From Verrucomicrobiia bacterium (lineage in GTDB: Bacteria; Verrucomicrobiota; Verrucomicrobiia; Limisphaerales; CAIMTB01): DNA of 64,000 nucleotides. Within the stretch, counting starts at the first letter, position 1. Every line of letters starts with the position of its first letter. Positions 1 through 64,000 of the stretch are shown here, piece by piece. The stretch is from the NCBI GenBank assembly GCA_019634625.1, contig JAHCBA010000013.1:1-64000 (forward strand), read 5' to 3'. Below the pieces are notes generated by a model. It was not told where the DNA came from. It ran no database searches and was given only the letters and a program-made list of their open reading frames with translations. The position numbers and the translations under genes were made by a program.

Positions 1-39
1 TTTTTTGGCCAGCTCCAGTACCTGCTTGGGGGTGCTCAT
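1..39 (-). CDS. glnA: Glutamine synthetase, N-terminal 13 codons (cut by window edge)
   Basis: An ATG at 39 on the minus strand opens a reading frame that runs off the left edge and reads MSTPKQVLELAKK. This resembles the first residues of type I glutamine synthetases, which begin with a short helix ahead of a VKFVDLRF-type strand. Thirteen residues are not proof by themselves, but the gene is the last of a minus-strand series glnK - amt - amt, and glutamine synthetase (ATP-dependent glutamate + ammonia to glutamine) is the expected next member. It lies 92 nt after the second ammonium transporter. The rest of the gene is outside the window. Confidence 0.6.
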   Translation of the reverse strand, partial: MSTPKQVLELAKK

Positions 40-131
40 TGGGATCCAGGGGTCAGGCGTTGCGCTTGCTTTGGTTGATGTGATGGCGCCCGCCGCGGCA
101 ACGCCATGAGGCGGCGGGCGCAGAGGGGCAT

Positions 132-1550
132 TCAGGCGCCGTGGTAGCCTTCCTCGCCGTGCTCGGCGAGATCGAGGCCGGCGACTTCGACGTCCTCGGA
201 GGGGCGGAGACCGACGACGGCTTTGACCAGGAGGGCGAGGAGGACGGTGGCGACGACCGAGAGGACGAGGGTGATGGCGATGGCCTTGATCTGGGCCATG
301 AGGAGGCCGTCGGCGACGTCGGCGACGAGGGGATTGGCCTCAGGGGTGGCGAGCAGGCCGGTGAGGAGGGCGCCCAGGGTACCGCCGACGCCATGGATGC
401 CGAAGGTATCGAGGGCGTCGTCGTAGCCCAGCCATTGCTTGAGTTTCCAGCAGGCGAAGAAGGTGAGGACACCGGAGAGGATGCCGATGATCATGGCGCC
501 GCTGGTGGAGACGAAGCCGCAGGCGGGGGTGACGGCGACGAGGCCGGCGACGACGCCGGAGCAGTATCCGAGGACGCTGGGTTTGCCCTTGATGATCCAT
601 TCGGTCATGGCCCAGGCGAAGCTGGCGGCGGCGGCGGCGAGGGTGGTGTTGACGAAGGCGACGGCGGCGATGCCGTCGGCGGCGAGGGCGCTGCCGCCGT
701 TGAAGCCGTACCAGCCGACCCAGAGCATGCCGGTGCCGATCATGCAGAGGACGAGACTGTGCGGGGGCAGGGGTTCCCTGCCGTAGCCGAGTCGTTTGCC
801 GAGGAGGATGCAGAGGGCGAGGGCGGTCCAGCCGGAGGACATGTGGACAACGGTGCCTCCGGCGAAGTCGAGGGCCTTGATGGGGGCATCCGGGTTGACC
901 GCACCGGCCATGAGTCCGTCGGCGGCCCAGACCATGTGGGCGAGGGGGAAGTAGACGACGAACATCCAGAGGGTGACGAAGAGGAGCACGGCGGAGTACT
1001 TCATGCGTTCGGCGACGGCGCCGACGATGAGGGCGGGGGTGATGATGGCGAAGGTGAGTTGGAAGACGGCCCAGATGCTGTTGGAGATCCAGGGACCGCC
1101 ATGACCGACTTCATCGCCGCGGACGCCCTGGAAGAACATGAACTCGGTGCCACCGAGGAAGGCGTTGCCGGTGGCGAAGGCGAGACTGTAGCCGCAGATC
1201 CACCAGAGGAGGGTGACCAGGCCGGCGATGCCGAGGCACTGGGCCATGACCGAGAGGACATTCTTGCGTCGGACCAGACCCCCGTAGAAGAGGGCCAGTC
1301 CCGGGAGGGTCATGAAGAGGACCAGGGCGGTCGAGGTCATCTGCCACGCGTTGTGGCCGGGGCCCGGGCCGGGGATGAGCGACGTGTCATCATTGGTGCG
1401 GGCGCCGTTGTTCATGTAGGCCTCGAGATCGGCCAGGCGGTCCTCGACGGAGGGGAGAGGGGTGGAAGCGTCAGCGCCCAGGGCCTGGAGACAGGGCAGG
1501 AGGAGCAGGGCGATTGCGGCGAGGGAGGCGAGGGCGTGACGCGGCATCAT
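132..1550 (-). CDS. amt: Ammonium transporter (Amt/MEP/Rh family), paralog 1
   Basis: Encodes a 472-residue Amt-family channel that conducts ammonium/ammonia across the inner membrane. A signal-peptide-like segment (about 1-25) precedes roughly eleven hydrophobic helices. Both pore histidines are visible: H236 in FAGGTVVHMSSG and H386 in FGIHGVGGTLGALL. Residues 26-65 form an extra periplasmic N-terminal stretch before the first core helix (QMTSTALVLFMTLPGLALFY). The gene lies between another Amt gene and glnA, in the same direction. It is only distantly similar to the neighbouring paralog (for example PGLALFYGGLVRRKN against LGFASLESGLTRSKN), so this is an old divergence, not a recent duplication. 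The start is one of two consecutive ATG codons. Confidence 0.95.
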   Translation of the reverse strand: MMPRHALASLAAIALLLLPCLQALGADASTPLPSVEDRLADLEAYMNNGARTNDDTSLIPGPGPGHNAWQMTSTALVLFMTLPGLALFYGGLVRRKNVLSVMAQCLGIAGLVTLLWWICGYSLAFATGNAFLGGTEFMFFQGVRGDEVGHGGPWISNSIWAVFQLTFAIITPALIVGAVAERMKYSAVLLFVTLWMFVVYFPLAHMVWAADGLMAGAVNPDAPIKALDFAGGTVVHMSSGWTALALCILLGKRLGYGREPLPPHSLVLCMIGTGMLWVGWYGFNGGSALAADGIAAVAFVNTTLAAAAASFAWAMTEWIIKGKPSVLGYCSGVVAGLVAVTPACGFVSTSGAMIIGILSGVLTFFACWKLKQWLGYDDALDTFGIHGVGGTLGALLTGLLATPEANPLVADVADGLLMAQIKAIAITLVLSVVATVLLALLVKAVVGLRPSEDVEVAGLDLAEHGEEGYHGA

Positions 1551-1680
1551 CGTGGGGGGGGATGAGGGTTGTCTGGAGTTGTTGGAGGGTGCGACCGGCC
1601 CCCCGGCCCCGAAGGGCGACCGGGCCTGGAAGCCACGGTCGCCCGGGGGTGAGGGAACGGGGCCGGGCCCCGCGCAGGGT

Positions 1681-3036
1681 CTATCGTTCGGCGATCGGCT
1701 GGAAGTACGGATACGCTTCGTTGCCGTGTTCTCCGATATCGAGGCCTTCGCTTTCCTCGTCGGCGGAGACGCGGAGACCCATGGTCGCCTTGATGACGAG
1801 GAAGAGGATCAAGGCGAAGGCGAAGGTGAAGGCGCCAATGGAGACGATGCCGATGAGCTGGGAGACGAGTTGGGCACCGCCGGCGAGGCCGCCGAAGAGG
1901 CCGACGGCGAGGGTGCCCCAGATGCCGCAGGTGAGGTGGACCGAGATCGCGCCGACGGGGTCGTCGATCTTGACGCGGTCGAGGAAGAGCACGGAGAGGA
2001 CCACGAGGACACCGGCGATGAGGCCGATGACGATGGCGGAGCCCATGGCCATCAGATCGGCGCCGGCGGTGATGCCGACGAGGCCGGCGAGGACGCCGTT
2101 GAGGACCATGGAGAGGTCCGGCTTCTTGAGAAGGATCCAGGCGGTGGCCATGGAACCGACGGCACCGGCCGCGGCGGCCAGGGCGGTGGTGACCAGGGTG
2201 AGGGAGGTGGCCGCGGGGTCGGCCGAGAGGACCGAGCCGCCATTGAAGCCGAACCAGCCGAGCCAGAGGAGGAAGACGCCGATGGTGGCGAGGGGCATCG
2301 AGTGGCCGGGGATGGGGAGGGGCCGACCTTCCTTGGAGTACTTGCCGAGGCGGGGTCCGAGGATCAGGACACCGGCGAGGGCGCCCCAGCCGCCGACCGA
2401 ATGGACAAGGGTGGAGCCTGCGAAGTCGTAGAAGGGCGTTTCCAGGGCGTCGAGCCAGCCGGCGCCCCACTTCCACATGCCGGTGATCGGGTAGGAGATG
2501 GCGACGAAGAGCGTCGAGAAGATCAGGAACGGGCCGAGCTTGATCCGTTCCGCGACGGCACCGGAGACGATGGTGGCGGCGGTGGCGGCGAACATCCCCT
2601 GGAAGAGGAAGTCGGTCCAGTAGGTGTACCCGGCGTTGTAGGTGTCGGTGAGGGACGCGACGTCGTCGGTGACCCCGACACCGAAGCCGGCGAAGCCGAA
2701 CCATTTGCCGGCGAAATCATCGCCCGGGTACATCAGGTTGAAGCCCACGAACGCGTAGGTAAGGAGACCGATGCAGGGGATGAGGGTGTTTTTGAAGAGG
2801 ACGTTGACGGTGTTTTTGGAGCGGGTGAGGCCGGATTCGAGGCTGGCGAAGCCAAGGTGCATGATGAAGACCAGGGCAGTGGCCACCATCATCCACAGGT
2901 TGTGGGCGGTGAAGATCACGTAGCCTGGGGAGGCCTGGAAGGCTTCGAGGTCGGCGTAGGCGGCCTCTTCGGCACCGACGGCCGAAAGCGAGGCCAGGCC
3001 GAGGAGCAAGATCAATGGGGCGAATCGTTTCTTCAT
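1681..3036 (-). CDS. amt: Ammonium transporter (Amt/MEP/Rh family), paralog 2
   Basis: Encodes a 451-residue Amt-family protein with a cleavable-looking signal peptide (residues 1-22, ending SAVGAEEA) and about eleven membrane helices. The pore histidines are H212 in FAGSTLVHSVGG and H367 in GAISVHLTCGIWG. The motif LGFASLESGLTRSKN near residues 61-75 is typical of the Amt subgroup found beside P-II genes. It is 50 nt downstream of glnK and 130 nt upstream of the first paralog, so it is the member most likely to be gated directly by the linked P-II protein. The C-terminal tail ends GLDIGEHGNEAYPYF, a cytosolic pattern shared with the first paralog (GLDLAEHGEEGYHGA). Confidence 0.95.
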   Translation of the reverse strand: MKKRFAPLILLLGLASLSAVGAEEAAYADLEAFQASPGYVIFTAHNLWMMVATALVFIMHLGFASLESGLTRSKNTVNVLFKNTLIPCIGLLTYAFVGFNLMYPGDDFAGKWFGFAGFGVGVTDDVASLTDTYNAGYTYWTDFLFQGMFAATAATIVSGAVAERIKLGPFLIFSTLFVAISYPITGMWKWGAGWLDALETPFYDFAGSTLVHSVGGWGALAGVLILGPRLGKYSKEGRPLPIPGHSMPLATIGVFLLWLGWFGFNGGSVLSADPAATSLTLVTTALAAAAGAVGSMATAWILLKKPDLSMVLNGVLAGLVGITAGADLMAMGSAIVIGLIAGVLVVLSVLFLDRVKIDDPVGAISVHLTCGIWGTLAVGLFGGLAGGAQLVSQLIGIVSIGAFTFAFALILFLVIKATMGLRVSADEESEGLDIGEHGNEAYPYFQPIAER

Positions 3037-3086
3037 GTTGGGAACGGATCTGGGCTGGGGTTGTTTCGCGGGCTGGGGGTTGGGGG

Positions 3087-3570
<484 letters not shown>

Positions 3571-3850
3571 AGACCGAGGGCAGGGGGAACATCCCCGGCC
3601 GAGGGGGAACAAGCACCCGGGATGCCAGTTCTCCTGATGGGGACTGAACCGATTGGAAACAGGCGGGTTACCACGAATCCGGCCGGATTGTGGCGGAGTG
3701 TCGGTGGGGAGTGGTGTTGCTTTTTGGGCAGATGGTTCGGAATGCGGCAGGGAAGCGGCGAGAATCGAGCGGGATCCGCCATTTGGCTCATGGTTTCCAT
3801 GGAAGGATTCGGGCTCGAATCCCCTTGGCGCCGACGACCGGGGTAGGGCT

Positions 3851-6241
3851 ATGCTCCGGCGCATGCGGAGTTTCATGAGAGTGCTGAGCGGGCGGATTGG
3901 CCCGTGGTGGATTGGCCGGTTGGCGGGGGTGGCGATGGGGTTGCTGGGGGGTGGGGGGATGGCGAGGGGGGGTGGCGACTCCGGGGTGGGGGCGTTCGAC
4001 TACGTGCGGGATTTGAAGCCCTTCGTCATGGACTACTGCATTGCGTGCCACGGGAAGGAGCGACCGCGGGCGCAGATTGATTTGGAGAGCGTGCCGCCGG
4101 CGGGGATTGTGCTCTCCAACCGGGACGTCTGGGACAAGGTGCGGCATGTCATCGAGTCGCGGGAGATGCCTCCGGAGAACCGGCGTCAACCCTCGGAATT
4201 CGACCGTCAGGCGACGGCGCGGTTGATCGGGGACGAACTGGAGCGCCTGGAGGCGGCACTGCCGCCAACGGCGGGATTGGTGACGTTGCGGCGGCTCAAC
4301 CGGAACGAGTATCGGAACACCATCCGGGATCTGCTGGGAGTGGACTACGAGGTGCACGGGGAGTTTCCGCACGACGAATCCGGGTACGGGTTCGACAACA
4401 TCGGGGATGTGTTGTCGCTGCCGCCGATGCTTTTCGAGAAGTACCTGGCGGCGGCGGAGGAGATTGCCCGGCGGACGATCGTCACGGAAGATCCGGCCCG
4501 GCAGCGGGTGAAGCGGCTTCCGGCGGGGGCGTTTTCGACGGAAGCGGATGCGATTTCGACGTTGGAGGAGGAGATCTGGGGATTCTACCGGGAGGGCGAG
4601 ATTGTGACGGTCCACGCATTCGCGAAGGCGGGGGACTACATCCTGCGTTTGGGGGCCTACGGGGAGCAGGCGGGGTCGGAATTGCCGAAGATGGGGGTGG
4701 GGTTGGGCGGACGGGAGATCCATGTGCAATCGGTTCGGGCTTTGGAGGGCCGGCCGGAGACGTTCGAGGTCCCGATTCGGATCGAGGAGGCCGGACCGCA
4801 GCGGCTCTCGGTGTCGTACCTGAACAATTTCAATACGGACGGGGATCGCAATGTGTTCATGACCTCGTTTGAGGTACTGGGGCCGCTCGGTGCGGAGGAG
4901 GAATCGTATCCGGAATCGCACCGGCGGGTGTTGCCGCGGCGGCCTCTGGCGGGGGAGGAGGCGACGGTGGCGGCGGAAGCCTTGCGGAGCCTGGTGTCGC
5001 GGGCGTACCGGCGTCCGGCGAAGGACGAGGAGGTGAGGCGTTTGGTGGGTTTGGTGGAACAGGTGCGGAAGGACGGAGCCAGTTTCGAGGAGGGGATGCG
5101 GCTGGCGCTGCAGGCGGTGCTGGTCTCGCCGCATTTTCTGTACCGGTGGGAACTGGATCCCGAGCCGTTGGGGCCCGGGGAGGAGCGGGCGTTGAACGAT
5201 TACGAGGTGGCGTCGAGGCTTTCGTATTTCCTGTGGAGTTCGATGCCGGACGACGCGCTGCTGGCGGTGGCGGCGGAGGGGAGGCTGACGGAGCCGGACG
5301 TGCTGGTGCGGGAGACGAAGAGGATGTTGAGGGATCCGAAGGCGCGGGCGTTGGTGGAGCATTTCGGGGGGCAATGGTTGCAGATCCGCAACCTGGAGGA
5401 GGCGGAACCAGACCCGTTGATTTTTCCGGGATGGGGACCGGAACTGCGGGAGGCGATGAAGGCCGAGGCGGAAATGTTCCTGTGGGCCTTGATCCAGGAG
5501 GACCGGCCGATTCAGAGCCTGTTGGATGCGGACTTCACCTATCTCAACGAGCGATTGGCGCGTCATTACGGGATGGAAGGGGTGGAAGGGGAGGCGTTTC
5601 GGCGGGTGACGTTGCCGGCGGGATCGGCGCGAGGCGGGGTTCTGACCATGGGGAGCGTGTTGACGGTGACCTCCGTCCCGACGCGGACGGCGCCGGTCCT
5701 GCGGGGCAAGTGGATATTGGAGCAGATCCTTGGGACGCCGCCGCCGCCGCCGCCGCCGGACGTGCCGGCGATCGAGGAAGGGGAGGAGGCCTCGAAGACG
5801 GCGACGCTGCGGCAGCGGCTGGAACTGCACCGGAGCAAGCCGGAGTGCATGACCTGCCATCAGCGGATGGACCCCTTGGGATTCGCGCTGGAGAACTTCG
5901 ATGCGGTGGGGGCATGGCGGGAGATGGACGGGGTGCACCCGATCGACAACACGGCGGAGCTGCCGGGGGGCCGGACGTTTGTGGGGGCGGCGGGGTTGAA
6001 GGAGGTATTGCGGTCGAACGAGGAGTTTCCGCGGGCGCTGACCTCGAAGCTGCTGACCTATGCGTTGGGGCGGGGATTGCAGGTGTACGACCGGCGGGCG
6101 GTGCGGGGGATTCTGGAGAACCTCGAAAAGAATGGCTTTAAGTTTTCCTCCCTGGTGTTAGAAGTGGTGGCCAGTGACCCATTCCTGAAGCGACAGCCAG
6201 AGCCTGCAATTCATGACCAACATGCGAGTCTCCATCCCTAG
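3851..6241 (+). CDS. Planctomycete-type cytochrome c protein (DUF1587/1592/1588/1585)
   Basis: A 796-residue exported protein. A hydrophobic N-terminal segment (about 18-38) is followed by heme site CIACH (C63, C66, H67). A DUF1587-like section follows (LVTLRRLNRNEYRNTIRDLL), then a carbohydrate-binding-like middle, DUF1592 (LVSRAYRRPAKDEEVRRLV, SYFLWSSMPDDALL) and DUF1588 with the typical proline run GTPPPPPPPDVPAIEEGEE. A second CxxCH is at 666-670 (CMTCHQRMDPLGFALENFD), and a DUF1585 tail includes LTYALGRGLQVYDRRAV. These proteins are common in Planctomycetes and Verrucomicrobia. They are assumed to take part in periplasmic redox or polysaccharide breakdown, but no reaction is established. 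ATG codons at 3851, 3863 and 3875 are all in frame; 3875 has GGAG just upstream. The next gene starts inside its last codons. Confidence 0.88.
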   Translation: MLRRMRSFMRVLSGRIGPWWIGRLAGVAMGLLGGGGMARGGGDSGVGAFDYVRDLKPFVMDYCIACHGKERPRAQIDLESVPPAGIVLSNRDVWDKVRHVIESREMPPENRRQPSEFDRQATARLIGDELERLEAALPPTAGLVTLRRLNRNEYRNTIRDLLGVDYEVHGEFPHDESGYGFDNIGDVLSLPPMLFEKYLAAAEEIARRTIVTEDPARQRVKRLPAGAFSTEADAISTLEEEIWGFYREGEIVTVHAFAKAGDYILRLGAYGEQAGSELPKMGVGLGGREIHVQSVRALEGRPETFEVPIRIEEAGPQRLSVSYLNNFNTDGDRNVFMTSFEVLGPLGAEEESYPESHRRVLPRRPLAGEEATVAAEALRSLVSRAYRRPAKDEEVRRLVGLVEQVRKDGASFEEGMRLALQAVLVSPHFLYRWELDPEPLGPGEERALNDYEVASRLSYFLWSSMPDDALLAVAAEGRLTEPDVLVRETKRMLRDPKARALVEHFGGQWLQIRNLEEAEPDPLIFPGWGPELREAMKAEAEMFLWALIQEDRPIQSLLDADFTYLNERLARHYGMEGVEGEAFRRVTLPAGSARGGVLTMGSVLTVTSVPTRTAPVLRGKWILEQILGTPPPPPPPDVPAIEEGEEASKTATLRQRLELHRSKPECMTCHQRMDPLGFALENFDAVGAWREMDGVHPIDNTAELPGGRTFVGAAGLKEVLRSNEEFPRALTSKLLTYALGRGLQVYDRRAVRGILENLEKNGFKFSSLVLEVVASDPFLKRQPEPAIHDQHASLHP

Positions 6242-7577
6242 AAGGACCTTCCTGCGCGGTCTGGGCGCCTTGGTGGCGTTGCCGGCGTGCGAATCCCTGA
6301 TGTCGGCGCGGGCGTTGGCGGGCGTGGCGGGGGAACCGTCGTCGCCGCTGCGTCTGGCGTTCCTCTATGTGCCGAACGGCGTGCACATGCCGGACTGGAC
6401 GCCTTCGTACGAGGGGGCCTTGTCGAGTCTGCCCGCGATTCTGGAGCCGCTGTCGGCGTTCCGGCGGGACATGACGATCCTGACGGGTCTGACGCACGAC
6501 AAGGGTCGGGCGAACGGGGACGGGCCGGGGGACCATGCGCGGGCGGCGGCGAGCTGGTTGACCGGTTCGCAGGCGCTGAAGAGCGAGGGTTCGGAGATTC
6601 GGGCGGGGGTATCTGTGGATCAGGTTGCGGCGGCGGCGATCGGCCATTACACGCGGTTGCCGTCGCTGGAGATCGGGGCGGAGCCGGGGCGTCAGGCGGG
6701 CAAGTGCGACTCGGGATACAGCTGCGCGTACTCGAACAACATTTCGTGGCGGAACGACTCGACGGCGATGGCCAAGGAGATCAATCCGCGGGCGGTATTC
6801 GAGCGCATGTTTGGGGGCGGGACCGACCGGGAACAGGCCGAGGGTCTGGCGCGGCGCCGGCGGTATCAGAGAAGCCTGCTGGATTTCGTGCATGAGGATG
6901 CCAGGGCGCTGGTTCGGAAGGCGTCGGGGCGGGACCGGACCAAGCTGGACGAGTATTTGACCGCGGTACGGGAGATCGAGCAGCGCGTGGAACGGGCCGA
7001 GCGGGAGTCGCATCGGGGATTGGAAGGGGTGCCGGACGCGACGTTGCCGGAGGGGATACCGTCGAGTTACGAGGAGCATCTGCGGTTGCTGGGGGACATG
7101 CTGGTGCTGGCGTTTCAGACCGACACCACGCGGGTGGCGACGTACATGTTCGCCAACGAGGGCAGCAACAAGCCGTATCCGTTCATCGGGGTGCGGGACG
7201 GGCATCACACGCTGTCCCACCACGAGAACGACCGGGAGAAGCAGGAGCGGATCAGCCGGATCAACCAGTTCCACACCCGCCAGCTGGCGTATTTGTTGAA
7301 CCGGCTGAAGTCCACGCCGGACGGGGATGGCAACCTGCTCGATCACTCGATCCTCGTGTACGGTTCAAGCATCAGCGACGGGAACCGGCACAACCATGAC
7401 GACCTGCCGGTGGCGCTGTTTGGAGGGGGATGCGGCAGCATTCTGCCGGGGCGCCACATCCGGTATCCGCAAGAGACGCCGATGTGCAATCTGTTCCTGT
7501 CCCTGTTGGAGCGGGCCGGAGTGAAGGAGGAGCGATTCGGGGACAGCACCGGGCCGCTTCGTTATCTGGAGGGATAG
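6213..7577 (+). CDS. DUF1552 exported protein (Tat signal)
   Basis: Encodes 454 residues. The N-terminus has a twin-arginine signal, RRTFLRGLGALVALPAC (residues 10-26), so the protein is probably exported folded. The body matches DUF1552: LRLAFLYVPNGVHMPDW near the start, GLTHDKGRANGDGPGDHAR in the middle, and a C-terminal ILVYGSSISDGNRHNHDDLP. The GDGPGDHAR and DGNRHNHDDLP segments recall alkaline-phosphatase/sulfatase-like folds, as in DUF1501, but no catalytic residue can be assigned. It overlaps the preceding cytochrome gene by 29 nt. The same cytochrome - DUF1552 pairing is widespread in PVC bacteria and suggests the two act together. Their substrate is unknown. Confidence 0.9.
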   Translation: MTNMRVSIPRRTFLRGLGALVALPACESLMSARALAGVAGEPSSPLRLAFLYVPNGVHMPDWTPSYEGALSSLPAILEPLSAFRRDMTILTGLTHDKGRANGDGPGDHARAAASWLTGSQALKSEGSEIRAGVSVDQVAAAAIGHYTRLPSLEIGAEPGRQAGKCDSGYSCAYSNNISWRNDSTAMAKEINPRAVFERMFGGGTDREQAEGLARRRRYQRSLLDFVHEDARALVRKASGRDRTKLDEYLTAVREIEQRVERAERESHRGLEGVPDATLPEGIPSSYEEHLRLLGDMLVLAFQTDTTRVATYMFANEGSNKPYPFIGVRDGHHTLSHHENDREKQERISRINQFHTRQLAYLLNRLKSTPDGDGNLLDHSILVYGSSISDGNRHNHDDLPVALFGGGCGSILPGRHIRYPQETPMCNLFLSLLERAGVKEERFGDSTGPLRYLEG

Positions 7578-7645
7578 GAGCAGGGAGGGACTGTCCGCCC
7601 GGCAGGCCGGCGATTCGGTCCTTCACGAGTGCAGGTAAGCGTCGG

Positions 7646-7683
7646 GAGAGCCGAGGGAGGTCCGAGGGGTCCCCTCGGCTCTC
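7646..7683 (+). terminator. Hairpin after the DUF1552 gene
   Basis: Perfect 12-bp inverted repeat GAGAGCCGAGGG (7646-7657) and CCCTCGGCTCTC (7672-7683) with a 14-nt loop, starting 69 nt after the DUF1552 stop. The loop contains CCGAGGGG, which can pair instead with the TCCCCTCGG overlapping the right arm, so two structures exclude each other. There is no T-run after it. It could end the upstream operon or act in the leader of the HEAT gene that starts 39 nt later. Confidence 0.5.
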
Positions 7684-7721
7684 GGCTTGAGGACGGTGGG
7701 CTGGATGACAGTTGGAATGGC

Positions 7722-9953
7722 ATGAGAGCGACGATCGCAGGACTACTGGTATGGGCTTGGTTGATCGGGGTATCGGGGGCGCAACGGACCCCGGCGGAAT
7801 ACGCCGCTGATCTGGAGTCCACGGATCCCAGGATTCGGAGGGAGGCGGCGTACCAACTGAGCCGGTTGGGCCAGGACGTCCGCGAGGTGGTGCCGCAACT
7901 GATCCGGGCGTTGAACGACGATGAGCAGCAGGTGTGGTTTGGGGCGATTACGGCGCTGACGCACCTGGGAGCGGAGGCGGAGCCGGCACTGGAGCCACTC
8001 TTGCAGGATCTGGAGGGCTGGCAGCCGTTCCGGCGGAACCGTCAGGGGAGCCAGGCCCTGTATCGAACGGCGGTGGCGTTGGGAGCGATCGGGGAGGCGG
8101 CGGTCCCATCGCTGGTGGAGAGGCTGGGAGATCGGCGGTGGCATGTGCGGGCGGGGGCGGCCATGGCCCTGGGGTTTGCGGGGGACTCGGCGCGGCCGGG
8201 TGTTCCGGGTCTGGTGGTCCTGCTGGGCGACGACCGTGCGGAGGTCCGAGAGGCGGCCACGGAGACGCTGGCCCGGATGGGTTCCCTGGCGGTGGGTTCG
8301 CTGGCCGAAGCGCTTGAGGGCGGGGCAGCGGTAACGCGGCGGGTGGCGGCGGCGGATGCGCTTGGGCGGATGGGGCCCGAGGGGATGCCGGCGGTGGGGG
8401 TGCTGCGGTTGCTGGCCATGTCGGTGGCGACGGAGGAGGAGGTCCGGGCGGCGGCTCTGCGTTCCTTGGGGCGGGTGGATCGGGATCCGGCCACGCTGCT
8501 CCCGGTGCTGATGGAGGCGTGGCGGGGAGAGGGGGAGACGATCCGGGCTGCGGCGAAGGAGAGGCTGCTTCTGGTGCGACCGGTGGACAGGGCACTGGTG
8601 CTGGCGCTGTTGCCGGAGCTGGAGGCGGCGACGGGCGCGGATCGTGGGCGGGTGGCGGGATTGATTGCGGAATTGGGGCCGGCGGCGCGTGGGGCCGGGC
8701 CGACCCTGGTGCGGATGTTGCGCCAGGAGGACCGGGCGGATGAAGGACTGGTGACCGCGTTGGCCGGGTTGGGCGTTGGTGGGGTGCCGCTGGTGCTGGA
8801 GGCCTTGGCGGGAATGCCCGTGAACCGGGTTTCGGAGGATCACTGGACCCTGGCGGTGTTGCGCCGGGTGGACCGGACCGTGGTGGGCCGGTTGGAGGAG
8901 GCCTTGGGGCATGAGGTTGCGTCGGTGCGTATGGGGGCGCTCGAGGGGTTGGCGGCGTTGGGGGAGGATGCGCGGTCCGCGGCGGGGCGGGTGCCCGCCT
9001 TGATGGACGACGCCGAGCCGGCGGTGCGGGCGCGGGCGTGGCTGGCGGCGGCCCGCTGCGGGGTGGCGCCTGCGGCGATGGTGGAGCGGCTGGATGCCGG
9101 ACTGGGCGACGCGGATCTGGGAGTGCGGCGGGCGGCGGTGGCCGGCATTGCGGAACTGGGTGCGGCCGCCGCCCCGGCGGTGCCGCAGTTGGTGGATAAG
9201 CTGGGGGCCGACGATGCGGCGTTGCGCGGGGCCGCGGTGCGCGCCCTGGGGGCGGTGGGTCCCGGGGCGGCCGTGGCCGTGAGTCCGCTGGCCCAATCCC
9301 TGGCGTTGGTCCCGGCGGGGGATCGGGTGGAGACGCTGGTCGCCCTGGGCCGGATCGGGAGGGCGTCAGCCAGCGCGATGCCGGAGATTATGGAGACGTT
9401 GAAGGCCCCGGAGCCGGAGGTGCGGCGGGCGGCGATCGAGGCGATCGGGCGCATGCAGGAGGCGGGGCAGCCGGGCCTGCCGCAGGTGCTTTTGGGGTTG
9501 AAGGATGGCGACCCGCGGGTTCGGGCGACGGCGGTGGAAGCCCTGGTGGCGGTGGATGCGGCGGGCGAGGAGACGGTGGCCCGGGTGACAGAATCCCTGG
9601 AGGATGAAGTCACCGGGGTTCGGCGGGCGGCCGGGACGGCCCTGGTGCGATTGGAGCAACGGGGCCGGCCAGCACAGGACCGGCTGTTTGCGATGCTGGA
9701 CAGCGCGGCGGATCGGGGATTGGCCGTCGAGGCCTTGCGGGCGATTCATCCCACGTCGGTTCCGGCACTGATGCGCGCGCTCGAGCACGGGGACTGGACG
9801 GTGCGGGAGATGGCGGCGGACGGGTTGGCGCGGTTGGGCCGGGAGGCGAACGAGGCGATGGCGGCGCTGGAACGGGCGTTGCGCGAGGATCCTTACGAGG
9901 AGGTCAAGCGGGCGTCGCGTCGGGCCTTGCGCCGGATTCGCGAGGGATCGTGA
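7722..9953 (+). CDS. Exported HEAT-repeat protein
   Basis: A 743-residue protein built almost entirely of about 35-40-residue helical HEAT repeats. Typical units include PRIRREAAYQLSRLG, WHVRAGAAMALGFAG, AEVREAATETLARMG, LGVRRAAVAGIAELG and PEVRRAAIEAIGRM. The start at 7722 was chosen because it gives a clean signal peptide (MRATIAGLLVWAWLIGVSGA); an upstream in-frame start would only add charged leader from the hairpin region. No catalytic or heme motif is visible. Such repeats form curved scaffolds for protein-protein contact, so a structural role in the cell envelope is likely. It follows the cytochrome/DUF1552 pair in the same direction but is separated from it by a hairpin, so co-transcription is uncertain. 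Confidence 0.85.
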   Translation: MRATIAGLLVWAWLIGVSGAQRTPAEYAADLESTDPRIRREAAYQLSRLGQDVREVVPQLIRALNDDEQQVWFGAITALTHLGAEAEPALEPLLQDLEGWQPFRRNRQGSQALYRTAVALGAIGEAAVPSLVERLGDRRWHVRAGAAMALGFAGDSARPGVPGLVVLLGDDRAEVREAATETLARMGSLAVGSLAEALEGGAAVTRRVAAADALGRMGPEGMPAVGVLRLLAMSVATEEEVRAAALRSLGRVDRDPATLLPVLMEAWRGEGETIRAAAKERLLLVRPVDRALVLALLPELEAATGADRGRVAGLIAELGPAARGAGPTLVRMLRQEDRADEGLVTALAGLGVGGVPLVLEALAGMPVNRVSEDHWTLAVLRRVDRTVVGRLEEALGHEVASVRMGALEGLAALGEDARSAAGRVPALMDDAEPAVRARAWLAAARCGVAPAAMVERLDAGLGDADLGVRRAAVAGIAELGAAAAPAVPQLVDKLGADDAALRGAAVRALGAVGPGAAVAVSPLAQSLALVPAGDRVETLVALGRIGRASASAMPEIMETLKAPEPEVRRAAIEAIGRMQEAGQPGLPQVLLGLKDGDPRVRATAVEALVAVDAAGEETVARVTESLEDEVTGVRRAAGTALVRLEQRGRPAQDRLFAMLDSAADRGLAVEALRAIHPTSVPALMRALEHGDWTVREMAADGLARLGREANEAMAALERALREDPYEEVKRASRRALRRIREGS

Positions 9954-9978
9954 AGCCGACCGGCGGGGGGGGCGCGAC

Positions 9979-11109
9979 TCAGTCGAGAGTTTGGCGGTAG
10001 CGTTTGAGGCCCAGGGCGAGGGCGAGGACCAGGAAGGCGAGGAGGGGCCAGAGGTGGGGGAGGATGTCGGGGAGCGGATTGCCCTTGAGGATGATGCCGC
10101 GGGCGATGCGGAGGAAGTGGGTGAGGGGAAGGAGGCTTCCCAGGGACTGGGCCCAATCGGGCATGCCACGAAAGGGAAACATGAAGCCCGAGAGGAGCAG
10201 GGAGGGGAGGAAGAAGAAGAAGGACATCTGCATGGCCTGGAGCTGATTGCGGGCGATGGTGGAGAAGGTGATGCCCATGGCCAGGTTGGCGACGATGAAG
10301 GGCAGCATGGTGACGAGGAGGAGGGTGAGGCTGCCTTCGAGGGGGACGTGAAAGAGGTGGCGTGCGGCGACGAGAATGGCGGCGGTCTGGAGATAGCCCA
10401 CAAGGATGTAGGGGATGATCTTCCCGATCATGACTTCGGCGGGGCGGGCGGGGGTGGACAGGAGATTTTCCATGGTGCCGCGCTCGCGTTCCCGGGTGAT
10501 GGCGACGGCGGTGATGATGACCATGGTCATCGTGAGCACCACGCCGAGGAGACCGGGCACGATGTGGTAGCGGGTGATGCCCTCCGGGTTGTAGCGGCGA
10601 TGGGCACGAAGTTCCACGGGGCCGGGGCGGGGCCGGAGATGGGCGAGGGGCCCGTGGAGATCGGGATCGAAGGCATGGTCGATGAGCGATTGGACCGCCC
10701 CGAGGGCCTGGCTGGTGGCGGCCGGGTCGGTGGCGTCGGCGTCGAGGAGAAGAGCGGGGCGTTCGCCGCGGAGGAGCTGACGTTCGAAGTCCGCGGGGAT
10801 GTGGACGACGAAGAGGACGTCGCCGCGTCGGAGCAGGCGTTCCGCCTCGGCCTCGGAATCGATTCGGGCGACGATGCGGAAGTAGCGGGTGTTTTCGAGG
10901 GCGGTTTCGAGGGATCGGGAGAAGGGGCTGCGATCGGCAGCGAGGATGGCGGTGGGGAGGTCGCGGGGATCGGCATTGATGGCGTAGCCGAAGAGGATGA
11001 GCTGGAGGCAGGGGATGCCGATCATCATCCCGAAGGTCATCCGGTCGCGGCGCATCTGGATGAACTCCTTGGCGATGATGGCCCAGCAGCGGGCGAAACT
11101 GAATCTCAT
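9979..11109 (-). CDS. ABC-2 type transporter permease
   Basis: A 376-residue inner-membrane permease of the ABC-2 class (YbhR/YhhJ-like). One helix lies near the N-terminus (FGMMIGIPCLQLILFGYAIN, 26-45). A large soluble periplasmic domain of about 150 residues follows (IVARIDSEAEAERLLRRGDV), then five C-terminal helices including VPGLLGVVLTMTMVIITAVA and MQMSFFFFLPSLLLSGFMF. The RERERGTMENLLSTPARPAE segment is the usual cytosolic coupling region of this family. Its start overlaps the stop of the ATPase gene by 4 nt, and it is the last gene of the adaptor - ATPase - permease operon. The complex probably exports drugs, lipids or a secreted product; the cargo cannot be read from sequence. Confidence 0.92.
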   Translation of the reverse strand: MRFSFARCWAIIAKEFIQMRRDRMTFGMMIGIPCLQLILFGYAINADPRDLPTAILAADRSPFSRSLETALENTRYFRIVARIDSEAEAERLLRRGDVLFVVHIPADFERQLLRGERPALLLDADATDPAATSQALGAVQSLIDHAFDPDLHGPLAHLRPRPGPVELRAHRRYNPEGITRYHIVPGLLGVVLTMTMVIITAVAITRERERGTMENLLSTPARPAEVMIGKIIPYILVGYLQTAAILVAARHLFHVPLEGSLTLLLVTMLPFIVANLAMGITFSTIARNQLQAMQMSFFFFLPSLLLSGFMFPFRGMPDWAQSLGSLLPLTHFLRIARGIILKGNPLPDILPHLWPLLAFLVLALALGLKRYRQTLD

Positions 11110-12050
11110 GGGTGGGTGAATGGCGGCGGGGTGAAATTGTCGGGGGCGCGGTTCATGAGGCTGATGAAGGCATCTTCGAGGCCGGGCGGGATGGGGCGGT
11201 ATTGGTAGGGTTCACGAACGACCTCGCCAAGGGCCTGGGCCATGCGGACGGGGTCGTGGCCGCCAACATGCAGGACGAGGCCGAAGGGGACGACCTGGTC
11301 GATGCCAGGGGTTTGGACAAGGATCGGGGCGAGGGTGGAGACGTCCGGCCCATGGATTTCCCAAGTATGAATGGCGGCCTGCCGGATGACCTCGGGAACG
11401 GTGCCGCGGGCCAGGAGGCGTCCGTAGGCGATGTAGGCGAGCCGATGACAGCGTTCCGCCTCGTCCATGTAGTGGGTGGTGATGAGAACGGTGAGGCCCT
11501 GGGTGGCGAGATCGTGGAGTTCCGCCCAGAAGTCGCGGCGCGCCTTGGGATCGACGCCTGCGGTGGGTTCATCGAGGAGGAGGAGCCGGGGTTGGTGAAT
11601 GAGACAGGCGGCAAGGGCCAGCCGTTGTTTCCAGCCACCGGAGAGGACGCCCGCGAGTTGCCGGCGACGGTCGGCGAGTCCCAGGCGGTCGAGGCTGTCG
11701 CGGACGGCCTGGCGGCGTTGGGGCATGCGGTAGATGCGGGCGATGAAATCGAGGTTCTCCTCAAGGGTGAGGTCCTCGTAGAAGCTGAACCGCTGGGTCA
11801 TGTAGCCGACACGACATTTGATCTCGGCGGCCTGGGTGCGGAAGTCGAAGCCGAGGCAGGAACCGGAGCCGGCGTCCGGGGTGAGGAGCCCGCAGAGCAT
11901 GCGCAGGAAGGTCGTCTTGCCGCTGCCGTTGGGACCGAGGAATCCGAAGATCTCGCCGCGCCGGACCTCGAGGGCGACGCCGTCCACCACGGTGCGGCCC
12001 GCAAAGCGCTTGGTGACGTCGCGGACGTCGATGATTGGTTGAGAACTCAT
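11106..12050 (-). CDS. ABC transporter ATP-binding protein
   Basis: A 314-residue ATPase driving the adjacent ABC-2 permease. Walker A is GPNGSGKTT (39-47), the signature is LSGGWKQRLALAACL (136-150) and Walker B is LLLLDEPTAGVDP (156-168). A C-terminal regulatory tail of about 90 residues follows, as in YbhF/CcmA-like exporters. Only one nucleotide-binding domain is present, whereas YbhF has two, so the transporter probably works as an ATPase dimer. It overlaps both neighbours by ATGA junctions (11106-11109 and 12047-12050), which implies translational coupling. Confidence 0.94.
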   Translation of the reverse strand: MSSQPIIDVRDVTKRFAGRTVVDGVALEVRRGEIFGFLGPNGSGKTTFLRMLCGLLTPDAGSGSCLGFDFRTQAAEIKCRVGYMTQRFSFYEDLTLEENLDFIARIYRMPQRRQAVRDSLDRLGLADRRRQLAGVLSGGWKQRLALAACLIHQPRLLLLDEPTAGVDPKARRDFWAELHDLATQGLTVLITTHYMDEAERCHRLAYIAYGRLLARGTVPEVIRQAAIHTWEIHGPDVSTLAPILVQTPGIDQVVPFGLVLHVGGHDPVRMAQALGEVVREPYQYRPIPPGLEDAFISLMNRAPDNFTPPPFTHP

Positions 12051-13057
12051 GGCAGTCGGACCTCGACGGGTTGGCCGGGCCGGAGGGAGGCGGCGACCCC
12101 GGGGGAGACCTCGGCCTCGACCCGAAAGACCAGCTTGGCGCGGGTGTCGCGGCTGTAGATGACGGGTGGCGTGAACTCGGCCCGGGTGGCGACGTGGCGG
12201 ATCCGGCCGGGAATGGGGGTGTCGGAGCCATCGTGCCGAATCTCGACCTGGCGGCCCGGGGTCATCGCGCCGAGTTGGTCGGAGGGAACGAAGAAGCGGA
12301 CAAACAGGTTTTCCGGGGGAAGCAGGACCACGGCGCCGGCGCCGGGCGGAACGAATTCTCCGGGGCGGAACAGGATTTCGTGGACGATGGCGGGGAGGGG
12401 AGCGGACTGGGATTTCTGACCGAGGGCCCAGCGGGCGCGATCGAGGACGGCGCGCATCGCGTCCCGCTCGGCGGCGGCAGCCTGGATCTCGTCTTCACGT
12501 CCGCCGAGGCGGGCGGTCGCCAGGTCGGCCTCGGCCGCATCCAGGGCAGCCTGGGCGGCATTGCGCTGGGTGCGGGCCTGATCGATTTCGGCCTCGGCGA
12601 TCACCTGGTCCCGGGCCAGTTGTTGACGACGCTGGAACTCGGCGGTCCAGAACTCGAGCGAGGCACGGCCCTGGGCGGCACGGGCCTCGAGAGCGGCGAT
12701 CTCGGTGGGGCGGCGTCCCTTGAGGAGATTGTCCAGCCGCGCTTCGGCGAGGGCGACGCGGCGTTCGGCCTCCTCGACGGCGGCGCGTTCGAGTCCGGAT
12801 TCGAGGGTGAAGAGAGGATCGCCGGCCTGGACGTTGTCGCCTCGGCGCACCTCGCACTGGAGCAGCAGGCCTCCCACCGGCGAGGCGACATGGACGTAGT
12901 CGGCCTCGATGTAGCCTTGGAAGGAGTCTGGGGGCGGGGGTGCGCAGCCGGCGAGGGCGAGGGTCAGAGCAAGGGCGAAGGCAAAGGCGGGCGCAGGGAA
13001 GGCTGGTTGGGTTGATTGTGGGGCTGGAGCGGCGCTGAAAGGGGGAGGCATTGGCAA
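12047..13057 (-). CDS. HlyD-family periplasmic adaptor (lipoprotein)
   Basis: A 336-residue membrane-fusion adaptor and first gene of the exporter operon. The N-terminus is hydrophobic and ends in a lipobox-like LALAGC with Cys38, so it may be lipid-anchored. The n-region is unusually long and proline-rich with no positive charge, so the true start may differ. A biotinyl-lipoyl half (EADYVHVASPVGGLLLQ) is followed by a coiled hairpin (residues about 85-195, rich in AxLExxARQ-type heptads) and a beta-barrel with VRFFVPSDQLGAMTPGR. It resembles YbhG/YhiI adaptors that link ABC-2 exporters to an outer-membrane channel. No TolC-type gene is adjacent. Confidence 0.9.
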   Translation of the reverse strand: MPMPPPFSAAPAPQSTQPAFPAPAFAFALALTLALAGCAPPPPDSFQGYIEADYVHVASPVGGLLLQCEVRRGDNVQAGDPLFTLESGLERAAVEEAERRVALAEARLDNLLKGRRPTEIAALEARAAQGRASLEFWTAEFQRRQQLARDQVIAEAEIDQARTQRNAAQAALDAAEADLATARLGGREDEIQAAAAERDAMRAVLDRARWALGQKSQSAPLPAIVHEILFRPGEFVPPGAGAVVLLPPENLFVRFFVPSDQLGAMTPGRQVEIRHDGSDTPIPGRIRHVATRAEFTPPVIYSRDTRAKLVFRVEAEVSPGVAASLRPGQPVEVRLP

Positions 13058-13348
13058 AGCAATAGCTCCGGGCCGGGCCTGGATGCACGCCGTTTGGGGG
13101 GGCTGACGGTTCGAACAGTCGCTGCAGGGAAGGCTTGGCGACGGACCGATGGGTTCGGTCTCGTCCTGCGCGAGGGCATCCCGCTAGGCTTCGTGCGTGA
13201 TGCAGGCGCTTCGGGTGATTGGTTTTGGGGAGGATGGCCGGGCGAGGGCGGGTCATGGCAGGGGCGTGGGGCGACATTGGAACGGTTTTCGTGATGGGGG
13301 CTGGAGTGTCCGGACCCTGGGGGGTGTCAAGGGTTCCTCGGGGCGACC

Positions 13349-16138
13349 ATGAGTTACCGGCTTTCCCTTCATCCCAGCGGGCATCTGCATGTCGAGGAGA
13401 CGACTCCGGGTGACGCGACGATCTCGCGCGACCTGGGTGAGGATGGGTCTGAATCCGCGGAGGCACCGGCCTGGGTCGAAGCGTTCCGTGTTTCGTCGGC
13501 GCAGGGGTTGCTGGCGTTGGTGTCGCACGGGGAGCGGGGGGCGGGGTGGACGGCGGAACTTGGTTTCTGGCGCGAGTTTGCGGTGGCCCATCTGACCGCC
13601 GTGGCCCATGCGCCTGAGTTGGCCGAGGGTTCTCCGGTTGATTCGGGGTCGGCGACGGAGCCGCCGCCGGGGTGGTTTCAGGAGTTGACCTTGAAGATTC
13701 CGGCGATGCGGGGCGCGGAGTACGCGAGTCTGGAGGTGTTTGCGCGGTTGTGGGGCGAGCTGGACGGGCTGGCACGGGCGGCGGCGAAGGCGGCCGGCGG
13801 GTGGAAGCCGTGGCTGGCGAAGGTCCATCCCGCGCTGCATCTGCTGGGCAAGGTGACGTTCCACCTCGCGGAGAACAAGCGGTCGGTCGCGACGCCGTTC
13901 GCCTTCATGGCGACCTACACGCACCGGCTGTCGGCCTCGGAGAAGCCGGTGCATCTCCCGTTGGGACGGGCGTTGCAGGAGTACGCGGGGGCGCGGAACC
14001 AGAAGGCGCTTCGATCCCTGCTGGAACCGGTGCAACGCGCGGCGGAACGCAGTGAGTGGGTGCGGCAGGCGTTGGACAGCCACCGGGTCTTCCAACCCCA
14101 GGCGTGGTCTCCGGTCGAGGCCTACGTGTTTCTCAAGGAGGTGCCAACGATCGAGGACTGCGGGATCGTGACCCGGATTCCCGACTGGTGGAAGGGGGGC
14201 CGCGGGCCGCGCCCTCAGGTCCGGGTGCGGGTGGGGGAGAACGTCGTCGCCGGGTTGGGCCAGGACCGGCTTCTGGAGTTCTCGATGGAGACGGCCCTGG
14301 ATGGGGAACCGTTGACCGAGGAGGAGTGGCGCGCCCTGACAAGTGCCTCGGATGGATTGGTGCAGTTGCGCGGCCGCTGGGTCGAGGCGGACCGCGAACG
14401 GCTGCAAGGGGCGTTGGAACACTGGAAGCGGGTCGAGAAGGAGCTGGCTGGGACCGGGGTGCCGTTCTCCCAGGCCATGCGCCTGTTGTCCGGGGTGCGG
14501 CTGGGATCGGACAGGATTGACACGGGCGACGCATCGGCGGCGCCCGACTGGTCCGAGGTGGTGGCGGGAGGATGGCTCCGGGAGGCCCTGAATGCCTGGC
14601 GTCAGACAGCGCCTGACGCGGACTTCGACCTCCATCGCAATCTGCGTGCCCGGCTGCGTCCCTACCAGGAGGTTGGGGTTCGCTGGCTCCGACTCCTTCA
14701 GGAACTCGGCCTTGGGGCGTGCCTTGCCGATGACATGGGGCTGGGCAAGACCCTTCAGGTCATTGCGCTGTTGCAGCACCTGAAGGACCGAGCCGCCGCC
14801 CGGACGATGCGGAAGGGGGAGCGGAAGGGGGAGCCTCGGGTTTCGGGTCCGGCGTTGCTGGTGGCGCCGGCGTCGTTGCTGGCCAACTGGCGAAACGAGG
14901 TGACCCGGTTCGCTCCGGGATTGCGGATGGGATTCGCCCATCCGGCGGAGGGGGTGGAGGAAGGCTGGCGGGAGGGCAGCGAGGCGTTCGTCGGGGGGAA
15001 GGACCTGATTGTGACCACATACGGTCAGGCAGCCCGGCTGGACTGGCTGGCCACGCGCGAGTGGGCGTTGGTCGTGCTGGACGAGGCCCAGGCGATCAAG
15101 AATCCCGGGGCCCGCCAGACGCGGGCTGTGAAGCGCCTGCGGGCGCGGGCGCGCATCGCATTGAGCGGAACGCCGGTCGAGAACCGGCTGGGGGATTTGT
15201 GGTCGTTGTATGACTTCCTGAACCCCGGGCTGCTGGGATCGGCGACGGAGTTCTCACGGTACGTGAAGGGGATCCGGGCGGCGGCTTCCCCGGACTTCGC
15301 GCCCTTGAGGCGCCTGGTGCGTCCGTACCTGCTGCGGCGGCTCAAGACGGACCCTTCCATCGTGCCGGATCTTCCCGAGAAGACCGAGTTGACGGCCTAC
15401 TGCGGGCTGAGCCGGAAGCAGGCCGGGCTGTACGCGCGGAGCGTGGAGGAACTGGCGGAAGGACTGGAGTCGTCCGAGCCGGGCATTCAGCGGAGGGGCC
15501 TCGTGCTGGCGTTCCTGATGCGATTCAAACAGATCTGCAACCACCCCAGCCACTGGTTGGGCGACGGCGAGTTCGCTGCGGACGACAGCGGCAAGTTCGG
15601 GCGCCTGACGGAATTGGCGGAAGAGATCGCCTCGCGGCAGGAGAAGGTGCTCGTCTTCACGCAGTTCAAGGAGATGACGGGCCCCTTGGCGGCGCACCTG
15701 GCCGCAGCGTTTGGAAGGGCGGGCCTGATGCTGCACGGATCCACACCGGTCCGGGAACGACCCAAGCTGGTGGCGGCATTCGAGCGCGAGGACGGGCCCC
15801 CGTTCTTCGTGCTTTCGCTCAAGGCGGGCGGAACGGGGTTGAATCTCACGGCCGCCAACCACGTGATCCATTTCGACCGCTGGTGGAATCCGGCGGTGGA
15901 GAACCAGGCCACGGACCGGGCGTTTCGCATCGGTCAACGCCGCAATGTCCTGGTCCACAAATTCGTCTGTCGCGGAACCGTCGAGGAACGGATCGACGCC
16001 TTGATTGCAGAGAAGCGGGCGCTGGCGGATTCGGTCCTGGGAGGGGAACCCGGCGCGGAGACCCTGCTGACGGAGATGTCGGACGAGGACTTGCTGCAGT
16101 TGGTCGCGCTGGACATGAAGACGGCGGGCGCGGAGTGA
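13349..16138 (+). CDS. SNF2-family DNA helicase/translocase
   Basis: A 929-residue Swi2/Snf2 ATPase. The N-terminal 440 residues are a bacterial SNF2-associated domain of unknown role. Then come Walker A DDMGLGKT (about 459-466), DEAQ box VVLDEAQAIKNP (about 575), motif III ALSGTPVENRLGDLWSL, and a helicase C half ending LKAGGTGLNLTAANHVI and DRAFRIGQRRNVLVHKF, the last being diagnostic of SNF2 proteins. These enzymes move along duplex DNA and remodel bound proteins. Bacterial relatives often carry or neighbour a SWIM zinc finger; here the SWIM protein is a separate gene downstream, across a repeat array. The start ATG follows 291 nt of unassigned sequence shared with the divergent exporter operon. 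I see no clear Shine-Dalgarno site. Confidence 0.93.
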   Translation: MSYRLSLHPSGHLHVEETTPGDATISRDLGEDGSESAEAPAWVEAFRVSSAQGLLALVSHGERGAGWTAELGFWREFAVAHLTAVAHAPELAEGSPVDSGSATEPPPGWFQELTLKIPAMRGAEYASLEVFARLWGELDGLARAAAKAAGGWKPWLAKVHPALHLLGKVTFHLAENKRSVATPFAFMATYTHRLSASEKPVHLPLGRALQEYAGARNQKALRSLLEPVQRAAERSEWVRQALDSHRVFQPQAWSPVEAYVFLKEVPTIEDCGIVTRIPDWWKGGRGPRPQVRVRVGENVVAGLGQDRLLEFSMETALDGEPLTEEEWRALTSASDGLVQLRGRWVEADRERLQGALEHWKRVEKELAGTGVPFSQAMRLLSGVRLGSDRIDTGDASAAPDWSEVVAGGWLREALNAWRQTAPDADFDLHRNLRARLRPYQEVGVRWLRLLQELGLGACLADDMGLGKTLQVIALLQHLKDRAAARTMRKGERKGEPRVSGPALLVAPASLLANWRNEVTRFAPGLRMGFAHPAEGVEEGWREGSEAFVGGKDLIVTTYGQAARLDWLATREWALVVLDEAQAIKNPGARQTRAVKRLRARARIALSGTPVENRLGDLWSLYDFLNPGLLGSATEFSRYVKGIRAAASPDFAPLRRLVRPYLLRRLKTDPSIVPDLPEKTELTAYCGLSRKQAGLYARSVEELAEGLESSEPGIQRRGLVLAFLMRFKQICNHPSHWLGDGEFAADDSGKFGRLTELAEEIASRQEKVLVFTQFKEMTGPLAAHLAAAFGRAGLMLHGSTPVRERPKLVAAFEREDGPPFFVLSLKAGGTGLNLTAANHVIHFDRWWNPAVENQATDRAFRIGQRRNVLVHKFVCRGTVEERIDALIAEKRALADSVLGGEPGAETLLTEMSDEDLLQLVALDMKTAGAE

Positions 16139-16155
16139 CTCGGTGCCACGATCGC

Positions 16156-16622
16156 CGGCGGGTGGGGTTTGGAAATGGGCTGAATGGGTGTGCATATGCA
16201 CGAAGTTTGGGTCGGTTGGATCGGGGGAACGGCGAGGGCGGAAACGCGGGGGTGGAGTGGCGGGCGGGAGGTTGGGAATGGACTGAATTCCCGTGCATAT
16301 GCACGAAGTTTGCGTCGGTTGGGTCGGGGGAACGGCGAGGGCGGAAATGCGGGGTGGGGTGGCGGGCGGGAGGTTGGGAATGGACTGAATTCCCGTGCAT
16401 ATGCACGAAGTTTGGGTCGATTTGGGTCGGGGGAACGGCGAGGGCGGGAACGCGGGGGTGGAGTAGCGGGCGGGGGTTGGAAATGGACTGAACTGGCGTG
16501 CATCTGCACGAAGTTTGGGTCGATTTGGGTCGGGGGAACGGCGAAGGCGGGAACGCGGGGGTGGAGTGGCGGGTGGGAGGTTGGGAATGGACTGAATTCG
16601 CGTGCATATGCACGAAGTTTGA
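16156..16622. repeat. Tandem array of ~103-bp units carrying a GTGCATATGCAC palindrome
   Basis: Five copies of a 12-bp palindrome occur at 16190, 16293, 16395, 16498 and 16602, a spacing of 102-104 bp. Four are exact GTGCATATGCAC; the fourth is GTGCATCTGCAC. Each is followed by GAAGTTTG and a G-rich stretch with GGTCGGGGGAACGGCGA, then GGAATGGACTGAATTC before the next palindrome. The period is not a multiple of three, so a translated repeat is not maintained and the array is probably non-coding. It fills most of the 592-nt gap between the SNF2 and SWIM genes. Confidence 0.9.
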
Positions 16623-16730
16623 GGCGATGGGCGACAACCGGGAGGGAGGGAAGGCTGTTGGGGAGGGAAGGCTTGCTTCTGGATCGGGCGAACCGGGAGG
16701 CTGCGTCTGCGCGAGCGATTCATCCTGACC

Positions 16731-17678
16731 ATGTCCTGGTACTCCTTTCGCCCCTATGTGTCGGTGGCCCAGCGTCGGCGGGAAGCGGAACAAACGGCCC
16801 GCAAGATGGCCCGGAAGGGCACGCCGCTGAACCCCGTGGTGGTGGGGCGCACCATCGCCCGGACCTTCTGGGGGGAGTCGTGGTGCGACAATCTCGAGGC
16901 TTACAGCGATTACGCCAACCGACTGCCACGCGGCCGCACCTACGTCCGGAACGGATCAGTGATCGATCTCCAGGTCGGGACGGGAACGGTCAAGGCGCTG
17001 GTCCAGGGAAGTTCGCTTTATCGCATTGAGATCGGCATCGCCGCTCTCGACAGGAAACGCTGGATCGCATTTCGGGATCGATGCGCCGGCAAGGTGACGA
17101 ACCTGCTCGATCTCCTGCAGGGCCGCCTTTCCAAGGAAATCCTCCGGGACATTGCCGCCCCGGGCCAGGGCCTGTTTCCGTCGCCGAAGGAGATCCGGCT
17201 TTCCTGTTCGTGTCCCGACTGGGCGGTCATGTGCAAGCATGTGGCGGCGGCGCTTTACGGCATTGGCGCGCGTCTCGACGAGCAACCGGAGCTGTTCTTC
17301 ACGCTGCGAGGCGTGGATATGAGGGAATTGCTCGCCGCGGCCACGGAAGCGGTGGCCGCACCCCGGTCGAAGGGTTCCGTCACCGACCCGACCCTGGCGG
17401 GGGAGGATCTGGGCGCGATTTTCGGGGTGGAGCTGGAGACGGGCACCCTGATGGACGGGGCGGTTGCGGCAACGAAGACGGCAACCGGCGCCTCGGGGAC
17501 AGGCCGGAGGAAGACCCCGCGAAGCGTGACGCGGCGAAGCGCGACCCGGGGAAAACCCGGCGCGGGTGCCGGCGGGGGCGGTTCCGGGATCGGGAAGGCG
17601 GCGAGCGCCGGGAAGCCGGGGGCGGCGAAGCGGCGTTCGAAGGTCAAGGCGGCGGTGCGGCGGCGGGTTCCGGGGTGA
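16731..17678 (+). CDS. SWIM zinc-finger protein
   Basis: A 315-residue protein with a SWIM motif at residues 159-170 (C159, C161, C168, H170 in CSCPDWAVMCKHVAAALYG), a CxCx6CxH zinc site that binds DNA or protein. The N-terminus (GRTIARTFWGESWCDNLEAY) matches bacterial SWIM proteins found beside SNF2 helicases. The last 60 residues are a lysine/arginine/glycine-rich, probably disordered tail (for example KRRSKVKAAVRRR), suited to binding DNA. It is the probable partner of the SNF2 helicase 592 nt upstream. The gap is a repeat array, so the pair is not tightly spaced as it is in many genomes. No good ribosome site precedes the ATG. Confidence 0.9.
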   Translation: MSWYSFRPYVSVAQRRREAEQTARKMARKGTPLNPVVVGRTIARTFWGESWCDNLEAYSDYANRLPRGRTYVRNGSVIDLQVGTGTVKALVQGSSLYRIEIGIAALDRKRWIAFRDRCAGKVTNLLDLLQGRLSKEILRDIAAPGQGLFPSPKEIRLSCSCPDWAVMCKHVAAALYGIGARLDEQPELFFTLRGVDMRELLAAATEAVAAPRSKGSVTDPTLAGEDLGAIFGVELETGTLMDGAVAATKTATGASGTGRRKTPRSVTRRSATRGKPGAGAGGGGSGIGKAASAGKPGAAKRRSKVKAAVRRRVPG

Positions 17679-17726
17679 TGAAGGGATGGTCATGGGGGCG
17701 GGGATGGCGTAGATCGGGGGCGACTT

Positions 17727-19517
17727 ATGGCGCTCGCACTTGAGGACTACGCGATGATTGGGGACTGCCAGACGGCGGCGCTGGTGGGACGGGATGGATC
17801 GATCGACTGGCTGTGTCTTCCGCGGTTCGATTCCGGGGCGTGTTTTGCGGCGCTGCTGGGGGGCGAGGAGCACGGGACGTGGCGGATTGCGCCGGCGGGC
17901 TGGGAGGGGCGATCGGAGCGGGCGTATCGGGGTCCGACGCTGGTGCTGGAGACGGAGTTCGTGACGCCGGAGGGGGTGGTGGCGGTGGTGGATTTCATGC
18001 CGCCGCGGAGCGGGGCGGCGGATCTGGTGCGGATCGTGGAGGGGCGGAAGGGGCGGGTGGAGATGGAGATGACGCTGCGGATCCGGTTCGACTATGGATC
18101 GATCGTGCCGTGGGTGCGGGCGATCGAGGGGGGAGCGGTGGCGGTGGGGGGGCCGGACACGCTGCGGTTGGTGGGGTCGGTGCCGGTGGAGGAGCGGGAT
18201 GGGGCGTGGGTGGCGCGGTTTGCGGTGGCGGAGGGGGAGCGGGTGTGTTTCGACCTGACCTGGTACCGGTCGCACGAGGCGGAGCCGGCGCGGATCGACC
18301 CGATGGGGGTGTTGAGTTCGACGGTGGAGTATTGGAAGCGGTGGGCGGGGCACTCGACGTACCGGGGTCCGTGGTCGGAGGCGGTGACGCGGTCGCTGGT
18401 GACCTTGAAGGGACTGACGTACGAGCCGACGGGAGGGATTGTGGCGGCGCCGACGACGTCATTGCCGGAGCATCTGGGGGGGCAGCGGAACTGGGATTAC
18501 CGGTACTGCTGGTTGCGGGATGCGACGTTCACATTGTATGCGCTGGCGGGGGCGGGGTATCTCGACGAGGCGCGGGCGTGGCGGGAATGGCTGTTGCGGG
18601 CGGTGGCGGGGAGGCCGTCGCAGGTGAGCATCATGTATGGGGTGGCGGGGGAGCGGCGGTTGCCGGAACTGGAGCTGGGCTGGCTTCCGGGGTATGAGGA
18701 ATCGCGACCGGTTCGGATAGGGAACGGGGCGTACCAGCAGTTGCAGATCGATGTGTTCGGGGAGGTGCTGGATGCGATGCACCGGTGCTGGCGGATGGGG
18801 TTGGAGCCGGCGGAGGATGCGTGGCGGGTGGAGCGGGCGATGGTGGAGTATCTGGAGACGCACTGGGAATCGCCGGACGAGGGGATCTGGGAGGTGCGGG
18901 GACCGCGGCGGCACTTCACCCATTCGAAGATGATGGCGTGGGTGGCGCTGGACCGGGCGGTGAAGGGGATCGAGTGCTTCGGTCTCGAAGGGCCACTGGA
19001 GCGGTGGCGCGAGGTTCGGGCGCGGATTCACCGGGACGTGTGCGAGAAGGGGTATGCTGCGTCGCGGGGGGCGTTCACGCAGTCGTACGGTTCCGAACTT
19101 CTGGATGCGAGCCTGTTGATGATGCCGCTGGTGGGGTTTCTGCCGGCGGAGGATGTGCGGGTGCGGGGGACGATCGAGGCGATCGAACGGGAGTTGACGA
19201 GGGACGGGTTTGTGTCGCGGTACCGGACGGTGCCGGAGGTGGACGGATTGCCGGAGGGGGAGGGGGCATTCCTGTTGTGCACGTTCTGGCTGGCGGACGC
19301 GCTGGTGCTCCTGGGGCGGCGGGAGGATGCGCGGCGGGTGTTCGAAGGCGTGCTGGCGGTGAGGAACGACGTGGGATTGTTGTCGGAGAGTTTCGATGTC
19401 GAACGGCGACGGCTGGTGGGGAACTACCCGCAGGCGTTCTCGCATATCGGGTTGATCAACACGGCGTGCAACCTGGCGGAGGGGGTTGGTCCGGCCGAAT
19501 CGCGATGCCGGGAGTGA
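17727..19517 (+). CDS. Glycoside hydrolase family 15 protein (glucoamylase/trehalase-like)
   Basis: A 596-residue cytosolic protein without a signal peptide. The N-terminal beta domain (LEDYAMIGDCQTAALVGRDG, SIDWLCLPRFDSGACFAALL) is followed by an (alpha/alpha)6 barrel with the family hallmark RNWDYRYCWLRDATFTLYAL and a later LLMMPLVGFLPAEDVR. GH15 enzymes release glucose from alpha-glucans, trehalose or related oligosaccharides. Bacterial members with this N-terminus are often trehalases or dextran/maltooligosaccharide hydrolases, and the exact substrate cannot be read here. It lies 48 nt after the SWIM gene and just before recQ, with no obvious functional link to either. Confidence 0.92.
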   Translation: MALALEDYAMIGDCQTAALVGRDGSIDWLCLPRFDSGACFAALLGGEEHGTWRIAPAGWEGRSERAYRGPTLVLETEFVTPEGVVAVVDFMPPRSGAADLVRIVEGRKGRVEMEMTLRIRFDYGSIVPWVRAIEGGAVAVGGPDTLRLVGSVPVEERDGAWVARFAVAEGERVCFDLTWYRSHEAEPARIDPMGVLSSTVEYWKRWAGHSTYRGPWSEAVTRSLVTLKGLTYEPTGGIVAAPTTSLPEHLGGQRNWDYRYCWLRDATFTLYALAGAGYLDEARAWREWLLRAVAGRPSQVSIMYGVAGERRLPELELGWLPGYEESRPVRIGNGAYQQLQIDVFGEVLDAMHRCWRMGLEPAEDAWRVERAMVEYLETHWESPDEGIWEVRGPRRHFTHSKMMAWVALDRAVKGIECFGLEGPLERWREVRARIHRDVCEKGYAASRGAFTQSYGSELLDASLLMMPLVGFLPAEDVRVRGTIEAIERELTRDGFVSRYRTVPEVDGLPEGEGAFLLCTFWLADALVLLGRREDARRVFEGVLAVRNDVGLLSESFDVERRRLVGNYPQAFSHIGLINTACNLAEGVGPAESRCRE

Positions 19518-19551
19518 GGAGCGCGTCGGATCGATGGAGGGTGCGGAAGGC

Positions 19552-21429
19552 ATGAGGAAGGAGGGCAAGGACGTGCAGGACACCGGCGGGGATCTCCACG
19601 GACTGCTGGAGCGGCATTTCGGGTTCCGGACCTTCCGGCCGTGGCAGGAGGAGATTGTCCGGGACGCGCTGGCGGGGCGGGATGTGTTTGCGGTGCTGCC
19701 GACCGGGGGCGGGAAGTCGCTGTGCTTCCAACTGCCGGCGCTGGCACGGCCGGGGTTGACGGTGGTGGTGTCGCCGCTGATTGCGTTGATGAAGGACCAG
19801 GTGGATGCGCTGACGGCGGCGGGGGTGTCGGCGACCTATCTCAATTCCTCGCTGGCGGCCGGGGAATCTCGGCCGCGGCTGCGGGGGTTGCATGCGGGGG
19901 AGTACCGGTTGCTGTATGTGGCGCCGGAGCGGCTGATGCTGTCGGGGTTTCTGGAGGATCTGCGCCGGTGGCGGGTGGCGCAGTTCGCCATCGACGAGGC
20001 GCATTGCATCAGCGAATGGGGGCACGATTTCCGTCCGGAGTACCGGCAGCTGGCGCAGTTGCGGGCGTTGTTTCCTGAAGTGCCGATGATGGCGCTGACC
20101 GCGACCGCGACCGAGCGGGTGCGGGGGGACATTCTGGAGCAGTTGCACCTGCGGGATCCGGGGGTGTATGTGGCCAGCTTCAACCGGCCGAACCTGACCT
20201 ACCGGGTGCGGGCGAAGGCGGGGGCGTACGAGCAGACCCTGGCGTTCGTGCGGGCGCGGGCGCAGGAGGCGGGGATCGTGTATGTGCAGAGCCGCAAGGG
20301 GGCGGAGGGACTGGCGGAGAAGCTGGTGGCGGACGGGGTCCGGGCGGCGCCGTACCATGCGGGCCTGGCGCCGGGGGATCGGGCGCGGAACCAGGAGCGG
20401 TTTCTGCGGGACGAGATCCGGGTGATCTGCGCGACGATCGCCTTTGGAATGGGGATCAACAAACCGAACGTCCGGTACGTGATCCACTACGACCTGCCCA
20501 AGAACATCGAGGGGTATTACCAGGAGACCGGGCGGGCCGGTCGGGACGGGCTGCCGAGCGAGTGCCTGCTGTTGTTCAGTGCGGGGGACGTCCGGAAGCA
20601 GCTTCAGTTCATCGAGGAAAAACCGGACCCGGCGGAGCAGGAGGTGGCGCGGGGGCAGTTGCGTCGGATGGTGCACTACGCGGAGTCGGCGCTGTGCCGT
20701 CGGGTGGAGCTGCTCGGATACTTTGGGGAGAATTACGGGGAGGCGGCGTGCGGGGCGTGCGACAACTGTCTGTCACCGCGGCCGACCTACGATGGGACGA
20801 TCGACGCGCAGAAGTTCCTGTCGTGTGTGTACCGGATCCGGGAACGGAGCGGGTTTGGAGTGGGCGTGGCGCATGTCATCGACGTGCTGCGCGGCGCGGA
20901 GACGGAACGGATCCGGCAGTGGGGTCATGAGACGTTATCCACGTACGGGATTGGGCGGGACAAGGACAAGGGCGGATGGGGAGCGGTGGCGCGGGAGCTG
21001 ATGCGGCTGGGGTATTTGCGGCAGGCGACCGGGCGGTATCCGACGCTGGAGGTGACGGACGAGGGGATGGCGGCGCTGCGGGAGCGGCGTGCGGTGCGCC
21101 TGACGCAGCCGGTGGGGGAGGATCGGCCGGCGGCGCCGGGGCGCGGGGAGATTGCGTGCGACGAGGTATTGTTCGAGCGGTTGCGCGGGCTGCGGAAGGA
21201 GATTGCGGACGATCTCGGGGTGCCGCCGTACATCGTGTTCGGGGACGTCTCCCTGCGGCAGATGGCGCGGTTGTATCCGACCACGGCGGAGGCGTTGCGG
21301 CGGATCAGCGGGGTTGGGGACCACAAGCTGCGGCAGTTTGGCCGCCCCTTTCTGGAGGCCATCGAACTGCATTTGCAGAGTCACGCCCGGCAGATGTTCG
21401 GCGACGAGACGTTTGGATCGGGGCGATGA
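19552..21429 (+). CDS. recQ: ATP-dependent DNA helicase RecQ
   Basis: A 3'-5' DNA helicase used in recombination and fork repair. Motif 0/I: FRPWQEEIVRDAL and LPTGGGKSLCFQLPAL. Motif II: DEAHCISEWGHDFRPEY. Motif VI: YYQETGRAGRDGLPSECLL. The RecQ-C zinc site is CRRVELLGYFGENYG followed by CGACDNC, then a winged helix, and an HRDC domain (LRGLRKEIADDLGVPPYIVF) closes the protein. The ATG at 19552 (625 residues) was chosen because it follows GGAAGG and lies closest to the conserved core; in-frame ATGs at 19534 and 19486 are possible, the latter overlapping the GH15 gene. The order helicase - RQC - HRDC matches E. coli RecQ. Confidence 0.95.
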   Translation: MRKEGKDVQDTGGDLHGLLERHFGFRTFRPWQEEIVRDALAGRDVFAVLPTGGGKSLCFQLPALARPGLTVVVSPLIALMKDQVDALTAAGVSATYLNSSLAAGESRPRLRGLHAGEYRLLYVAPERLMLSGFLEDLRRWRVAQFAIDEAHCISEWGHDFRPEYRQLAQLRALFPEVPMMALTATATERVRGDILEQLHLRDPGVYVASFNRPNLTYRVRAKAGAYEQTLAFVRARAQEAGIVYVQSRKGAEGLAEKLVADGVRAAPYHAGLAPGDRARNQERFLRDEIRVICATIAFGMGINKPNVRYVIHYDLPKNIEGYYQETGRAGRDGLPSECLLLFSAGDVRKQLQFIEEKPDPAEQEVARGQLRRMVHYAESALCRRVELLGYFGENYGEAACGACDNCLSPRPTYDGTIDAQKFLSCVYRIRERSGFGVGVAHVIDVLRGAETERIRQWGHETLSTYGIGRDKDKGGWGAVARELMRLGYLRQATGRYPTLEVTDEGMAALRERRAVRLTQPVGEDRPAAPGRGEIACDEVLFERLRGLRKEIADDLGVPPYIVFGDVSLRQMARLYPTTAEALRRISGVGDHKLRQFGRPFLEAIELHLQSHARQMFGDETFGSGR

Positions 21430-21471
21430 CCGGGAGGGCCGTGGTGCGCGGGGCGGGTTGGTGGACGCAGG

Positions 21472-22233
21472 CTAGACAAGGCCGATGAGGCGGAGGGAGG
21501 CGAGGACGGCGAAGGCGAGGACGAGGGTGTCGAAGGCGCGTTGGGGGAGGCGGTTCATGACGGCGCGGCCGAGGAGGAGTCCGGCGGCGATGGCGGGGAG
21601 GAGGAGCGCATTGAAGGCGAGGGTGGGGACGGTGATGAGGCCGAGCTGGGCGCTGAAGGGGACCTTGATGAGGTTGATGAGGAGGAAGAACCAGGCGGCG
21701 GTGCCGAGGAATTCCTGTTTGGGGAGGGCGACGGCGAGGAGGTAGAGGGCCATGACGGGACCGGCGGCGTTGGCCAGCATGGTGGTGACGCCGGCGAGGA
21801 GGCCCATGGTCCAGGCGAAGGTGCGGGTGTGAGGGACACGGCGCCAGGCGTCGGGTCGCCAGTCACGGGTGACTTGAAGGGCGGCGAGGGCGAGTACGAT
21901 GCCGCCGATGACGGGGCTGAAGCGGGTGTCGGGGAGGTGGCGCATGAGGGCCCAGCCGGCGGCCACGCCGATGACGGCGGGGGGGAGGGTGCGGGCGACA
22001 TGGGGCCATTGGGTGTGGCGTCGGAAGAGGCCCATGGCACCGAAATCACCGGCGATGAGCATGGGGAGGACGACGCCGGTGGATTGGAGGCCGGGGAAGA
22101 GGTGGGCGAAGAGGGCGACGTGGAGGAGGCTGAGTCCGGGCAGGCCGCTCTTGGAGACACCGATGCCGAGGGCGGCAAGGACGGCGATGGACCATTCGAA
22201 GGCGGAGAAGGAGGGGAGGGGCGGGGATGTCAC
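21472..22233 (-). CDS. TauE/SafE-family sulfite exporter-like permease
   Basis: About 253 residues with seven or eight hydrophobic helices and the TauE/SafE pattern: an early GIGVSKSGLPGLSLLHVALF and a mid-protein TMGLLAGVTTMLANAAGPVM. Family members export sulfite, sulfoacetate or other small organosulfur anions, or are uncharacterised. The start is uncertain. A GTG at 22233 gives the expected family length, but no ribosome site precedes it. An in-frame ATG at 22386 would read through the 12-copy heptamer array immediately upstream, adding 51 unusual residues. Converges on recQ, with 42 nt between stops. Confidence 0.82.
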   Translation of the reverse strand: MTSPPLPSFSAFEWSIAVLAALGIGVSKSGLPGLSLLHVALFAHLFPGLQSTGVVLPMLIAGDFGAMGLFRRHTQWPHVARTLPPAVIGVAAGWALMRHLPDTRFSPVIGGIVLALAALQVTRDWRPDAWRRVPHTRTFAWTMGLLAGVTTMLANAAGPVMALYLLAVALPKQEFLGTAAWFFLLINLIKVPFSAQLGLITVPTLAFNALLLPAIAAGLLLGRAVMNRLPQRAFDTLVLAFAVLASLRLIGLV

Positions 22234-22253
22234 GAGTGGGGAGGGACGGGAAA

Positions 22254-22337
22254 TGAAACCTGAAGACTGAAACCTGAAACCTGAAACCTGAAACCTGAAG
22301 ACTGAAGACTGAAGACTGAAGACTGAAGACTGAAACG
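22254..22337. repeat. Heptanucleotide tandem array, 12 copies (TGAAACC / TGAAGAC)
   Basis: Twelve uninterrupted 7-bp units (84 bp). Unit order left to right is TGAAACC, TGAAGAC, four TGAAACC, five TGAAGAC, then TGAAACG. The array starts 21 nt upstream of the GTG start of the TauE-like gene. Loss or gain of one unit would shift any reading frame passing through it, and would change promoter or leader spacing. Confidence 0.95.
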
Positions 22338-22415
22338 GGATCCAGTTCCCACGCGGAATGGGAGGTCCGGGGGAGATCGAACCCATCGGGCGGGCCCAAA
22401 GGCGATGATCGAAAC

Positions 22416-22474
22416 GGTATGCCTGCGGGATCGAGAACGAGGACGAGGACCGCCCTTCGGGCTGAGTACGAGTC
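22416..22474. repeat. Dispersed 59-bp repeat, family B, copy 1
   Basis: A 59-bp sequence that matches 55697-55755 at 54 of 59 positions. Both contain CGCCCTTCGGGCTGAGTACG. Weaker similarity extends about 20 bp further left (GGGCCCAAAGGCGA against GGGGCCAAGGCGA). The remainder of the 353-nt gap 22234-22586 holds the heptamer array and no gene that I can support. Confidence 0.8.
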
Positions 22475-22586
22475 TGCCCGGCCCCCACGGATGGGTGCTG
22501 CGACCCCTGGCGGGGTGGTGTGCGCGGTGGGGCTTCTGCCCGGGGCGGTCCCCGACGAACCGGACGACCTCGCCAGAGGGCGGCGG

Positions 22587-23240
22587 ATGGCTCAGTCTGA
22601 GGCCATGACCACCGAGGCGATCCAGGCGGCACTGGGCGAGATTGGGCGGGAGACAGACCCAGCGGCCAAGCACCTGAAGCTTGCCAGCCTCGTTTCAGCG
22701 GTCTTCCGGCAGCGCGGCATCGAACTGGTCGTCGTGGGCGGGTCTGCGATCGAGTTCTACACGGATGGTGAGTACGTCTCCGGGGATCTGGATTTATGTC
22801 TGGTCTCACCCGCCCGCATCGATCTACGGACGCGCCAGGAACGGATGGGCCTTCTGCAGGCAGCTGGAGGGCCCCGGAGCTGGCAGGTGGCCGGCCAGTA
22901 CGTGGATCTCCTTGGGGAGGTGGAGACCCTGGCGAAGACGCCCTTCGCCGAACTGACAGGTCCTTACGGGCCGGTGCGTTTGATCAGTCCGGAGGATCTG
23001 CTGGTCGAGCGCCTGCTGATCTCGATCTATCCCCAGCCCTACGCCCCTGCGGATCATTGCGCGCGCAAACTTCTGGCGGTTGCCCTCTGCGGTCAGGTCG
23101 AGGTGGACTGGGCCGAGTTGCGTCGCCTTGCTGCCGGGCCCGCGTTCGATATTCTCCCGTTGCTGCTGCAGCGCGTCGGTGAGATCTCGAATGAGCTTGG
23201 AACCTCCAATCCCTATCATTCCGAAGGGACGAGTCCTTAG
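22587..23240 (+). CDS. Nucleotidyltransferase-fold protein
   Basis: A 217-residue soluble protein. ELVVVGGSAIEFYTDGEY followed by SGDLDLCL gives the GGS...DxD arrangement of the DNA polymerase beta-like nucleotidyltransferase superfamily (AbiEii/MNT-like). LISPEDLLVERLLIS in the second half is similar to the helical half of such proteins. It may transfer a nucleotide to a protein or RNA and could be one partner of a toxin-antitoxin-like pair, but no recognised partner gene is adjacent. The start at 22587 follows AGAGGG with six-base spacing; an ATG at 22605 is the alternative. A possible small reading frame overlaps its last 50 nt. Confidence 0.7.
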   Translation: MAQSEAMTTEAIQAALGEIGRETDPAAKHLKLASLVSAVFRQRGIELVVVGGSAIEFYTDGEYVSGDLDLCLVSPARIDLRTRQERMGLLQAAGGPRSWQVAGQYVDLLGEVETLAKTPFAELTGPYGPVRLISPEDLLVERLLISIYPQPYAPADHCARKLLAVALCGQVEVDWAELRRLAAGPAFDILPLLLQRVGEISNELGTSNPYHSEGTSP

Positions 23241-23472
23241 CTGGGAGGACTGGGAGCGGGGTCGGCGCGCCCGGCGCGAGGCGGGCAACCGGGTTGCGCC
23301 GCCGAACATTCAGCGTGGGACCAGTTCGAGCGATGGGCGGCTGCGCCGATTGTTTCGGGGTGAACGAGGCCTGCCGTTTCCCGGTGACGACGAGGCCGGA
23401 GGCGTCCGGGCTGCCGCGCACGGGTCGTCGGCGTCGGGGCAGGCGGACCGCGGATTTCGGGACCGGGCATGA
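23191..23472 (+). CDS. Possible small protein overlapping the nucleotidyltransferase gene
   Basis: An ATG at 23191 opens 93 codons overlapping the nucleotidyltransferase by 50 nt. The first third (MSLEPPIPIIPKGRVLSWED) looks like plausible protein, with a WEDWERGRR stretch. The remainder is arginine-, glycine- and serine-rich and resembles translated GC-rich intergenic DNA. It could be a short partner of the nucleotidyltransferase, or a chance frame. I do not recognise the family. From 23473 to 23721 I see only two copies of dispersed repeat A. Confidence 0.35.
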   Translation: MSLEPPIPIIPKGRVLSWEDWERGRRARREAGNRVAPPNIQRGTSSSDGRLRRLFRGERGLPFPGDDEAGGVRAAAHGSSASGQADRGFRDRA

Positions 23473-23504
23473 AGACGGCGGGAAGGGGGTGCATCGGGAT
23501 GAGG

Positions 23505-23524
23505 ACTCGCGGAGCTCGTCCCTC
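23505..23524. repeat. Dispersed repeat family A, copy 1
   Basis: Core ACTCGCGGAGCTCGTCCCTC, preceded by GATGAGG. The same core is at 23600, 30130 and 30202, and with two changes at 55615. All copies are intergenic. Confidence 0.85.
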
Positions 23525-23599
23525 CGAGCGGAAGGGGGGAGGTGCAAGCGGGGGGCTGAGATCCAGCAGGGCGCAAGGGTGTGGGGCGTTGGGATGAGG

Positions 23600-23619
23600 A
23601 CTCGCGGAGCTCGTCCCTC
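23600..23619. repeat. Dispersed repeat family A, copy 2
   Basis: Same core as at 23505, only 95 bp away. Here similarity to the 55615 copy continues to the right (CCGATTCGGTGGCACCTCGG against CCGATTCGCGGCCTCGG), so the full element is about 60-70 bp. Confidence 0.85.
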
Positions 23620-23721
23620 CGATTCGGTGGCACCTCGGCCACAACTCCGGGATCCACTGCGGCACGAAAACGGCACACTCGCAGGCTGGTCATGGTTTGG
23701 GGGTTTCGGTAGCAGGAGGCC

Positions 23722-25596
23722 ATGACTGCGGGTTGCTGGAACCGATCGGTTTGGGTTGTGGTGGGGTGCCTTCTTGGGGCGGGTGAGGGTTCGGGCGGGG
23801 TGGAGACTGCGGGGTCGGGACTTCGGCTGGATCAATGCCAGGTGATTGGCACCCACAACTCCTACCATGTGGAGCCGGGGCCGGTGATGGAGGCGTTGAT
23901 ACGACAGAACCGGCCGGAGGAGGCGGAGGCCCTGGGCTACACGCACCGCGCCCTGCGCGAGCAGTTCGGTGTGCTGGGGGTGCGCCAGATCGAACTGGAC
24001 GTGTTTGCCGATCCGGAAGGGGGGCGGTACGCGGTGCCGCGTGGTCCGATGCTGGCGCGGGCGAGGGGGTTGTCCGAGGTTCCGTCGCACGATCCGGGCG
24101 GGGTATTGCGGGGGCCGGGGTTCAAGGTGCTGCATGTGCAGGACATCGATTTCCTGACGCGGAACCTCACCTTTCGGGATGCCCTCGAGGAGATCCGGGA
24201 CTGGTCGGCCGCGAATCCGTTTCATTTTCCGATTTTCGTGATGGTCGAGCTCAAGGAAGGGGCGCCGGGGCCCGAGTTCACGCCGGCCCTGCCGTTCGAT
24301 GAGGCGACCCTGGCGGCGCTGGATGCGGAGATCCGGGAGGTCCTTCCCGCGCGGCAGCGGTTCGAGCCCGATCAACTGAGGGCCGGGCGGCCGACGCTGC
24401 GCGAGGCGGTGGCGGGGAGGGGATGGCCGGAGGTGTCCGCGCTGCTGGGGAAGGTACTGTTCGCCATGGACAACGAGGGAGCGGTCCGGGAGCGATACCT
24501 GTCCGGGGCTCCGAATCTTGAGGGGCGGGCGATGTTTGTTTCGGTGGATGCGGGTCATCCTGCGGCGGCATGGATGAAGCGGAACGATGCGGTGGGAGAT
24601 TTCGAGGGGATCCGGGACCTGGTGCGTCAGGGATTCCTGGTGCGGACGCGGGCGGATGTGGGGACGGTGGAGGCGCGGAGGGACGATGGAACGCGACGGG
24701 ACCGGGCGCTGGCGAGCGGGGCGCAGTTTGTCAGCACGGATTATCCGGAAGCGGATCTGCGGCTGAGTTCCTACGCGGTCCGGCTGCCCGGGGGGGTGGT
24801 GGCACGGGCGAATCCGGTGAGTGGCGGGCATCTCCCGGTGGCGGCCGACCTGGAAGTGCTGGCGCGGCAGACGGCGCCGATCCAGAACGCGATGGGGGAG
24901 GCGGCCCACCGGTTGCGGCGACTGGCGGAGGCCTCGGAACACTACCGGACGGCCCTGGAACTGGAACCGCCGGGGGAAGGCACGGCGGAGGATCTGGGGT
25001 TGGCGGGACGCTTCGCCCCGGTGCTGCACATTCATCGGGACGAGCCCTTCGGGTTGCGCGACGTGGCGGTGGTGATCCATCCGCGGCGACCGTGGATCGG
25101 ATACCATTTGTTCTGGGACGACGACATTGATTTTCCCGACGACAACGACCCGTGTGACCACGAGGTGATCTGGGTGGAGTGCGATCCCGGATGGGGTCGT
25201 GCAGTGGCGGTCCACACCTACTTTCACGGGAGGATTCTGACCCACCGTTTGGAGGGCGGTCAGCGGCCGGAGGTGGCGGTGGAGTGGGGCAAGCACGGCA
25301 GTCTGCCGCTCGACGGGACGGGGCGGCTGGCGTTCGAACCGGAGTCATTGCGGCAGCATTGGCGGCGGTTACGGGAGACCGGTCGGCGGGCGGCGGACCA
25401 TCCGCTGGGGCGGGGCTGGCCGGCGCGGTTCGAGGGAGGCTACGATTCGTTTGTGACCTTCGACCGGTCCCTGGGGCTGGCGGACCGGATTCAGGAGACC
25501 CGGCAGGTCATGCGGAGCCGCTGGCCGAATGGGGTGATCCATCGGTGGATGCTGCCGTACAATTTCGCGGTCAAGACGCGATGGCCGGAGGGATGA
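23722..25596 (+). CDS. Calcium-dependent PI-PLC-like phosphodiesterase with extra C-terminal domain
   Basis: A 624-residue protein with a signal-like N-terminus (WVVVGCLLGAGEGSGGVET). Residues about 38-340 match the Ca2+-dependent phosphoinositide phospholipase C family (PI-PLC-C1 type): IGTHNSYHVEPG with the first catalytic histidine, RQIELDVFADPEGG, VLHVQDIDF with a second histidine, and FVMVELKEG. The last 210 residues form a separate unit: FAPVLHIHRDEP, IGYHLFWDDDIDFPDDNDP, CDHEVIWVECDP and EWGKHGSLPLDG. This resembles Vps62/DUF946-type beta domains; that is my recognition, not a search result. It probably hydrolyses a phosphodiester in an envelope or external lipid. Substrate unknown. 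Confidence 0.8.
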   Translation: MTAGCWNRSVWVVVGCLLGAGEGSGGVETAGSGLRLDQCQVIGTHNSYHVEPGPVMEALIRQNRPEEAEALGYTHRALREQFGVLGVRQIELDVFADPEGGRYAVPRGPMLARARGLSEVPSHDPGGVLRGPGFKVLHVQDIDFLTRNLTFRDALEEIRDWSAANPFHFPIFVMVELKEGAPGPEFTPALPFDEATLAALDAEIREVLPARQRFEPDQLRAGRPTLREAVAGRGWPEVSALLGKVLFAMDNEGAVRERYLSGAPNLEGRAMFVSVDAGHPAAAWMKRNDAVGDFEGIRDLVRQGFLVRTRADVGTVEARRDDGTRRDRALASGAQFVSTDYPEADLRLSSYAVRLPGGVVARANPVSGGHLPVAADLEVLARQTAPIQNAMGEAAHRLRRLAEASEHYRTALELEPPGEGTAEDLGLAGRFAPVLHIHRDEPFGLRDVAVVIHPRRPWIGYHLFWDDDIDFPDDNDPCDHEVIWVECDPGWGRAVAVHTYFHGRILTHRLEGGQRPEVAVEWGKHGSLPLDGTGRLAFEPESLRQHWRRLRETGRRAADHPLGRGWPARFEGGYDSFVTFDRSLGLADRIQETRQVMRSRWPNGVIHRWMLPYNFAVKTRWPEG

Positions 25597-25650
25597 GCAG
25601 GCAGGGGTGAGGGTTGCGACGGGCGGGGCGGAGTGCCTAGGCTGGGAGGC

Positions 25651-27675
25651 ATGGCACGCGCGACCGGCATGGTGTTGGGATGGGTATTGGCGTGGCTGGG
25701 CATGGTCCCGGCCTGGGGGGAGGATGCCGCGCGATTCGAGCTGCTGTCGCGACTGGCCCGGGACCCATCGCCGGCGGTGCGGGTGGAGGCCTTGCGGGGA
25801 CTGGCGCGGATTCCGACGGCGGAGTCGGCGGCGACGGCGCTGGGGGTGTTGGAGCTGCCGATGGATGCGACCCTGGATTATGCGCTGTGGCTGACGCTCA
25901 ACGACCTGGCCGAGCCGTGGATCCGTGCGGTGGAGTCGGGGGTGTGGCGGGCGGAGGGGAAGGAAGCGCAACTGGCCTTTGCGTTGGGGGCGTTGCGTCC
26001 GGAACAGGTCGGCCGGGTGTTGGGGACGGTGCTGGGCGAGCGGGCGTTGCCGAGGGACGGGTCGGGTCCGTGGATCGAGGCGATCGGGGCGGCCGGGGCG
26101 CCGGAGCATCTGGAGCGGCTGCTGCGTCAGGCGCGCGAGGGGGGCTTTGATGAGGCGGCGACGGTGCGGGCCCTGCGGGCCCTGGGGGAGGCGGCGCGCC
26201 TGCGGGACCGGAAGCCGCGCGGGGACGGTTCCGCGGTGGGGACATTTTTGCGGAGCCGATCGGGGGCGGTGCGCATGGAGGCGGTGCGACTGGCGGGGCA
26301 GTGGAAGGCGATCGGGGACGCGCTGCCGGTGCTATTGAATGAGGTGGCGGGGCGGGCGGGGGCACCGGCGGAGGAGCGAGCGGCGGCGTTCGATGCCCTG
26401 CGGGCGATCGGGGGGGAAGCGGTGGTGCGGGCCTTGCGCGATTGGAGTGTCTCATCGGCGGATCCGTCGGTGCGACGGCTGGCGGCAACGACCCTGGTGG
26501 CGGTGGACGGGGTGGGCGGCATGCCGGCGGTGCTGGCGGTGGCGGGGACGATCGGGGACGAGGGTGAAGCCGTGGAGTTTTGGAGGGCGGTCCTGGCGAC
26601 GCGCGGGGCTGGGATGGCCTTGCGGGAGGCGTTGGAGGGGCAACGACTGCCGGCGGTGGTGGCGCGGGCTGGACTGCGGGTGGCGCGGGAAGGGGGGCGT
26701 GACGATCTCGAACTCGTGGCGGAACTGGCGCGGGCCGGGGGATTGGCGACGGACACGGAGGCGATGACCGGGGAACTGCTGAAGGAATGGGCGGCGCGGG
26801 CCGAGGCGGAAGGCGATCCGCACCGGGGCGAATGGGTGTACCGACGTCCGGAGCTGGCCTGTGTGACCTGTCATGCGATTGGCGGGGTGGGTGGGAAGGT
26901 GGGGCCGGACATGACGAGCATTGGGGCGAGCGCGCCATTGGATTACCTGGTGGAATCGCTGTTGTTGCCGCACGCCAAGATCAAGGAGGGGTATCACTCG
27001 GTGATCGTGGAGACGCGGGAAGGCGAGGAGGTGACGGGCACGGTGGCGCGGGAGACGCCGGAGGAGTTGTTTCTGAGGAATGCGGCGGGTCAGGAGGTGT
27101 CGATTGCCAAGGGGTCGATCGTGCGGCGCGAGATGGGGCGATTGTCGCTGATGCCGGGCGGGTTGTTGGAGCCGTTGAGCGAGCAGGAGCGGCTGGATCT
27201 TTATGCGTTTCTGGGGCGGCTGGGGAAGCCCGGGGATTTCGATGCGAGCCGGGGCGGGGTGGCGCGGCGGTGGCGGGTGGCGAACGTGGTGCACACCGAC
27301 CTCCAGAACAATCAGGGCGACTGGTACTGGCGCCGGCCGCTGGACGACCGGCGTTGGGCAACGGTTGACAGCCTGGTGCGGGGGGATGTGCCGGAGCGGG
27401 CCCTCGAGGAGGCGACCCGGGCGCAGGCGTGGACCTCGAAGGTGGCGGTGGTGCTGGCGACCGAGATCGAGCTGGCCGTCGAGGGCGGGGTGTCATTTCG
27501 GTGGGTGCCGGAGGAGGCTGAGTTGTGGGTGGGTGGGAAGCGGCTGGATGCGGGGCCGGTTGCGGAAGCGCGGATCGCGGCGGGACGACACCGGGTGATT
27601 GTGAAGCTGGATCCACGGCGTGTTCCGGAGCGGGTGCGACTGGAGGCGGAGGGGGCGGTGTTTGTGGTGGAGTGA
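25651..27675 (+). CDS. HEAT-repeat protein with Pirellula/Verrucomicrobium-type heme-binding domain
   Basis: A 674-residue exported protein. A signal peptide (MARATGMVLGWVLAWLGMV, ending PAWGEDA) is followed by about 350 residues of HEAT-like helices (PSPAVRVEALRGLARIPTAE) and a c-type heme site CVTCH at 404-408. The latter belongs to the family's heme-binding domain: ACVTCHAIGGVGGKVGPDMT, LPHAKIKEGYHSVIVETR and GTVARETPEELFLRNAAG. A final 130-residue beta-rich domain follows (VVHTDLQNNQGDWYWRRPLD), with no recognised family. Such proteins are taken to be electron carriers attached to periplasmic dehydrogenases. An alternative GTG start at 25633 adds six residues. Next in line are an oxidoreductase and an esterase. 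Confidence 0.87.
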   Translation: MARATGMVLGWVLAWLGMVPAWGEDAARFELLSRLARDPSPAVRVEALRGLARIPTAESAATALGVLELPMDATLDYALWLTLNDLAEPWIRAVESGVWRAEGKEAQLAFALGALRPEQVGRVLGTVLGERALPRDGSGPWIEAIGAAGAPEHLERLLRQAREGGFDEAATVRALRALGEAARLRDRKPRGDGSAVGTFLRSRSGAVRMEAVRLAGQWKAIGDALPVLLNEVAGRAGAPAEERAAAFDALRAIGGEAVVRALRDWSVSSADPSVRRLAATTLVAVDGVGGMPAVLAVAGTIGDEGEAVEFWRAVLATRGAGMALREALEGQRLPAVVARAGLRVAREGGRDDLELVAELARAGGLATDTEAMTGELLKEWAARAEAEGDPHRGEWVYRRPELACVTCHAIGGVGGKVGPDMTSIGASAPLDYLVESLLLPHAKIKEGYHSVIVETREGEEVTGTVARETPEELFLRNAAGQEVSIAKGSIVRREMGRLSLMPGGLLEPLSEQERLDLYAFLGRLGKPGDFDASRGGVARRWRVANVVHTDLQNNQGDWYWRRPLDDRRWATVDSLVRGDVPERALEEATRAQAWTSKVAVVLATEIELAVEGGVSFRWVPEEAELWVGGKRLDAGPVAEARIAAGRHRVIVKLDPRRVPERVRLEAEGAVFVVE

Positions 27676-27724
27676 TTTTGGCTTTTGGGCTGGAAGGGGG
27701 CGGGGCAAGGTGAGCGGCACAGCC

Positions 27725-28699
27725 ATGTTAGCGCGCTTGCTCATTGTTGGGGCGGTGATGTCGGGGTGTTGGATGGTGCAGGGGGGAGACCTGCGCCTGG
27801 GGATGATCGGACTGGACACCTCGCACGCGACCGCCTTCACGAAGCTGCTGAACGATCCGGACGATCCGCATCATGTGCGGGGCGGGAAGGTGGTGGCGGC
27901 CTTCCGAGGGGGCAGTCCGGATCTGCCGTCGAGCTGGTCGCGGGTCGAGGGCTATACGCGGGAGATGACCGAGAGATGGGGGGTGCGGCTGTACGACACG
28001 ATCGAGGCGATGTGCCGGGAGGTGGACGCGGTGTTGATCGAGAGCGTGGACGGGCGTCCGCACCTGGCGCAGGCGCGGCCGGTGATCGAGGCGGGCAGGC
28101 CGTTGTACATCGACAAGCCGATGGCGGCGTCGTTGCGGGATGTGGGGGAGATCTTCCGGTTGGCGGAGGCGAAGGGGGTGCCTGTGTTCAGCGCGTCGTC
28201 GTTGCGGTTCGCGAGGAACACCCTGGCGGCGCGGGGCGGGGCCTTGGGGGCGATCCGGAGCGCGGAGACGTTCAGTCCGTGTCACATCGATCCCACCCAT
28301 CCGGATCTGTTCTGGTACGGGATCCATGGGGTCGAGTCCCTGTTTACGGTGATGGGGCGCGGGTGTGAATCGGTGCGGCGCGGGTTGACCGGGGAGGGGA
28401 AGATCGAGGTGAACGGGACGTGGTCCGGCGGGCGGACCGGGATATATCGGGAGGGGAACGGGTATGGCGGGGTGGCGCGGGGGGAGAAGGGAGAAGGGCC
28501 GGTGGGAGGCTTCGACGGGTATGCGCCGCTGGTGGAGGCCATCATGGAATTTTTCCGGACAGGCCGGGCGCCGGTGCCGGCGGAGGAGACGCTGGAGATC
28601 TTCGCGTTTATGGAAGCGGCCGATGTGAGCAAGGCGCGCGGGGGCGAGGAAGTGCGGTTGGCGGAAGTGTTCGAAAAGGCGGGGATCCGGAGGCCGTGA
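27725..28699 (+). CDS. Exported Gfo/Idh/MocA-like oxidoreductase
   Basis: A 324-residue NAD(P)-type oxidoreductase. The N-terminus is a hydrophobic signal with a lipobox-like VGAVMSGC (Cys15), so it may be an exported lipoprotein. The Rossmann half starts [16 protein letters not shown], where the usual GxGxxG loop is modified. The lysine motif EKP appears as DKP ([18 protein letters not shown]), followed by [11 protein letters not shown]. The second half ([17 protein letters not shown]) is typical of sugar-acting members. It stops one base before the esterase gene begins, so the two are probably co-translated. Likely substrate: a sugar or uronic acid derivative. Confidence 0.85.
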
Positions 28700-28700
28700 C

Positions 28701-30050
28701 ATGATGACGACACGTGTGGGAAGGGGCAGGTTTATGAGCATGACCGTGGCGGCGCTGGGGCTGGGACTGGGAGCCGAACCCGGGATTGACGCCGCGCAGG
28801 CGATCCGGGACGAGGCGCAGGTACCGGCCTACACCCTGCCGGATCCGCTGCGCGGGGTGGATGGGCGGGTGGTGGGTTCGGCGGCGGACTGGGTGGAATG
28901 GCGGCGGGGCGAAGTGCTGGAGCAGTTCATGTCGGAGGTGTACGGGCGGAGTCCGGGACGGCCGGGGCGGGTGATCTACGAGGTTGGGCCGGTCGATTGG
29001 GAGGCGCTGGGGGGCAGGGCGATTCGGAAGAGTGTGACGGTGCGATTCACGGACCGGGCGGACGGGCCGTCGATGGAGATTCTGTTGTATGTGCCCAAGG
29101 GCGCAGAGGGACCGGTGCCGGCGTTTCTGGGGTTGAATTTTCACGGCAACCACACCGTGGCGGGCGATCCGGGGATTCCGCTTTCCACGCGGTGGATGCG
29201 GAATGACGAGCGGACGGGCCGGGTGGGGAACCGGGCCACGGAGGCCTCGAGGGGAACGGCGGCGAGCCGGTGGCCGGTGGAGACGATCCTGGCGCGGGGC
29301 TACGCGCTGGCGACGGTCTATTGCGGGGACATCGAGCCCGACCATGCGGATGGATGGCGGACGGGCGTGCGGAGTATGTTTCCGGTGGGCGACGGGGGGG
29401 ACGGGGTGCAACCCGCGGCCGCACCGATCGAGGCGATGGCCCCGGATGCGTGGGGTTGCATTGCGGCGTGGGCGTGGGGCTTGAGCCGGGCGCTGGATTA
29501 TCTGGAGGCGGACACCGATGTGGACGCCGGGCGGGTGACCGTGGTGGGGCATTCGCGGCTGGGAAAGACGGCGCTTTGGGCGGGGGCCACCGACACGCGG
29601 TTTGCGGCGGTCATTTCGAATAATTCGGGATGCGGCGGGGCGGCCCTGAGCCGGAGGGCGTTCGGGGAGACGGTGGAGCGGATCAACACGGTGTTTCCGC
29701 ATTGGTTCTGCGGGAACTTCAAGCGGTACAACGGGCGCGAACCGGATCTGCCGGTGGACCAGCACCAGTTACTGGCCCTGACGGCGCCACGGCCGGTGTA
29801 TGTGGCCAGCGCGGAGGAGGACTGGTGGGCGGATCCGCGCGGGGAATTCCTGGCGTTGCAGGCGGCTGAACCGGTGTACGCCCTCTTCGGGATCGCGGGA
29901 CTTGGGGTGAGGGAAATGCCGGCACCCGACCAGCCGGTCGGAGGGGTGATGGGATACCACCTGCGCACAGGGGAACACGACATCACGGCCTACGACTGGG
30001 CGCGGTACCTGGACTTCGCGGACCGGAATCCCGGCGTGGGACGGAGGTAA
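28701..30050 (+). CDS. CE15-like glucuronoyl esterase
   Basis: A 449-residue alpha/beta hydrolase of the carbohydrate esterase 15 type, which cleaves ester bonds between glucuronic acid and lignin or related alcohols. The nucleophile elbow is [12 protein letters not shown] with Ser285; the fungal form is GCSRxGK, here GHSRLGK. The oxyanion region is [12 protein letters not shown], the acidic region [15 protein letters not shown] (about 369-383), and the catalytic histidine H426 in [16 protein letters not shown]. The N-terminus ([18 protein letters not shown]) is weakly hydrophobic and may be a signal. It directly follows the oxidoreductase, suggesting plant-polysaccharide or uronic acid use. 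Confidence 0.88.
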
Positions 30051-30129
30051 GAGCCTGTTTGAAAACTCGAAGGGGTCCTGCTTTCGGGGAAAGGGTTGGC
30101 GGAGCGCAGGTTGAGAGATCCGGGTGTGA

Positions 30130-30149
30130 ACTCGCGGAGCTCGTCCCTC
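30130..30149. repeat. Dispersed repeat family A, copy 3
   Basis: Core identical to 23505-23524, in the 200-nt gap between convergent genes, preceded by GGGTGTGA and followed by CGGATGTGG. A fourth copy lies 72 bp further on with the same flanks. Confidence 0.85.
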
Positions 30150-30201
30150 CGGATGTGGACCTGCGCGGGAGCGTGCAGGCGGAGGCGGAAGGCGGGTGTG
30201 G

Positions 30202-30221
30202 ACTCGCGGAGCTCGTCCCTC
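30202..30221. repeat. Dispersed repeat family A, copy 4
   Basis: Core identical to the 30130 copy, flanked by GGGTGTGG and CGGATATGG. The two form a direct pair with a 72-bp period downstream of both convergent genes. Confidence 0.85.
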
Positions 30222-30250
30222 CGGATATGGCCCTTCGGCTCGCCTTCTCA

Positions 30251-30985
30251 TTACCGAATACCCGGGGAGGCACCGGGGGTATCGGGTGTTGAGAGGCCGG
30301 GGTTGACGAGTTCCATGGTGTCATCGCCCATGGCGAGGCCATAGACCTTGCTGCGATTGAGGAACGGGATGACCGAGGAATCGATCGAGACGCTGGCCAC
30401 CACCGGGATGAGTTGGTGCTGAGCGTACTCGGGGAGGAATTCCGGGATGATTCGGAGGCCTTCGAGGAAATCGCGGATCTTGTCCGGATTGAGGCGCCAC
30501 TTGGCTTCAACGATCATCAGGTGCCGTCTTCCGGCGGCGAGGAGGTCAATCTCGATGGAACGTCCGCGATCGGCAGGATGCGTTTGGCGGAGGCGCTGCG
30601 CGACGCGGACGACAGGGTCATCTGGAAAGATCTGGGAGGCGATGCGGCGGGCGTTGGGGGCGACCAAGTCCTCGACGAGGGTTCCCATGCTGTCGGAGGC
30701 TTCGGCCAGGCGTTTGTTGAAGTCCTTTCGATCCTTCTCCCACTGCCTGCGGTCCTCATCGGCACGCCTGCGGTCCTCATCGGCACGCCTGCGGTCTTCA
30801 TCGGCACGTTGGCGATCCAGTTCAGCCTGATGACGATCGAGGTCCGCCTGATGCTGAAGTTCGCGGAGCAGCGCGTCGGTGCGGAGGTTGCTGGCGCGGA
30901 TATCCGCCAGCGCCTCCTCGGTTCGCGCCATGAATGACGCGAAGACGCGTTCGAGTCGATCGACCCTGACCTCCAGTTCCGGCAT
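30251..30985 (-). CDS. Coiled-coil protein with PD-(D/E)XK nuclease-like domain
   Basis: A 244-residue protein. Residues about 1-100 are a highly charged coiled coil that contains three near-identical heptads (RADEDRR repeated at 60-80), encoded by near-perfect 21-bp DNA repeats at about 30750-30815. The second half holds IEIDLLAAGRRHLMIVEAKW, giving D147, E160 and K162, the D...ExK set of PD-(D/E)XK enzymes. Family resemblance is to DUF3782-type proteins, which occur in many copies in cyanobacteria and Verrucomicrobia. Nuclease activity is inferred from the fold motif only. It stands alone, upstream of the RND operon in the same direction but 33 nt beyond its stop. Confidence 0.75.
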   Translation of the reverse strand: MPELEVRVDRLERVFASFMARTEEALADIRASNLRTDALLRELQHQADLDRHQAELDRQRADEDRRRADEDRRRADEDRRQWEKDRKDFNKRLAEASDSMGTLVEDLVAPNARRIASQIFPDDPVVRVAQRLRQTHPADRGRSIEIDLLAAGRRHLMIVEAKWRLNPDKIRDFLEGLRIIPEFLPEYAQHQLIPVVASVSIDSSVIPFLNRSKVYGLAMGDDTMELVNPGLSTPDTPGASPGIR

Positions 30986-31018
30986 GACGGGGTCAGGATC
31001 GCGGATCGGCCGGGGCTG

Positions 31019-34000
31019 TCAATGCGGGCATCCGGAGGAGCGATGGGTCATGAAGTAGAGGACGGGGACGGCCATGCGGCTGATGAGGAGGGAAGCGATT
31101 TCTCCGGCCATGAGGGCGATGGCGAGGCCCTGGAAGATGGGGTCGAAGAGGATGACCCCGGCGCCGACGACCACGGCCATGGCGGTGAGGAGCATGGGGC
31201 GGAAGCGGACGGCTCCGGCATCGACGACGGCCTGGGCGAGGGGCATGCCTTCGCGCACGCGCAGCTCGATGAAGTCCACGAGGATGATGGAATTGCGGAC
31301 GACGATGCCGGCGCCGGCCATGAAGCCGATCATGGAGGTGGCGGTGAAGAAGGCGCCGAGTAGGCCGTGGGCGGGGAGGATGCCGACCAGGGAGAAGGGG
31401 ATGGCGACCATGACCACGAGCGGGGTGAGGAAGGAACGGAACCAGCCGACCATCAGGACATAGATGAGGATGAGGACGGCGCCGAAGGCGAGGCCGAGGT
31501 CGCGAAAGACCTCGAGGGTGATGTGCCATTCGCCATCCCATTTCATGGCGAGCTGGCGGTCGGAGAAGGGCAGGGAGGCATTGAGGATGGGGAGGGATGC
31601 CGCGGGGGACCCGGGATCGATGCGGCGCAGGTCGAGATCCCGGAGGGCGCGGTTCATCTGGAGGATGGCGTACACGGGGCTCTCGATGACGCCTGCCACG
31701 TCGCCGATGACATAGGTGACGGGCATGAGGTTCTTGTGGTGGATGCTTTTGTCCGCGGTGGTGTATTCGAGGGTGACGAGTTCGCGGAGGGGGACCAGCG
31801 GAGGCGTGTTGGGGGAGCCGGGTTCGGGGAGGGCGTTGGCATCGCCGGAGCGGACGCGGAGGGCGAGGAGTTGCCCGGGTCGGGAGCGGGCGTCCCTTGG
31901 GAGCTGGAGGACGATCTCGACGTCCTCTTTTTCGCCGGGGAGGTGGAGGAGATCGACGGACACGCCCTGGACGGCCAGGCGCAGGGTGCGGGAGATGGAC
32001 TCGGCGCTGATGCCGGCGAGGGCGGCCTTCTCCTTGTCGATGACGAACCGGGCTTTGGGCTGGTCGGCTTCGACGTACCAGTCCACGTCCACGACGCCTT
32101 CGGTTTCGGAGAAGATGCGTCGGACTTCGCGGGCGAGGGCGAGGCGGGTTTCCTCGGTGGGACCGTAGATCTCGGCGACCAGGGTTTGGAGGACGGGGGG
32201 GCCGGGCGGGACTTCGGCGACGGCGACGCGGGCGCCGTGGCGTTCGGCGATGGCGGCGACGGCGGGGCGGATGCGTTTGGCGATGTCGTGGCTTTGGGCG
32301 CGGCGCTGGTGTTTGGGGAGGAGATTGACCTGGAGATCGGCGACGTGGGCGCCGCGGCGGAGGAAGTAATGGCGGACGAGGCCGTTGAAATTGAAGGGGG
32401 CGGCGGTGCCGACGTAGATCTGGTAATCGGTGACCTCGGGTTCATCGCGGAGGGCGGCGGCGATTTCGCGGGCGGCCTGGGCGGTCCGTTCGAGGGCGGT
32501 GCCCTCGGGCATGTTGAGAATGACCTGGAACTCCGACTTGTTGTCGAAGGGGAGCATTTTGACCTTCACCCAGCCGAGCACGACGGTGGCCATGGCACCG
32601 AGGAGCAGGAGGGCATTGGCGGCGAGGAAGAGCCAGCGCCAGCGGGGGCGACGGATCATGGGCACCATCACGCGGCAATAGAGGCGGGTCAGGAAGTCGC
32701 CCTGGTAGGCGGAGGTGTCGATGGCGGGCGGACCGACGTCCGGGCCGCCGGGTGACGCCTCGGAACGGGTGGTGGGCGTTGCGGCATTGGGGGAGGCGGG
32801 AGCGGGATGGCGGTCGGCGTGGCGGAGGAGCCGGGCCTCGCCACCGAGCCAGCGGAGCATGCGGATGGAGGCCCACGGGGTGACGATGAAGGCGATGAGG
32901 AGGGACCAGAACATCGCGGCGCTGGCCCCGATTGGAATGGGGCGCATGTAGGGTCCCATGAGCCCGCCGACGAAGGCCATGGGGAGCACGGCGAAGATGA
33001 CGGCGAAGGTGGCGAGAATGGTGGGGTTGCCGACTTCGCCGACGGCTTCGACGGCGATGGCGGTCCAGGGGCGCCCGCGATTGGCCGGGAGATGGAAGTG
33101 GCGGACGATGTTTTCGACCACGACGATGGCGTCATCGACGAGGATGCCGATGCTGAAGATGAGGGCGAAGAGGGTGATGCGGTTGAGGGTGAATCCGTAG
33201 AGGTAGAAGACGAGGAGGGTGAGGGCGAGGGTGGCGGGGATGGCGACGGCGACGATGCCGGATTCGCGCCAGCCGAGGACGAGCCAGATGAGGAGCGAAA
33301 CGCTGACCACGGCGATGGCCATGTGGAGGAGCAGTTCGTTCGATTTCTCGGCGGCGGTGGCGCCGTAGTGGCGGGTGACGGAGACGGTGACGTCGGCGGG
33401 GATTTCGGTGCCGCGGAGGGAATCGACTTTGCGAAGGACGTCCCTGGCGACGGAGATGGCATTGGCGCCGGGACGTTTGGCGACGGTGAGGGTGACGGCG
33501 GGTTCCTCGGCGGCGAGGTTGGGGGACGAGCGGGAAGGGTGGGCGGCGCCGGGGCCGAAGAAGACGTAGTTCGAGGGTTCTTCGGCGCCATCGACGATGT
33601 CGGCCACTTCACGGAGGTACACGGGGCGGCCGTTGAACACGCCGACCACCACGGCGCCGACGTCGGCGGCCGATTGGAGGAAGGCGCCGGTTTCGACGAG
33701 GAACTCGCGATTGGCGCTGGTGAGTCCGCCGGAATGGAACTGGCGGTTGGCCTGTTCCAGCATGGGGATGAGTCCGACGGGGCTGAGCTGGCGGGCGGCG
33801 AGGCGGGCGGGATCGAGGAGGACGCGAAGCTGGCGGCGGGAGCCGCCGATGAGCTGGGTTTCGGCGACCAGGGGGACCTGTTTGACGGCGTCGTCCACCT
33901 GGGCGGCGAGGCGGCGGAGGGTGAGGTGATCGTAGCGGGCGCTGTGGAAGGTGAGGGCGAGGATGGGGACATCGTCGATGGAGCGCGGTTTGACCAGGGG

Positions 34001-34429
34001 CGTGGTGACGCCGTGGGGGATGCGGTCGAAGTTGGAGGCGAGCTTCTGGTTGAGTTTGACCAGGCTTTCCTCGAGGTCCTCGCCGACGCGGAAGCGGACG
34101 ATGACGAGGGATTCGCCTTCGCGGGAGGTGGAGTAGAGGTACTCGACGCCGGGGATTTCCCAGAGGAGTTTCTCCATCGGGCGGGTGGCGCGTTCGGCGA
34201 CCTCGCGGGCGGAGAAGCCGGGCATGGCGACCATGACATCGACCATGGGCACCTTGATCTGGGGCTCCTCCTCGCGAGGAAGCATCACCACGGCAAAGGC
34301 GCCGAGGAGGACCGCGGCCAGGACGATCAGCGGGGTGAGCTTGGAGTCGATGAAGGCGGCGGCCACGCGTCCGGCAAGGCCCTGGGCCGGGGCATCCGAG
34401 GGGGGCATGGGGGAAGGCGATTGGGACAC
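31019..34429 (-). CDS. RND efflux pump, inner-membrane transporter
   Basis: A 1136-residue RND transporter (AcrB/CusA-like). After helix 1 ([20 protein letters not shown]) comes a porter domain with [20 protein letters not shown], then the helix 4 acid pair in [17 protein letters not shown] (about 430-440), and a second half repeating the plan ([20 protein letters not shown]), with [20 protein letters not shown] near the end. About 45 residues of proline/alanine/threonine-rich linker separate the halves ([18 protein letters not shown]). The heavy-metal signature is not clear; it may export organic compounds. Downstream of its adaptor gene and a DUF2892 gene, divergent from an ArsR regulator. 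Confidence 0.93.
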
Positions 34430-34461
34430 GGAAGGACGGCGGGTTGGGGGGCCGGTTGGGA

Positions 34462-35505
34462 TCAGCGCACGCGGACAGGCTGACCGTCGGCAAGCGGGCC
34501 CGGGCGGTCGACGACCACGGATTCGCCGGGTTCGAGACCTGCCAGGATTTCGACATCGGGGCCAAGGCGCCTGCCGGTGCGGACGAGACGGAGCCGGGCA
34601 TGATCTCCGGCGACCACGTGGACCAGTTCCAATTGTCCACGGGTGGCGAGGGCGGATTGCGGAATGGTGAGGAGGTTCGACTCACCGACCGGCACGGCGA
34701 GCCTGCCGAACAGCCCGGCCCGGGCGGGGGTGCGGGGCGGAAGGTCGATGCGGACGCGGAAGGTGCCGCTGGCGGCATCGGCGGAGGGTTCGATCTCGCC
34801 GACCACCCCTTCGACCGGGGCGTCGAGGGAGACGATGCGGAGACTGAGGCGATCGCCGAGGGTCAGGCGGTCGAGGAGGGTGACGGGGACATCGGCCTCG
34901 AAGCGCAGGGCATCGGGGTCTTCGAGTTCCAGGAGGGGACGTCCCGGGGAGGCCATATCGCCGACCTCGGCGTGTTTGCGGGTCACGATCCCGGCGAAGG
35001 GAGCGGTCACCTGGGCGTAGCCCAGGAGGGTTTCGGACTCGGAGACGGCTGCCTGGGCCACACGGAAGCGGGCTTCGGTGGCATCGAACTCGGCCTGGGT
35101 GACGGCGCCTTCGCCGAGCAGGGTGCGCACGCGGGCCAGATCGCGTTCGGTCTGTTCGAGGACGGCACGGGACTGGCGGACGCGGGCGGCGATGTCATCG
35201 GCATCGAGCACGACCAGGAGTTGTCCTGCGGCGACCGACTGGCCGGGTGCGGCGAAGACCTGGGAGATGCGTCCGCTGACCTTGGCTTCGAGGGCGGCGC
35301 GGCGGCGGGAGCGAACGGTGCCGACGATCTCCTCGATGGCCGGGTGGACACCGGCGTGGGCGGCATGGATCGAGACTTCGACGACAGGCAACGGGGTGCG
35401 GGCTGACGAGGCATCGGGGGGGGTGCAGCCGGTGGTCGCGACCAAGACCGCGGCAGCGGCGGTCAGGATGGCGAACGGGAAGGGGCGGCCGGTTAGTTGC
35501 AGCAT
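34462..35505 (-). CDS. RND periplasmic adaptor (lipoprotein)
   Basis: A 347-residue membrane-fusion protein. The ATG at 35505 gives a lipoprotein signal ([17 protein letters not shown], Cys27). A lipoyl half [20 protein letters not shown] is followed by a helical hairpin ([20 protein letters not shown]), the second lipoyl half [20 protein letters not shown] and a beta-barrel ending [20 protein letters not shown]. It bridges the RND pump 32 nt downstream with an outer-membrane channel that is not encoded here. Its start lies inside the last codons of the DUF2892 gene (13-nt overlap), so the three genes form one operon. Confidence 0.9.
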
Positions 35506-35702
35506 GATTTCTGGTCTTTTCCGACGCCGAGGCGCCGCAGGATGGATTCGGCGGGGCAGAAGCCGGTGAGGGCGGACTGGATGAGATTGAGGCCCACGAA
35601 GACGGCGAGGAGGAGCCAGGCGTGGTGGACCCAATGGGCGAGGGCGACGGAGAGGAGGACGAACGTTCCGGCGAGGATGCGAATGGCGTGTTCGAGTTTC
35701 AT
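35493..35702 (-). CDS. DUF2892-type small membrane protein
   Basis: A 69-residue protein with two hydrophobic helices (IRILAGTFVLLSVALAH and AWLLLAVFVGLNLIQSALTG) followed by GFCPAESILRRLGV and a C-terminal CCN. This matches the DUF2892/YgaP membrane module: a helix pair plus a CPxxxxL-type loop. In other bacteria this module is fused or linked to rhodanese domains and ArsR-type regulators, suggesting sulfur or metalloid handling. First gene of the RND operon, overlapping the adaptor start. The C-terminal cysteine pair could bind a thiophilic metal, which is inference only. Confidence 0.82.
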   Translation of the reverse strand: MKLEHAIRILAGTFVLLSVALAHWVHHAWLLLAVFVGLNLIQSALTGFCPAESILRRLGVGKDQKSCCN

Positions 35703-35766
35703 CGGGGTGGAAAGGACTGGGTTGCAATTTCGGGGCCGATCCGGCAGCGTCCCGGCAACATCTGTA

Positions 35767-35794
35767 TGACTATTGAATCATATAGTGAATGTCA
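35767..35794. promoter_or_regulatory. Candidate ArsR operator
   Basis: An AT-rich imperfect dyad TGACTATTGA - ATCATATAG - TGAATGTCA in an otherwise GC-rich intergenic region, with TGAC/GTCA at its outer ends. Its position between the divergent DUF2892/RND operon and the ArsR gene, and its ATTGA...TGAAT core, fit ArsR-family operators. Repression of both directions by the ArsR protein is inferred. Confidence 0.5.
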
Positions 35795-35812
35795 ATGGGG
35801 AAAGGGGGGTGC

Positions 35813-36148
35813 ATGGCGCGGCGGCACCTGACGGAGGCGGCCCTGGAGCTGATTGCGGCGCGGTTCCGGGTGCTTGGGGAGCCCATGCGGTTACGGTTAT
35901 TGATCGCGCTGGAGGAGGGCGAGCGGAATGTGACGGAGCTGGTGGAGGCGGTCGGGGCGACGCAGGCCAACGTTTCGCGGCATATGCGGACGTTGACGGA
36001 GGCGGGGCTGGTTGAGCGACGGAAGGAAGGGCTCAACGCGTACTATCGGATTGCCGAGCCGGAAATCTTCGAATTGTGCGGACAGGTGTGTGGAAGCCTG
36101 CGCCGGCGTCACGGGGCCCAGGCGAAATCGCTGGGATTGGAAGGGTGA
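35813..36148 (+). CDS. ArsR-family transcriptional regulator
   Basis: A 111-residue winged-helix repressor: FRVLGEPMRLRLLIALEEGE, then NVTELVEAVGATQANVSRHM as the recognition region, and wing ERRKEGLNAYYRI. It lacks the ELCVC-type metal site in the recognition helix of classical ArsR; the C-terminal LCGQVC (Cys pair) could be a sensing site. The ATG at 35813 is preferred because AAAGGGGGG precedes it; an earlier ATG at 35789 lies inside the operator-like dyad. It probably controls the divergent RND/DUF2892 operon and its own transcript with the methyltransferase that follows. Confidence 0.9.
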   Translation: MARRHLTEAALELIAARFRVLGEPMRLRLLIALEEGERNVTELVEAVGATQANVSRHMRTLTEAGLVERRKEGLNAYYRIAEPEIFELCGQVCGSLRRRHGAQAKSLGLEG

Positions 36149-36153
36149 CGGGA

Positions 36154-36630
36154 ATGAGCGACCGGGGGACAGGGCCGGGGAGGGGAGGCGGATGGGTATG
36201 GGTGGGGGTGCAGAGCGTGCTGCTGACGGGATTGGTCGTGGCGGGGCCGGCGGGGGCCGGGGCCTGGCATTCGATGGCGGGGGTGATTTTGGGTGGGCTG
36301 CTGTTTGGGGCGGGCGGGTGGATTGGCATCGCCGGGGTGGTCGTGCTGGGGAGGAATCGCACGCCGTTTCCGGGGCCGCGTCCCGGATCGGAGCTGGTCA
36401 CGCGCGGGGTGTACGGATGGGTGAGGCATCCGTTGTACGTGAGTCTGATGGTGGCGGGAGCGGGCTGGGGATTGCTCTGGCAGAGCGGCTGGGCGCTGGG
36501 GGTGGTGATGGGATTGGGCGTCTTTCTGGACCGCAAGGCGCGGGAGGAGGAGCGGCGCCTGCGGGAGGCATTTCCGGAGTACGGGGAGTACGCGGCGCGG
36601 GTGCGTCGGTTTCTGCCGGGGATGTACTGA
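36154..36630 (+). CDS. ICMT/PEMT-family membrane methyltransferase
   Basis: A 158-residue protein with four hydrophobic helices and the family signature GVYGWVRHPLYVSLM (RHPxY), followed by EEERRLREAFPEYGEYAARV. Bacterial members of the isoprenylcysteine carboxyl methyltransferase/phospholipid methyltransferase superfamily use S-adenosylmethionine, but their acceptors are mostly unknown. The gene begins 5 nt after the ArsR stop, so it is likely co-transcribed with the regulator. The linkage suggests it modifies a lipid, or a compound sensed by or exported through the adjacent efflux system. Confidence 0.85.
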   Translation: MSDRGTGPGRGGGWVWVGVQSVLLTGLVVAGPAGAGAWHSMAGVILGGLLFGAGGWIGIAGVVVLGRNRTPFPGPRPGSELVTRGVYGWVRHPLYVSLMVAGAGWGLLWQSGWALGVVMGLGVFLDRKAREEERRLREAFPEYGEYAARVRRFLPGMY

Positions 36631-36723
36631 ATTCAGGCGCGGCGTTTCGGGGGAGAGGAGCCTTCAACGCTTCGCGACCTGACGGACGCGGCTACCGCGG
36701 CTACGGGGCCGCGAGATGGATTC

Positions 36724-38202
36724 TCAGGCGAGGATACCCTTGACCAGTTCGCCATGGACGTCGGTGAGGCGGAAATCGCGGCCTTGGAAGCGGTAGGTCA
36801 GGCGGGTGTGGTCGATACCGAGGCAGTGGAGGATGGTGGCGTTGAAGTCGTGAATGTGGACGGGATTCTCGACGATGTTGTAGCAGTAGTCGTCGGTTTC
36901 GCCGAACACGGTACCGGGTTTGATGCCGCCGCCGGCCATCCAGAGGGAGAAGCAGCGTCCGTGATGATCGCGCCCGTGGTTGGTCTGGGTGAGCTGGCCC
37001 TGGCTGTACACGGTACGGCCGAATTCGCCGCCCCAGATGACGAGCGTATCGTCGAGGAGCCCGCGTTGGGCGAGGTCCTTGACGAGGGCGGCGGAGGGTT
37101 GATCGACGTCGCTGCACTGGCCACGGATCTGGCGGGGGAGGTCGCTGTGCTGGTCCCAGCCGCGGTGCATGAGCTGCACGAAGCGGGTGCCGCGTTCGAT
37201 CATGCGACGGGCGAGGAGGCAGTTGCGGGCGAAGCCGCCGTCGGTGGGGTTGTCCCGAATGCCGTACATCTCGCGGATGGAGGCGGGTTCCTGGGCGATG
37301 TCGGTGAGATCGGGGACGGACATCTGCATCTGGTAGGCCATCTCGTACTGGGCGATGCGGGTGTGGATTTCGGGATCGCCGAATTCGCGGGCGGCGAGGT
37401 GGTTGAGGTCACGGACGCCGTCGAGCATCTGGCGGCGGTTGGAGCGGGCGATGCCGGGAGGATCGGAGAGGTAGAGGACGGGATCGCCGGAGCCGGAGCG
37501 GAAGCGGACGCCCTGGTGTTCGCTGGGGAGGAAGCCGGGGCCCCACATGCGGGAGACGAGGGGCTGGTCGGTTTTGTTGCCGCTGCCCTGGGAGATCATG
37601 ACAACGAAGGCCGGGAGGTCGCGGTTTTCGCTGCCGATGCCGTAGCTGAGCCAGGCGCCGAGGCTGGGGCGACCGGGCTGTTGATGACCGGTCTGGATGT
37701 AGGTGAAGGCCGGGTCATGGTTGATGGCCTCGGTGTGCATCGACTTGATGAGGCAGATGCGGTCGGCGATGGAGCCGATATGGGGGAGGAGTTCGCTCAT
37801 CCAGATGCCGGCCTTGCCGTGGCGCTGGAAATCGAACATCGGGGCGACGCAGGGGAAGGACGACTGCCCGGAGGTCATGCCGGTGATGCGCTGTCCCATG
37901 CGGATGGAGCCGGGGAGTTCCTGGCCGTGGTAGTCACGGAGCCGGGGTTTGTGGTCGAAGAGGTCGATGTGGGAGGGACCGCCCGACATGAAGAGGAAGA
38001 TGACCCTCCTGGCCTTGGGGGCGAAGTGGAGGGACGGGAGGGTGCCGAGGCTTCGGAGGCGGGGGTCGGCGTCGGCGGCGAACAGGCGTTCGTTGAGGAG
38101 GGAGGCGAGGGCGGCGGTGCCGAGGCCGAGGGTGGAGCGCCGGAAGAAGTGGCGGCGGGTGATGAACTTGTCGAACTCGGAAGCGGGCTGCATGGCGATC
38201 AA
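36724..38202 (-). CDS. DUF1501 exported protein (Tat signal)
   Basis: A 492-residue protein with a twin-arginine signal, [20 protein letters not shown] (15-34), and the DUF1501 body: [53 protein letters not shown], and [16 protein letters not shown] with [19 protein letters not shown]. The fold is related to alkaline phosphatases and sulfatases; the HGRDHH region suggests metal ligands, but no activity is established. It starts within the last codons of the upstream DUF1553 cytochrome gene (4-nt overlap), a pairing seen across Planctomycetes and Verrucomicrobia. It is of a different type from the DUF1552 pair at 3851-7577. Confidence 0.92.
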
Positions 38203-41200
38203 CCTTTGGTGACAGTTTCGTCGAGATTGAGGATGGCGCTGGAGAGCATGGTCCAGGCGGCCAGTTCGGCGGAATCGAGGGTAAGGTCGCGGGGCGCCTC
38301 GCCATTGGAGAGGAGATCCTCGGCGGCCCTGGGGTGGGCGCGGTAGTGAGCGCGCTGCTCATCGAGGATGCGGAGAAGGATGGCCTGTTCCGACGGGCTG
38401 GGCAGGCGTGCGGTGGCGAGGCGGAAGGCGTGGGCGACGCGCTCGGCATCGGAGCCCGGGCGGGCGAGGAGGCGTTCGGCGAGTTTGCGGGAGGCCTCGA
38501 TGTAGGTGGGGTCGTTGAGGAGGATGAGGGCCTGGAGAGGCGTGTTGGTGCGCGGGCGGCGCACGGTGCAGGTCTCGCGGTCGGGGGCGTCGAAGGTGGT
38601 CATCTGGGGCGGGGGCGAGCTGCGCTTCCAGAAGGTGTACATGGAGCGGCGGTAGAGGTCTTCGCCGGTGCTTTGAACGAAGAACTGGGCGGAGAAGTTT
38701 TTCGAGTCTTCGCGCATGGAGAGTTCCTCCCAAAGACCCTCGGGCTGGTAGGGGGAGACCGAGTGCCCGCCGATGACGGGATTGAGGAGGCCGCTGATGG
38801 CGAGGGCCTGATCGCGGATGAACTCGGCCTGGAGGCGGAAGCGGGGACCACGGGCGAGGAGGAGGTTGTCGGGGTCGCGCTGATGGAGTTCGGGGGTGAT
38901 GCGGGAGGATTGACGGTACGCGGTGCTGGTGAGCATGAGGCGGTGAAGGTGTTTCATGTTCCAGCCGGTTTCGATGAACTCGCGCGCCAGCCAGTCGAGG
39001 AGTTCCGGGTGGGTGGGCCAGGCGCCCTGGGAACCGAAGTCCTCGGGAGTGGTGACGAGGCCGGTGCCGAAGACGGACTGCCAGAACCGGTTGACGGTGA
39101 CGCGGGCGGTGAGGGGGTGTTTGGGATCGACCAGCCAGCGGGCCAGGGTAAGGCGGTTGGGGGGTTGATCCGGGGGCAGGGGTGGGAGGGCGGCGGGGGT
39201 GCCGGGGGTGACCTTTTCGCCGAGTTTATCGTATTCGCCGCGGAGTCGCATGAAGGTCTCACGGGGTTCATCCCGTTCGGCCATGATCATGGTGGTGGGG
39301 ATTTTGGCATCGAACTCGTCGCGGGCACGACGGCTGGCGGCGACGGCATCGGCGAGGCGGCGATGGTCGTCGGAGATCTGTTCCCGGTAGTGGCGGCGGA
39401 TGCGGGCGCGTTCGTCGTCGGTGCGATCGCCGGTGGGTTTGGCGAGGGCGAGGCGGAGATCATCCGGCAGATCGGAGGCTGCGTGAGGGTCGGCGGAGCC
39501 GGTGACCGCCAGGCGCAGGCGGCCGATGGCGTGCTGACCGAAGCCTGATTGGAAGTCGAGAGTGAGGGTGAGCGGAGCGGCGGGGGCGGCGGGGGCGGCG
39601 AGTTCCAGGACCGCGCTGTTCGACCTGCCGATGGCGCCGTCCACGGCCCAGCCGGTGTTGGAACGTCCGTCGAGGGCGGCATCAACGGGGTATCCGTTCT
39701 GGCTGTGGGAGGCGGAGGCCCGTTTCCAGGGGAGGGGACTGCCGTCGGCGTCCAGACGGGCAGCGGTCAGGACGAAGTTGCCATTGGCGGAGCGGCCGGG
39801 GCCGCGTTGGGGGAGGGAACGATCGGTCAGAGCCTCGACGCGAACGGCGGTGAGGGCGGGCAGGGGATTGGAGAAGGTGAGGGAATAGGTATCGCGGTCG
39901 GGGTTGGGTCCGGTGACACGGAAGGACTGATCGTCGAGGGCCTGGAAGGAGGCGCCACCGGCGGCGGAGAGGGAGGTGGGGAGCACGGTGACCCACGCGG
40001 CGGGTGGCTGGGCGGACTGGAGCTGGCGTTCCCAGTCGAGCTGGGCGGCATCGATGGCGGGGAGGGCGTTGTTGAGGCGCTGCTGGGCTTCGTCGAGGGA
40101 GTGGTTGAGGCGAGCGAGTTCGGCCTCCTGTTCCGGGGTGGGCAGTTTGAGGAGCGGGGCGGCGTTCCCGCGATTGCCGTCGAGGCCGCGTTCGGGGACG
40201 TTGTCGAAGAAGGCGTAGAAGCGGTAGAACTCCTTTTCGGAGAGGGGATCGTACTTGTGATCGTGGCATTGGGCGCAGGCCATGGTGAGGCCGAGCCAGA
40301 CGGTCGAGGTGGTGTTCACGCGGTCCACGAGGTAGGTGTAGTGATACTCCTCGGGGATGGCGCCGCCCTCATAATTGATCATGTGATTGCGGTTGAAGCC
40401 GCTGGCGATCTTCTGGCTGCGGGTGGCGTTGGGAAGGAGGTCCCCGGCGAGCTGCTCGACGGTGAACTGGTCGAAGGGGAGATTGTCATTGAAGGCACGG
40501 ATGACCCAGTCGCGCCAGGCGGTCATATCGCGGCCGGAATCCAGGTGATAGCCGTGGGTATCGGCGTAGCGGGCGGCATCCAGCCAGTCCACGGCCATGC
40601 GTTCGCCGAAGCGAGGGGAGTCGAGGAGGCGATCGACGAGGCGTTCGTAGGCCTTGGGGGAATCGTCGGCGAGGAAGGCGTCTATTTCCTCGGGGGTGGG
40701 AGGCAGGCCGGTGAGGGTGAGGGTGGCGCGGCGGATGAGGGTTGGCCGGTCGGCTTCGGGGGCGGGGGTGAGGTCTTCGCGATGGCGGCGGGCGGCGAGG
40801 AAGGCGTCGATGGGGTTGGGGGCGGCATCCTGGGAGATGGCACCCTGGGAGGGAGGGATTGGGGGCACCGGGGGGCGTTTGGGCGGGACGAAGGCCCAGT
40901 GTTCGAGGTATTCCGCGCCTTCGGAGATCCAACGTTCCAGGAGGGCGATCTGGTCCGGGGAGAGGGATTTCCCGGACTCCGGCGGGGGCATGATGTCGTT
41001 CGGATTCGGGGCGCGGACGCGAAGCATGACCTCACTGGCGTCGGGTTGGCCGGGGACGATGGGGAGTTCGCGGGAGCGCCCCGGGCGCAGGGCGTCTTCG
41101 CGGAGATCGAGGCGGAGCCGGCCCTTGCGTTCCTTCTCGTCGGGTCCGTGGCAGGCGAAGCAGTTGTCCGAGAGGATGGGCCGGATGTCGCGATTGAAGT

Positions 41201-41291
41201 CGATGGGCGACGAGGCGGAGAGGGCGGGTGGGCAGACGCTGAGGATCAGGCTGCCGAGGCACAACCACCGGAAGAAGTGCGGGACCTTCAT
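38199..41291 (-). CDS. Planctomycete cytochrome c / DUF1549 / DUF1553 protein
   Basis: A 1030-residue exported protein. A signal peptide ([19 protein letters not shown]) precedes the N-terminal heme site CFACH (C44, C47, H48 in [20 protein letters not shown]). DUF1549 follows ([40 protein letters not shown]) with a second Cxx[23 protein letters not shown] lectin-like insert of about 230 residues sits in the middle, and DUF1553 closes the protein ([40 protein letters not shown]). It is co-expressed with the DUF1501 gene. Proposed role: periplasmic oxidation or breakdown of sulfated or complex polysaccharides. This rests on genome context in the phylum and is not proven. Confidence 0.93.
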
Positions 41292-41370
41292 GAGTGCGTG
41301 CGAAAAACCTGACGGAAATAGCTGGGGAGTCGAAGCGATTTCAATTGCGCCTTCCGCCGCACACCCACGT

Positions 41371-41405
41371 CCGGCCCGGCGCGCGTGGAGAGCGCGCCGG
41401 GCCGG
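41371..41405. terminator. Perfect 14-bp hairpin after the PQQ-like gene
   Basis: CCGGCCCGGCGCGC (41371-41384), a 7-nt loop, and GCGCGCCGGGCCGG (41392-41405). It lies 30 nt beyond the stop of the PQQ-like gene and 80 nt before the start of the next minus-strand gene. The stem is very stable. There is no T-run on either side, so it may be a structural or Rho-assisted terminator, or an RNA-stabilising hairpin. Confidence 0.6.
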
Positions 41406-41434
41406 GAAAGGTTGGGGGATCGGCTGACCCCGGA

Positions 41435-42766
41435 TCAGCGGGTGGCGATGCAGTAGAGATTGGAATCGCCGCGGAGGAGGAGGCGGTTGGCTGCGAGGAC
41501 GGGTGTGGCGACGATGCGTTCGCCCATCGGGTTTTCGGAGATCAGTTCGAAGCCGTCGCGAATCCTGGCGACGAAGACGGTGCCGTCTTCCCGGGCGGCA
41601 TAGAGATGGCCGTTGGCGAGGACGGGGGAGGCGTAGTAGGGGGCGGCGTGGCGGGGGAGGGATTCGCTCCAGTGGGAACGGCCGGTGGCGGGGTCGAGGC
41701 AGACGATTTCACCGCGATAGCGGAGGAGGTAGATGCGTCCGGCGTCTTCGGCCGGGGTGGAAACGAAGGTGCCGATATCGTCACGGATCCAGGCGCGGTG
41801 GGTGTCGGTGACATCTCCGGAGCCACCGAGGCGGATGCCGTGGAGGCTGGCCTGACCTGGGCGATCGTCGCGACCGACGGGGACGACGGCGATCTGGCCG
41901 TGGAGGACGGGGGACGCGATGGCGGGCCAGTAGCCGGTGCGATTGGGATTGAACCCGCCGGCGGACCAGAGGAGTCGGCCGTCGGAGGCATCGTGGGCCG
42001 TGAGGTGATCGGCGCCCCAGACGAGGAAGGCGGGGCGGCCGGCGTTTTCGAAGTGGATGGGGGTGGTGTAGCCGTTGTCGTTTTCGGGTGGGACGCGGTA
42101 ATCGCGGGCCACCTGCCAGAGGAGTTCCCCGGTGGCCTTGTCGAAGCCGGCGATCCAGGAGTCGCCCTGGTGCATGCGGGTGAGGACGACGTGACGATCG
42201 GTGACAACGGGGGAGCTGCCCTGATCCCAGAAGAGGCGTTCGGGTCCGAAACGTTCGGTGAGGTTGTGTTTCCAGCGGACGGTGCCGTCGGGTTCGAGGG
42301 CGGCGAAGTGGCCGCTCTTGAAGTACACGAAGATGCCTGTGCCGTCGGTGACGGGGGAGGAATTGCAGCTTGAGCCGAGGGTACGGTGTTTGGGCGGGGT
42401 TTCGGGGCCGAGATGGGTGGACCAAAGGACGTTACCGGAGGCGAGGTCGAGGGCCATGACGGTATCCTGACCTTGCGCCGGGGTGGTCACGTAGGCGCGG
42501 CCATTCCAGACGATGGGACTGGAGGAGCCCTTGCCGGGCATGGGCACCTTCCAGGCGGCGGCGTTGGCGGTCCAGCGGACCGGGTACTGGCCGTCGGGGG
42601 CTTTGCCGTTGAGGGAGGGGCCGCGCCAGTTGGGCCAGTTGCCATGGGCGTCGGCGAGGGAGGGGTTGGGGCCAAGGGCAAGCGCGAGGGCCGCGAGTGC
42701 CGCGGGTGCCAGGAGGGATGGAGTGGCGGGCCGGGACGTACGAGAAGGGCTGTGAATCCTCGTCAT
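41435..42766 (-). CDS. Exported PQQ-like beta-propeller protein
   Basis: A 443-residue secreted protein: signal peptide (APAALAALALALGPNPSLADA), then NWPNWRGPSLNGKAPDG, the opening typical of PQQ-binding-like propellers in PVC bacteria. Repeated blades of the kind MALDLASGNVLWSTHLG, IAGFDKATGELLWQVARDYR, HDASDGRLLWSAGGFN and CLDPATGRSHWSESL follow. No dehydrogenase active site or heme motif is seen, so it is probably a BamB-like or ligand-binding scaffold, not a quinoprotein enzyme. The ATG at 42766 was chosen; upstream sequence in the same frame is translated repeat DNA. It precedes the DUF1553/DUF1501 pair but is separated from it by a strong hairpin. Confidence 0.88.
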   Translation of the reverse strand: MTRIHSPSRTSRPATPSLLAPAALAALALALGPNPSLADAHGNWPNWRGPSLNGKAPDGQYPVRWTANAAAWKVPMPGKGSSSPIVWNGRAYVTTPAQGQDTVMALDLASGNVLWSTHLGPETPPKHRTLGSSCNSSPVTDGTGIFVYFKSGHFAALEPDGTVRWKHNLTERFGPERLFWDQGSSPVVTDRHVVLTRMHQGDSWIAGFDKATGELLWQVARDYRVPPENDNGYTTPIHFENAGRPAFLVWGADHLTAHDASDGRLLWSAGGFNPNRTGYWPAIASPVLHGQIAVVPVGRDDRPGQASLHGIRLGGSGDVTDTHRAWIRDDIGTFVSTPAEDAGRIYLLRYRGEIVCLDPATGRSHWSESLPRHAAPYYASPVLANGHLYAAREDGTVFVARIRDGFELISENPMGERIVATPVLAANRLLLRGDSNLYCIATR

Positions 42767-42819
42767 GGTGGGGCGGAAAGTTGACCAAGCGTGGGCGGAC
42801 GTCCATTCGATTCGGCAGG

Positions 42820-43285
42820 GGAGGCTGACCGGCTGAAGCCGGGGCACCGAACAGTTGGGGAGCAATGGAGAATAAGGTACCCGGCAGAAGATGACTGACC
42901 GGCTGAAGCCGGGACACCGAACGGTTGAGGTGGACGCCGCAGCCCACTCGGTCAAGCAATGGAGAAAAATAAGATACCCGGCAGAAGATGACTGACCGGC
43001 TGAAGCCGGGACACCGAACGGTTGGGGTGGACGCCGCAGCCCACTCGGTCAAGCAATGGAGAAAAACAAGATACCCGGCAGAAGATGACTGACCGGCTGA
43101 AGCCGGGACACCGAACGGTAGGGGTGGACGCCGCAGCCCAATCGAAATCCCACGCCAGGGAAGGGCGTTTCCGGACAATCCAATCATAAAATGCCGGGCA
43201 GGTAATCTACCGTGCCAGGATGAGTGAACAATAAGATGCCGGGCATATTAACTGGCTGAAGCCGGGACACCCTACGGCCGGGTCG
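42820..43285. repeat. Tandem array of 97-bp units with CCGGCTGAAGCCGG hairpins
   Basis: The 14-nt hairpin CCGGCTGAAGCCGG occurs at 42829, 42899, 42996 and 43093, the last three at an exact 97-bp period; the first unit is 70 bp because it lacks the GGACGCCGCAGCCCACTCGG part. Each is followed by GGACACCGAACGGTTG and, further on, AAGATACCCGGCAGAAGATG. Decayed pieces continue to about 43285 (GGCTGAAGCCGGGACACC at 43254, and two AAGATGCCGGGCA-like pieces). It fills the 573-nt gap between the PQQ-like gene and the glycosyltransferase. No gene is visible in it. Confidence 0.92.
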
Positions 43286-43339
43286 GATGTCGCGCGCCCG
43301 AATCCCCAGGGAGAATCGGGGAAGTGCTTTATCGGGCGA

Positions 43340-44101
43340 TCATCCAGCGATCATCCAGCGGGGGATGCCGGTGGCGGCGGGGCCTCGACGGGGGGCGTCG
43401 CTGATGAGGACGCCGAGGTTGGTGACGTTGGCGAGGTGCCAGCCTTGCTGGCGGACGGCTTCGCCGAGGAGAACGTCTTCGGAGGCATGGAGGAGTCTTG
43501 GGTCGGGCCAGTCGAGGGCACGGAGGGCGGAGGTTCGGAACCAGGTGCAGCCCCCGGAGAGGAACCACCAATCCTCGTTGCCGGGGGTACCCGGGGGTTC
43601 GAGGCCGCGGAACCAGGGGGCCTGGGTGACCCAGCGGCGGGCGTCGTCGAGGGTGGGGAAGCCTTCGGGATGGCGGATGACACAGGTTCCGCCCCAGCCG
43701 ACGACCTTGGGGGAGCCGGCCTGGACCTGGGCGAGCCAGCGGTCGGCGACGCCGGGGTCGAGGACATGGGAGTCGTCATCGAAGGACCACAGGTAGTCGC
43801 CGCGGGCGGCATCGAGGAGGTGCCGCATCATGGGGCACTTGAAGAGATTGGATTCGGAGAGGAGGAGGCGATGGATGCGACCGCGCCGGGTTTGATCGAG
43901 GAGCCATTCGCGGGTGTCGGCGCCCGGGGCGTTGGCACCGACGAGGACCTCGGCGTGGTGCGGGGGGAGGGTGGTCCAGAGGGAATCGAGGCAGCGTTGG
44001 GCGAGGGGGAGATGATCGCCGTAGGTGACCATGGCGACGGAGAGCCAGGGTCGGAAGGGATCGTGGTGCGGGGAATCGAGGGTGACGAGACCTTCAGGCA
44101 T
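43340..44101 (-). CDS. Family 2-type glycosyltransferase
   Basis: A 253-residue GT-A fold glycosyltransferase: WLSVAMVTYGDHLPLAQRCL at the N-terminus, DYLWSFDDDSHVLDPG with the DxD-type metal-binding motif (D108-D110), and a late NEDWWFLSGGCTWFRTSAL acceptor region. There is no membrane segment. It probably adds a sugar from a nucleotide donor to a polysaccharide, lipid or protein. It overlaps the GT9 gene upstream by 8 nt and is the last gene of the minus-strand set that starts with the large WD40 protein. Donor and acceptor cannot be assigned. Confidence 0.87.
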   Translation of the reverse strand: MPEGLVTLDSPHHDPFRPWLSVAMVTYGDHLPLAQRCLDSLWTTLPPHHAEVLVGANAPGADTREWLLDQTRRGRIHRLLLSESNLFKCPMMRHLLDAARGDYLWSFDDDSHVLDPGVADRWLAQVQAGSPKVVGWGGTCVIRHPEGFPTLDDARRWVTQAPWFRGLEPPGTPGNEDWWFLSGGCTWFRTSALRALDWPDPRLLHASEDVLLGEAVRQQGWHLANVTNLGVLISDAPRRGPAATGIPRWMIAG

Positions 44102-45113
44102 AGGGGGCGGGGACTTCGGAGCGGAGGTGGGGTCGGGCGAGGCTGGCCTGGGGCGGGGTGAGGCAGCGGGCGGCGCCGCCTTCGAGATAGCGTTCGATGG
44201 CGCGGATGACGTCGTGGGCGGAGATCAGGTGCATGCAGCGGGGGAGGTCGCCGTGGACATCGAGGCAGAGGCGTTCGGGGGCATCGTTCTCGTCGTCATC
44301 GTGAAGGGGGAGGGTGCGGGATCGCCAGCAGGCGCCTTCGGCGCAGCAGGGGAGGGAGCCGATGGTATGGAGGAACTGGTGACCGGGATAGGCTTCCCAA
44401 TGGAGGGGTTCGCGGGCGCCGGCGACGACGACGCAGGGTCGGAGGGTGGGGCGGTCGGGGCGGGTGGGGACGGCGGCGGCGAGGTGCATGAGGGAGGTGA
44501 TGCCGCAGAGGACGCCCTCGGCATGGCGCATGAGGAGGATGAGTTCGCGGAGGGTGGTGGTGCCGCGGAGGTCGAGGACGCCGCGGAGCGGGGGATGATA
44601 ATTGCCGAGTTCACCGGCCTGGACGAAGAGGATGCGGTCCTGGAAGTGATCGATGACCTGTTGATAGCGGCGGTAGGACCACCATTTGGCGGTGATGTCG
44701 AATTTGCCGCCGGCGGCGACGAGCCAGAAGGGGAGGTCGGCGCCGAGGAGGTGGGCGACGCGGGAGGGGCGGGCTTGTTCGAAGGGGGTGAGGTGGATGT
44801 CGCCGCGGAACTCGGTGAGCTGGAATTCGCGGTCGAGGACGAAGCCCATGTAATTGCCGAAGCCCTCCAGGAAATGGCAGGGGCGGCGGTTGCTCCACTG
44901 GATGAGGGGGCATTGGAGGTCGAGGGACTCGACGGAGGGATCCTGGTCGGTGAGGGCGGTGAGGTGGGGATTGTTGAGCCAGATGTCGGGGCAGGGGCAG
45001 CGGACATCGAAGGCGAACTCGCCCGGGTAGAGCCGTTGAAAATCGCGGAGGGCGGCGGTGAGGACGATGTTGTCCCCGGGTGCCAGGTGATTGCGCAGGA
45101 TGACGGCGCGCAT
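44094..45113 (-). CDS. Family 9-type (heptosyltransferase-like) glycosyltransferase
   Basis: A 339-residue GT-B protein related to ADP-heptose:LPS heptosyltransferases: LRNHLAPGDNIVLTAALRDF at the N-terminus, HFQDRILFVQAGELGNYHPP with LRGTTTLRELILLMRHAEGV in the second domain, and GITSLMHLAAAVPT near the donor site. Several extra cysteines (LPCCAEGACWRS) lie near the C-terminus, possibly a metal-binding finger, which is unusual for the family. It overlaps the following glycosyltransferase by 8 nt, so the pair should make successive linkages of one glycan. Confidence 0.85.
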   Translation of the reverse strand: MRAVILRNHLAPGDNIVLTAALRDFQRLYPGEFAFDVRCPCPDIWLNNPHLTALTDQDPSVESLDLQCPLIQWSNRRPCHFLEGFGNYMGFVLDREFQLTEFRGDIHLTPFEQARPSRVAHLLGADLPFWLVAAGGKFDITAKWWSYRRYQQVIDHFQDRILFVQAGELGNYHPPLRGVLDLRGTTTLRELILLMRHAEGVLCGITSLMHLAAAVPTRPDRPTLRPCVVVAGAREPLHWEAYPGHQFLHTIGSLPCCAEGACWRSRTLPLHDDDENDAPERLCLDVHGDLPRCMHLISAHDVIRAIERYLEGGAARCLTPPQASLARPHLRSEVPAPYA

Positions 45114-45182
45114 GGGCGTCGGGTGGCCGGGGAGGCGACCGGCGGGCGTGGGACGGGGGTGGGACGGCCGGAGGGGAGGGGG

Positions 45183-45482
45183 TTAGCTGGCGAGGGCCTT
45201 GATGACGAGGATGGCGACGGAGACGAAGATGCCGGCGATGGCGACGAGGGAGGCGAGGATGACGGCGAGGGCGGCGAGGGGGACGAGGTGTTCGGGACTG
45301 GAGGGGCGGGTGATGGCCCAGGTCCAGGGGGGAGCGTTGTAGGTGCTGGTGGGGGGGAGGGTGGTGGCGGCGCGGGGGGCGACGGCGGCGGCGAGGGCCG
45401 GAACGGCGGAATAGGTCTGGGTGGTGATGGGGGGGCGCGGGGAGCCGGCGGGCGGGGTGGGGTTTGGGTTTTCGGGATTCAT
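45183..45482 (-). CDS. Small proline-rich membrane protein
   Basis: A 99-residue protein starting MNPENPNPTPPAGSPRPP. The first 65 residues are proline/threonine/alanine-rich and probably disordered. The rest is one long or two short hydrophobic helices (VPLAALAVILASLVAIAGIF, VSVAILVIKALAS). I recognise no family. The ATG at 45482 is supported by the sharp change to a coherent membrane segment. It lies 69 nt upstream of the GT9 gene and 56 nt downstream of the cyclase-pseudokinase gene, so it may be an accessory of that receptor or of the glycosyltransferases. Confidence 0.65.
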   Translation of the reverse strand: MNPENPNPTPPAGSPRPPITTQTYSAVPALAAAVAPRAATTLPPTSTYNAPPWTWAITRPSSPEHLVPLAALAVILASLVAIAGIFVSVAILVIKALAS

Positions 45483-45538
45483 GTTCGGGTATGAGGTTGG
45501 GTGGAGAGGGGGACGGTGGCGACAGGGGCTTGGGAGGG

Positions 45539-48500
45539 TCAACGGGAAAGCTGGGAAGCGGAGCCGGAACTGCCGGGATCGCCCGGGGGTCGGGCCGCGG
45601 AGAGGAGCTGGTCGCGGCGTTGATGGGCGGCGAGGCAGTCGGGGTCGAGGCGGAGGACTTCGGCGAGGGCGAGGGAGGCCTCGGAGGGGAGGTCGAGCTG
45701 CTGGAGGAGGAGGGCGCGATGCCAGTGGAGGGCCCAGTGGTCGGGGAGGGCACGGAGGGCGAGGTCCAGGTGGCGGAGGGCGAGGTCGTGGCGACCGATT
45801 CGGGCGCAGCTTTCGGCTTCGCGGCGGTGCCAGGAGGCGACTGCGCCGGGGGAGACTTCGAGGATGGGGCTCCAGCGGTGGGTGCGATCGGTGCGCGGGC
45901 CTGCGGGTGAGGTGGGAGAGGTGTCGGTATCGCCCTGGAGGGCATGGGCGAGTTGGAGGAGATCGGGGACGGCGGCCTCGACGGGGGTGAGGTCCCAGAG
46001 GTAGGCCTTGCCGTCGTTGCAATGGGTGAGGAGCCGGCGACCGCCGGCGACGAACCAGGCGCGCCAGACGATGGCCGGGTGGCGGAGGATGGGGGTGATA
46101 GGCTGACCGGAGTGGGTTTCCCAGACGCGGGCGGAGCCATCGGCGCTGGTGGCGGCGAAGAGGTGGCCGGAATCGTCGAAGGTGACATCGAGGACCTGGT
46201 AGCCCATGCGTTGTTCGGCGCGGCGGAGGGGCGGGTTATCGGGGTCCCAGAGGCGGACGAGGCAATCCTCGCCACCGGTGACGACGTAGGCCTCGGAGGG
46301 GTGGCAGGCGACGGCGAGGACACCGTCTTCGTGCCAGAGGTGGGGTTCGAGGCGGCGGCCGGTGGTGACGTCCCAGGCGACGGTGGGGCGGGGTTCGAGG
46401 AGGGCGTCGGTGCAGGCGGTGAGGAGGCGGGTCCCGTCGGAATGGAAGGCGATGCGGCGGACGCGATGGCCGGGTTCGAGGATGGGGGTGGAGGAGAGGC
46501 CGGAATCGATGTGCCAGAGGGAGACTTCGCTGCGCAGGTCGCCTTCGTTCCAGAAGGTGGCGAGGAGGGAATGGTTTGGGGAGAGTTCGGCGCCGTGAAC
46601 GGGGGTATGGAGGTGGCGGCGGATGGGTTGATGGCCGGGGTCGTCGAGGCGCCAGATCCACCAGTCGCCTTCTTCGCCGAGGACATGGAGGTCGCGCTGG
46701 CTGGCGAGGAGGGCTCGAACGGGGCGGGGCAGTTCGCCGAGGAGGCGGGGGCGGGGATCGGAGCGGGAGAGGTCGGTGATCCAGATGCGCCTGTGGGGAA
46801 GCGAGGCGTTTTCGGAAGGGGCCTCGATGGCGACGAGGCGGGAGCCGGAGGCATCGAAGAGGAGCTGGCGGACGGGCCCGGGATGGTGAAGGCGTGGGGA
46901 AATCCGGGCGCCGGTCACGGCATCCCAGATGGCGGCGAGGCCGGAGGGGCCGGCTCCGGCGAGGCGGAGTCCATCGGTGGAGACGGCCCAGGTGGAGAGC
47001 GGTTCCTCGAGTTCGAGGGGAGGGATGGGGCCGGCGTGGGAGGCGAAGTCAAAGACGCGGACGGCATCGTCCACGACAGTGACAGCGCGTCGGCCATCGG
47101 GGAGGAAGCGGATTTGGAAGTGGTTGTGATTGCGCCAGGCGGGATGACGGACGGGTTCGGCGATGAGGGCGACCCGGGCGGGGTCCCAGAGTCGGAGGTG
47201 GCGGTCGAAGCAGCCGGTGAGGACGTAGCGACCGTCTGGGGAGAGGTCGCCACCGGTGACCGAGTGGGGGTGGGGGAGGACGACGGGGAGGCCGGCGGCG
47301 CCATGGGTATCGCCGACCTGGACGCGGGAATCGCGTCCGGCGGAGGTGGAGATGAAGAGGGAGCCGTGCTGGGCGAAGCCGGCCCACATGACCACATCGT
47401 CATGGCGCCTGGGGGGGCCGATGGGTTCGAGGGAGGGGAGGGCGAGGAGATGGACCTCCCGAAGGCTGGCGACGAGGAGGAGGGCATCGCGGGGGTCGAA
47501 TTCGAGGAAACGGACGGGGGATTGGGGAGGGGGGGCCTGGGCGAGGAGGCGGGCGTTGGGGACATCCCAGACCTGGAGGAGGGCGGGGTGATCGGGGGTG
47601 GAATCGATGGCGGCGGCGAGGAAGCGGCTGCTGCGGCTGAAGGCGAGATGTTGAATGGGCGGGTGGGACGGGAGGAGGACGGGTTGGGCGTGGGGGTCGA
47701 GGCGTTGGATGAGGTGGATGGGCGCATCCCGTCCCGCGGTGGCGTACCAGCGGCCATCGGGACTGGCGGCGACGGCCAGGGCGTCGGGGGAGGCGAGATT
47801 GGAATCGGGGAGGCCGCCTTCGTTGTTCCAGGGCCAGACATGGAGCGGCTTCCCGTAGGGATGGGCGAAGAACTCACGGCCGTCGGGGGTGAAGCCGATG
47901 GTGTTAAGGGGCGGATCGAGGCGCCGGGTGGGGCCGGCGGCGAGGCCGTCATCGATGCGCCAGACCTGGACCGCACCGTCCTCGGTGCCTCCGGCGATCC
48001 ATTCTCCGGAGGGATCGATGGCGAGGAGGAGGGCCTGTTCGCCCATGCGCCACTCCTGGGTTTGGCGGGGCATGCTACGGAGGACGGCGGCGATGCGGCG
48101 GCGATGGACTTGTTCGCGGGCGGGGCCGCCGGATTCCTGGCGGAGGGCGAGGATGAACTGCTCGAGGGAGCCGGCGAGGTCGCCGTTTTCCATGAGACGG
48201 ACGCCGTTGGCGACCTGGAGTCGGACGGCGGTTTCCTCGGCGACCCGCTGGGCGGAGGTGGCGAGGGATTGTTTTTCCATGGCGCTCCAGGCGAGCCAGC
48301 CCATGAGGCCGACGATGATGGCGGCGACGGCGGCGGTGCGGGCGACGCCCTGCCAGTAGGCGCGGCGTTCGCGGCGGGCGAGTTCGCGGCGGCGTTCGGG
48401 GAGTCGGCGGAGGCGGACGGCGAGATCGCCGGCGGAGCGGAGGCGGGCGTGGGGATCGGTGGCGAGGCAGGCGAGGAGGTCGTCGAGGAGGAGGGGATCG

Positions 48501-49915
48501 CGGATGCGGCGGGCGACATCGATGGTGACGGGCTGGGTGAGGTCACCGACGAGGACCTGATAGAGCAGGACGCCGAGGGCATAGATGTCGGAGGCGGGGG
48601 AAGGGGGGGTGCCGCGAAACAGTTCGGGGGCCCAGCAGAGGGGGGCGCCGGTGGCGGTGGCGGTGGCGGTGGGATCGGGGGAGAGTTCGGCGGCGAATTC
48701 GGCGGCGAGTTCGGCGGCGAGTTCGGCGGCGACGAGGGCGCCGGTGCCGAAGTCGGTGATCTTGACGGCGGGTGGGGCGGCGGGGTCGGGGGGGTATTCG
48801 ACCATGACCACCTGGGGTTTGAGGTTGCCATGGACGACACCGGCGCGGTGGGCGGAATCGAGGGCCTCGGCGGCCTGGGCCATGATTTCGAGGGGATCCT
48901 CGGGGGTGCGCCAGGGGGTGGGTTGGGGGCCGTGATAATGTTCCCAGAGGGATTGGCCGCGGGCGTATTCGGTTTCGAGGTGGTGGGGGGCGTGATCGAA
49001 CTGGAAGCTGAGGAGGCGGGCGATGCCGGGATGCTGGCAATGGGGGGTACGGAGACGTTCGAAGAGGGGGGTGGCCTCGCGGAGGAGGCGGACGCGGGCG
49101 GGGCGGAAGCAGAAGCGGAGGGCACGGGTGGCCTGGCGTGAGGCGTCGGTGGCGAGCCAGACTTCGCCGAAGTGGGAACTGCCGAGGAATCGCTCGACCC
49201 GCCACGGGGTGCCGGGCACTTCCTCACGAACGGCAGGGCGCCAGCCGAGCAGGATATCGTCGTCGGCGCGATCCTCGGGGGAGCGGCCCGGGGATTGGAG
49301 GGGAGCGCCTTCCTCTTCGCCGACTTCGAAGATGGGGACGGGGGCTTCGAGGCCCTTGAGGCGGTAGTGGCCGTGGCTGAGCCAGCTCAGGGGGGCGAAC
49401 TCGTCCAGTTCGCCCTCGTCCGGGGCGGACCGGGCGAGGTCAAAGGCGGCTTCGGAGAGGAGGATCTGGTCGGGACCGGCGAGGTCCATGACGCTGAAGG
49501 CGAGGCTGACGCCGAAGCCGGTGAGGTCTTTGGCGCCGTCGGGGCGGCGGGATTCCTCGACTTCATCGTAGTGGATGCCGATGCGGTCGCAGATGCGGAG
49601 GTGGGAGGGTTGACCGGCGAGCCAGGCACGGAGTTCGTGCTGGAGTCGAAGGGCGAAGCGGAGGGCCTGGCGGGGATGGGGAAAGGCGAGGAAGACGGAA
49701 TCGCCGCCGGTATTGATGATCTCGCCGCCGCCGACGCGCTGGAGGACGCGGGAGGCGAGCTGGTGATGATCGAGGATGCGCCGGTTGCCTTCCAGATCTC
49801 CGAGGGCGGAGAGGAGGCGGGTGGATCCGACGATGTCGGTGAAGACCAGGGCCTCCCGTCGTCGCACGGGGGTGCGCGCCGCGTCCGCTTGGTCGGTCAA
49901 GGCGGTCGTGTCCAT
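45539..49915 (-). CDS. Class III cyclase domain - pseudokinase - TM - WD40 - TPR protein
   Basis: A 1458-residue five-part protein. Residues 22-195: class III nucleotide cyclase domain, both metal aspartates kept (D27 in VFTDIVGST, D72 in NTGGDSVFLAF). The usual VNxAAR site reads VSLAFS, so the transition-state Asn and Arg are Ser137 and Ser141. Residues 239-505: Ser/Thr kinase fold with glycine loop GSSHFGEV, intact DFG (388-390), but HGNLKPQV replaces HRDLKPxN (catalytic Asp to Asn364) and Arg267 stands for the ATP lysine. One helix (TAAVAAIIVGLMGWLAWSA, 527-545) is followed by about 750 residues of WD40 blades (GTEDGAVQVWRIDDG, ATSADGSARVWETHSG). C-terminal TPRs (HDLALRHLDLALRALPDHW) close the protein. 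Start 49915 avoids overlap with divergent recG. Confidence 0.88.
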   Translation of the reverse strand: MDTTALTDQADAARTPVRRREALVFTDIVGSTRLLSALGDLEGNRRILDHHQLASRVLQRVGGGEIINTGGDSVFLAFPHPRQALRFALRLQHELRAWLAGQPSHLRICDRIGIHYDEVEESRRPDGAKDLTGFGVSLAFSVMDLAGPDQILLSEAAFDLARSAPDEGELDEFAPLSWLSHGHYRLKGLEAPVPIFEVGEEEGAPLQSPGRSPEDRADDDILLGWRPAVREEVPGTPWRVERFLGSSHFGEVWLATDASRQATRALRFCFRPARVRLLREATPLFERLRTPHCQHPGIARLLSFQFDHAPHHLETEYARGQSLWEHYHGPQPTPWRTPEDPLEIMAQAAEALDSAHRAGVVHGNLKPQVVMVEYPPDPAAPPAVKITDFGTGALVAAELAAELAAEFAAELSPDPTATATATGAPLCWAPELFRGTPPSPASDIYALGVLLYQVLVGDLTQPVTIDVARRIRDPLLLDDLLACLATDPHARLRSAGDLAVRLRRLPERRRELARRERRAYWQGVARTAAVAAIIVGLMGWLAWSAMEKQSLATSAQRVAEETAVRLQVANGVRLMENGDLAGSLEQFILALRQESGGPAREQVHRRRIAAVLRSMPRQTQEWRMGEQALLLAIDPSGEWIAGGTEDGAVQVWRIDDGLAAGPTRRLDPPLNTIGFTPDGREFFAHPYGKPLHVWPWNNEGGLPDSNLASPDALAVAASPDGRWYATAGRDAPIHLIQRLDPHAQPVLLPSHPPIQHLAFSRSSRFLAAAIDSTPDHPALLQVWDVPNARLLAQAPPPQSPVRFLEFDPRDALLLVASLREVHLLALPSLEPIGPPRRHDDVVMWAGFAQHGSLFISTSAGRDSRVQVGDTHGAAGLPVVLPHPHSVTGGDLSPDGRYVLTGCFDRHLRLWDPARVALIAEPVRHPAWRNHNHFQIRFLPDGRRAVTVVDDAVRVFDFASHAGPIPPLELEEPLSTWAVSTDGLRLAGAGPSGLAAIWDAVTGARISPRLHHPGPVRQLLFDASGSRLVAIEAPSENASLPHRRIWITDLSRSDPRPRLLGELPRPVRALLASQRDLHVLGEEGDWWIWRLDDPGHQPIRRHLHTPVHGAELSPNHSLLATFWNEGDLRSEVSLWHIDSGLSSTPILEPGHRVRRIAFHSDGTRLLTACTDALLEPRPTVAWDVTTGRRLEPHLWHEDGVLAVACHPSEAYVVTGGEDCLVRLWDPDNPPLRRAEQRMGYQVLDVTFDDSGHLFAATSADGSARVWETHSGQPITPILRHPAIVWRAWFVAGGRRLLTHCNDGKAYLWDLTPVEAAVPDLLQLAHALQGDTDTSPTSPAGPRTDRTHRWSPILEVSPGAVASWHRREAESCARIGRHDLALRHLDLALRALPDHWALHWHRALLLQQLDLPSEASLALAEVLRLDPDCLAAHQRRDQLLSAARPPGDPGSSGSASQLSR

Positions 49916-50019
49916 CGGCAATGCAAGAGGTTGCGGTGTATGGACGAGGATGGGAAGCACGGAGCCCGGCGGCAGAATCGGCTTGGAGGGTGGGCGGTGG
50001 ATTTTCGAGAGTGAGGCGG

Positions 50020-52056
50020 ATGGACGAGGGGACGACCGCCGAACGGCCTTGGGATGCACCGGTCCGGGTATTGGACGGGGTGGGTGCGGAGCGGGCGGTG
50101 CGACTGGAGCGATTGGGGATCCGGACGGTGGGGGATCTGCTGTTGCATGCGCCGCGGCGGTACGAGGACCGACGCCGTTGGCGGGCCATCGGGGAGGTTC
50201 GGGAGAAGGGGGTGGCGACGGTATGCGGGAGGGTGATCGGGTGCGGGGTGAAGTATTTCCGGCGGCGGACCCGGTCGGTGTATGAGGTCATTCTGGAGGG
50301 GGACGGGGCGCGGTTGCATTGTCGATGGTGGAACATGCCGTATCTCGAGGGGCAGCATGCGGTGGGGGAGGTCTGGCTGGTGCACGGGCGGGTGGTGGAT
50401 TTGAAGCCACGGACGATCGACCATCCGGAGATGGAGCGGATGGACGAGGGGGAGGAGGGTGGGGATGGGGGTGGGGATGGGGGTGGGGGATCGTGGCACA
50501 TGGGTCGGATTGTGCCGATCTATCCACTGACCGAGGGGCTCACCCAGCGTTGGATGCGGGGGCGGGTTGGAGGGGCGTTGGAACGGTGGGCGGGAACGGT
50601 GGGGGAACCGCATCCGGGGCTGGAGCCTGAGGGAATGCCATCGCGGTCGGAGGCGTTGTGGGCGCTGCATTTCCCGGGGGAGATGGACGATGCGGAGCGG
50701 GCGCGGCGACGGCTGGCTTACGACGAGTGGGTGGCCTTGCAGGTATCGATCCAGACGCGGCGGCGCCGGCTGTTTGCGCGGGTCAGGGGTCTGGCCTGCG
50801 GGGGGGACAACCGTTGGATCCGGCCGTTTCTGGGACGGCTGGGGTTTGAACTGACGGCGGGGCAGAAGGACGTGCTGCGGGTGATCCGTGGGGAACTGGG
50901 TGGGCCGCGGCCGATGCGGCGACTGCTGCAGGGGGATGTGGGATCGGGGAAGACGGTGGTGGCGGCGCTGGCGGCGCTGATGACGATCGAGAGCGGGTAC
51001 AGTGCGGTATTGATGGCGCCGACGGAGATCCTGGTGCGGCAGCATGCCATGCGGTTTCGGGAGTGGTTTGAGCCGCTGGGGATCCGGGTGGGGGTGTGGA
51101 CCGGGGGGGAGAAGGTGCCGTTGGAAGGGAAGGGTCCGGGGCTGGTGGTGGGGACGCACGCGCTGGCGCAGTCGGGATTTGCGCCGGAGGGCCTGGGGCT
51201 GGCGATCATCGACGAGCAGCACCGGTTCGGGGTGGGGCAGCGGGAGGCGCTGCTGCGGAAGGGGGTGTATCCGCACCTGCTGGTGATGACGGCGACGCCG
51301 ATACCGAGGACCCTGGCGCTGACCCTGTACGGGGATCTGGATGTTTCGCGGATCGAGGGGATGCCGCCGGGACGGGGGCGGGTACGGACGTTTGTGAGGA
51401 CGCGGGACCGGTTGGAGGCGGTGTGGGGATTCGTGCGGGAACAGGTGGCGGCGGGCCGGCAGGCGTACGTGGTGCTGCCGCGGGTGGAGGAGGATGAGGC
51501 GGGGGAGGTCAAGGCCGTGTTGAAGGAGCGGGATGCGGTGGTCCGGGCCATGGCGCCGCACCGGGTGGAAGTGCTGCATGGGCGGATGGCGTCGGAGGAG
51601 AAGGACCGGGTGATGACGGGGTTTCGGGAGGGCCGGGTCGGGGTATTGCTGACGACCGTGGTGATCGAGGTGGGGGTGGACGTGGCGAACGCGACCGTGA
51701 TGGTGATCGAGAACGCCGAACGTTTTGGGTTGTCCCAGTTGCACCAGTTGCGAGGGCGGATCGGGCGCGGGGAGCACGGGGGGTTCTGCATCCTGATGGC
51801 GGGCAAGGACACGGAGGAGGCGCGGGAACGGTTGAAGGTGCTGGAGGGGAATAAGGACGGGTGGGCGATCGCGGAGGCGGATCTGCGGTGGCGCGGGCCT
51901 GGGGAACTGCTGGGCCGGGCGCAGAGCGGGATGCCGGCGTGGCGGTTTGCGGATCTGGCGCGGGACGGGGACCTGATCGAGGCGGCGCGGGGCCGGGTGG
52001 CGTCGGCCCTGGCGGCGGGGGAAAGCGTTGCTGAAACGTCAGTGGTTCGCGCTTGA
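50020..52056 (+). CDS. recG: ATP-dependent DNA helicase RecG
   Basis: A 678-residue branch-migration helicase that reverses stalled forks. The N-terminal wedge/OB region begins VRVLDGVGAERAVRLERLGI and LLLHAPRRYEDRRRWRAIGE, followed by Walker A LLQGDVGSGKTVVAALAAL (about 303-321), DEQH box IIDEQHRFGVGQREALLRKG, VMTATPIPRTLALTLYGDLD, and the C-terminal LRGRIGRGEHGGFCIL and GEL-type LRWRGPGELLGRAQSG. A glycine/aspartate-rich insert of about 20 residues interrupts the OB domain (GEEGGDGGGDGGGGS), encoded by a GGGGATGG repeat at about 50460. Start 50020 is chosen for the family N-terminus; earlier codons would overlap the leader of the divergent gene. Confidence 0.95.
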   Translation: MDEGTTAERPWDAPVRVLDGVGAERAVRLERLGIRTVGDLLLHAPRRYEDRRRWRAIGEVREKGVATVCGRVIGCGVKYFRRRTRSVYEVILEGDGARLHCRWWNMPYLEGQHAVGEVWLVHGRVVDLKPRTIDHPEMERMDEGEEGGDGGGDGGGGSWHMGRIVPIYPLTEGLTQRWMRGRVGGALERWAGTVGEPHPGLEPEGMPSRSEALWALHFPGEMDDAERARRRLAYDEWVALQVSIQTRRRRLFARVRGLACGGDNRWIRPFLGRLGFELTAGQKDVLRVIRGELGGPRPMRRLLQGDVGSGKTVVAALAALMTIESGYSAVLMAPTEILVRQHAMRFREWFEPLGIRVGVWTGGEKVPLEGKGPGLVVGTHALAQSGFAPEGLGLAIIDEQHRFGVGQREALLRKGVYPHLLVMTATPIPRTLALTLYGDLDVSRIEGMPPGRGRVRTFVRTRDRLEAVWGFVREQVAAGRQAYVVLPRVEEDEAGEVKAVLKERDAVVRAMAPHRVEVLHGRMASEEKDRVMTGFREGRVGVLLTTVVIEVGVDVANATVMVIENAERFGLSQLHQLRGRIGRGEHGGFCILMAGKDTEEARERLKVLEGNKDGWAIAEADLRWRGPGELLGRAQSGMPAWRFADLARDGDLIEAARGRVASALAAGESVAETSVVRA

Positions 52057-52105
52057 GTTGGGGCGGGGGCGGGTTAGACAGGCGGCATTACGGACGAGCG
52101 ATCGA

Positions 52106-52918
52106 ATGAACTTGGAAGCGAGAGTTGGGGACGGGCCGGTTCCGGTGGCGGATCGCCCGGTGGAGGAGCGGGGTCGCAGCTACCGGTTGCGTCGGGCGGC
52201 CTCTTCGGAGGATGTGCGACGGGCCCAGCGACTCCGGTTCGAGGTGTTCAACCTTGAGTTGAGGGAGGGGTTGGCGGAGTCGCACCAGACCGGGCTGGAC
52301 GCGGATGCGTTCGATGAGGTCTGCGATCATCTGATGGTGGAGGAGATGGGGAGCGGGACGGTGGTGGGGACGTACCGGGTGCAGACGGGGAAGAACGCGA
52401 AGGACTGCCGTGGGTACTACAGCGAGCAGGAGTTCGATTTCGGTCCGTTCGAGGGGTTTCGAGGGGAGATTGTCGAGCTGGGTCGGGCCTGTGTGGATGC
52501 GGCGCACCGGACGCTTTCGGTGCTGAGCCTGCTGTGGCGGGGCATTGCGGACTATGCCTACGAGCACGGGGCGCGGTACCTGGTGGGGTGCAGTTCGCTG
52601 ACCTCGCAGGATCCGCGGGAGGGGGCGGCGATGTACCGGCAGTTGGCAAGCCGCCATCTGGCGCCGCCGGAGTGGCGGACGGTTCCGCTTCCGGCGGTGG
52701 CGTGCGGGCTGGAGGAGGCGGCAACGTCGGGGCTGAAGGTGCCGAAACTGCTGGCGGCGTACCTGACGATCGGGGCACGGATCTGCGGGCCGCCGGCGAT
52801 CGACCGTGAGTTCAAGACCATCGATTTCCTGACTTTTCTGGACTTGCGGGCGCTGCCGCCGCAGGTGGCGCAGAAGTTTCTCGGGGGCGAGCGAACGGAA
52901 CGCGGGAGACGGGAATGA
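52106..52918 (+). CDS. OlsB-like N-acyltransferase (GNAT)
   Basis: A 270-residue GNAT-fold protein related to the L-ornithine N-alpha-acyltransferase OlsB and hemolysin-like proteins: YRLRRAASSEDVRRAQRLRF, EVFNLELREGLAESHQTGLD, GTVVGTYRVQTGKNAK, and the diagnostic VELGRACVDAAHRTLSVLSL. Such enzymes move an acyl group from acyl-ACP onto an amino acid, the first step in making ornithine or other amino-acid lipids. No OlsA-type partner is adjacent. It is 49 nt after recG; ATGs at 52106 (preferred) and 52028 (overlapping recG) are possible. Acyl and amino-acid specificity cannot be read. Confidence 0.85.
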   Translation: MNLEARVGDGPVPVADRPVEERGRSYRLRRAASSEDVRRAQRLRFEVFNLELREGLAESHQTGLDADAFDEVCDHLMVEEMGSGTVVGTYRVQTGKNAKDCRGYYSEQEFDFGPFEGFRGEIVELGRACVDAAHRTLSVLSLLWRGIADYAYEHGARYLVGCSSLTSQDPREGAAMYRQLASRHLAPPEWRTVPLPAVACGLEEAATSGLKVPKLLAAYLTIGARICGPPAIDREFKTIDFLTFLDLRALPPQVAQKFLGGERTERGRRE

Positions 52919-52981
52919 GACCGGTCCGGCGCGGGCGGGGGATGGGGGTGGAGGGGGAAGGTGGGGAGGCAGGGATCAGGA

Positions 52982-53521
52982 TCAGGGTTTGGGCTCGAAG
53001 GCGAGGGAGGCGGAATTGATGCAATAACGGAGGCCGGTGGGGGGCGGGCCATCCTCGAAGACATGGCCGAGGTGGCCCTCGCAGCGGGCGCAGTGGACTT
53101 CGGTTCGGGTCATGAAGAAGCGGCGGTCCACGCGTTCGCCGACATGGGCGGGCTGGATGGGCTGCGAGAAGCTGGGCCAGCCGGTGCCCGAATCGTACTT
53201 GGTGTCGGAGGCGAACAATTCGAGTCCGCAGCCGGCACAGCGGAAGGTGCCGGGGCGGTGTTCGTTCCAGAGGGCCCCGGTGAAGGCGCGTTCGGTCCCT
53301 TCCTTTCGCAGGACGTGGAATTGTTCGGGGGAGAGGCGCTGACGCCATTCCTCTTCGGTGAGGGCGATTTTGTCGGTCATGTTCCAGGTGGGGACAGCGG
53401 GGGGTGGTTCGGGCGGGGTGGGATTGGGCGCGGAGCGGTCGGCATCGGGGGCGGTTTGGGGGCTGCAACCGGTGGCCAGCAGGGCGAAGGCGAAGGCGAG
53501 GGCGAGCGGGGTTGGGTTCAT
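52982..53521 (-). CDS. msrB: Lipoprotein peptide-methionine (R)-S-oxide reductase
   Basis: A 179-residue MsrB. A lipoprotein signal ([11 protein letters not shown], Cys19) and a 30-residue proline-rich linker precede the catalytic domain: zinc cysteines C95/C98 ([11 protein letters not shown]) and C144/C147 ([11 protein letters not shown]), [10 protein letters not shown] for substrate binding, and catalytic Cys167 in RYCINSASL. It repairs oxidised methionine in periplasmic or surface proteins, unlike cytosolic MsrB forms. No second recycling cysteine is obvious, so an external reductant would be required. The gene converges on the acyltransferase and starts 22 nt after the PaaK-like gene's stop. 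Confidence 0.94.
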
Positions 53522-53543
53522 GGGGTCATGAGGTTCGGCATCG

Positions 53544-54869
53544 TCATCCGCCCCGGGGGGCTGAGGCGGGTTCGGCGGTACGGATCCAGCGGCGGGCCTT
53601 CATTTCGAAGCGGGGCAGGGTGCCGGGTTCGAGGATGCGGACGGGGACCCGAAGGGCGAGGCGGGATTGGAAGGCGTGTTCGAGGCGGCGGGCGAGGTCG
53701 GCGGGGGCCGTGGCGGAGGAGGAAGCGGGAACGGGTTCGATTTCGATACGGAGTTCGCGGAGGGCGCCCTCGGCGTGGACTTCGGCGCGGTATTCGGCGA
53801 TTCCACCGACATCGCGGATGACCTCCTCCACGGCGCTGGGGAAGACGTTGACGCCGCGGATGACGACCATGTCGTCGGCGCGACCGAGGATGCCGCCGTC
53901 GAGGGCGAGATCGACGGAGCCGCAGGGGCAGGGGGAGGCGATGGGGCGGGCGCGGACGAGGTCGCCGGTGCGGTAGCGGATGAGGGGGGAACCGACGCGG
54001 CCGAGGGTGGTGAGGACGAGTTCGCCGATGGCGTGATCCGGGGAGGGCTGGGTGGTGCGGGGATCCACGATTTCGGCGAGGTAGCCCTCCTCGATGACGT
54101 GGAGCACGCCGGGTTGGGCGGGGCAGGGGTAGCTGACGGGGCCGACCTCGGTCATGCCGTGGTGATCGAAGACGCGGGCGCCGGGCCAGGCGGATTCGAT
54201 GGCGTTGCGGGTGGCGGGGATGCTTCCGCCGGGTTCCCCGGCGACGAGGATGCGGCGGACGGGACTGGCGGCGAGGTCAAGGTGTTCGGCGTGGGCGGTG
54301 GCGCCGAGGTGAAGGGCGTAGGTGGGGGTGCAGCAGAGGACGGTGGCCTGCTGATCGAGGATGGAGCGGAGACGGGCGACGGTGGTGAGGCCGCCACCCG
54401 GGAGGCAGAGGCAGCCGAGCTGGAGGGCGGCCTCGAAGGCGGTCCAGAAGCCGAGGAACGGTCCGAAGGAGAAGGCGAAGAAGACGCGGTCGGAGCGGGT
54501 GACACCGGCGGCGAGGTACACGCGGCGCCAGTTGTCGAGCATCCACTGCCAGCTTTGGGGGGTATCGAGCCAGCGGAGGGGGTGCCCGGTGCTGCCGCTG
54601 GTGCCGTGGCAGCGGGTGTAGTGGTCGATGGGGAAGGTGAGGTTGGAGCCGTAGGGGGGATGAGCGGCCTGATCGATGACGAGGTCCTGCTTTCGGGTGA
54701 AGGGGAAGCGGGTCTTGAACTCGGCGATCGATCCGACTTCGGGACGGATGCCGCAGGCCTGCCAGCGGTCGCGGTAGAAGGGGTTGTCGCGGCCCACGCG
54801 CTCGAGGAGGGAGGCGAGGAGGGGCCACTGGCGTTGTTCGAGACTGGAGCGGGACGTCGCGGGCGCCAC
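53544..54869 (-). CDS. Phenylacetate-CoA ligase-like (ANL family) enzyme
   Basis: A 441-residue adenylate-forming enzyme of the PaaK type. The AMP-binding P-loop is [35 protein letters not shown] and [15 protein letters not shown] are the later core motifs; the C-terminal subdomain starts [20 protein letters not shown]. PaaK ligases activate aryl acids with ATP and coenzyme A, but related proteins adenylate other carboxylates, including in polysaccharide or siderophore pathways. No paa catabolic genes lie nearby. It is 15 nt after a DMT-like membrane protein and just before lipoprotein msrB, so an operon is possible; substrate unassigned. Confidence 0.88.
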
Positions 54870-54884
54870 GGGACGGGGTGGGGG

Positions 54885-55445
54885 TTATGACCGTGGCCCG
54901 GCGGGTTGGGCGGGGCCTGGGTGGTGGGCGGCGACGCCGGGTTTGGCGGGGGCCGGCGGCGGTTTGAAGTAGGTGACGAGGCAACCGCCGATGGCGGCGA
55001 GGGCGATGCCCAGGTAGAACTGCGGTTTGACGGCGCCCCAACCGCCGGCGGGGGGATGGAGACTGAGGGCGACCAGGGCGTTCACGACGGGGGCGCCGGC
55101 GAAGATGATGGACATGACGACGGGCGGCGTGCCTTTGGCTCCGAAGGCAAGGAGGACACCGAAGGCCCCGATGGCGCCGACGATGCCGGCGAGGAGGGAC
55201 CACCAGGCGCCCTTGGCGGGGAAGACCCAGGAGGCGCCCTTGAACCAGAGGAGGGCGGCGGGGGCGAGGACGGCCGTCAGGAAGTAGGCGAGGCCGACGA
55301 AGAGGAAGGCCTTGTAGCGGCCGTTCACCGGGTCGCCCATGCCGATCTGGCCCGTATGGAGAAAGATGCCGTACACGCCCCAGGTGACGACGGTGAGCAG
55401 CGCGAAGAGCAGCCAGGTGAGGCCCGGAGTGGAATGGTCCGCCAT
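54885..55445 (-). CDS. EamA/DMT-like membrane protein
   Basis: A 186-residue protein with five or six hydrophobic helices: LTWLLFALLTVVTWGVYGIF, GRYKAFLFVGLAYFLTAVLA, WWSLLAGIVGAIGAFGVLLA, VVMSIIFAGAPVVNALVALS and YLGIALAAIGGCLVTYF. The PVVMSIIFAGAPVVNALVAL segment resembles the second half of EamA/DMT transporters, but a full family member has ten helices, so it may work as a dimer or be a different family. A proline/alanine tail (PPPAPAKPGVAAHHPGPAQP) ends the protein. ATG 55445 chosen; a GTG at 55457 adds four residues. The gene 15 nt downstream is the PaaK-like ligase. Confidence 0.75.
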   Translation of the reverse strand: MADHSTPGLTWLLFALLTVVTWGVYGIFLHTGQIGMGDPVNGRYKAFLFVGLAYFLTAVLAPAALLWFKGASWVFPAKGAWWSLLAGIVGAIGAFGVLLAFGAKGTPPVVMSIIFAGAPVVNALVALSLHPPAGGWGAVKPQFYLGIALAAIGGCLVTYFKPPPAPAKPGVAAHHPGPAQPAGPRS

Positions 55446-55563
55446 ACGGCCGGGCACCGTAGCGGGAGTCGGGACGGGTCACACGCCAAAAGCCGGGGTC
55501 CGGGGCCAAGGCAGTGCATCCCGAAGTTCTGGGTAGAGGTGCGAACTCCGCCAAGCGGCGCTT

Positions 55564-55590
55564 CGGAGGGCCGAGTTCCACGAGGCCGCA
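55564..55590. repeat. Family D repeat, inverted copy
   Basis: CGGAGGGCCGAGTTCCACGA followed by GGCCGCA, the reverse complement of the direct copy at 55788-55815. It lies in the 478-nt gap 55446-55923, which contains repeats of three families and no gene I can support. Confidence 0.8.
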
Positions 55591-55614
55591 ACGATGTGGA
55601 GCGTTGGGTTGAGG

Positions 55615-55634
55615 ACTCGCAGAGCTCGTCGCTC
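55615..55634. repeat. Dispersed repeat family A, copy 5
   Basis: ACTCGCAGAGCTCGTCGCTC, two changes from the core at 23505. The flank to the right (CGATTCGCGGCCTCGGTACC) matches that of the 23600 copy. Confidence 0.75.
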
Positions 55635-55696
55635 CGATTCGCGGCCTCGGTACCGACAACTTGGGGATGCTCCGGGGCCAAGGCGACGCAGGAAAA

Positions 55697-55755
55697 GGTG
55701 TGCCTGTGGGCTCGAGGACGAGGACGAGTACCGCCCTTCGGGCTGAGTACGAGTC
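55697..55755. repeat. Dispersed 59-bp repeat, family B, copy 2
   Basis: Matches 22416-22474 at 54 of 59 positions in the same orientation, 33 kb apart. Contains CGCCCTTCGGGCTGAGTACG. Confidence 0.8.
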
Positions 55756-55768
55756 CCAGCGAGACTTC

Positions 55769-55910
55769 GATCTGATGCACCACACCCCTGCGGCCTCGTG
55801 GAACTCGGCCCTCCGATTTCACGCCGTTGGATCACTCTGGAGGGACGCGCTGTGCGGGTCATCCATCTGATGCACCGTTCTCCTGCGGCCTCGTGGAATC
55901 CGGCCCTCCG
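55769..55910. repeat. Family D direct duplication, 95-bp period
   Basis: ATCTGATGCACC and, about 15 bp later, CTGCGGCCTCGTGGAA...CGGCCCTCCGA occur twice (second part at 55788 and 55883). An inverted copy of the second part is at 55564. The duplicate abuts the 3' end of the response-regulator gene. Confidence 0.82.
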
Positions 55911-55923
55911 AGGCGACGTGGAT

Positions 55924-56337
55924 TCAGGAAACGGCGGCGGCGACCGGTTCGGCGGGGCAGTCCGCGGAGGGGGGGGCGATGAGGCGGCGGGTTTCGAGGA
56001 GGAGCTGGGTTGGGCTGAAGGGTTTGGTGAGGAAGAGAGCGGCGCCGTACTCCTCGGCTTCCTGGCGGGTCATGACATGGCCGCGGGCGGTGATCATGAT
56101 GACGGGGATGTCGGCGGTGACGGGATCGGCCTTAAGGCGGCGGAGGGCGGTCAGGCCATCGACTTCGGGCATGAGGACATCCATGACGATGAGGTCTGGG
56201 AGGTGACGGGTGGCCAGTTCGATGGCCTGGCGGCCGTTGCGGCCGACGAGGAGGTGGAACCCGCCGCGTTTGAGGCTGAGTTCGGCGATGCGGAGCATGT
56301 GGGGTTCGTCATCGACGATGAGGACTGTGGCAGGCAT
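55924..56337 (-). CDS. Single-domain response regulator
   Basis: A 137-residue CheY-like receiver: MPATVLIVDDEPHMLRIAEL with the acidic pair D9/D10, LPDLIVMDVLMPEVDGLTAL with phosphoacceptor Asp53, VIMITARGH, and Lys105 in ALFLTKPFSPTQLL. There is no output domain, only a 20-residue acidic tail. Its start overlaps the end of the phosphatase gene by 29 nt, so expression is coupled. It could receive phosphate through the Hpt protein of the same cluster and act by protein contact. Confidence 0.92.
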   Translation of the reverse strand: MPATVLIVDDEPHMLRIAELSLKRGGFHLLVGRNGRQAIELATRHLPDLIVMDVLMPEVDGLTALRRLKADPVTADIPVIMITARGHVMTRQEAEEYGAALFLTKPFSPTQLLLETRRLIAPPSADCPAEPVAAAVS

Positions 56338-58135
56338 GGCGGCGGGAGAGGTTGATGGGGGGGGTGGACGGGACGTCCTCCTGAAGGAGGAGCAGGGTGC
56401 GGTCGTCGGCGGCGGGGCGTTCGCCGTCGATGTCACCCTGGAGTTCACCGATGCGGGCGATGGTCCGTTCGACCTCGTCGCGGCGGAGGATGGAAGTGTT
56501 GAGGATTTCGATGAGGGGACCGGTGCCGACCTGGACGCCGTCGGGGTAGGTCGCCTCGGTGACACCGTCGGTGTAGAGGAGGAGTCTGGCGCCTGGCGGG
56601 AGGATGCGGCGTTCCTCGTGGAATTCGAGGCTGGAGCAGATGCCGAGGGGAGGGCCGCAACTGAGGACCTCCTCGGCGGGATGATCGACGCCGGCGAGGA
56701 GGAGCGGGGGATGGCCGGCGCCGGCGACGCGGAGTTCGCGGGTGGAGAGGTTGACGTAGGCGAGCTGGGCGGTGATGAACATCTCGAGTTCGCCCAGTTC
56801 CTCGACGAGGTTTTCGTTGAGCCAGTCCACGAAGGGTCCCGGGCTGCGGGCGAGTTCGGGGCGGGCGCGGAGGAGGGTACGGAAGACCGTGGCGAAGAGG
56901 GCGGCGGGGAGGCCCTTGCCCATGACATCGGCGACGGCGAGGAGGAGGCCGTTGGAGCCGACCTCGATGATGTCGTAGAAGTCGCCCCCGACGCGCTGGG
57001 CGCTTTCGCAGAAGCCGAGGGTGGCCCAGCGGCCGTTGCGGGGATGCTGTTTGGGGAGGAGCTGGCGCTGGATGCGGGAGGCCACCTCATAATCGCGATC
57101 GAGCAACTGGGCCTGGAGGGTGGATTTCTGGAACTGGGCGTTGCGGATCTGGATGCCGAGGAAGTCGGAGAGGGTATGGACGATGTTGACCTGACCGGCG
57201 GTGAAGGGATGGGAGCCGGCATAGCGGCCGACGGCGAGGGAGCCCACGAGCTGGCCGGCCACGAAGAGGGGATGGGCGAGTCCGGCGAGGGTTGCGGAGA
57301 GACAGCGGAGGGGATCGCCCTGGGGTGGGGGTTCGGAAGGATCGAACCAGACGTCCTGGCGGCCGTGGACGGCACGAAGTTCGAGGGAGCCTCCTGGGGA
57401 AAGCGTTCCGGCCAGGGGGAGTGGGGGGAACGGCATGTCGGGATGGGAGGTGCGGGCCACATCGAGGACGCCCCTGGATTCGTCGAGGAGGCGGAGAACG
57501 TACCAGTCGGCGCCGGTGATCTGTTTGAGTTCGAGGAGCCAGCGGTCCATGAACCGGTCGTCTCCGCCGCTGCGGATGAGTTCCTCGGTGAAGCGGAAGA
57601 TGGCCGAGAGGCTCTCGTAGGAGGCGGCCAGTTCCTCGGTCATGGTGTGGAGGGTGGCCTCGAGCATGGATTGCTGCACCGAGGGGTCCGGCGGGGCGGA
57701 TTCAGGTTCCGGGGCGGCGCGTTGGCGGATGACGACGAGGCAGTTTTCCCCGGTGCCGCGCCAGTAGCGCTGGGAGTCGGAGAGGGAACGGATGAGGAAC
57801 AGTCCGCGACCGCCTTCATCGAGGGGATCGGGGAGTTCGGAGGAGGGGGGCAGTTCGAAGCCGGAAGTATGATCGATGACGCGGAGTTCGACGGCGGTGG
57901 GGCTGATTTCGATGGAGACCTCGATGGGGAGGTGCCGGGCGTGGGGCGGGGCGTGTTCGACGGCGTTGTTGCCGGCCTCGGCGCAGATGAGTTCCCAGGC
58001 GTCGGCCTCCGGGGTGCTGAGTCCCTGACGTTCGAGGAAGCCGCGAACGGAGCGGGCCACCTCCCGGATGGCGGCCAGTTCGCAGTGGCAGGTCAGCCGG
58101 AGCAGATTGCCGGGAACGGAGGTGAGGGTGGACAC
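56309..58135 (-). CDS. RsbW-like ATPase - GAF - PP2C (RsbU/SpoIIE) signalling protein
   Basis: A 608-residue partner-switch protein. Residues about 1-140 form a histidine-kinase-type ATPase (anti-sigma kinase type) with N-box ELICAEAGNNAVEHAPPH (48-65) and LDEGGRGLFLIRSLSD (105-120). A GAF-like sensor occupies about 175-335 (ITGADWYVLRLLDESRG). The C-terminal PP2C/SpoIIE phosphatase has RVGGDFYDII (381-390), VADVMGKGLPAALFAT (401-416) and LLLYTDGVTEATYPDG. It thus joins kinase and phosphatase in one chain, acting on the STAS proteins encoded immediately upstream. The likely start is GTG 58135, 4 nt after the stop of the first STAS gene; no ribosome site is apparent, consistent with translational coupling. 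Confidence 0.87.
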   Translation of the reverse strand: MSTLTSVPGNLLRLTCHCELAAIREVARSVRGFLERQGLSTPEADAWELICAEAGNNAVEHAPPHARHLPIEVSIEISPTAVELRVIDHTSGFELPPSSELPDPLDEGGRGLFLIRSLSDSQRYWRGTGENCLVVIRQRAAPEPESAPPDPSVQQSMLEATLHTMTEELAASYESLSAIFRFTEELIRSGGDDRFMDRWLLELKQITGADWYVLRLLDESRGVLDVARTSHPDMPFPPLPLAGTLSPGGSLELRAVHGRQDVWFDPSEPPPQGDPLRCLSATLAGLAHPLFVAGQLVGSLAVGRYAGSHPFTAGQVNIVHTLSDFLGIQIRNAQFQKSTLQAQLLDRDYEVASRIQRQLLPKQHPRNGRWATLGFCESAQRVGGDFYDIIEVGSNGLLLAVADVMGKGLPAALFATVFRTLLRARPELARSPGPFVDWLNENLVEELGELEMFITAQLAYVNLSTRELRVAGAGHPPLLLAGVDHPAEEVLSCGPPLGICSSLEFHEERRILPPGARLLLYTDGVTEATYPDGVQVGTGPLIEILNTSILRRDEVERTIARIGELQGDIDGERPAADDRTLLLLQEDVPSTPPINLSRRHACHSPHRR

Positions 58136-58139
58136 GGGA

Positions 58140-58445
58140 TCAGGGGGAAGGAAGGAACTCGAAGAGGGAGTCCACGCCGGTAAGGCGGAGGAGTTCGCGG
58201 ACCTGGCTGGGGGTGCCGACCAGTTCCACGCGGCCGCCGCGTTCCTTGAGGCGGGCCCGGATGGCGACCAGGGCGCCGAGGCCTTCGCTGTCCATGAAGG
58301 CGGCGCGGGACATGTCCACCTCGACGCGCCGGTGCTGGGGGGCGAGCTTGGCCCGGACCAGTTCACGGAACAGTCCGGCGTTGGCGCCGCTGAGGCTGTC
58401 GAAGCCGGTCACCTGGAGGACTTCGTCACGGGTCAGTGTGTTCAT
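58140..58445 (-). CDS. STAS-domain anti-sigma factor antagonist, copy 1
   Basis: A 101-residue STAS protein. VEVDMSRAAFMDSEGLGALV contains the phosphorylatable Ser53 in the DSxGL motif, followed by VAIRARLKERGGRVELVG. In partner switching, the unphosphorylated form binds an anti-sigma or kinase protein; phosphorylation releases it. Its start overlaps the stop of STAS copy 2 by 4 nt, and the ATPase-phosphatase follows 4 nt later, so all three should be made together. Confidence 0.93.
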   Translation of the reverse strand: MNTLTRDEVLQVTGFDSLSGANAGLFRELVRAKLAPQHRRVEVDMSRAAFMDSEGLGALVAIRARLKERGGRVELVGTPSQVRELLRLTGVDSLFEFLPSP

Positions 58446-58750
58446 GATGGGAGGGCGACGATCTCGAAGAGACGGTGCATGCGGGTGAGTTCGAGGACCT
58501 GCTGGACCTGGGGTGTCGGCTGGACCACCCGGATGCGGCCCTGACGGCCGACCATGGCCTTGTGCAGGGAGATGAGGGCTCCGAGGCCGGAACTGTCCAC
58601 GAACCGGGTCTCGGAGAAATCGATGTCGATCTGCTGATGTTCGGGCCGGAGCGAGGAGCGGACCTGGTCACGGAACGGCGTGGCGTTCATGGCATTGAGT
58701 TCGCTTGGGCCGCTGATCTGGAGGACGGGATCGGGAGGGGAGGTGCTCAT
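58442..58750 (-). CDS. STAS-domain anti-sigma factor antagonist, copy 2
   Basis: A 102-residue STAS protein with Ser53 in IDIDFSETRFVDSSGLGALI and a conserved RIRVVQPTPQVQQVLELTRM end. It is clearly homologous to copy 1 but not a recent copy. The ATG at 58750 overlaps the stop of the upstream sugar-transferase-like gene by 4 nt, which ties the signalling genes to the polysaccharide genes; a longer frame to 58804 would only add sequence inside that gene. It may compete with copy 1 for the same kinase, or bind another target. Confidence 0.92.
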   Translation of the reverse strand: MSTSPPDPVLQISGPSELNAMNATPFRDQVRSSLRPEHQQIDIDFSETRFVDSSGLGALISLHKAMVGRQGRIRVVQPTPQVQQVLELTRMHRLFEIVALPS

Positions 58751-60030
58751 GAGTTGGGGGCTGAGGTGACAGGCAGGGTGTCGGACGGCTGGCGTGGGGT
58801 GCACCCGAGGGTGCGTAACAGGATTTGAAGGTCGGTTCGGAAGCTGTGCTGGACGGAGTAAAAGCTGGCGTGGGCGCGGGCTTCATCGCCGAACGGGTCC
58901 GGGCAGCCTTCGGCATCGGCGAGGGAGATCAGACCGGGCCGGACCGCCAGCCAGAGGCGTTCGAAATCGTCGTGGAGGGTCCGGGCCTGGTCGCGGGTCA
59001 GCGGGCGGTTGCCGACCCAGGCGAAATCGCCCCTGACGATGTTCCAGAGCTGCGGCCAGCGTCGGGCGAGTCCTTGAATGCCGTTGAGTTCCCGGTATTC
59101 GAGGGTCTCCATGAGGTCCGGATGATGGCTGGGGGCGCGCACGGCCTGGAGGCGGGTGAGGAAGGGCTGGCCGCGCGGCCGTCGCCACCAGGCCCAGGCC
59201 AGCCACGGCGCGGTGAGTGCCAGGGCGGCCAGGGCGAGGGCGCGGCCGGTCCACGAGGCGCGCCTGCCGTGGCTTGCCCGGTCACCGACCGAACCCATGA
59301 GGAAATCGTCGGTCACCTCGGTGCAGGACCCTGTGGTCCATTTGCAGAGGCCGCGTCCCCAGGCGAGGGACTGGCGGACTTCGGTCATGGCACCGAGGTA
59401 GGTACCGGGCCCGATGAAGCTGTCAGCGACCTCGACGCCCTCGTCGAGGTAGGCGCCCTCCTCGATGACGGTGCCGGGGCCGACGAGGCAGCGGGCGCCG
59501 ATCCAGGCATGGGCACCGATCCAGCAGGGGGCTTCGAGGCGGGCGGTGGGGGCGATGCGGGCGCGGACATGGACCCAGATTCCGGGGGACCATTCGCGGG
59601 CGCCGAGCCGCTGGATGCCGCCTTGGGCCAGGAGGTCGCGCAGGGCGCCGTACCAGGCTTTGGGACCGTCCCAGCCCGGGCTGCTGCCGGGGAGGTGGTC
59701 GAGAGGGATGGCGTCGAAGGGGGCGGGCAGCCAGTGGGTATCGCCGAGGGGACGATGTTTGCGGAGCGCGTCTTCGGGGGTGAGTTCGGCGGGTTCGGGC
59801 ACCACTTCCACGCGAAGTCCCCAGCGTTCGCCGCGACCGACCTCGGCGCGGATCTGTTCGGGCCGGTCGGTGGCCAGGATGCGGACGTCACGGGCGCCGC
59901 GGGAGGCGAGTTCGGTGAGCCAGACATCGAGCAGGGAGTTTCCGAGGATGGGGACAAGGGCCAGGGGACGGTCGCGTCCGAGGAACGCCAGGGCCGATCG
60001 ATCCGCGGGGCAGATGACGAGGGCGCGCAT
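58747..60030 (-). CDS. Nucleotidyltransferase-like / left-handed beta-helix / sugar-transferase-like fusion
   Basis: A 427-residue fusion. Residues 1-150 resemble sugar-nucleotidyltransferases (RDRPLALVPILGNSLLDVWL), but the LxGGxGxR loop is absent. A left-handed beta-helix follows (IAPTARLEAPCWIGAHAWIG, 159-178, then CLVGPGTVIEEGAYLDEGVE). One helix (LALAALALTAPWLAWAWW, 265-282) comes next. The C-terminus resembles the end of polyprenyl-phosphate glycosyl-1-phosphate transferases: RRWPQLWNIVRGDFAWVGNR, where the neighbouring active enzyme has SLDELPQFWNVLRGDMSLVG. The D-E pair needed for catalysis is missing, so the domain is probably inactive and regulatory or structural. It starts 3 nt after the active transferase. 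Confidence 0.85.
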   Translation of the reverse strand: MRALVICPADRSALAFLGRDRPLALVPILGNSLLDVWLTELASRGARDVRILATDRPEQIRAEVGRGERWGLRVEVVPEPAELTPEDALRKHRPLGDTHWLPAPFDAIPLDHLPGSSPGWDGPKAWYGALRDLLAQGGIQRLGAREWSPGIWVHVRARIAPTARLEAPCWIGAHAWIGARCLVGPGTVIEEGAYLDEGVEVADSFIGPGTYLGAMTEVRQSLAWGRGLCKWTTGSCTEVTDDFLMGSVGDRASHGRRASWTGRALALAALALTAPWLAWAWWRRPRGQPFLTRLQAVRAPSHHPDLMETLEYRELNGIQGLARRWPQLWNIVRGDFAWVGNRPLTRDQARTLHDDFERLWLAVRPGLISLADAEGCPDPFGDEARAHASFYSVQHSFRTDLQILLRTLGCTPRQPSDTLPVTSAPNS

Positions 60031-60032
60031 GG

Positions 60033-60785
60033 TCAGGTGAGGCGGCCGAAGAGGATGGCCGGGATGGTTTTGGCGAGGATCCAGAGATCGCGGACGAGGG
60101 ACTGGCTCTCGATGTAGCGGACATCGAGTTCGACCTGTTCTGGGAACTCGATGTGATGGCGGTGTCCGACTTCGAGGAGGCGGCCCTCGCGTTCGCCGAT
60201 CTGCCAGAGGCAGGTCATGCCGGGTTTCACGAGGAGCCGGCGGCGGTCGGTCTGGGTGTAGAGGGAGACTTCGCGGGGCACCGGGGGGCGGGGGCCGACG
60301 AGGGACATGTCGCCGCGGAGGACGTTCCAGAACTGGGGGAGTTCGTCGAGGGAGGTGCGACGGAGCCAGTGGCCGATGCGGGTCACGCGGGGATCGTCGC
60401 GGATGAGGACGGTGACGCTGTCCTTGGAGCCGTGTTTGTCGAGGAGTTCCTTGAGGCGGGCTTCGGCGTCCACGACCATCGAGCGGAACTTGAGCATGCG
60501 GAACTCGCGGCCCATGAGGCCGACGCGGGTCTGGCGGAAGAACACCGGTCCGCCGTCCAGCTTGACCAGGATGGCGAGGACGGCGAGGAGGGGGGAGAAG
60601 AGGAGCAGGGCGACGACGCTGCCGGCGATATCCACCAGGCGTTTCAGGAAGAGGGTGCTGCGGACGACGGTGGTCCAGGCGAGGCGTTTCCAGCGGGCGT
60701 AGAGGCTGAGGCGGAAGCGGCCCCAGGGGCGCTGGGCCATCAGCAGGCGCTCCATCATGCGTTCACGGGTTTCGCCTTCGTTCAT
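60033..60785 (-). CDS. Undecaprenyl-phosphate sugar-1-phosphate transferase
   Basis: A 250-residue priming enzyme of the bacterial sugar transferase family (WcaJ/RfbP C-terminal type). One membrane segment (VDIAGSVVALLLFSPLLAVL, 51-70) precedes GGPVFFRQTRVGLMGREFRM, LKFRSMVVDAEARLKELLDK, catalytic RRTSLDELPQFWNVLRGDMS (D147, E148), LVGPRPPVPREVSLYTQTDR and VKPGMTCLWQIGER. It loads the first sugar phosphate onto undecaprenyl phosphate at the cytosolic face, starting an exopolysaccharide or O-antigen unit. It is followed within 3 nt by the inactive-looking homologue and then the STAS genes. No flippase, polymerase or other glycosyltransferase is in this operon. Confidence 0.93.
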   Translation of the reverse strand: MNEGETRERMMERLLMAQRPWGRFRLSLYARWKRLAWTTVVRSTLFLKRLVDIAGSVVALLLFSPLLAVLAILVKLDGGPVFFRQTRVGLMGREFRMLKFRSMVVDAEARLKELLDKHGSKDSVTVLIRDDPRVTRIGHWLRRTSLDELPQFWNVLRGDMSLVGPRPPVPREVSLYTQTDRRRLLVKPGMTCLWQIGEREGRLLEVGHRHHIEFPEQVELDVRYIESQSLVRDLWILAKTIPAILFGRLT

Positions 60786-60937
60786 CGCGGTTCAAGCCTG
60801 GCTCCACGGCAGGTGTTGGCCACTGGCTCTACGCCGTATAACGGCAGGAACTCCGCGAACATGAAGGGCGCAGGCAGGATTCTCTCATGGCGCCCGAGAG
60901 GAAGGGCGGGGAGGCCGGACTGCGCACGAGGAATGCG

Positions 60938-61363
60938 CTAAGGGGACGCGCTACCTGCGGCGCGCCAAAGGGCTTCGAGTTCGGGCTGGATGCCCACGAA
61001 TTCGGAGCGAACCCGGGCTGCGAGGGCGGGTTGTTCGTCGCGACGGAGGCTGGCGGCGCTCTCCTCGAGGGCACGCGCGGCATCCTCCAGTCCGAGGGCG
61101 CCGAAGAGGGCGGAGCTGCCTTTGAGGGAATGGGCGGCGAGGCGCAGGGCGGGCTGGTCAACTCCTGCTGCCAGGCGATCGAGTTCATCGAGTCGCTCCG
61201 GTGTGTCGATGAGGAAGGCGCCGAGGACCTCGGCGACGGCTTCGGGGCCCAGCTCGGATTCGAGGGTGGCGACGGCGGCGCGAAGGCTGGAGGCTGGCGA
61301 GGCATCCGCGCCAACGGGTTCGTGGCGATCACCATTGGAATCGGGCGCGGAGTGGGGATGCAC
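60938..61363 (-). CDS. Hpt-domain phosphotransfer protein
   Basis: A protein of about 141 residues whose core is a four-helix Hpt domain: LGAFLIDTPERLDELDRLAA, LRLAAHSLKGSSALFGALGL with the phosphorylated histidine (H78), and LEDAARALEESAASLRRDEQ. It carries phosphate between a hybrid sensor kinase and a response regulator. The start is uncertain: no ATG is close to the domain, and a GTG at 61363 is used here; an ATG at 61477 would add 38 proline-rich residues. It lies 152 nt upstream of the polysaccharide/partner-switch genes in the same direction and is a plausible phosphate donor for the receiver at their other end. Confidence 0.82.
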   Translation of the reverse strand: MHPHSAPDSNGDRHEPVGADASPASSLRAAVATLESELGPEAVAEVLGAFLIDTPERLDELDRLAAGVDQPALRLAAHSLKGSSALFGALGLEDAARALEESAASLRRDEQPALAARVRSEFVGIQPELEALWRAAGSASP

Positions 61364-61419
61364 GGTTGGGAGTCTAACGATCGCGTCGGGGCGTGGGCAG
61401 GGGAAAATGCGGGGGGGGA

Positions 61420-61674
61420 TCAGGGAAGGAGCGGGAGGAGGTCCAAGCGGCGGAAGAAGACCTCGGAACCCTCGCATTGAAGGTGGATGCGGCCGCGGGC
61501 GGGCCAGACATTGCGGGCGGCGTTGACGGTCACGCCATTGAGATCGAACCGGAGCGTGTCGCCGCGCGCTTCGATCTCGAGGCGGCTCCAGCGATCCGGG
61601 GGACGTTCCACGTCGCGCGGGCCGCGGAAGTCGAGGAGGTCGCGCCAGCGCGGGTCCTTGTCGAAGCCGTCCGG
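61420..61674 (-). pseudogene. Remnant of a DUF1080 (3-keto-disaccharide hydrolase-like) gene
   Basis: Directly after the fumarase stop codon, and in the same frame, translation continues for 84 codons: PDGFDKDPRWRDLLDFRGPR, then RWSRLEIEARGDTLRFDLNG, VTVNAARNVWPARGRIHLQC and EGSEVFFRRLDLLPLLP. This is recognisably the last third of a DUF1080 domain (WNRLEIxxRGDxxxxxxNG and GxIxLQxEGxExxFRRxxLxPL). The front of the domain is missing and there is no ATG; GTG 61609-61611 is the only start candidate. It looks like the 3' end of a gene whose 5' part was lost when the fumarase genes came to lie upstream. Confidence 0.75.
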
Positions 61675-62265
61675 TCAGTGGGTCTGGGCGGGCACATGCC
61701 GGGCCAGGGCTTCGGAGCTGGTTTGGAAGATTTCCTCGTGGAGGGAACGCCCGTGGGAATCGATGGTGACGACGGCGGGGAACTCGACGACATCGAGTTC
61801 CCAGATGGCCTCGGGGGAGCCGAACTTTTCGAGGAAGGAGACGCCGCGGACTTTACGGACGCATTCGGCGAGGACCTGGGCGGCGCCACCGACGGCATGG
61901 AAATAGACGCAGCCGTGTTCGCGGCAGGCGGCGAGGGTTTTGGGGCCCATGCCGCCCTTGCCGATGACCCCGCGGACGCCGTGGTCGCGGATGATCTGCC
62001 ATTGGTAGGGTTCCTCGCGGGTGCTGGTGGTGGGGCCGGCGGCGACGACCTTCCAGTCGCCCGCGTCGTCACGGATGACCACCGGGCCGCAGTGGTAGAG
62101 GATGCCATCCCGCAGGCTGACCCCTTCCGGCAGGGCACCACCATCGTGGAGGTACTTGTGGACCGCGTCGCGTCCGGTGAAGACGACGCCGGAGAGGAGC
62201 ACTTCGTCGCCGACCTTGAGGGAGCGGATGGTTTGTTCCGAGACGGGAGTGGTGATGGGGATCAT
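61675..62265 (-). CDS. Class I fumarate hydratase, beta (C-terminal) subunit
   Basis: A 196-residue Fe-S hydro-lyase C-terminal subunit: SLKVGDEVLLSGVVFTGRDA, HKYLHDGGALPEGVSLRDGI, LYHCGPVV, AAGPTTSTREEPYQWQII, VIGKGGMG and CVYFHAVGGAAQVLAECV. It pairs with the alpha subunit encoded 5 nt upstream to form the class I [4Fe-4S] fumarase (fumarate + water to malate) of the TCA cycle; L-tartrate dehydratase has the same plan, but tartrate genes are not seen. It is about the normal length, and its stop is followed in frame by a DUF1080 fragment. Confidence 0.92.
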   Translation of the reverse strand: MIPITTPVSEQTIRSLKVGDEVLLSGVVFTGRDAVHKYLHDGGALPEGVSLRDGILYHCGPVVIRDDAGDWKVVAAGPTTSTREEPYQWQIIRDHGVRGVIGKGGMGPKTLAACREHGCVYFHAVGGAAQVLAECVRKVRGVSFLEKFGSPEAIWELDVVEFPAVVTIDSHGRSLHEEIFQTSSEALARHVPAQTH

Positions 62266-62270
62266 GGGAA

Positions 62271-63149
62271 TCAGTAGAGCCAGGAGAGGATGCCGCCGTT
62301 GGAATCGAGGGAAGCGCCCTGGCGCCGGTAGGCCCAGCACATGTAGCTGATGCTGACGAAGTAGGAGGCCGGGACGCGATTGACGGCGCAGATCTTGCAG
62401 CCAAGGAGGGTGGTGCGGCCGCCGAAGCCCATGGGGCCGATGCCGAGGTCGTTGGCGGTCTTGACGATTTCCTGCTCGAGGGCGGCGAGTTCGGGGACGG
62501 GATTGACGTCGTCGAGGCGGCGGAGGAACTGGGTTTTGGACCATTCGTAGCCGGTGGCGCGGTCGCCTCCGATGCAGACGCCGAGGATGCCGGGGCCGCA
62601 ACCCTTGCCCTGGGCCTGGAGGATGGCGTCGAGGATGACGCGGCGGCAGCCGTTGAGATCGCGGTTGGCCTGGAGGGATTCCTCGGGGAGGGAGTACTGG
62701 GCGCCGACGTTTTCGCAGCCGCCGCCTTTGAGGACGAGGCGGACATCGAGGGATTCGTCGCGATGCTGATGGAAGTGGAGGGTGGGGGCACCGGGGCCGC
62801 AGTTGGTGCCGTCGTTCCTGCCGGTGAGGGCATCGACGGAGTTCTGGCGCAGGTAGCCCTTCCGGGTGGCCTGGCGGACGGCGTCGCGGGCGGTTTCGGC
62901 GAAGGCGACCTGATCGAGGCCAACCGGGGCATCGACGTAGAAGAGGACGCTGCCGGTATCCTGGCAGATGGGCTGGGACTTGTTGCGGGCGAGGGCGATG
63001 TTGCGCTCGATGATTTCCATGGCCGAGGCGGCGATGGTGCCCTTCTTCTCGATTTCGACGGAGCGGAGGATGGCCTGGTGGACGTCGTCGGGGATTTCGG
63101 CGGAGGTTCGGCGGATGATCTCGATCAGGGAGTCGAGGAGCGACTGCAT
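62271..63149 (-). CDS. Class I fumarate hydratase, alpha (N-terminal) subunit
   Basis: A 292-residue catalytic subunit. Cluster-ligand cysteine regions are visible: QPICQDTGSVLFYVDAPVG, KGCGPGILGVCIGGDRATGY and RTTLLGCKICAVNRVPASYF. Other conserved parts are NSVDALTGRNDGTNCGPGAP and LVLKGGGCENVGAQYSLPEE. The oxygen-labile [4Fe-4S] cluster is inferred from the family. Two-gene fumarase of this type is common in anaerobes, thermophiles and many PVC genomes. It lies 113 nt downstream of gatB and 5 nt before the beta subunit. Confidence 0.93.
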   Translation of the reverse strand: MQSLLDSLIEIIRRTSAEIPDDVHQAILRSVEIEKKGTIAASAMEIIERNIALARNKSQPICQDTGSVLFYVDAPVGLDQVAFAETARDAVRQATRKGYLRQNSVDALTGRNDGTNCGPGAPTLHFHQHRDESLDVRLVLKGGGCENVGAQYSLPEESLQANRDLNGCRRVILDAILQAQGKGCGPGILGVCIGGDRATGYEWSKTQFLRRLDDVNPVPELAALEQEIVKTANDLGIGPMGFGGRTTLLGCKICAVNRVPASYFVSISYMCWAYRRQGASLDSNGGILSWLY

Positions 63150-63212
63150 GCGGGGACGCTAAGGGGCGGACCTGCGGTGTCAATGCATGGGGGAGGGGGG
63201 GCGGGATGCGAA

Positions 63213-63266
63213 GGGACTGAAGGGACCGATGGGACCGATGGGACTGATGGGGCCGATGGGATTCAG
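63213..63266. repeat. Nonamer tandem repeat at the gatB stop codon
   Basis: Six 9-bp units: GGGACTGAA, two GGGACCGAT, GGGACTGAT, GGGGCCGAT and GGGATTCAG. They span the 3' end of gatB, and the last unit contains the stop codon. The unit length is a multiple of three. Confidence 0.8.
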
Positions 63267-64000
63267 GGATTGAGTTTCCGTTCGAGGATGGGGCCGATGA
63301 GGGCGGGGTTGGCCTTGCCGCGGGTGAGTTTCATGACCTGGCCCTTGAGGAAATTGAGGGCGGCGGCCTTGCCCTGGCGGAAGTCGCTGGCGGGTCCGGG
63401 ATGGGCGGCAATGGCCTGGTCGCAGGCGGCTTCGAGGGCGCTGGAATCGCTGACCTGGCGAAGGCCCTTGCGTTCGACGATCGTGGCGGGGGCCTCGCCG
63501 GAGGTGAACATCCCGGTGAAGACTTCCTGGGCGATCTTTGAATTGATCTCGCCGGAATCGACGAGGGCGACGAGATCGGCGATGGCGCGGGGTGGGAAGG
63601 GGACGGCTTCGAGGGGGGTGCCGGACTGGTTGAGGAGGGCGGCGAGGTTGTTGATGATCCAATTGGCGACGGCCTTGGGGTTGGCGGCACCGTCGGCGGC
63701 GCGTTCGAAAAAATCGCCGAGGGGCCGGTTGGCCTTGAAGACCTCGGCGTCGCCGGGCGGGAGGCCATGGAGCTGGATCAGGCGCTGTTTGCGGGCGAGG
63801 GGGAGTTCGACGAGGCGGGAGCGGACCTCGGCGAGCCAGGTTTCGGAGGGTTCGAGGGGGAGGAGGTCGGGGTCGGGGAGATAGCGGTAGTCGTGGGCGT
63901 GCTCCTTGGCGCGCATGGATTCGGTGACGGCGGCGACATCGTCCCAGCGGCGGGTTTCCTGGCGGAGGGATTCGCCGCGGCGGAGGGCATCGATCTGGCG
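63263..64000 (-). CDS. gatB: Asp/Glu-tRNA amidotransferase subunit B, C-terminal part (cut by window edge)
   Basis: About 245 C-terminal residues of GatB. The frame is open to the window edge: QIDALRRGESLRQETRRWDD, then AVTESMRAKEHAHDYRYLPD. The GatB helical and YqeY-like tail follows: FFERAADGAANPKAVANWII, IAQEVFTGMFTSGEAPATIV, GKAAALNFLKGQVMKLTRGK and NPALIGPILERKLNP. With GatA and GatC it converts misacylated Glu-tRNA(Gln) or Asp-tRNA(Asn) to the correct amide form. The stop lies in a nonamer repeat; the fumarase genes follow 113 nt later on the same strand. Confidence 0.95.
   Translation of the reverse strand, partial: RQIDALRRGESLRQETRRWDDVAAVTESMRAKEHAHDYRYLPDPDLLPLEPSETWLAEVRSRLVELPLARKQRLIQLHGLPPGDAEVFKANRPLGDFFERAADGAANPKAVANWIINNLAALLNQSGTPLEAVPFPPRAIADLVALVDSGEINSKIAQEVFTGMFTSGEAPATIVERKGLRQVSDSSALEAACDQAIAAHPGPASDFRQGKAAALNFLKGQVMKLTRGKANPALIGPILERKLNP

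Follow-up and report, generated by a model that had tools for sequence, protein, structure and literature searches.

What can a membrane receptor do once the catalytic residues of both of its enzyme domains have changed? This question is raised by a gene on the minus strand of the window, i.e. the whole 64,000-nucleotide stretch of a Verrucomicrobiia contig that was analyzed. Its open reading frame runs from an ATG at 49915 to a stop at 45539, stop included, and encodes a protein of 1,458 amino acids (aa). The initial annotation read this protein as a class III cyclase, a kinase, a membrane helix and a set of WD40 and TPR repeats, with both enzymes altered.

Architecture and family of the receptor

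The gene and its parts are as follows.

45539..49915 (-): whole gene, receptor with cyclase homology domain, pseudokinase, transmembrane (TM) helix, WD40 and TPR-like parts (open reading frame and Pfam)
49316..49858 (-): class III cyclase homology domain, residues about 20-200 (family alignment, AlphaFold2, structure match)
49208..49315 (-): linker, residues 201-236, with the family motif GWRPA...VPGT (7/7 conserved positions kept)
48401..49207 (-): pseudokinase domain, residues about 237-505, with G247S, K267R, D364N (HRD to HGN) and N369V (PF00069, E = 6e-20; family counts)
48649..48732 (-): activation segment rewritten by DNA tandem repeats (repeats in the DNA, family alignment)
48278..48334 (-): single TM helix, residues 528-546 (charge bias; continuous helix 505-551 in the AlphaFold2 model)
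45992..48058 (-): WD40 beta-propeller region, residues about 620-1308, presumed periplasmic (Pfam and model, moderate confidence)
45593..45850 (-): TPR-like helices, residues about 1356-1441 (TPR_2, E = 0.0013; helices in a low-confidence model)

Residues 1-552 were modeled with AlphaFold2 (AF2) using 71 family members as input (mean pLDDT 90.8, pTM 0.86). The residues singled out in the initial annotation, i.e. D27, D72, S137, S141, R267, N364 (within HGN362-364) and DFG388-390, are all at the positions given there. Its class III cyclase with both metal-binding Asp is borne out by a modeled fold that matches Ma1120, and its kinase fold by the PF00069 match and by a modeled kinase part with a Z score of about 25 to mycobacterial PknA/PknB. 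The one membrane helix that it proposed could be located at residues 528-546. Because 10 Lys/Arg are found in the 25 residues on the N-side of this helix vs 3 on its C-side, the positive-inside rule places the enzymatic half in the cytoplasm. The cyclase and kinase are hence predicted to be cytoplasmic and the WD40 part to lie outside, a topology also predicted for planctomycete kinase-WD40 proteins (PMC11032199). As for the repeats, WD40 is strongly matched in the full protein (PF00400, E = 2e-33), and the TPR assignment is weak. The C-terminal AF2 model, too weak for counting blades at a mean pLDDT of 64, consists largely of beta structure and has helices at its ends, which fits propellers and TPR-like helices.

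This arrangement is that of a widespread bacterial family. A scan of named genomes brought up at least 447 relatives, and the 80 best among them belong to Verrucomicrobiota, Planctomycetota, Acidobacteriota, Hydrogenedentes, Sumerlaeota, and Elusimicrobia. Among related genomes, 25 of 146 have matches at E <= 1e-40, mostly cyclase-kinase fusions. Family members are 30-46% identical to the window protein over the cyclase and kinase and have the linker motif GWRPA..VPGT in common, and all six that were scanned with Pfam carry C-terminal WD40 or TPR repeats. The window protein shares both the linker motif and the order cyclase homology domain, Ser/Thr kinase, TM helix, WD40/TPR. What sets it apart is that, among 78 distinct aligned members including itself (the set used for all residue counts below), it alone lacks the kinase Lys, HRD Asp and Asn. 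To our knowledge, this family has no formal name. Our searches of the open-licence literature found neither a published description of the fusion nor a described function for a family that combines a non-canonical cyclase homology domain with an apparently working kinase. The best NCBIfam match of the cyclase is TIGR04510 (mod_pep_cyc, putative peptide modification system cyclase; residues 22-228, E about 8e-27 to 3e-26), but its 92-94 bits do not reach the curated cut-off of 400 bits. Similarly, TIGR03903 (TOMM_kin_cyc), which describes a kinase/cyclase fusion, scores 59-62 bits vs a cut-off of 705.75.

Kinase-intact homologs occur in the order as well as in the genus, the latter represented by L013 (41% identity). 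No close ortholog, i.e. none above 46% identity (best 42-46%), was found in searches of the relatives, the order and the class, nor among the named-genome matches listed, which puts selection after the loss beyond the reach of dN/dS. At recG, the site was compared in four congeners and no counterpart was present there (one flank was short). An operon partner such as a sigma factor or kinase was also considered and rejected; no neighbor recurs in 5-kb flanks, the largest cluster comprising 4 loci, so the receptor seems to stand alone.

Active-site changes in the cyclase and kinase domains

The modeled cyclase part superposes on Ma1120 (4wp8) with a Z score of 23.6 and an rmsd of 1.9 Å over 166 residues. 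By sequence, the domain matches the solved cyclases Ma1120 and Rv1900c with E about 1e-14; its PF00211 score of 14.4 bits is below the threshold of 21.9. Both metal positions are occupied (Asp27 and Asp72). The Lys position, which the initial annotation had passed over, is N68 and is variable across the family. The Asn position is S137, but in the 78 family members this position is Asp in 49, Pro in 15 and the canonical Asn in only 7. Moreover, Rv1900c and Ma1120 both lack the canonical Asn and are active (PMC4886424); in the alignment, the Asn position is occupied by His in Rv1900c and by Ala in Ma1120, and the Lys position of Rv1900c is Asn. The Asn substitution is therefore weak evidence of cyclase loss, leaving the loss of the Arg as the only mark of the window cyclase. 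This Arg, replaced by S141, is found in 76/77 other aligned members and in Ma1120 and Rv1900c. Helix 134-145 contains neither Arg nor Lys, which rules out a displaced Arg within it. Judged from sequence, the cyclase lesion is one decisive residue, Arg to Ser141. Compared with Ma1120 and Rv1900c, the domain has the same fold, both metal Asp and a non-canonical Asn position, but those two active enzymes keep the Arg. With its metal residues in place, it could still bind a nucleotide, or pair with a partner that supplies the Arg.

Cyclase decay occurs elsewhere in the family too, as indicated by a subgroup (L016, L017, and L096) with a kinase - cyclase - kinase architecture, two Pfam kinase domains being matched in L017. 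Both metal Asp are lost in L017 and L096 (to Ser and Asn) and Gly is found at the Arg position in L016, the family kinase being intact.

Changes in the kinase domain are more extensive. The beta-3 Lys267, HRD Asp364, catalytic-loop Asn369 and Gly247 positions are each conserved in 77/77 other members, and are Arg, Asn, Val, and Ser, respectively, in the window protein. The family alignment thus rules out chance or misalignment as the source of these substitutions and of the cyclase Arg loss, and a compensating frameshift is ruled out as well, since the alignment passes both active sites without a change of frame. The initial annotation's picture of two altered enzymes accordingly holds for the kinase, although N369V, G247S and the rewriting of the activation segment had gone unnoticed there, and for the cyclase Arg; the cyclase Asn, which it had counted as a lesion, is a family-wide substitution.

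Within the glycine loop, G247S is accompanied by G248H and the first and third Gly are present. The alpha-C Glu position is A281 in an ungapped alignment, although E280 may serve through a one-residue shift (REAT/REVT). DFG (D388), APE, Lys366, D443, R491 and the HRD His are retained, as are the regulatory-spine residues F285 and F389, the Phe of DFG. The pocket has therefore kept the DFG Asp and Lys366 and lost the metal-sharing Asn and one glycine-loop Gly. In the activation segment, the DNA consists of a 12-bp repeat present 4.8 times (encoding AAEL repeats) and a 6-bp repeat present 4 times (TA repeats). Positions 403, 408, 420, and 424 are Thr/Ser in most relatives; in the window protein, either the conserved residue or its context is gone at these positions, with Ala in place of the P+1 Thr424. 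Among 19 kinase loci with recognizable motifs in the same genome, the window protein is the only one without HRD. From these substitutions, we infer that it lacks phosphotransfer.

In intact relatives, small repeated DNA elements, mostly read in frame, are concentrated in the kinase loop between HRDxKPxNIL and KLTDFG. These were seen in L009, L017, L031, L014, L020/L121, L021, L030, L005, and L127, apparently a different element in several lineages; one example is an inverted repeat GTAGCAGCCGACGTNAGGAGGCTC...GAGCCTCCTNACGTCGGCTGCTACGA. The reading frame breaks at the element in L020/L121 and L021, and it is broken at the same place in L032/L126. Such elements recall the in-frame palindromic elements of Rickettsia.

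Constraint on the receptor and candidate partners

Conservation differs between the parts of the protein. Of the positions conserved in >=90% of the family, the cyclase keeps 24/26 and the linker 7/7, vs 44/63 in the kinase. The kinase keeps 30/40 near-invariant sites, the lowest value among the 78 members. Losses were more frequent at catalytic than at structural kinase sites (5/10 vs 5/30), which is suggestive only (p = 0.085, Fisher test). The terminal branch leading to the window protein is long (2.2, about six times the median), and most so in the ATP-binding N-lobe (2.3 vs a median of 0.22, 10 times), with the C-lobe at 5 times the median and the cyclase at 3.6 times (1.17 vs 0.32). Part of this branch may predate the kinase loss. 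In simulations of neutral drift, the 1,458-codon frame was destroyed by 0.1 substitutions per site. GC3 is 0.83-0.85 in every domain of the gene, like that of the adjoining genes. The preserved cyclase sites and the long open frame argue against a pseudogene, and the data favor, short of proof, a protein that still works although released from kinase catalysis. That catalysis by the kinase was lost while the rest of the receptor stayed under constraint is well supported, and signaling by non-catalytic means would follow naturally.

The genome that encodes the receptor (G000, 6.7 Mb) has about 35 further Ser/Thr kinase matches, a large set. Two proteins in it are candidate partners, proposed from domain kinship only; the pairing finds no support in a conserved neighbor gene. 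One, on contig C11 (L063:7262-9127, minus strand), combines an N-terminal cyclase of the same subfamily, with both metal Asp and the Arg, with TM helices and a CHASE2 domain (PF05226, E = 8e-27). The other, on contig C1 (L062:5638-9846, minus strand), has tandem Ser/Thr kinases, then a TM helix and a weakly matched propeller, another kinase standing in place of the cyclase. Its kinases are intact, and the second is, within this genome, the nearest kinase relative of the window protein.

Possible roles and comparison with known pseudokinases

Taken together, these findings suggest that the receptor is most likely a lineage-specific pseudokinase acting allosterically or with catalytically intact paralogs. 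We give a probability of roughly 55% to the specific reading that it is a functional, kinase-dead member of its widespread family, which would work allosterically and partner with intact relatives of the same cell. Ligand binding at the periplasmic WD40 region would be signaled via the TM helix to the pseudokinase, and the latter would set the state of dimers with those relatives. The window cyclase, with metals and no Arg, would resemble the metal-bearing half of a split cyclase; it could supply the metals of a heterodimer in which an Arg-bearing partner, for which the C11 cyclase-CHASE2 protein is a candidate, completes one active site.

The retention of D27, D72 and the cyclase core, together with the DFG Asp, Lys366 and two glycine-loop Gly of the kinase, would also suit the reading of the initial annotation, a nucleotide-sensing scaffold in which neither domain turns over the ATP/GTP that it binds and the bound state is the output. 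Several pseudokinases bind ATP, including JAK JH2 and KSR2, the latter with Arg at the beta-3 Lys (PMC4718504). However, KSR2 and JAK2 JH2 keep the catalytic-loop Asn (PMC4718504) that is Val369 here, the glycine loop is degraded (G247S, G248H), and many pseudokinases bind no nucleotide at all, which makes such a sensor possible but doubtful. Alternatively, the gene might be a decaying paralog whose kinase is under relaxed selection toward loss, the protein having no distinct new function. The long terminal branch, the simple repeats that overrun the activation segment, the kinase-intact homolog within the genus and the failure to find close orthologs all speak for decay. We nevertheless consider it unlikely, as the frame is open with normal GC3 in every domain, the cyclase and linker are conserved almost throughout, and the structural kinase sites APE, D443, and R491 are kept. 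An active but atypical enzyme, either a kinase with a rearranged mechanism or a cyclase making cNMP alone like other Asn-less cyclases, is improbable. It has precedents in Rv1900c and Ma1120 (PMC4886424) and in the weak activity that some pseudokinases retain without HRD (PMC4718504). Yet in both of those cyclases the Arg is present, whereas the window protein has Ser141 and no displaced Arg/Lys in the helix, and the kinase Lys, Asp, Asn, and activation segment have been lost together.

Similar in design are eukaryotic receptor guanylyl cyclases such as NPR-A/B and GC-C, which consist of an ectodomain, a TM helix, a pseudokinase with HG[NSR] for HRD and a retained APE, and a class III cyclase (PMC2754085, PMC4718504). 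HGN in place of HRD, with the Asp lost, is also found in the regulatory pseudokinases of these receptors and of JAKs, where the pseudokinase regulates the linked cyclase or kinase (PMC2754085); the likeness is one of analogy, not descent. The order cyclase - pseudokinase - TM - WD40 is the reverse of theirs, the ectodomain is unrelated, the kinase was lost independently within a bacterial family, and the window cyclase lacks the Arg. By this analogy, the receptor might even be an independently evolved, mirror-image counterpart, in which a periplasmic WD40 part drives an HGN pseudokinase controlling a half-site cyclase that is active only with an Arg-bearing partner (e.g. the C11 protein), a reading that we regard as quite unlikely.

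Bacterial pseudokinases have been little studied by experiment (PMC12599244). Those of the ActPs1-3, GLW, CP1, DYD, and DLHK families likewise have a Hanks fold with lost catalytic motifs, and several are membrane-bound, but the loss described here is that of a single lineage inside an otherwise intact family. GLW proteins differ in having Leu/Trp at the beta-3 Lys position, which is Arg267 in the window protein, and DLHK proteins in lacking a TM helix and keeping the HRD Asp, in contrast to the helix at 528-546 and the HGN found here. Neither a fusion to a cyclase or WD40 part nor the Verrucomicrobiota are mentioned in the text of the review that covers these families (PMC12599244).

The window receptor represents a known kind of bacterial receptor kinase in a pseudokinase form, found as a single lineage in a large, seemingly catalytic family. 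Animal hormone receptors likewise pair a pseudokinase with a cyclase, in the opposite domain order. With intact homologs in both its order and its genus, and with candidate partners encoded by its own genome, the window receptor offers a clean natural experiment in the conversion of a bacterial receptor kinase into a non-catalytic regulator.
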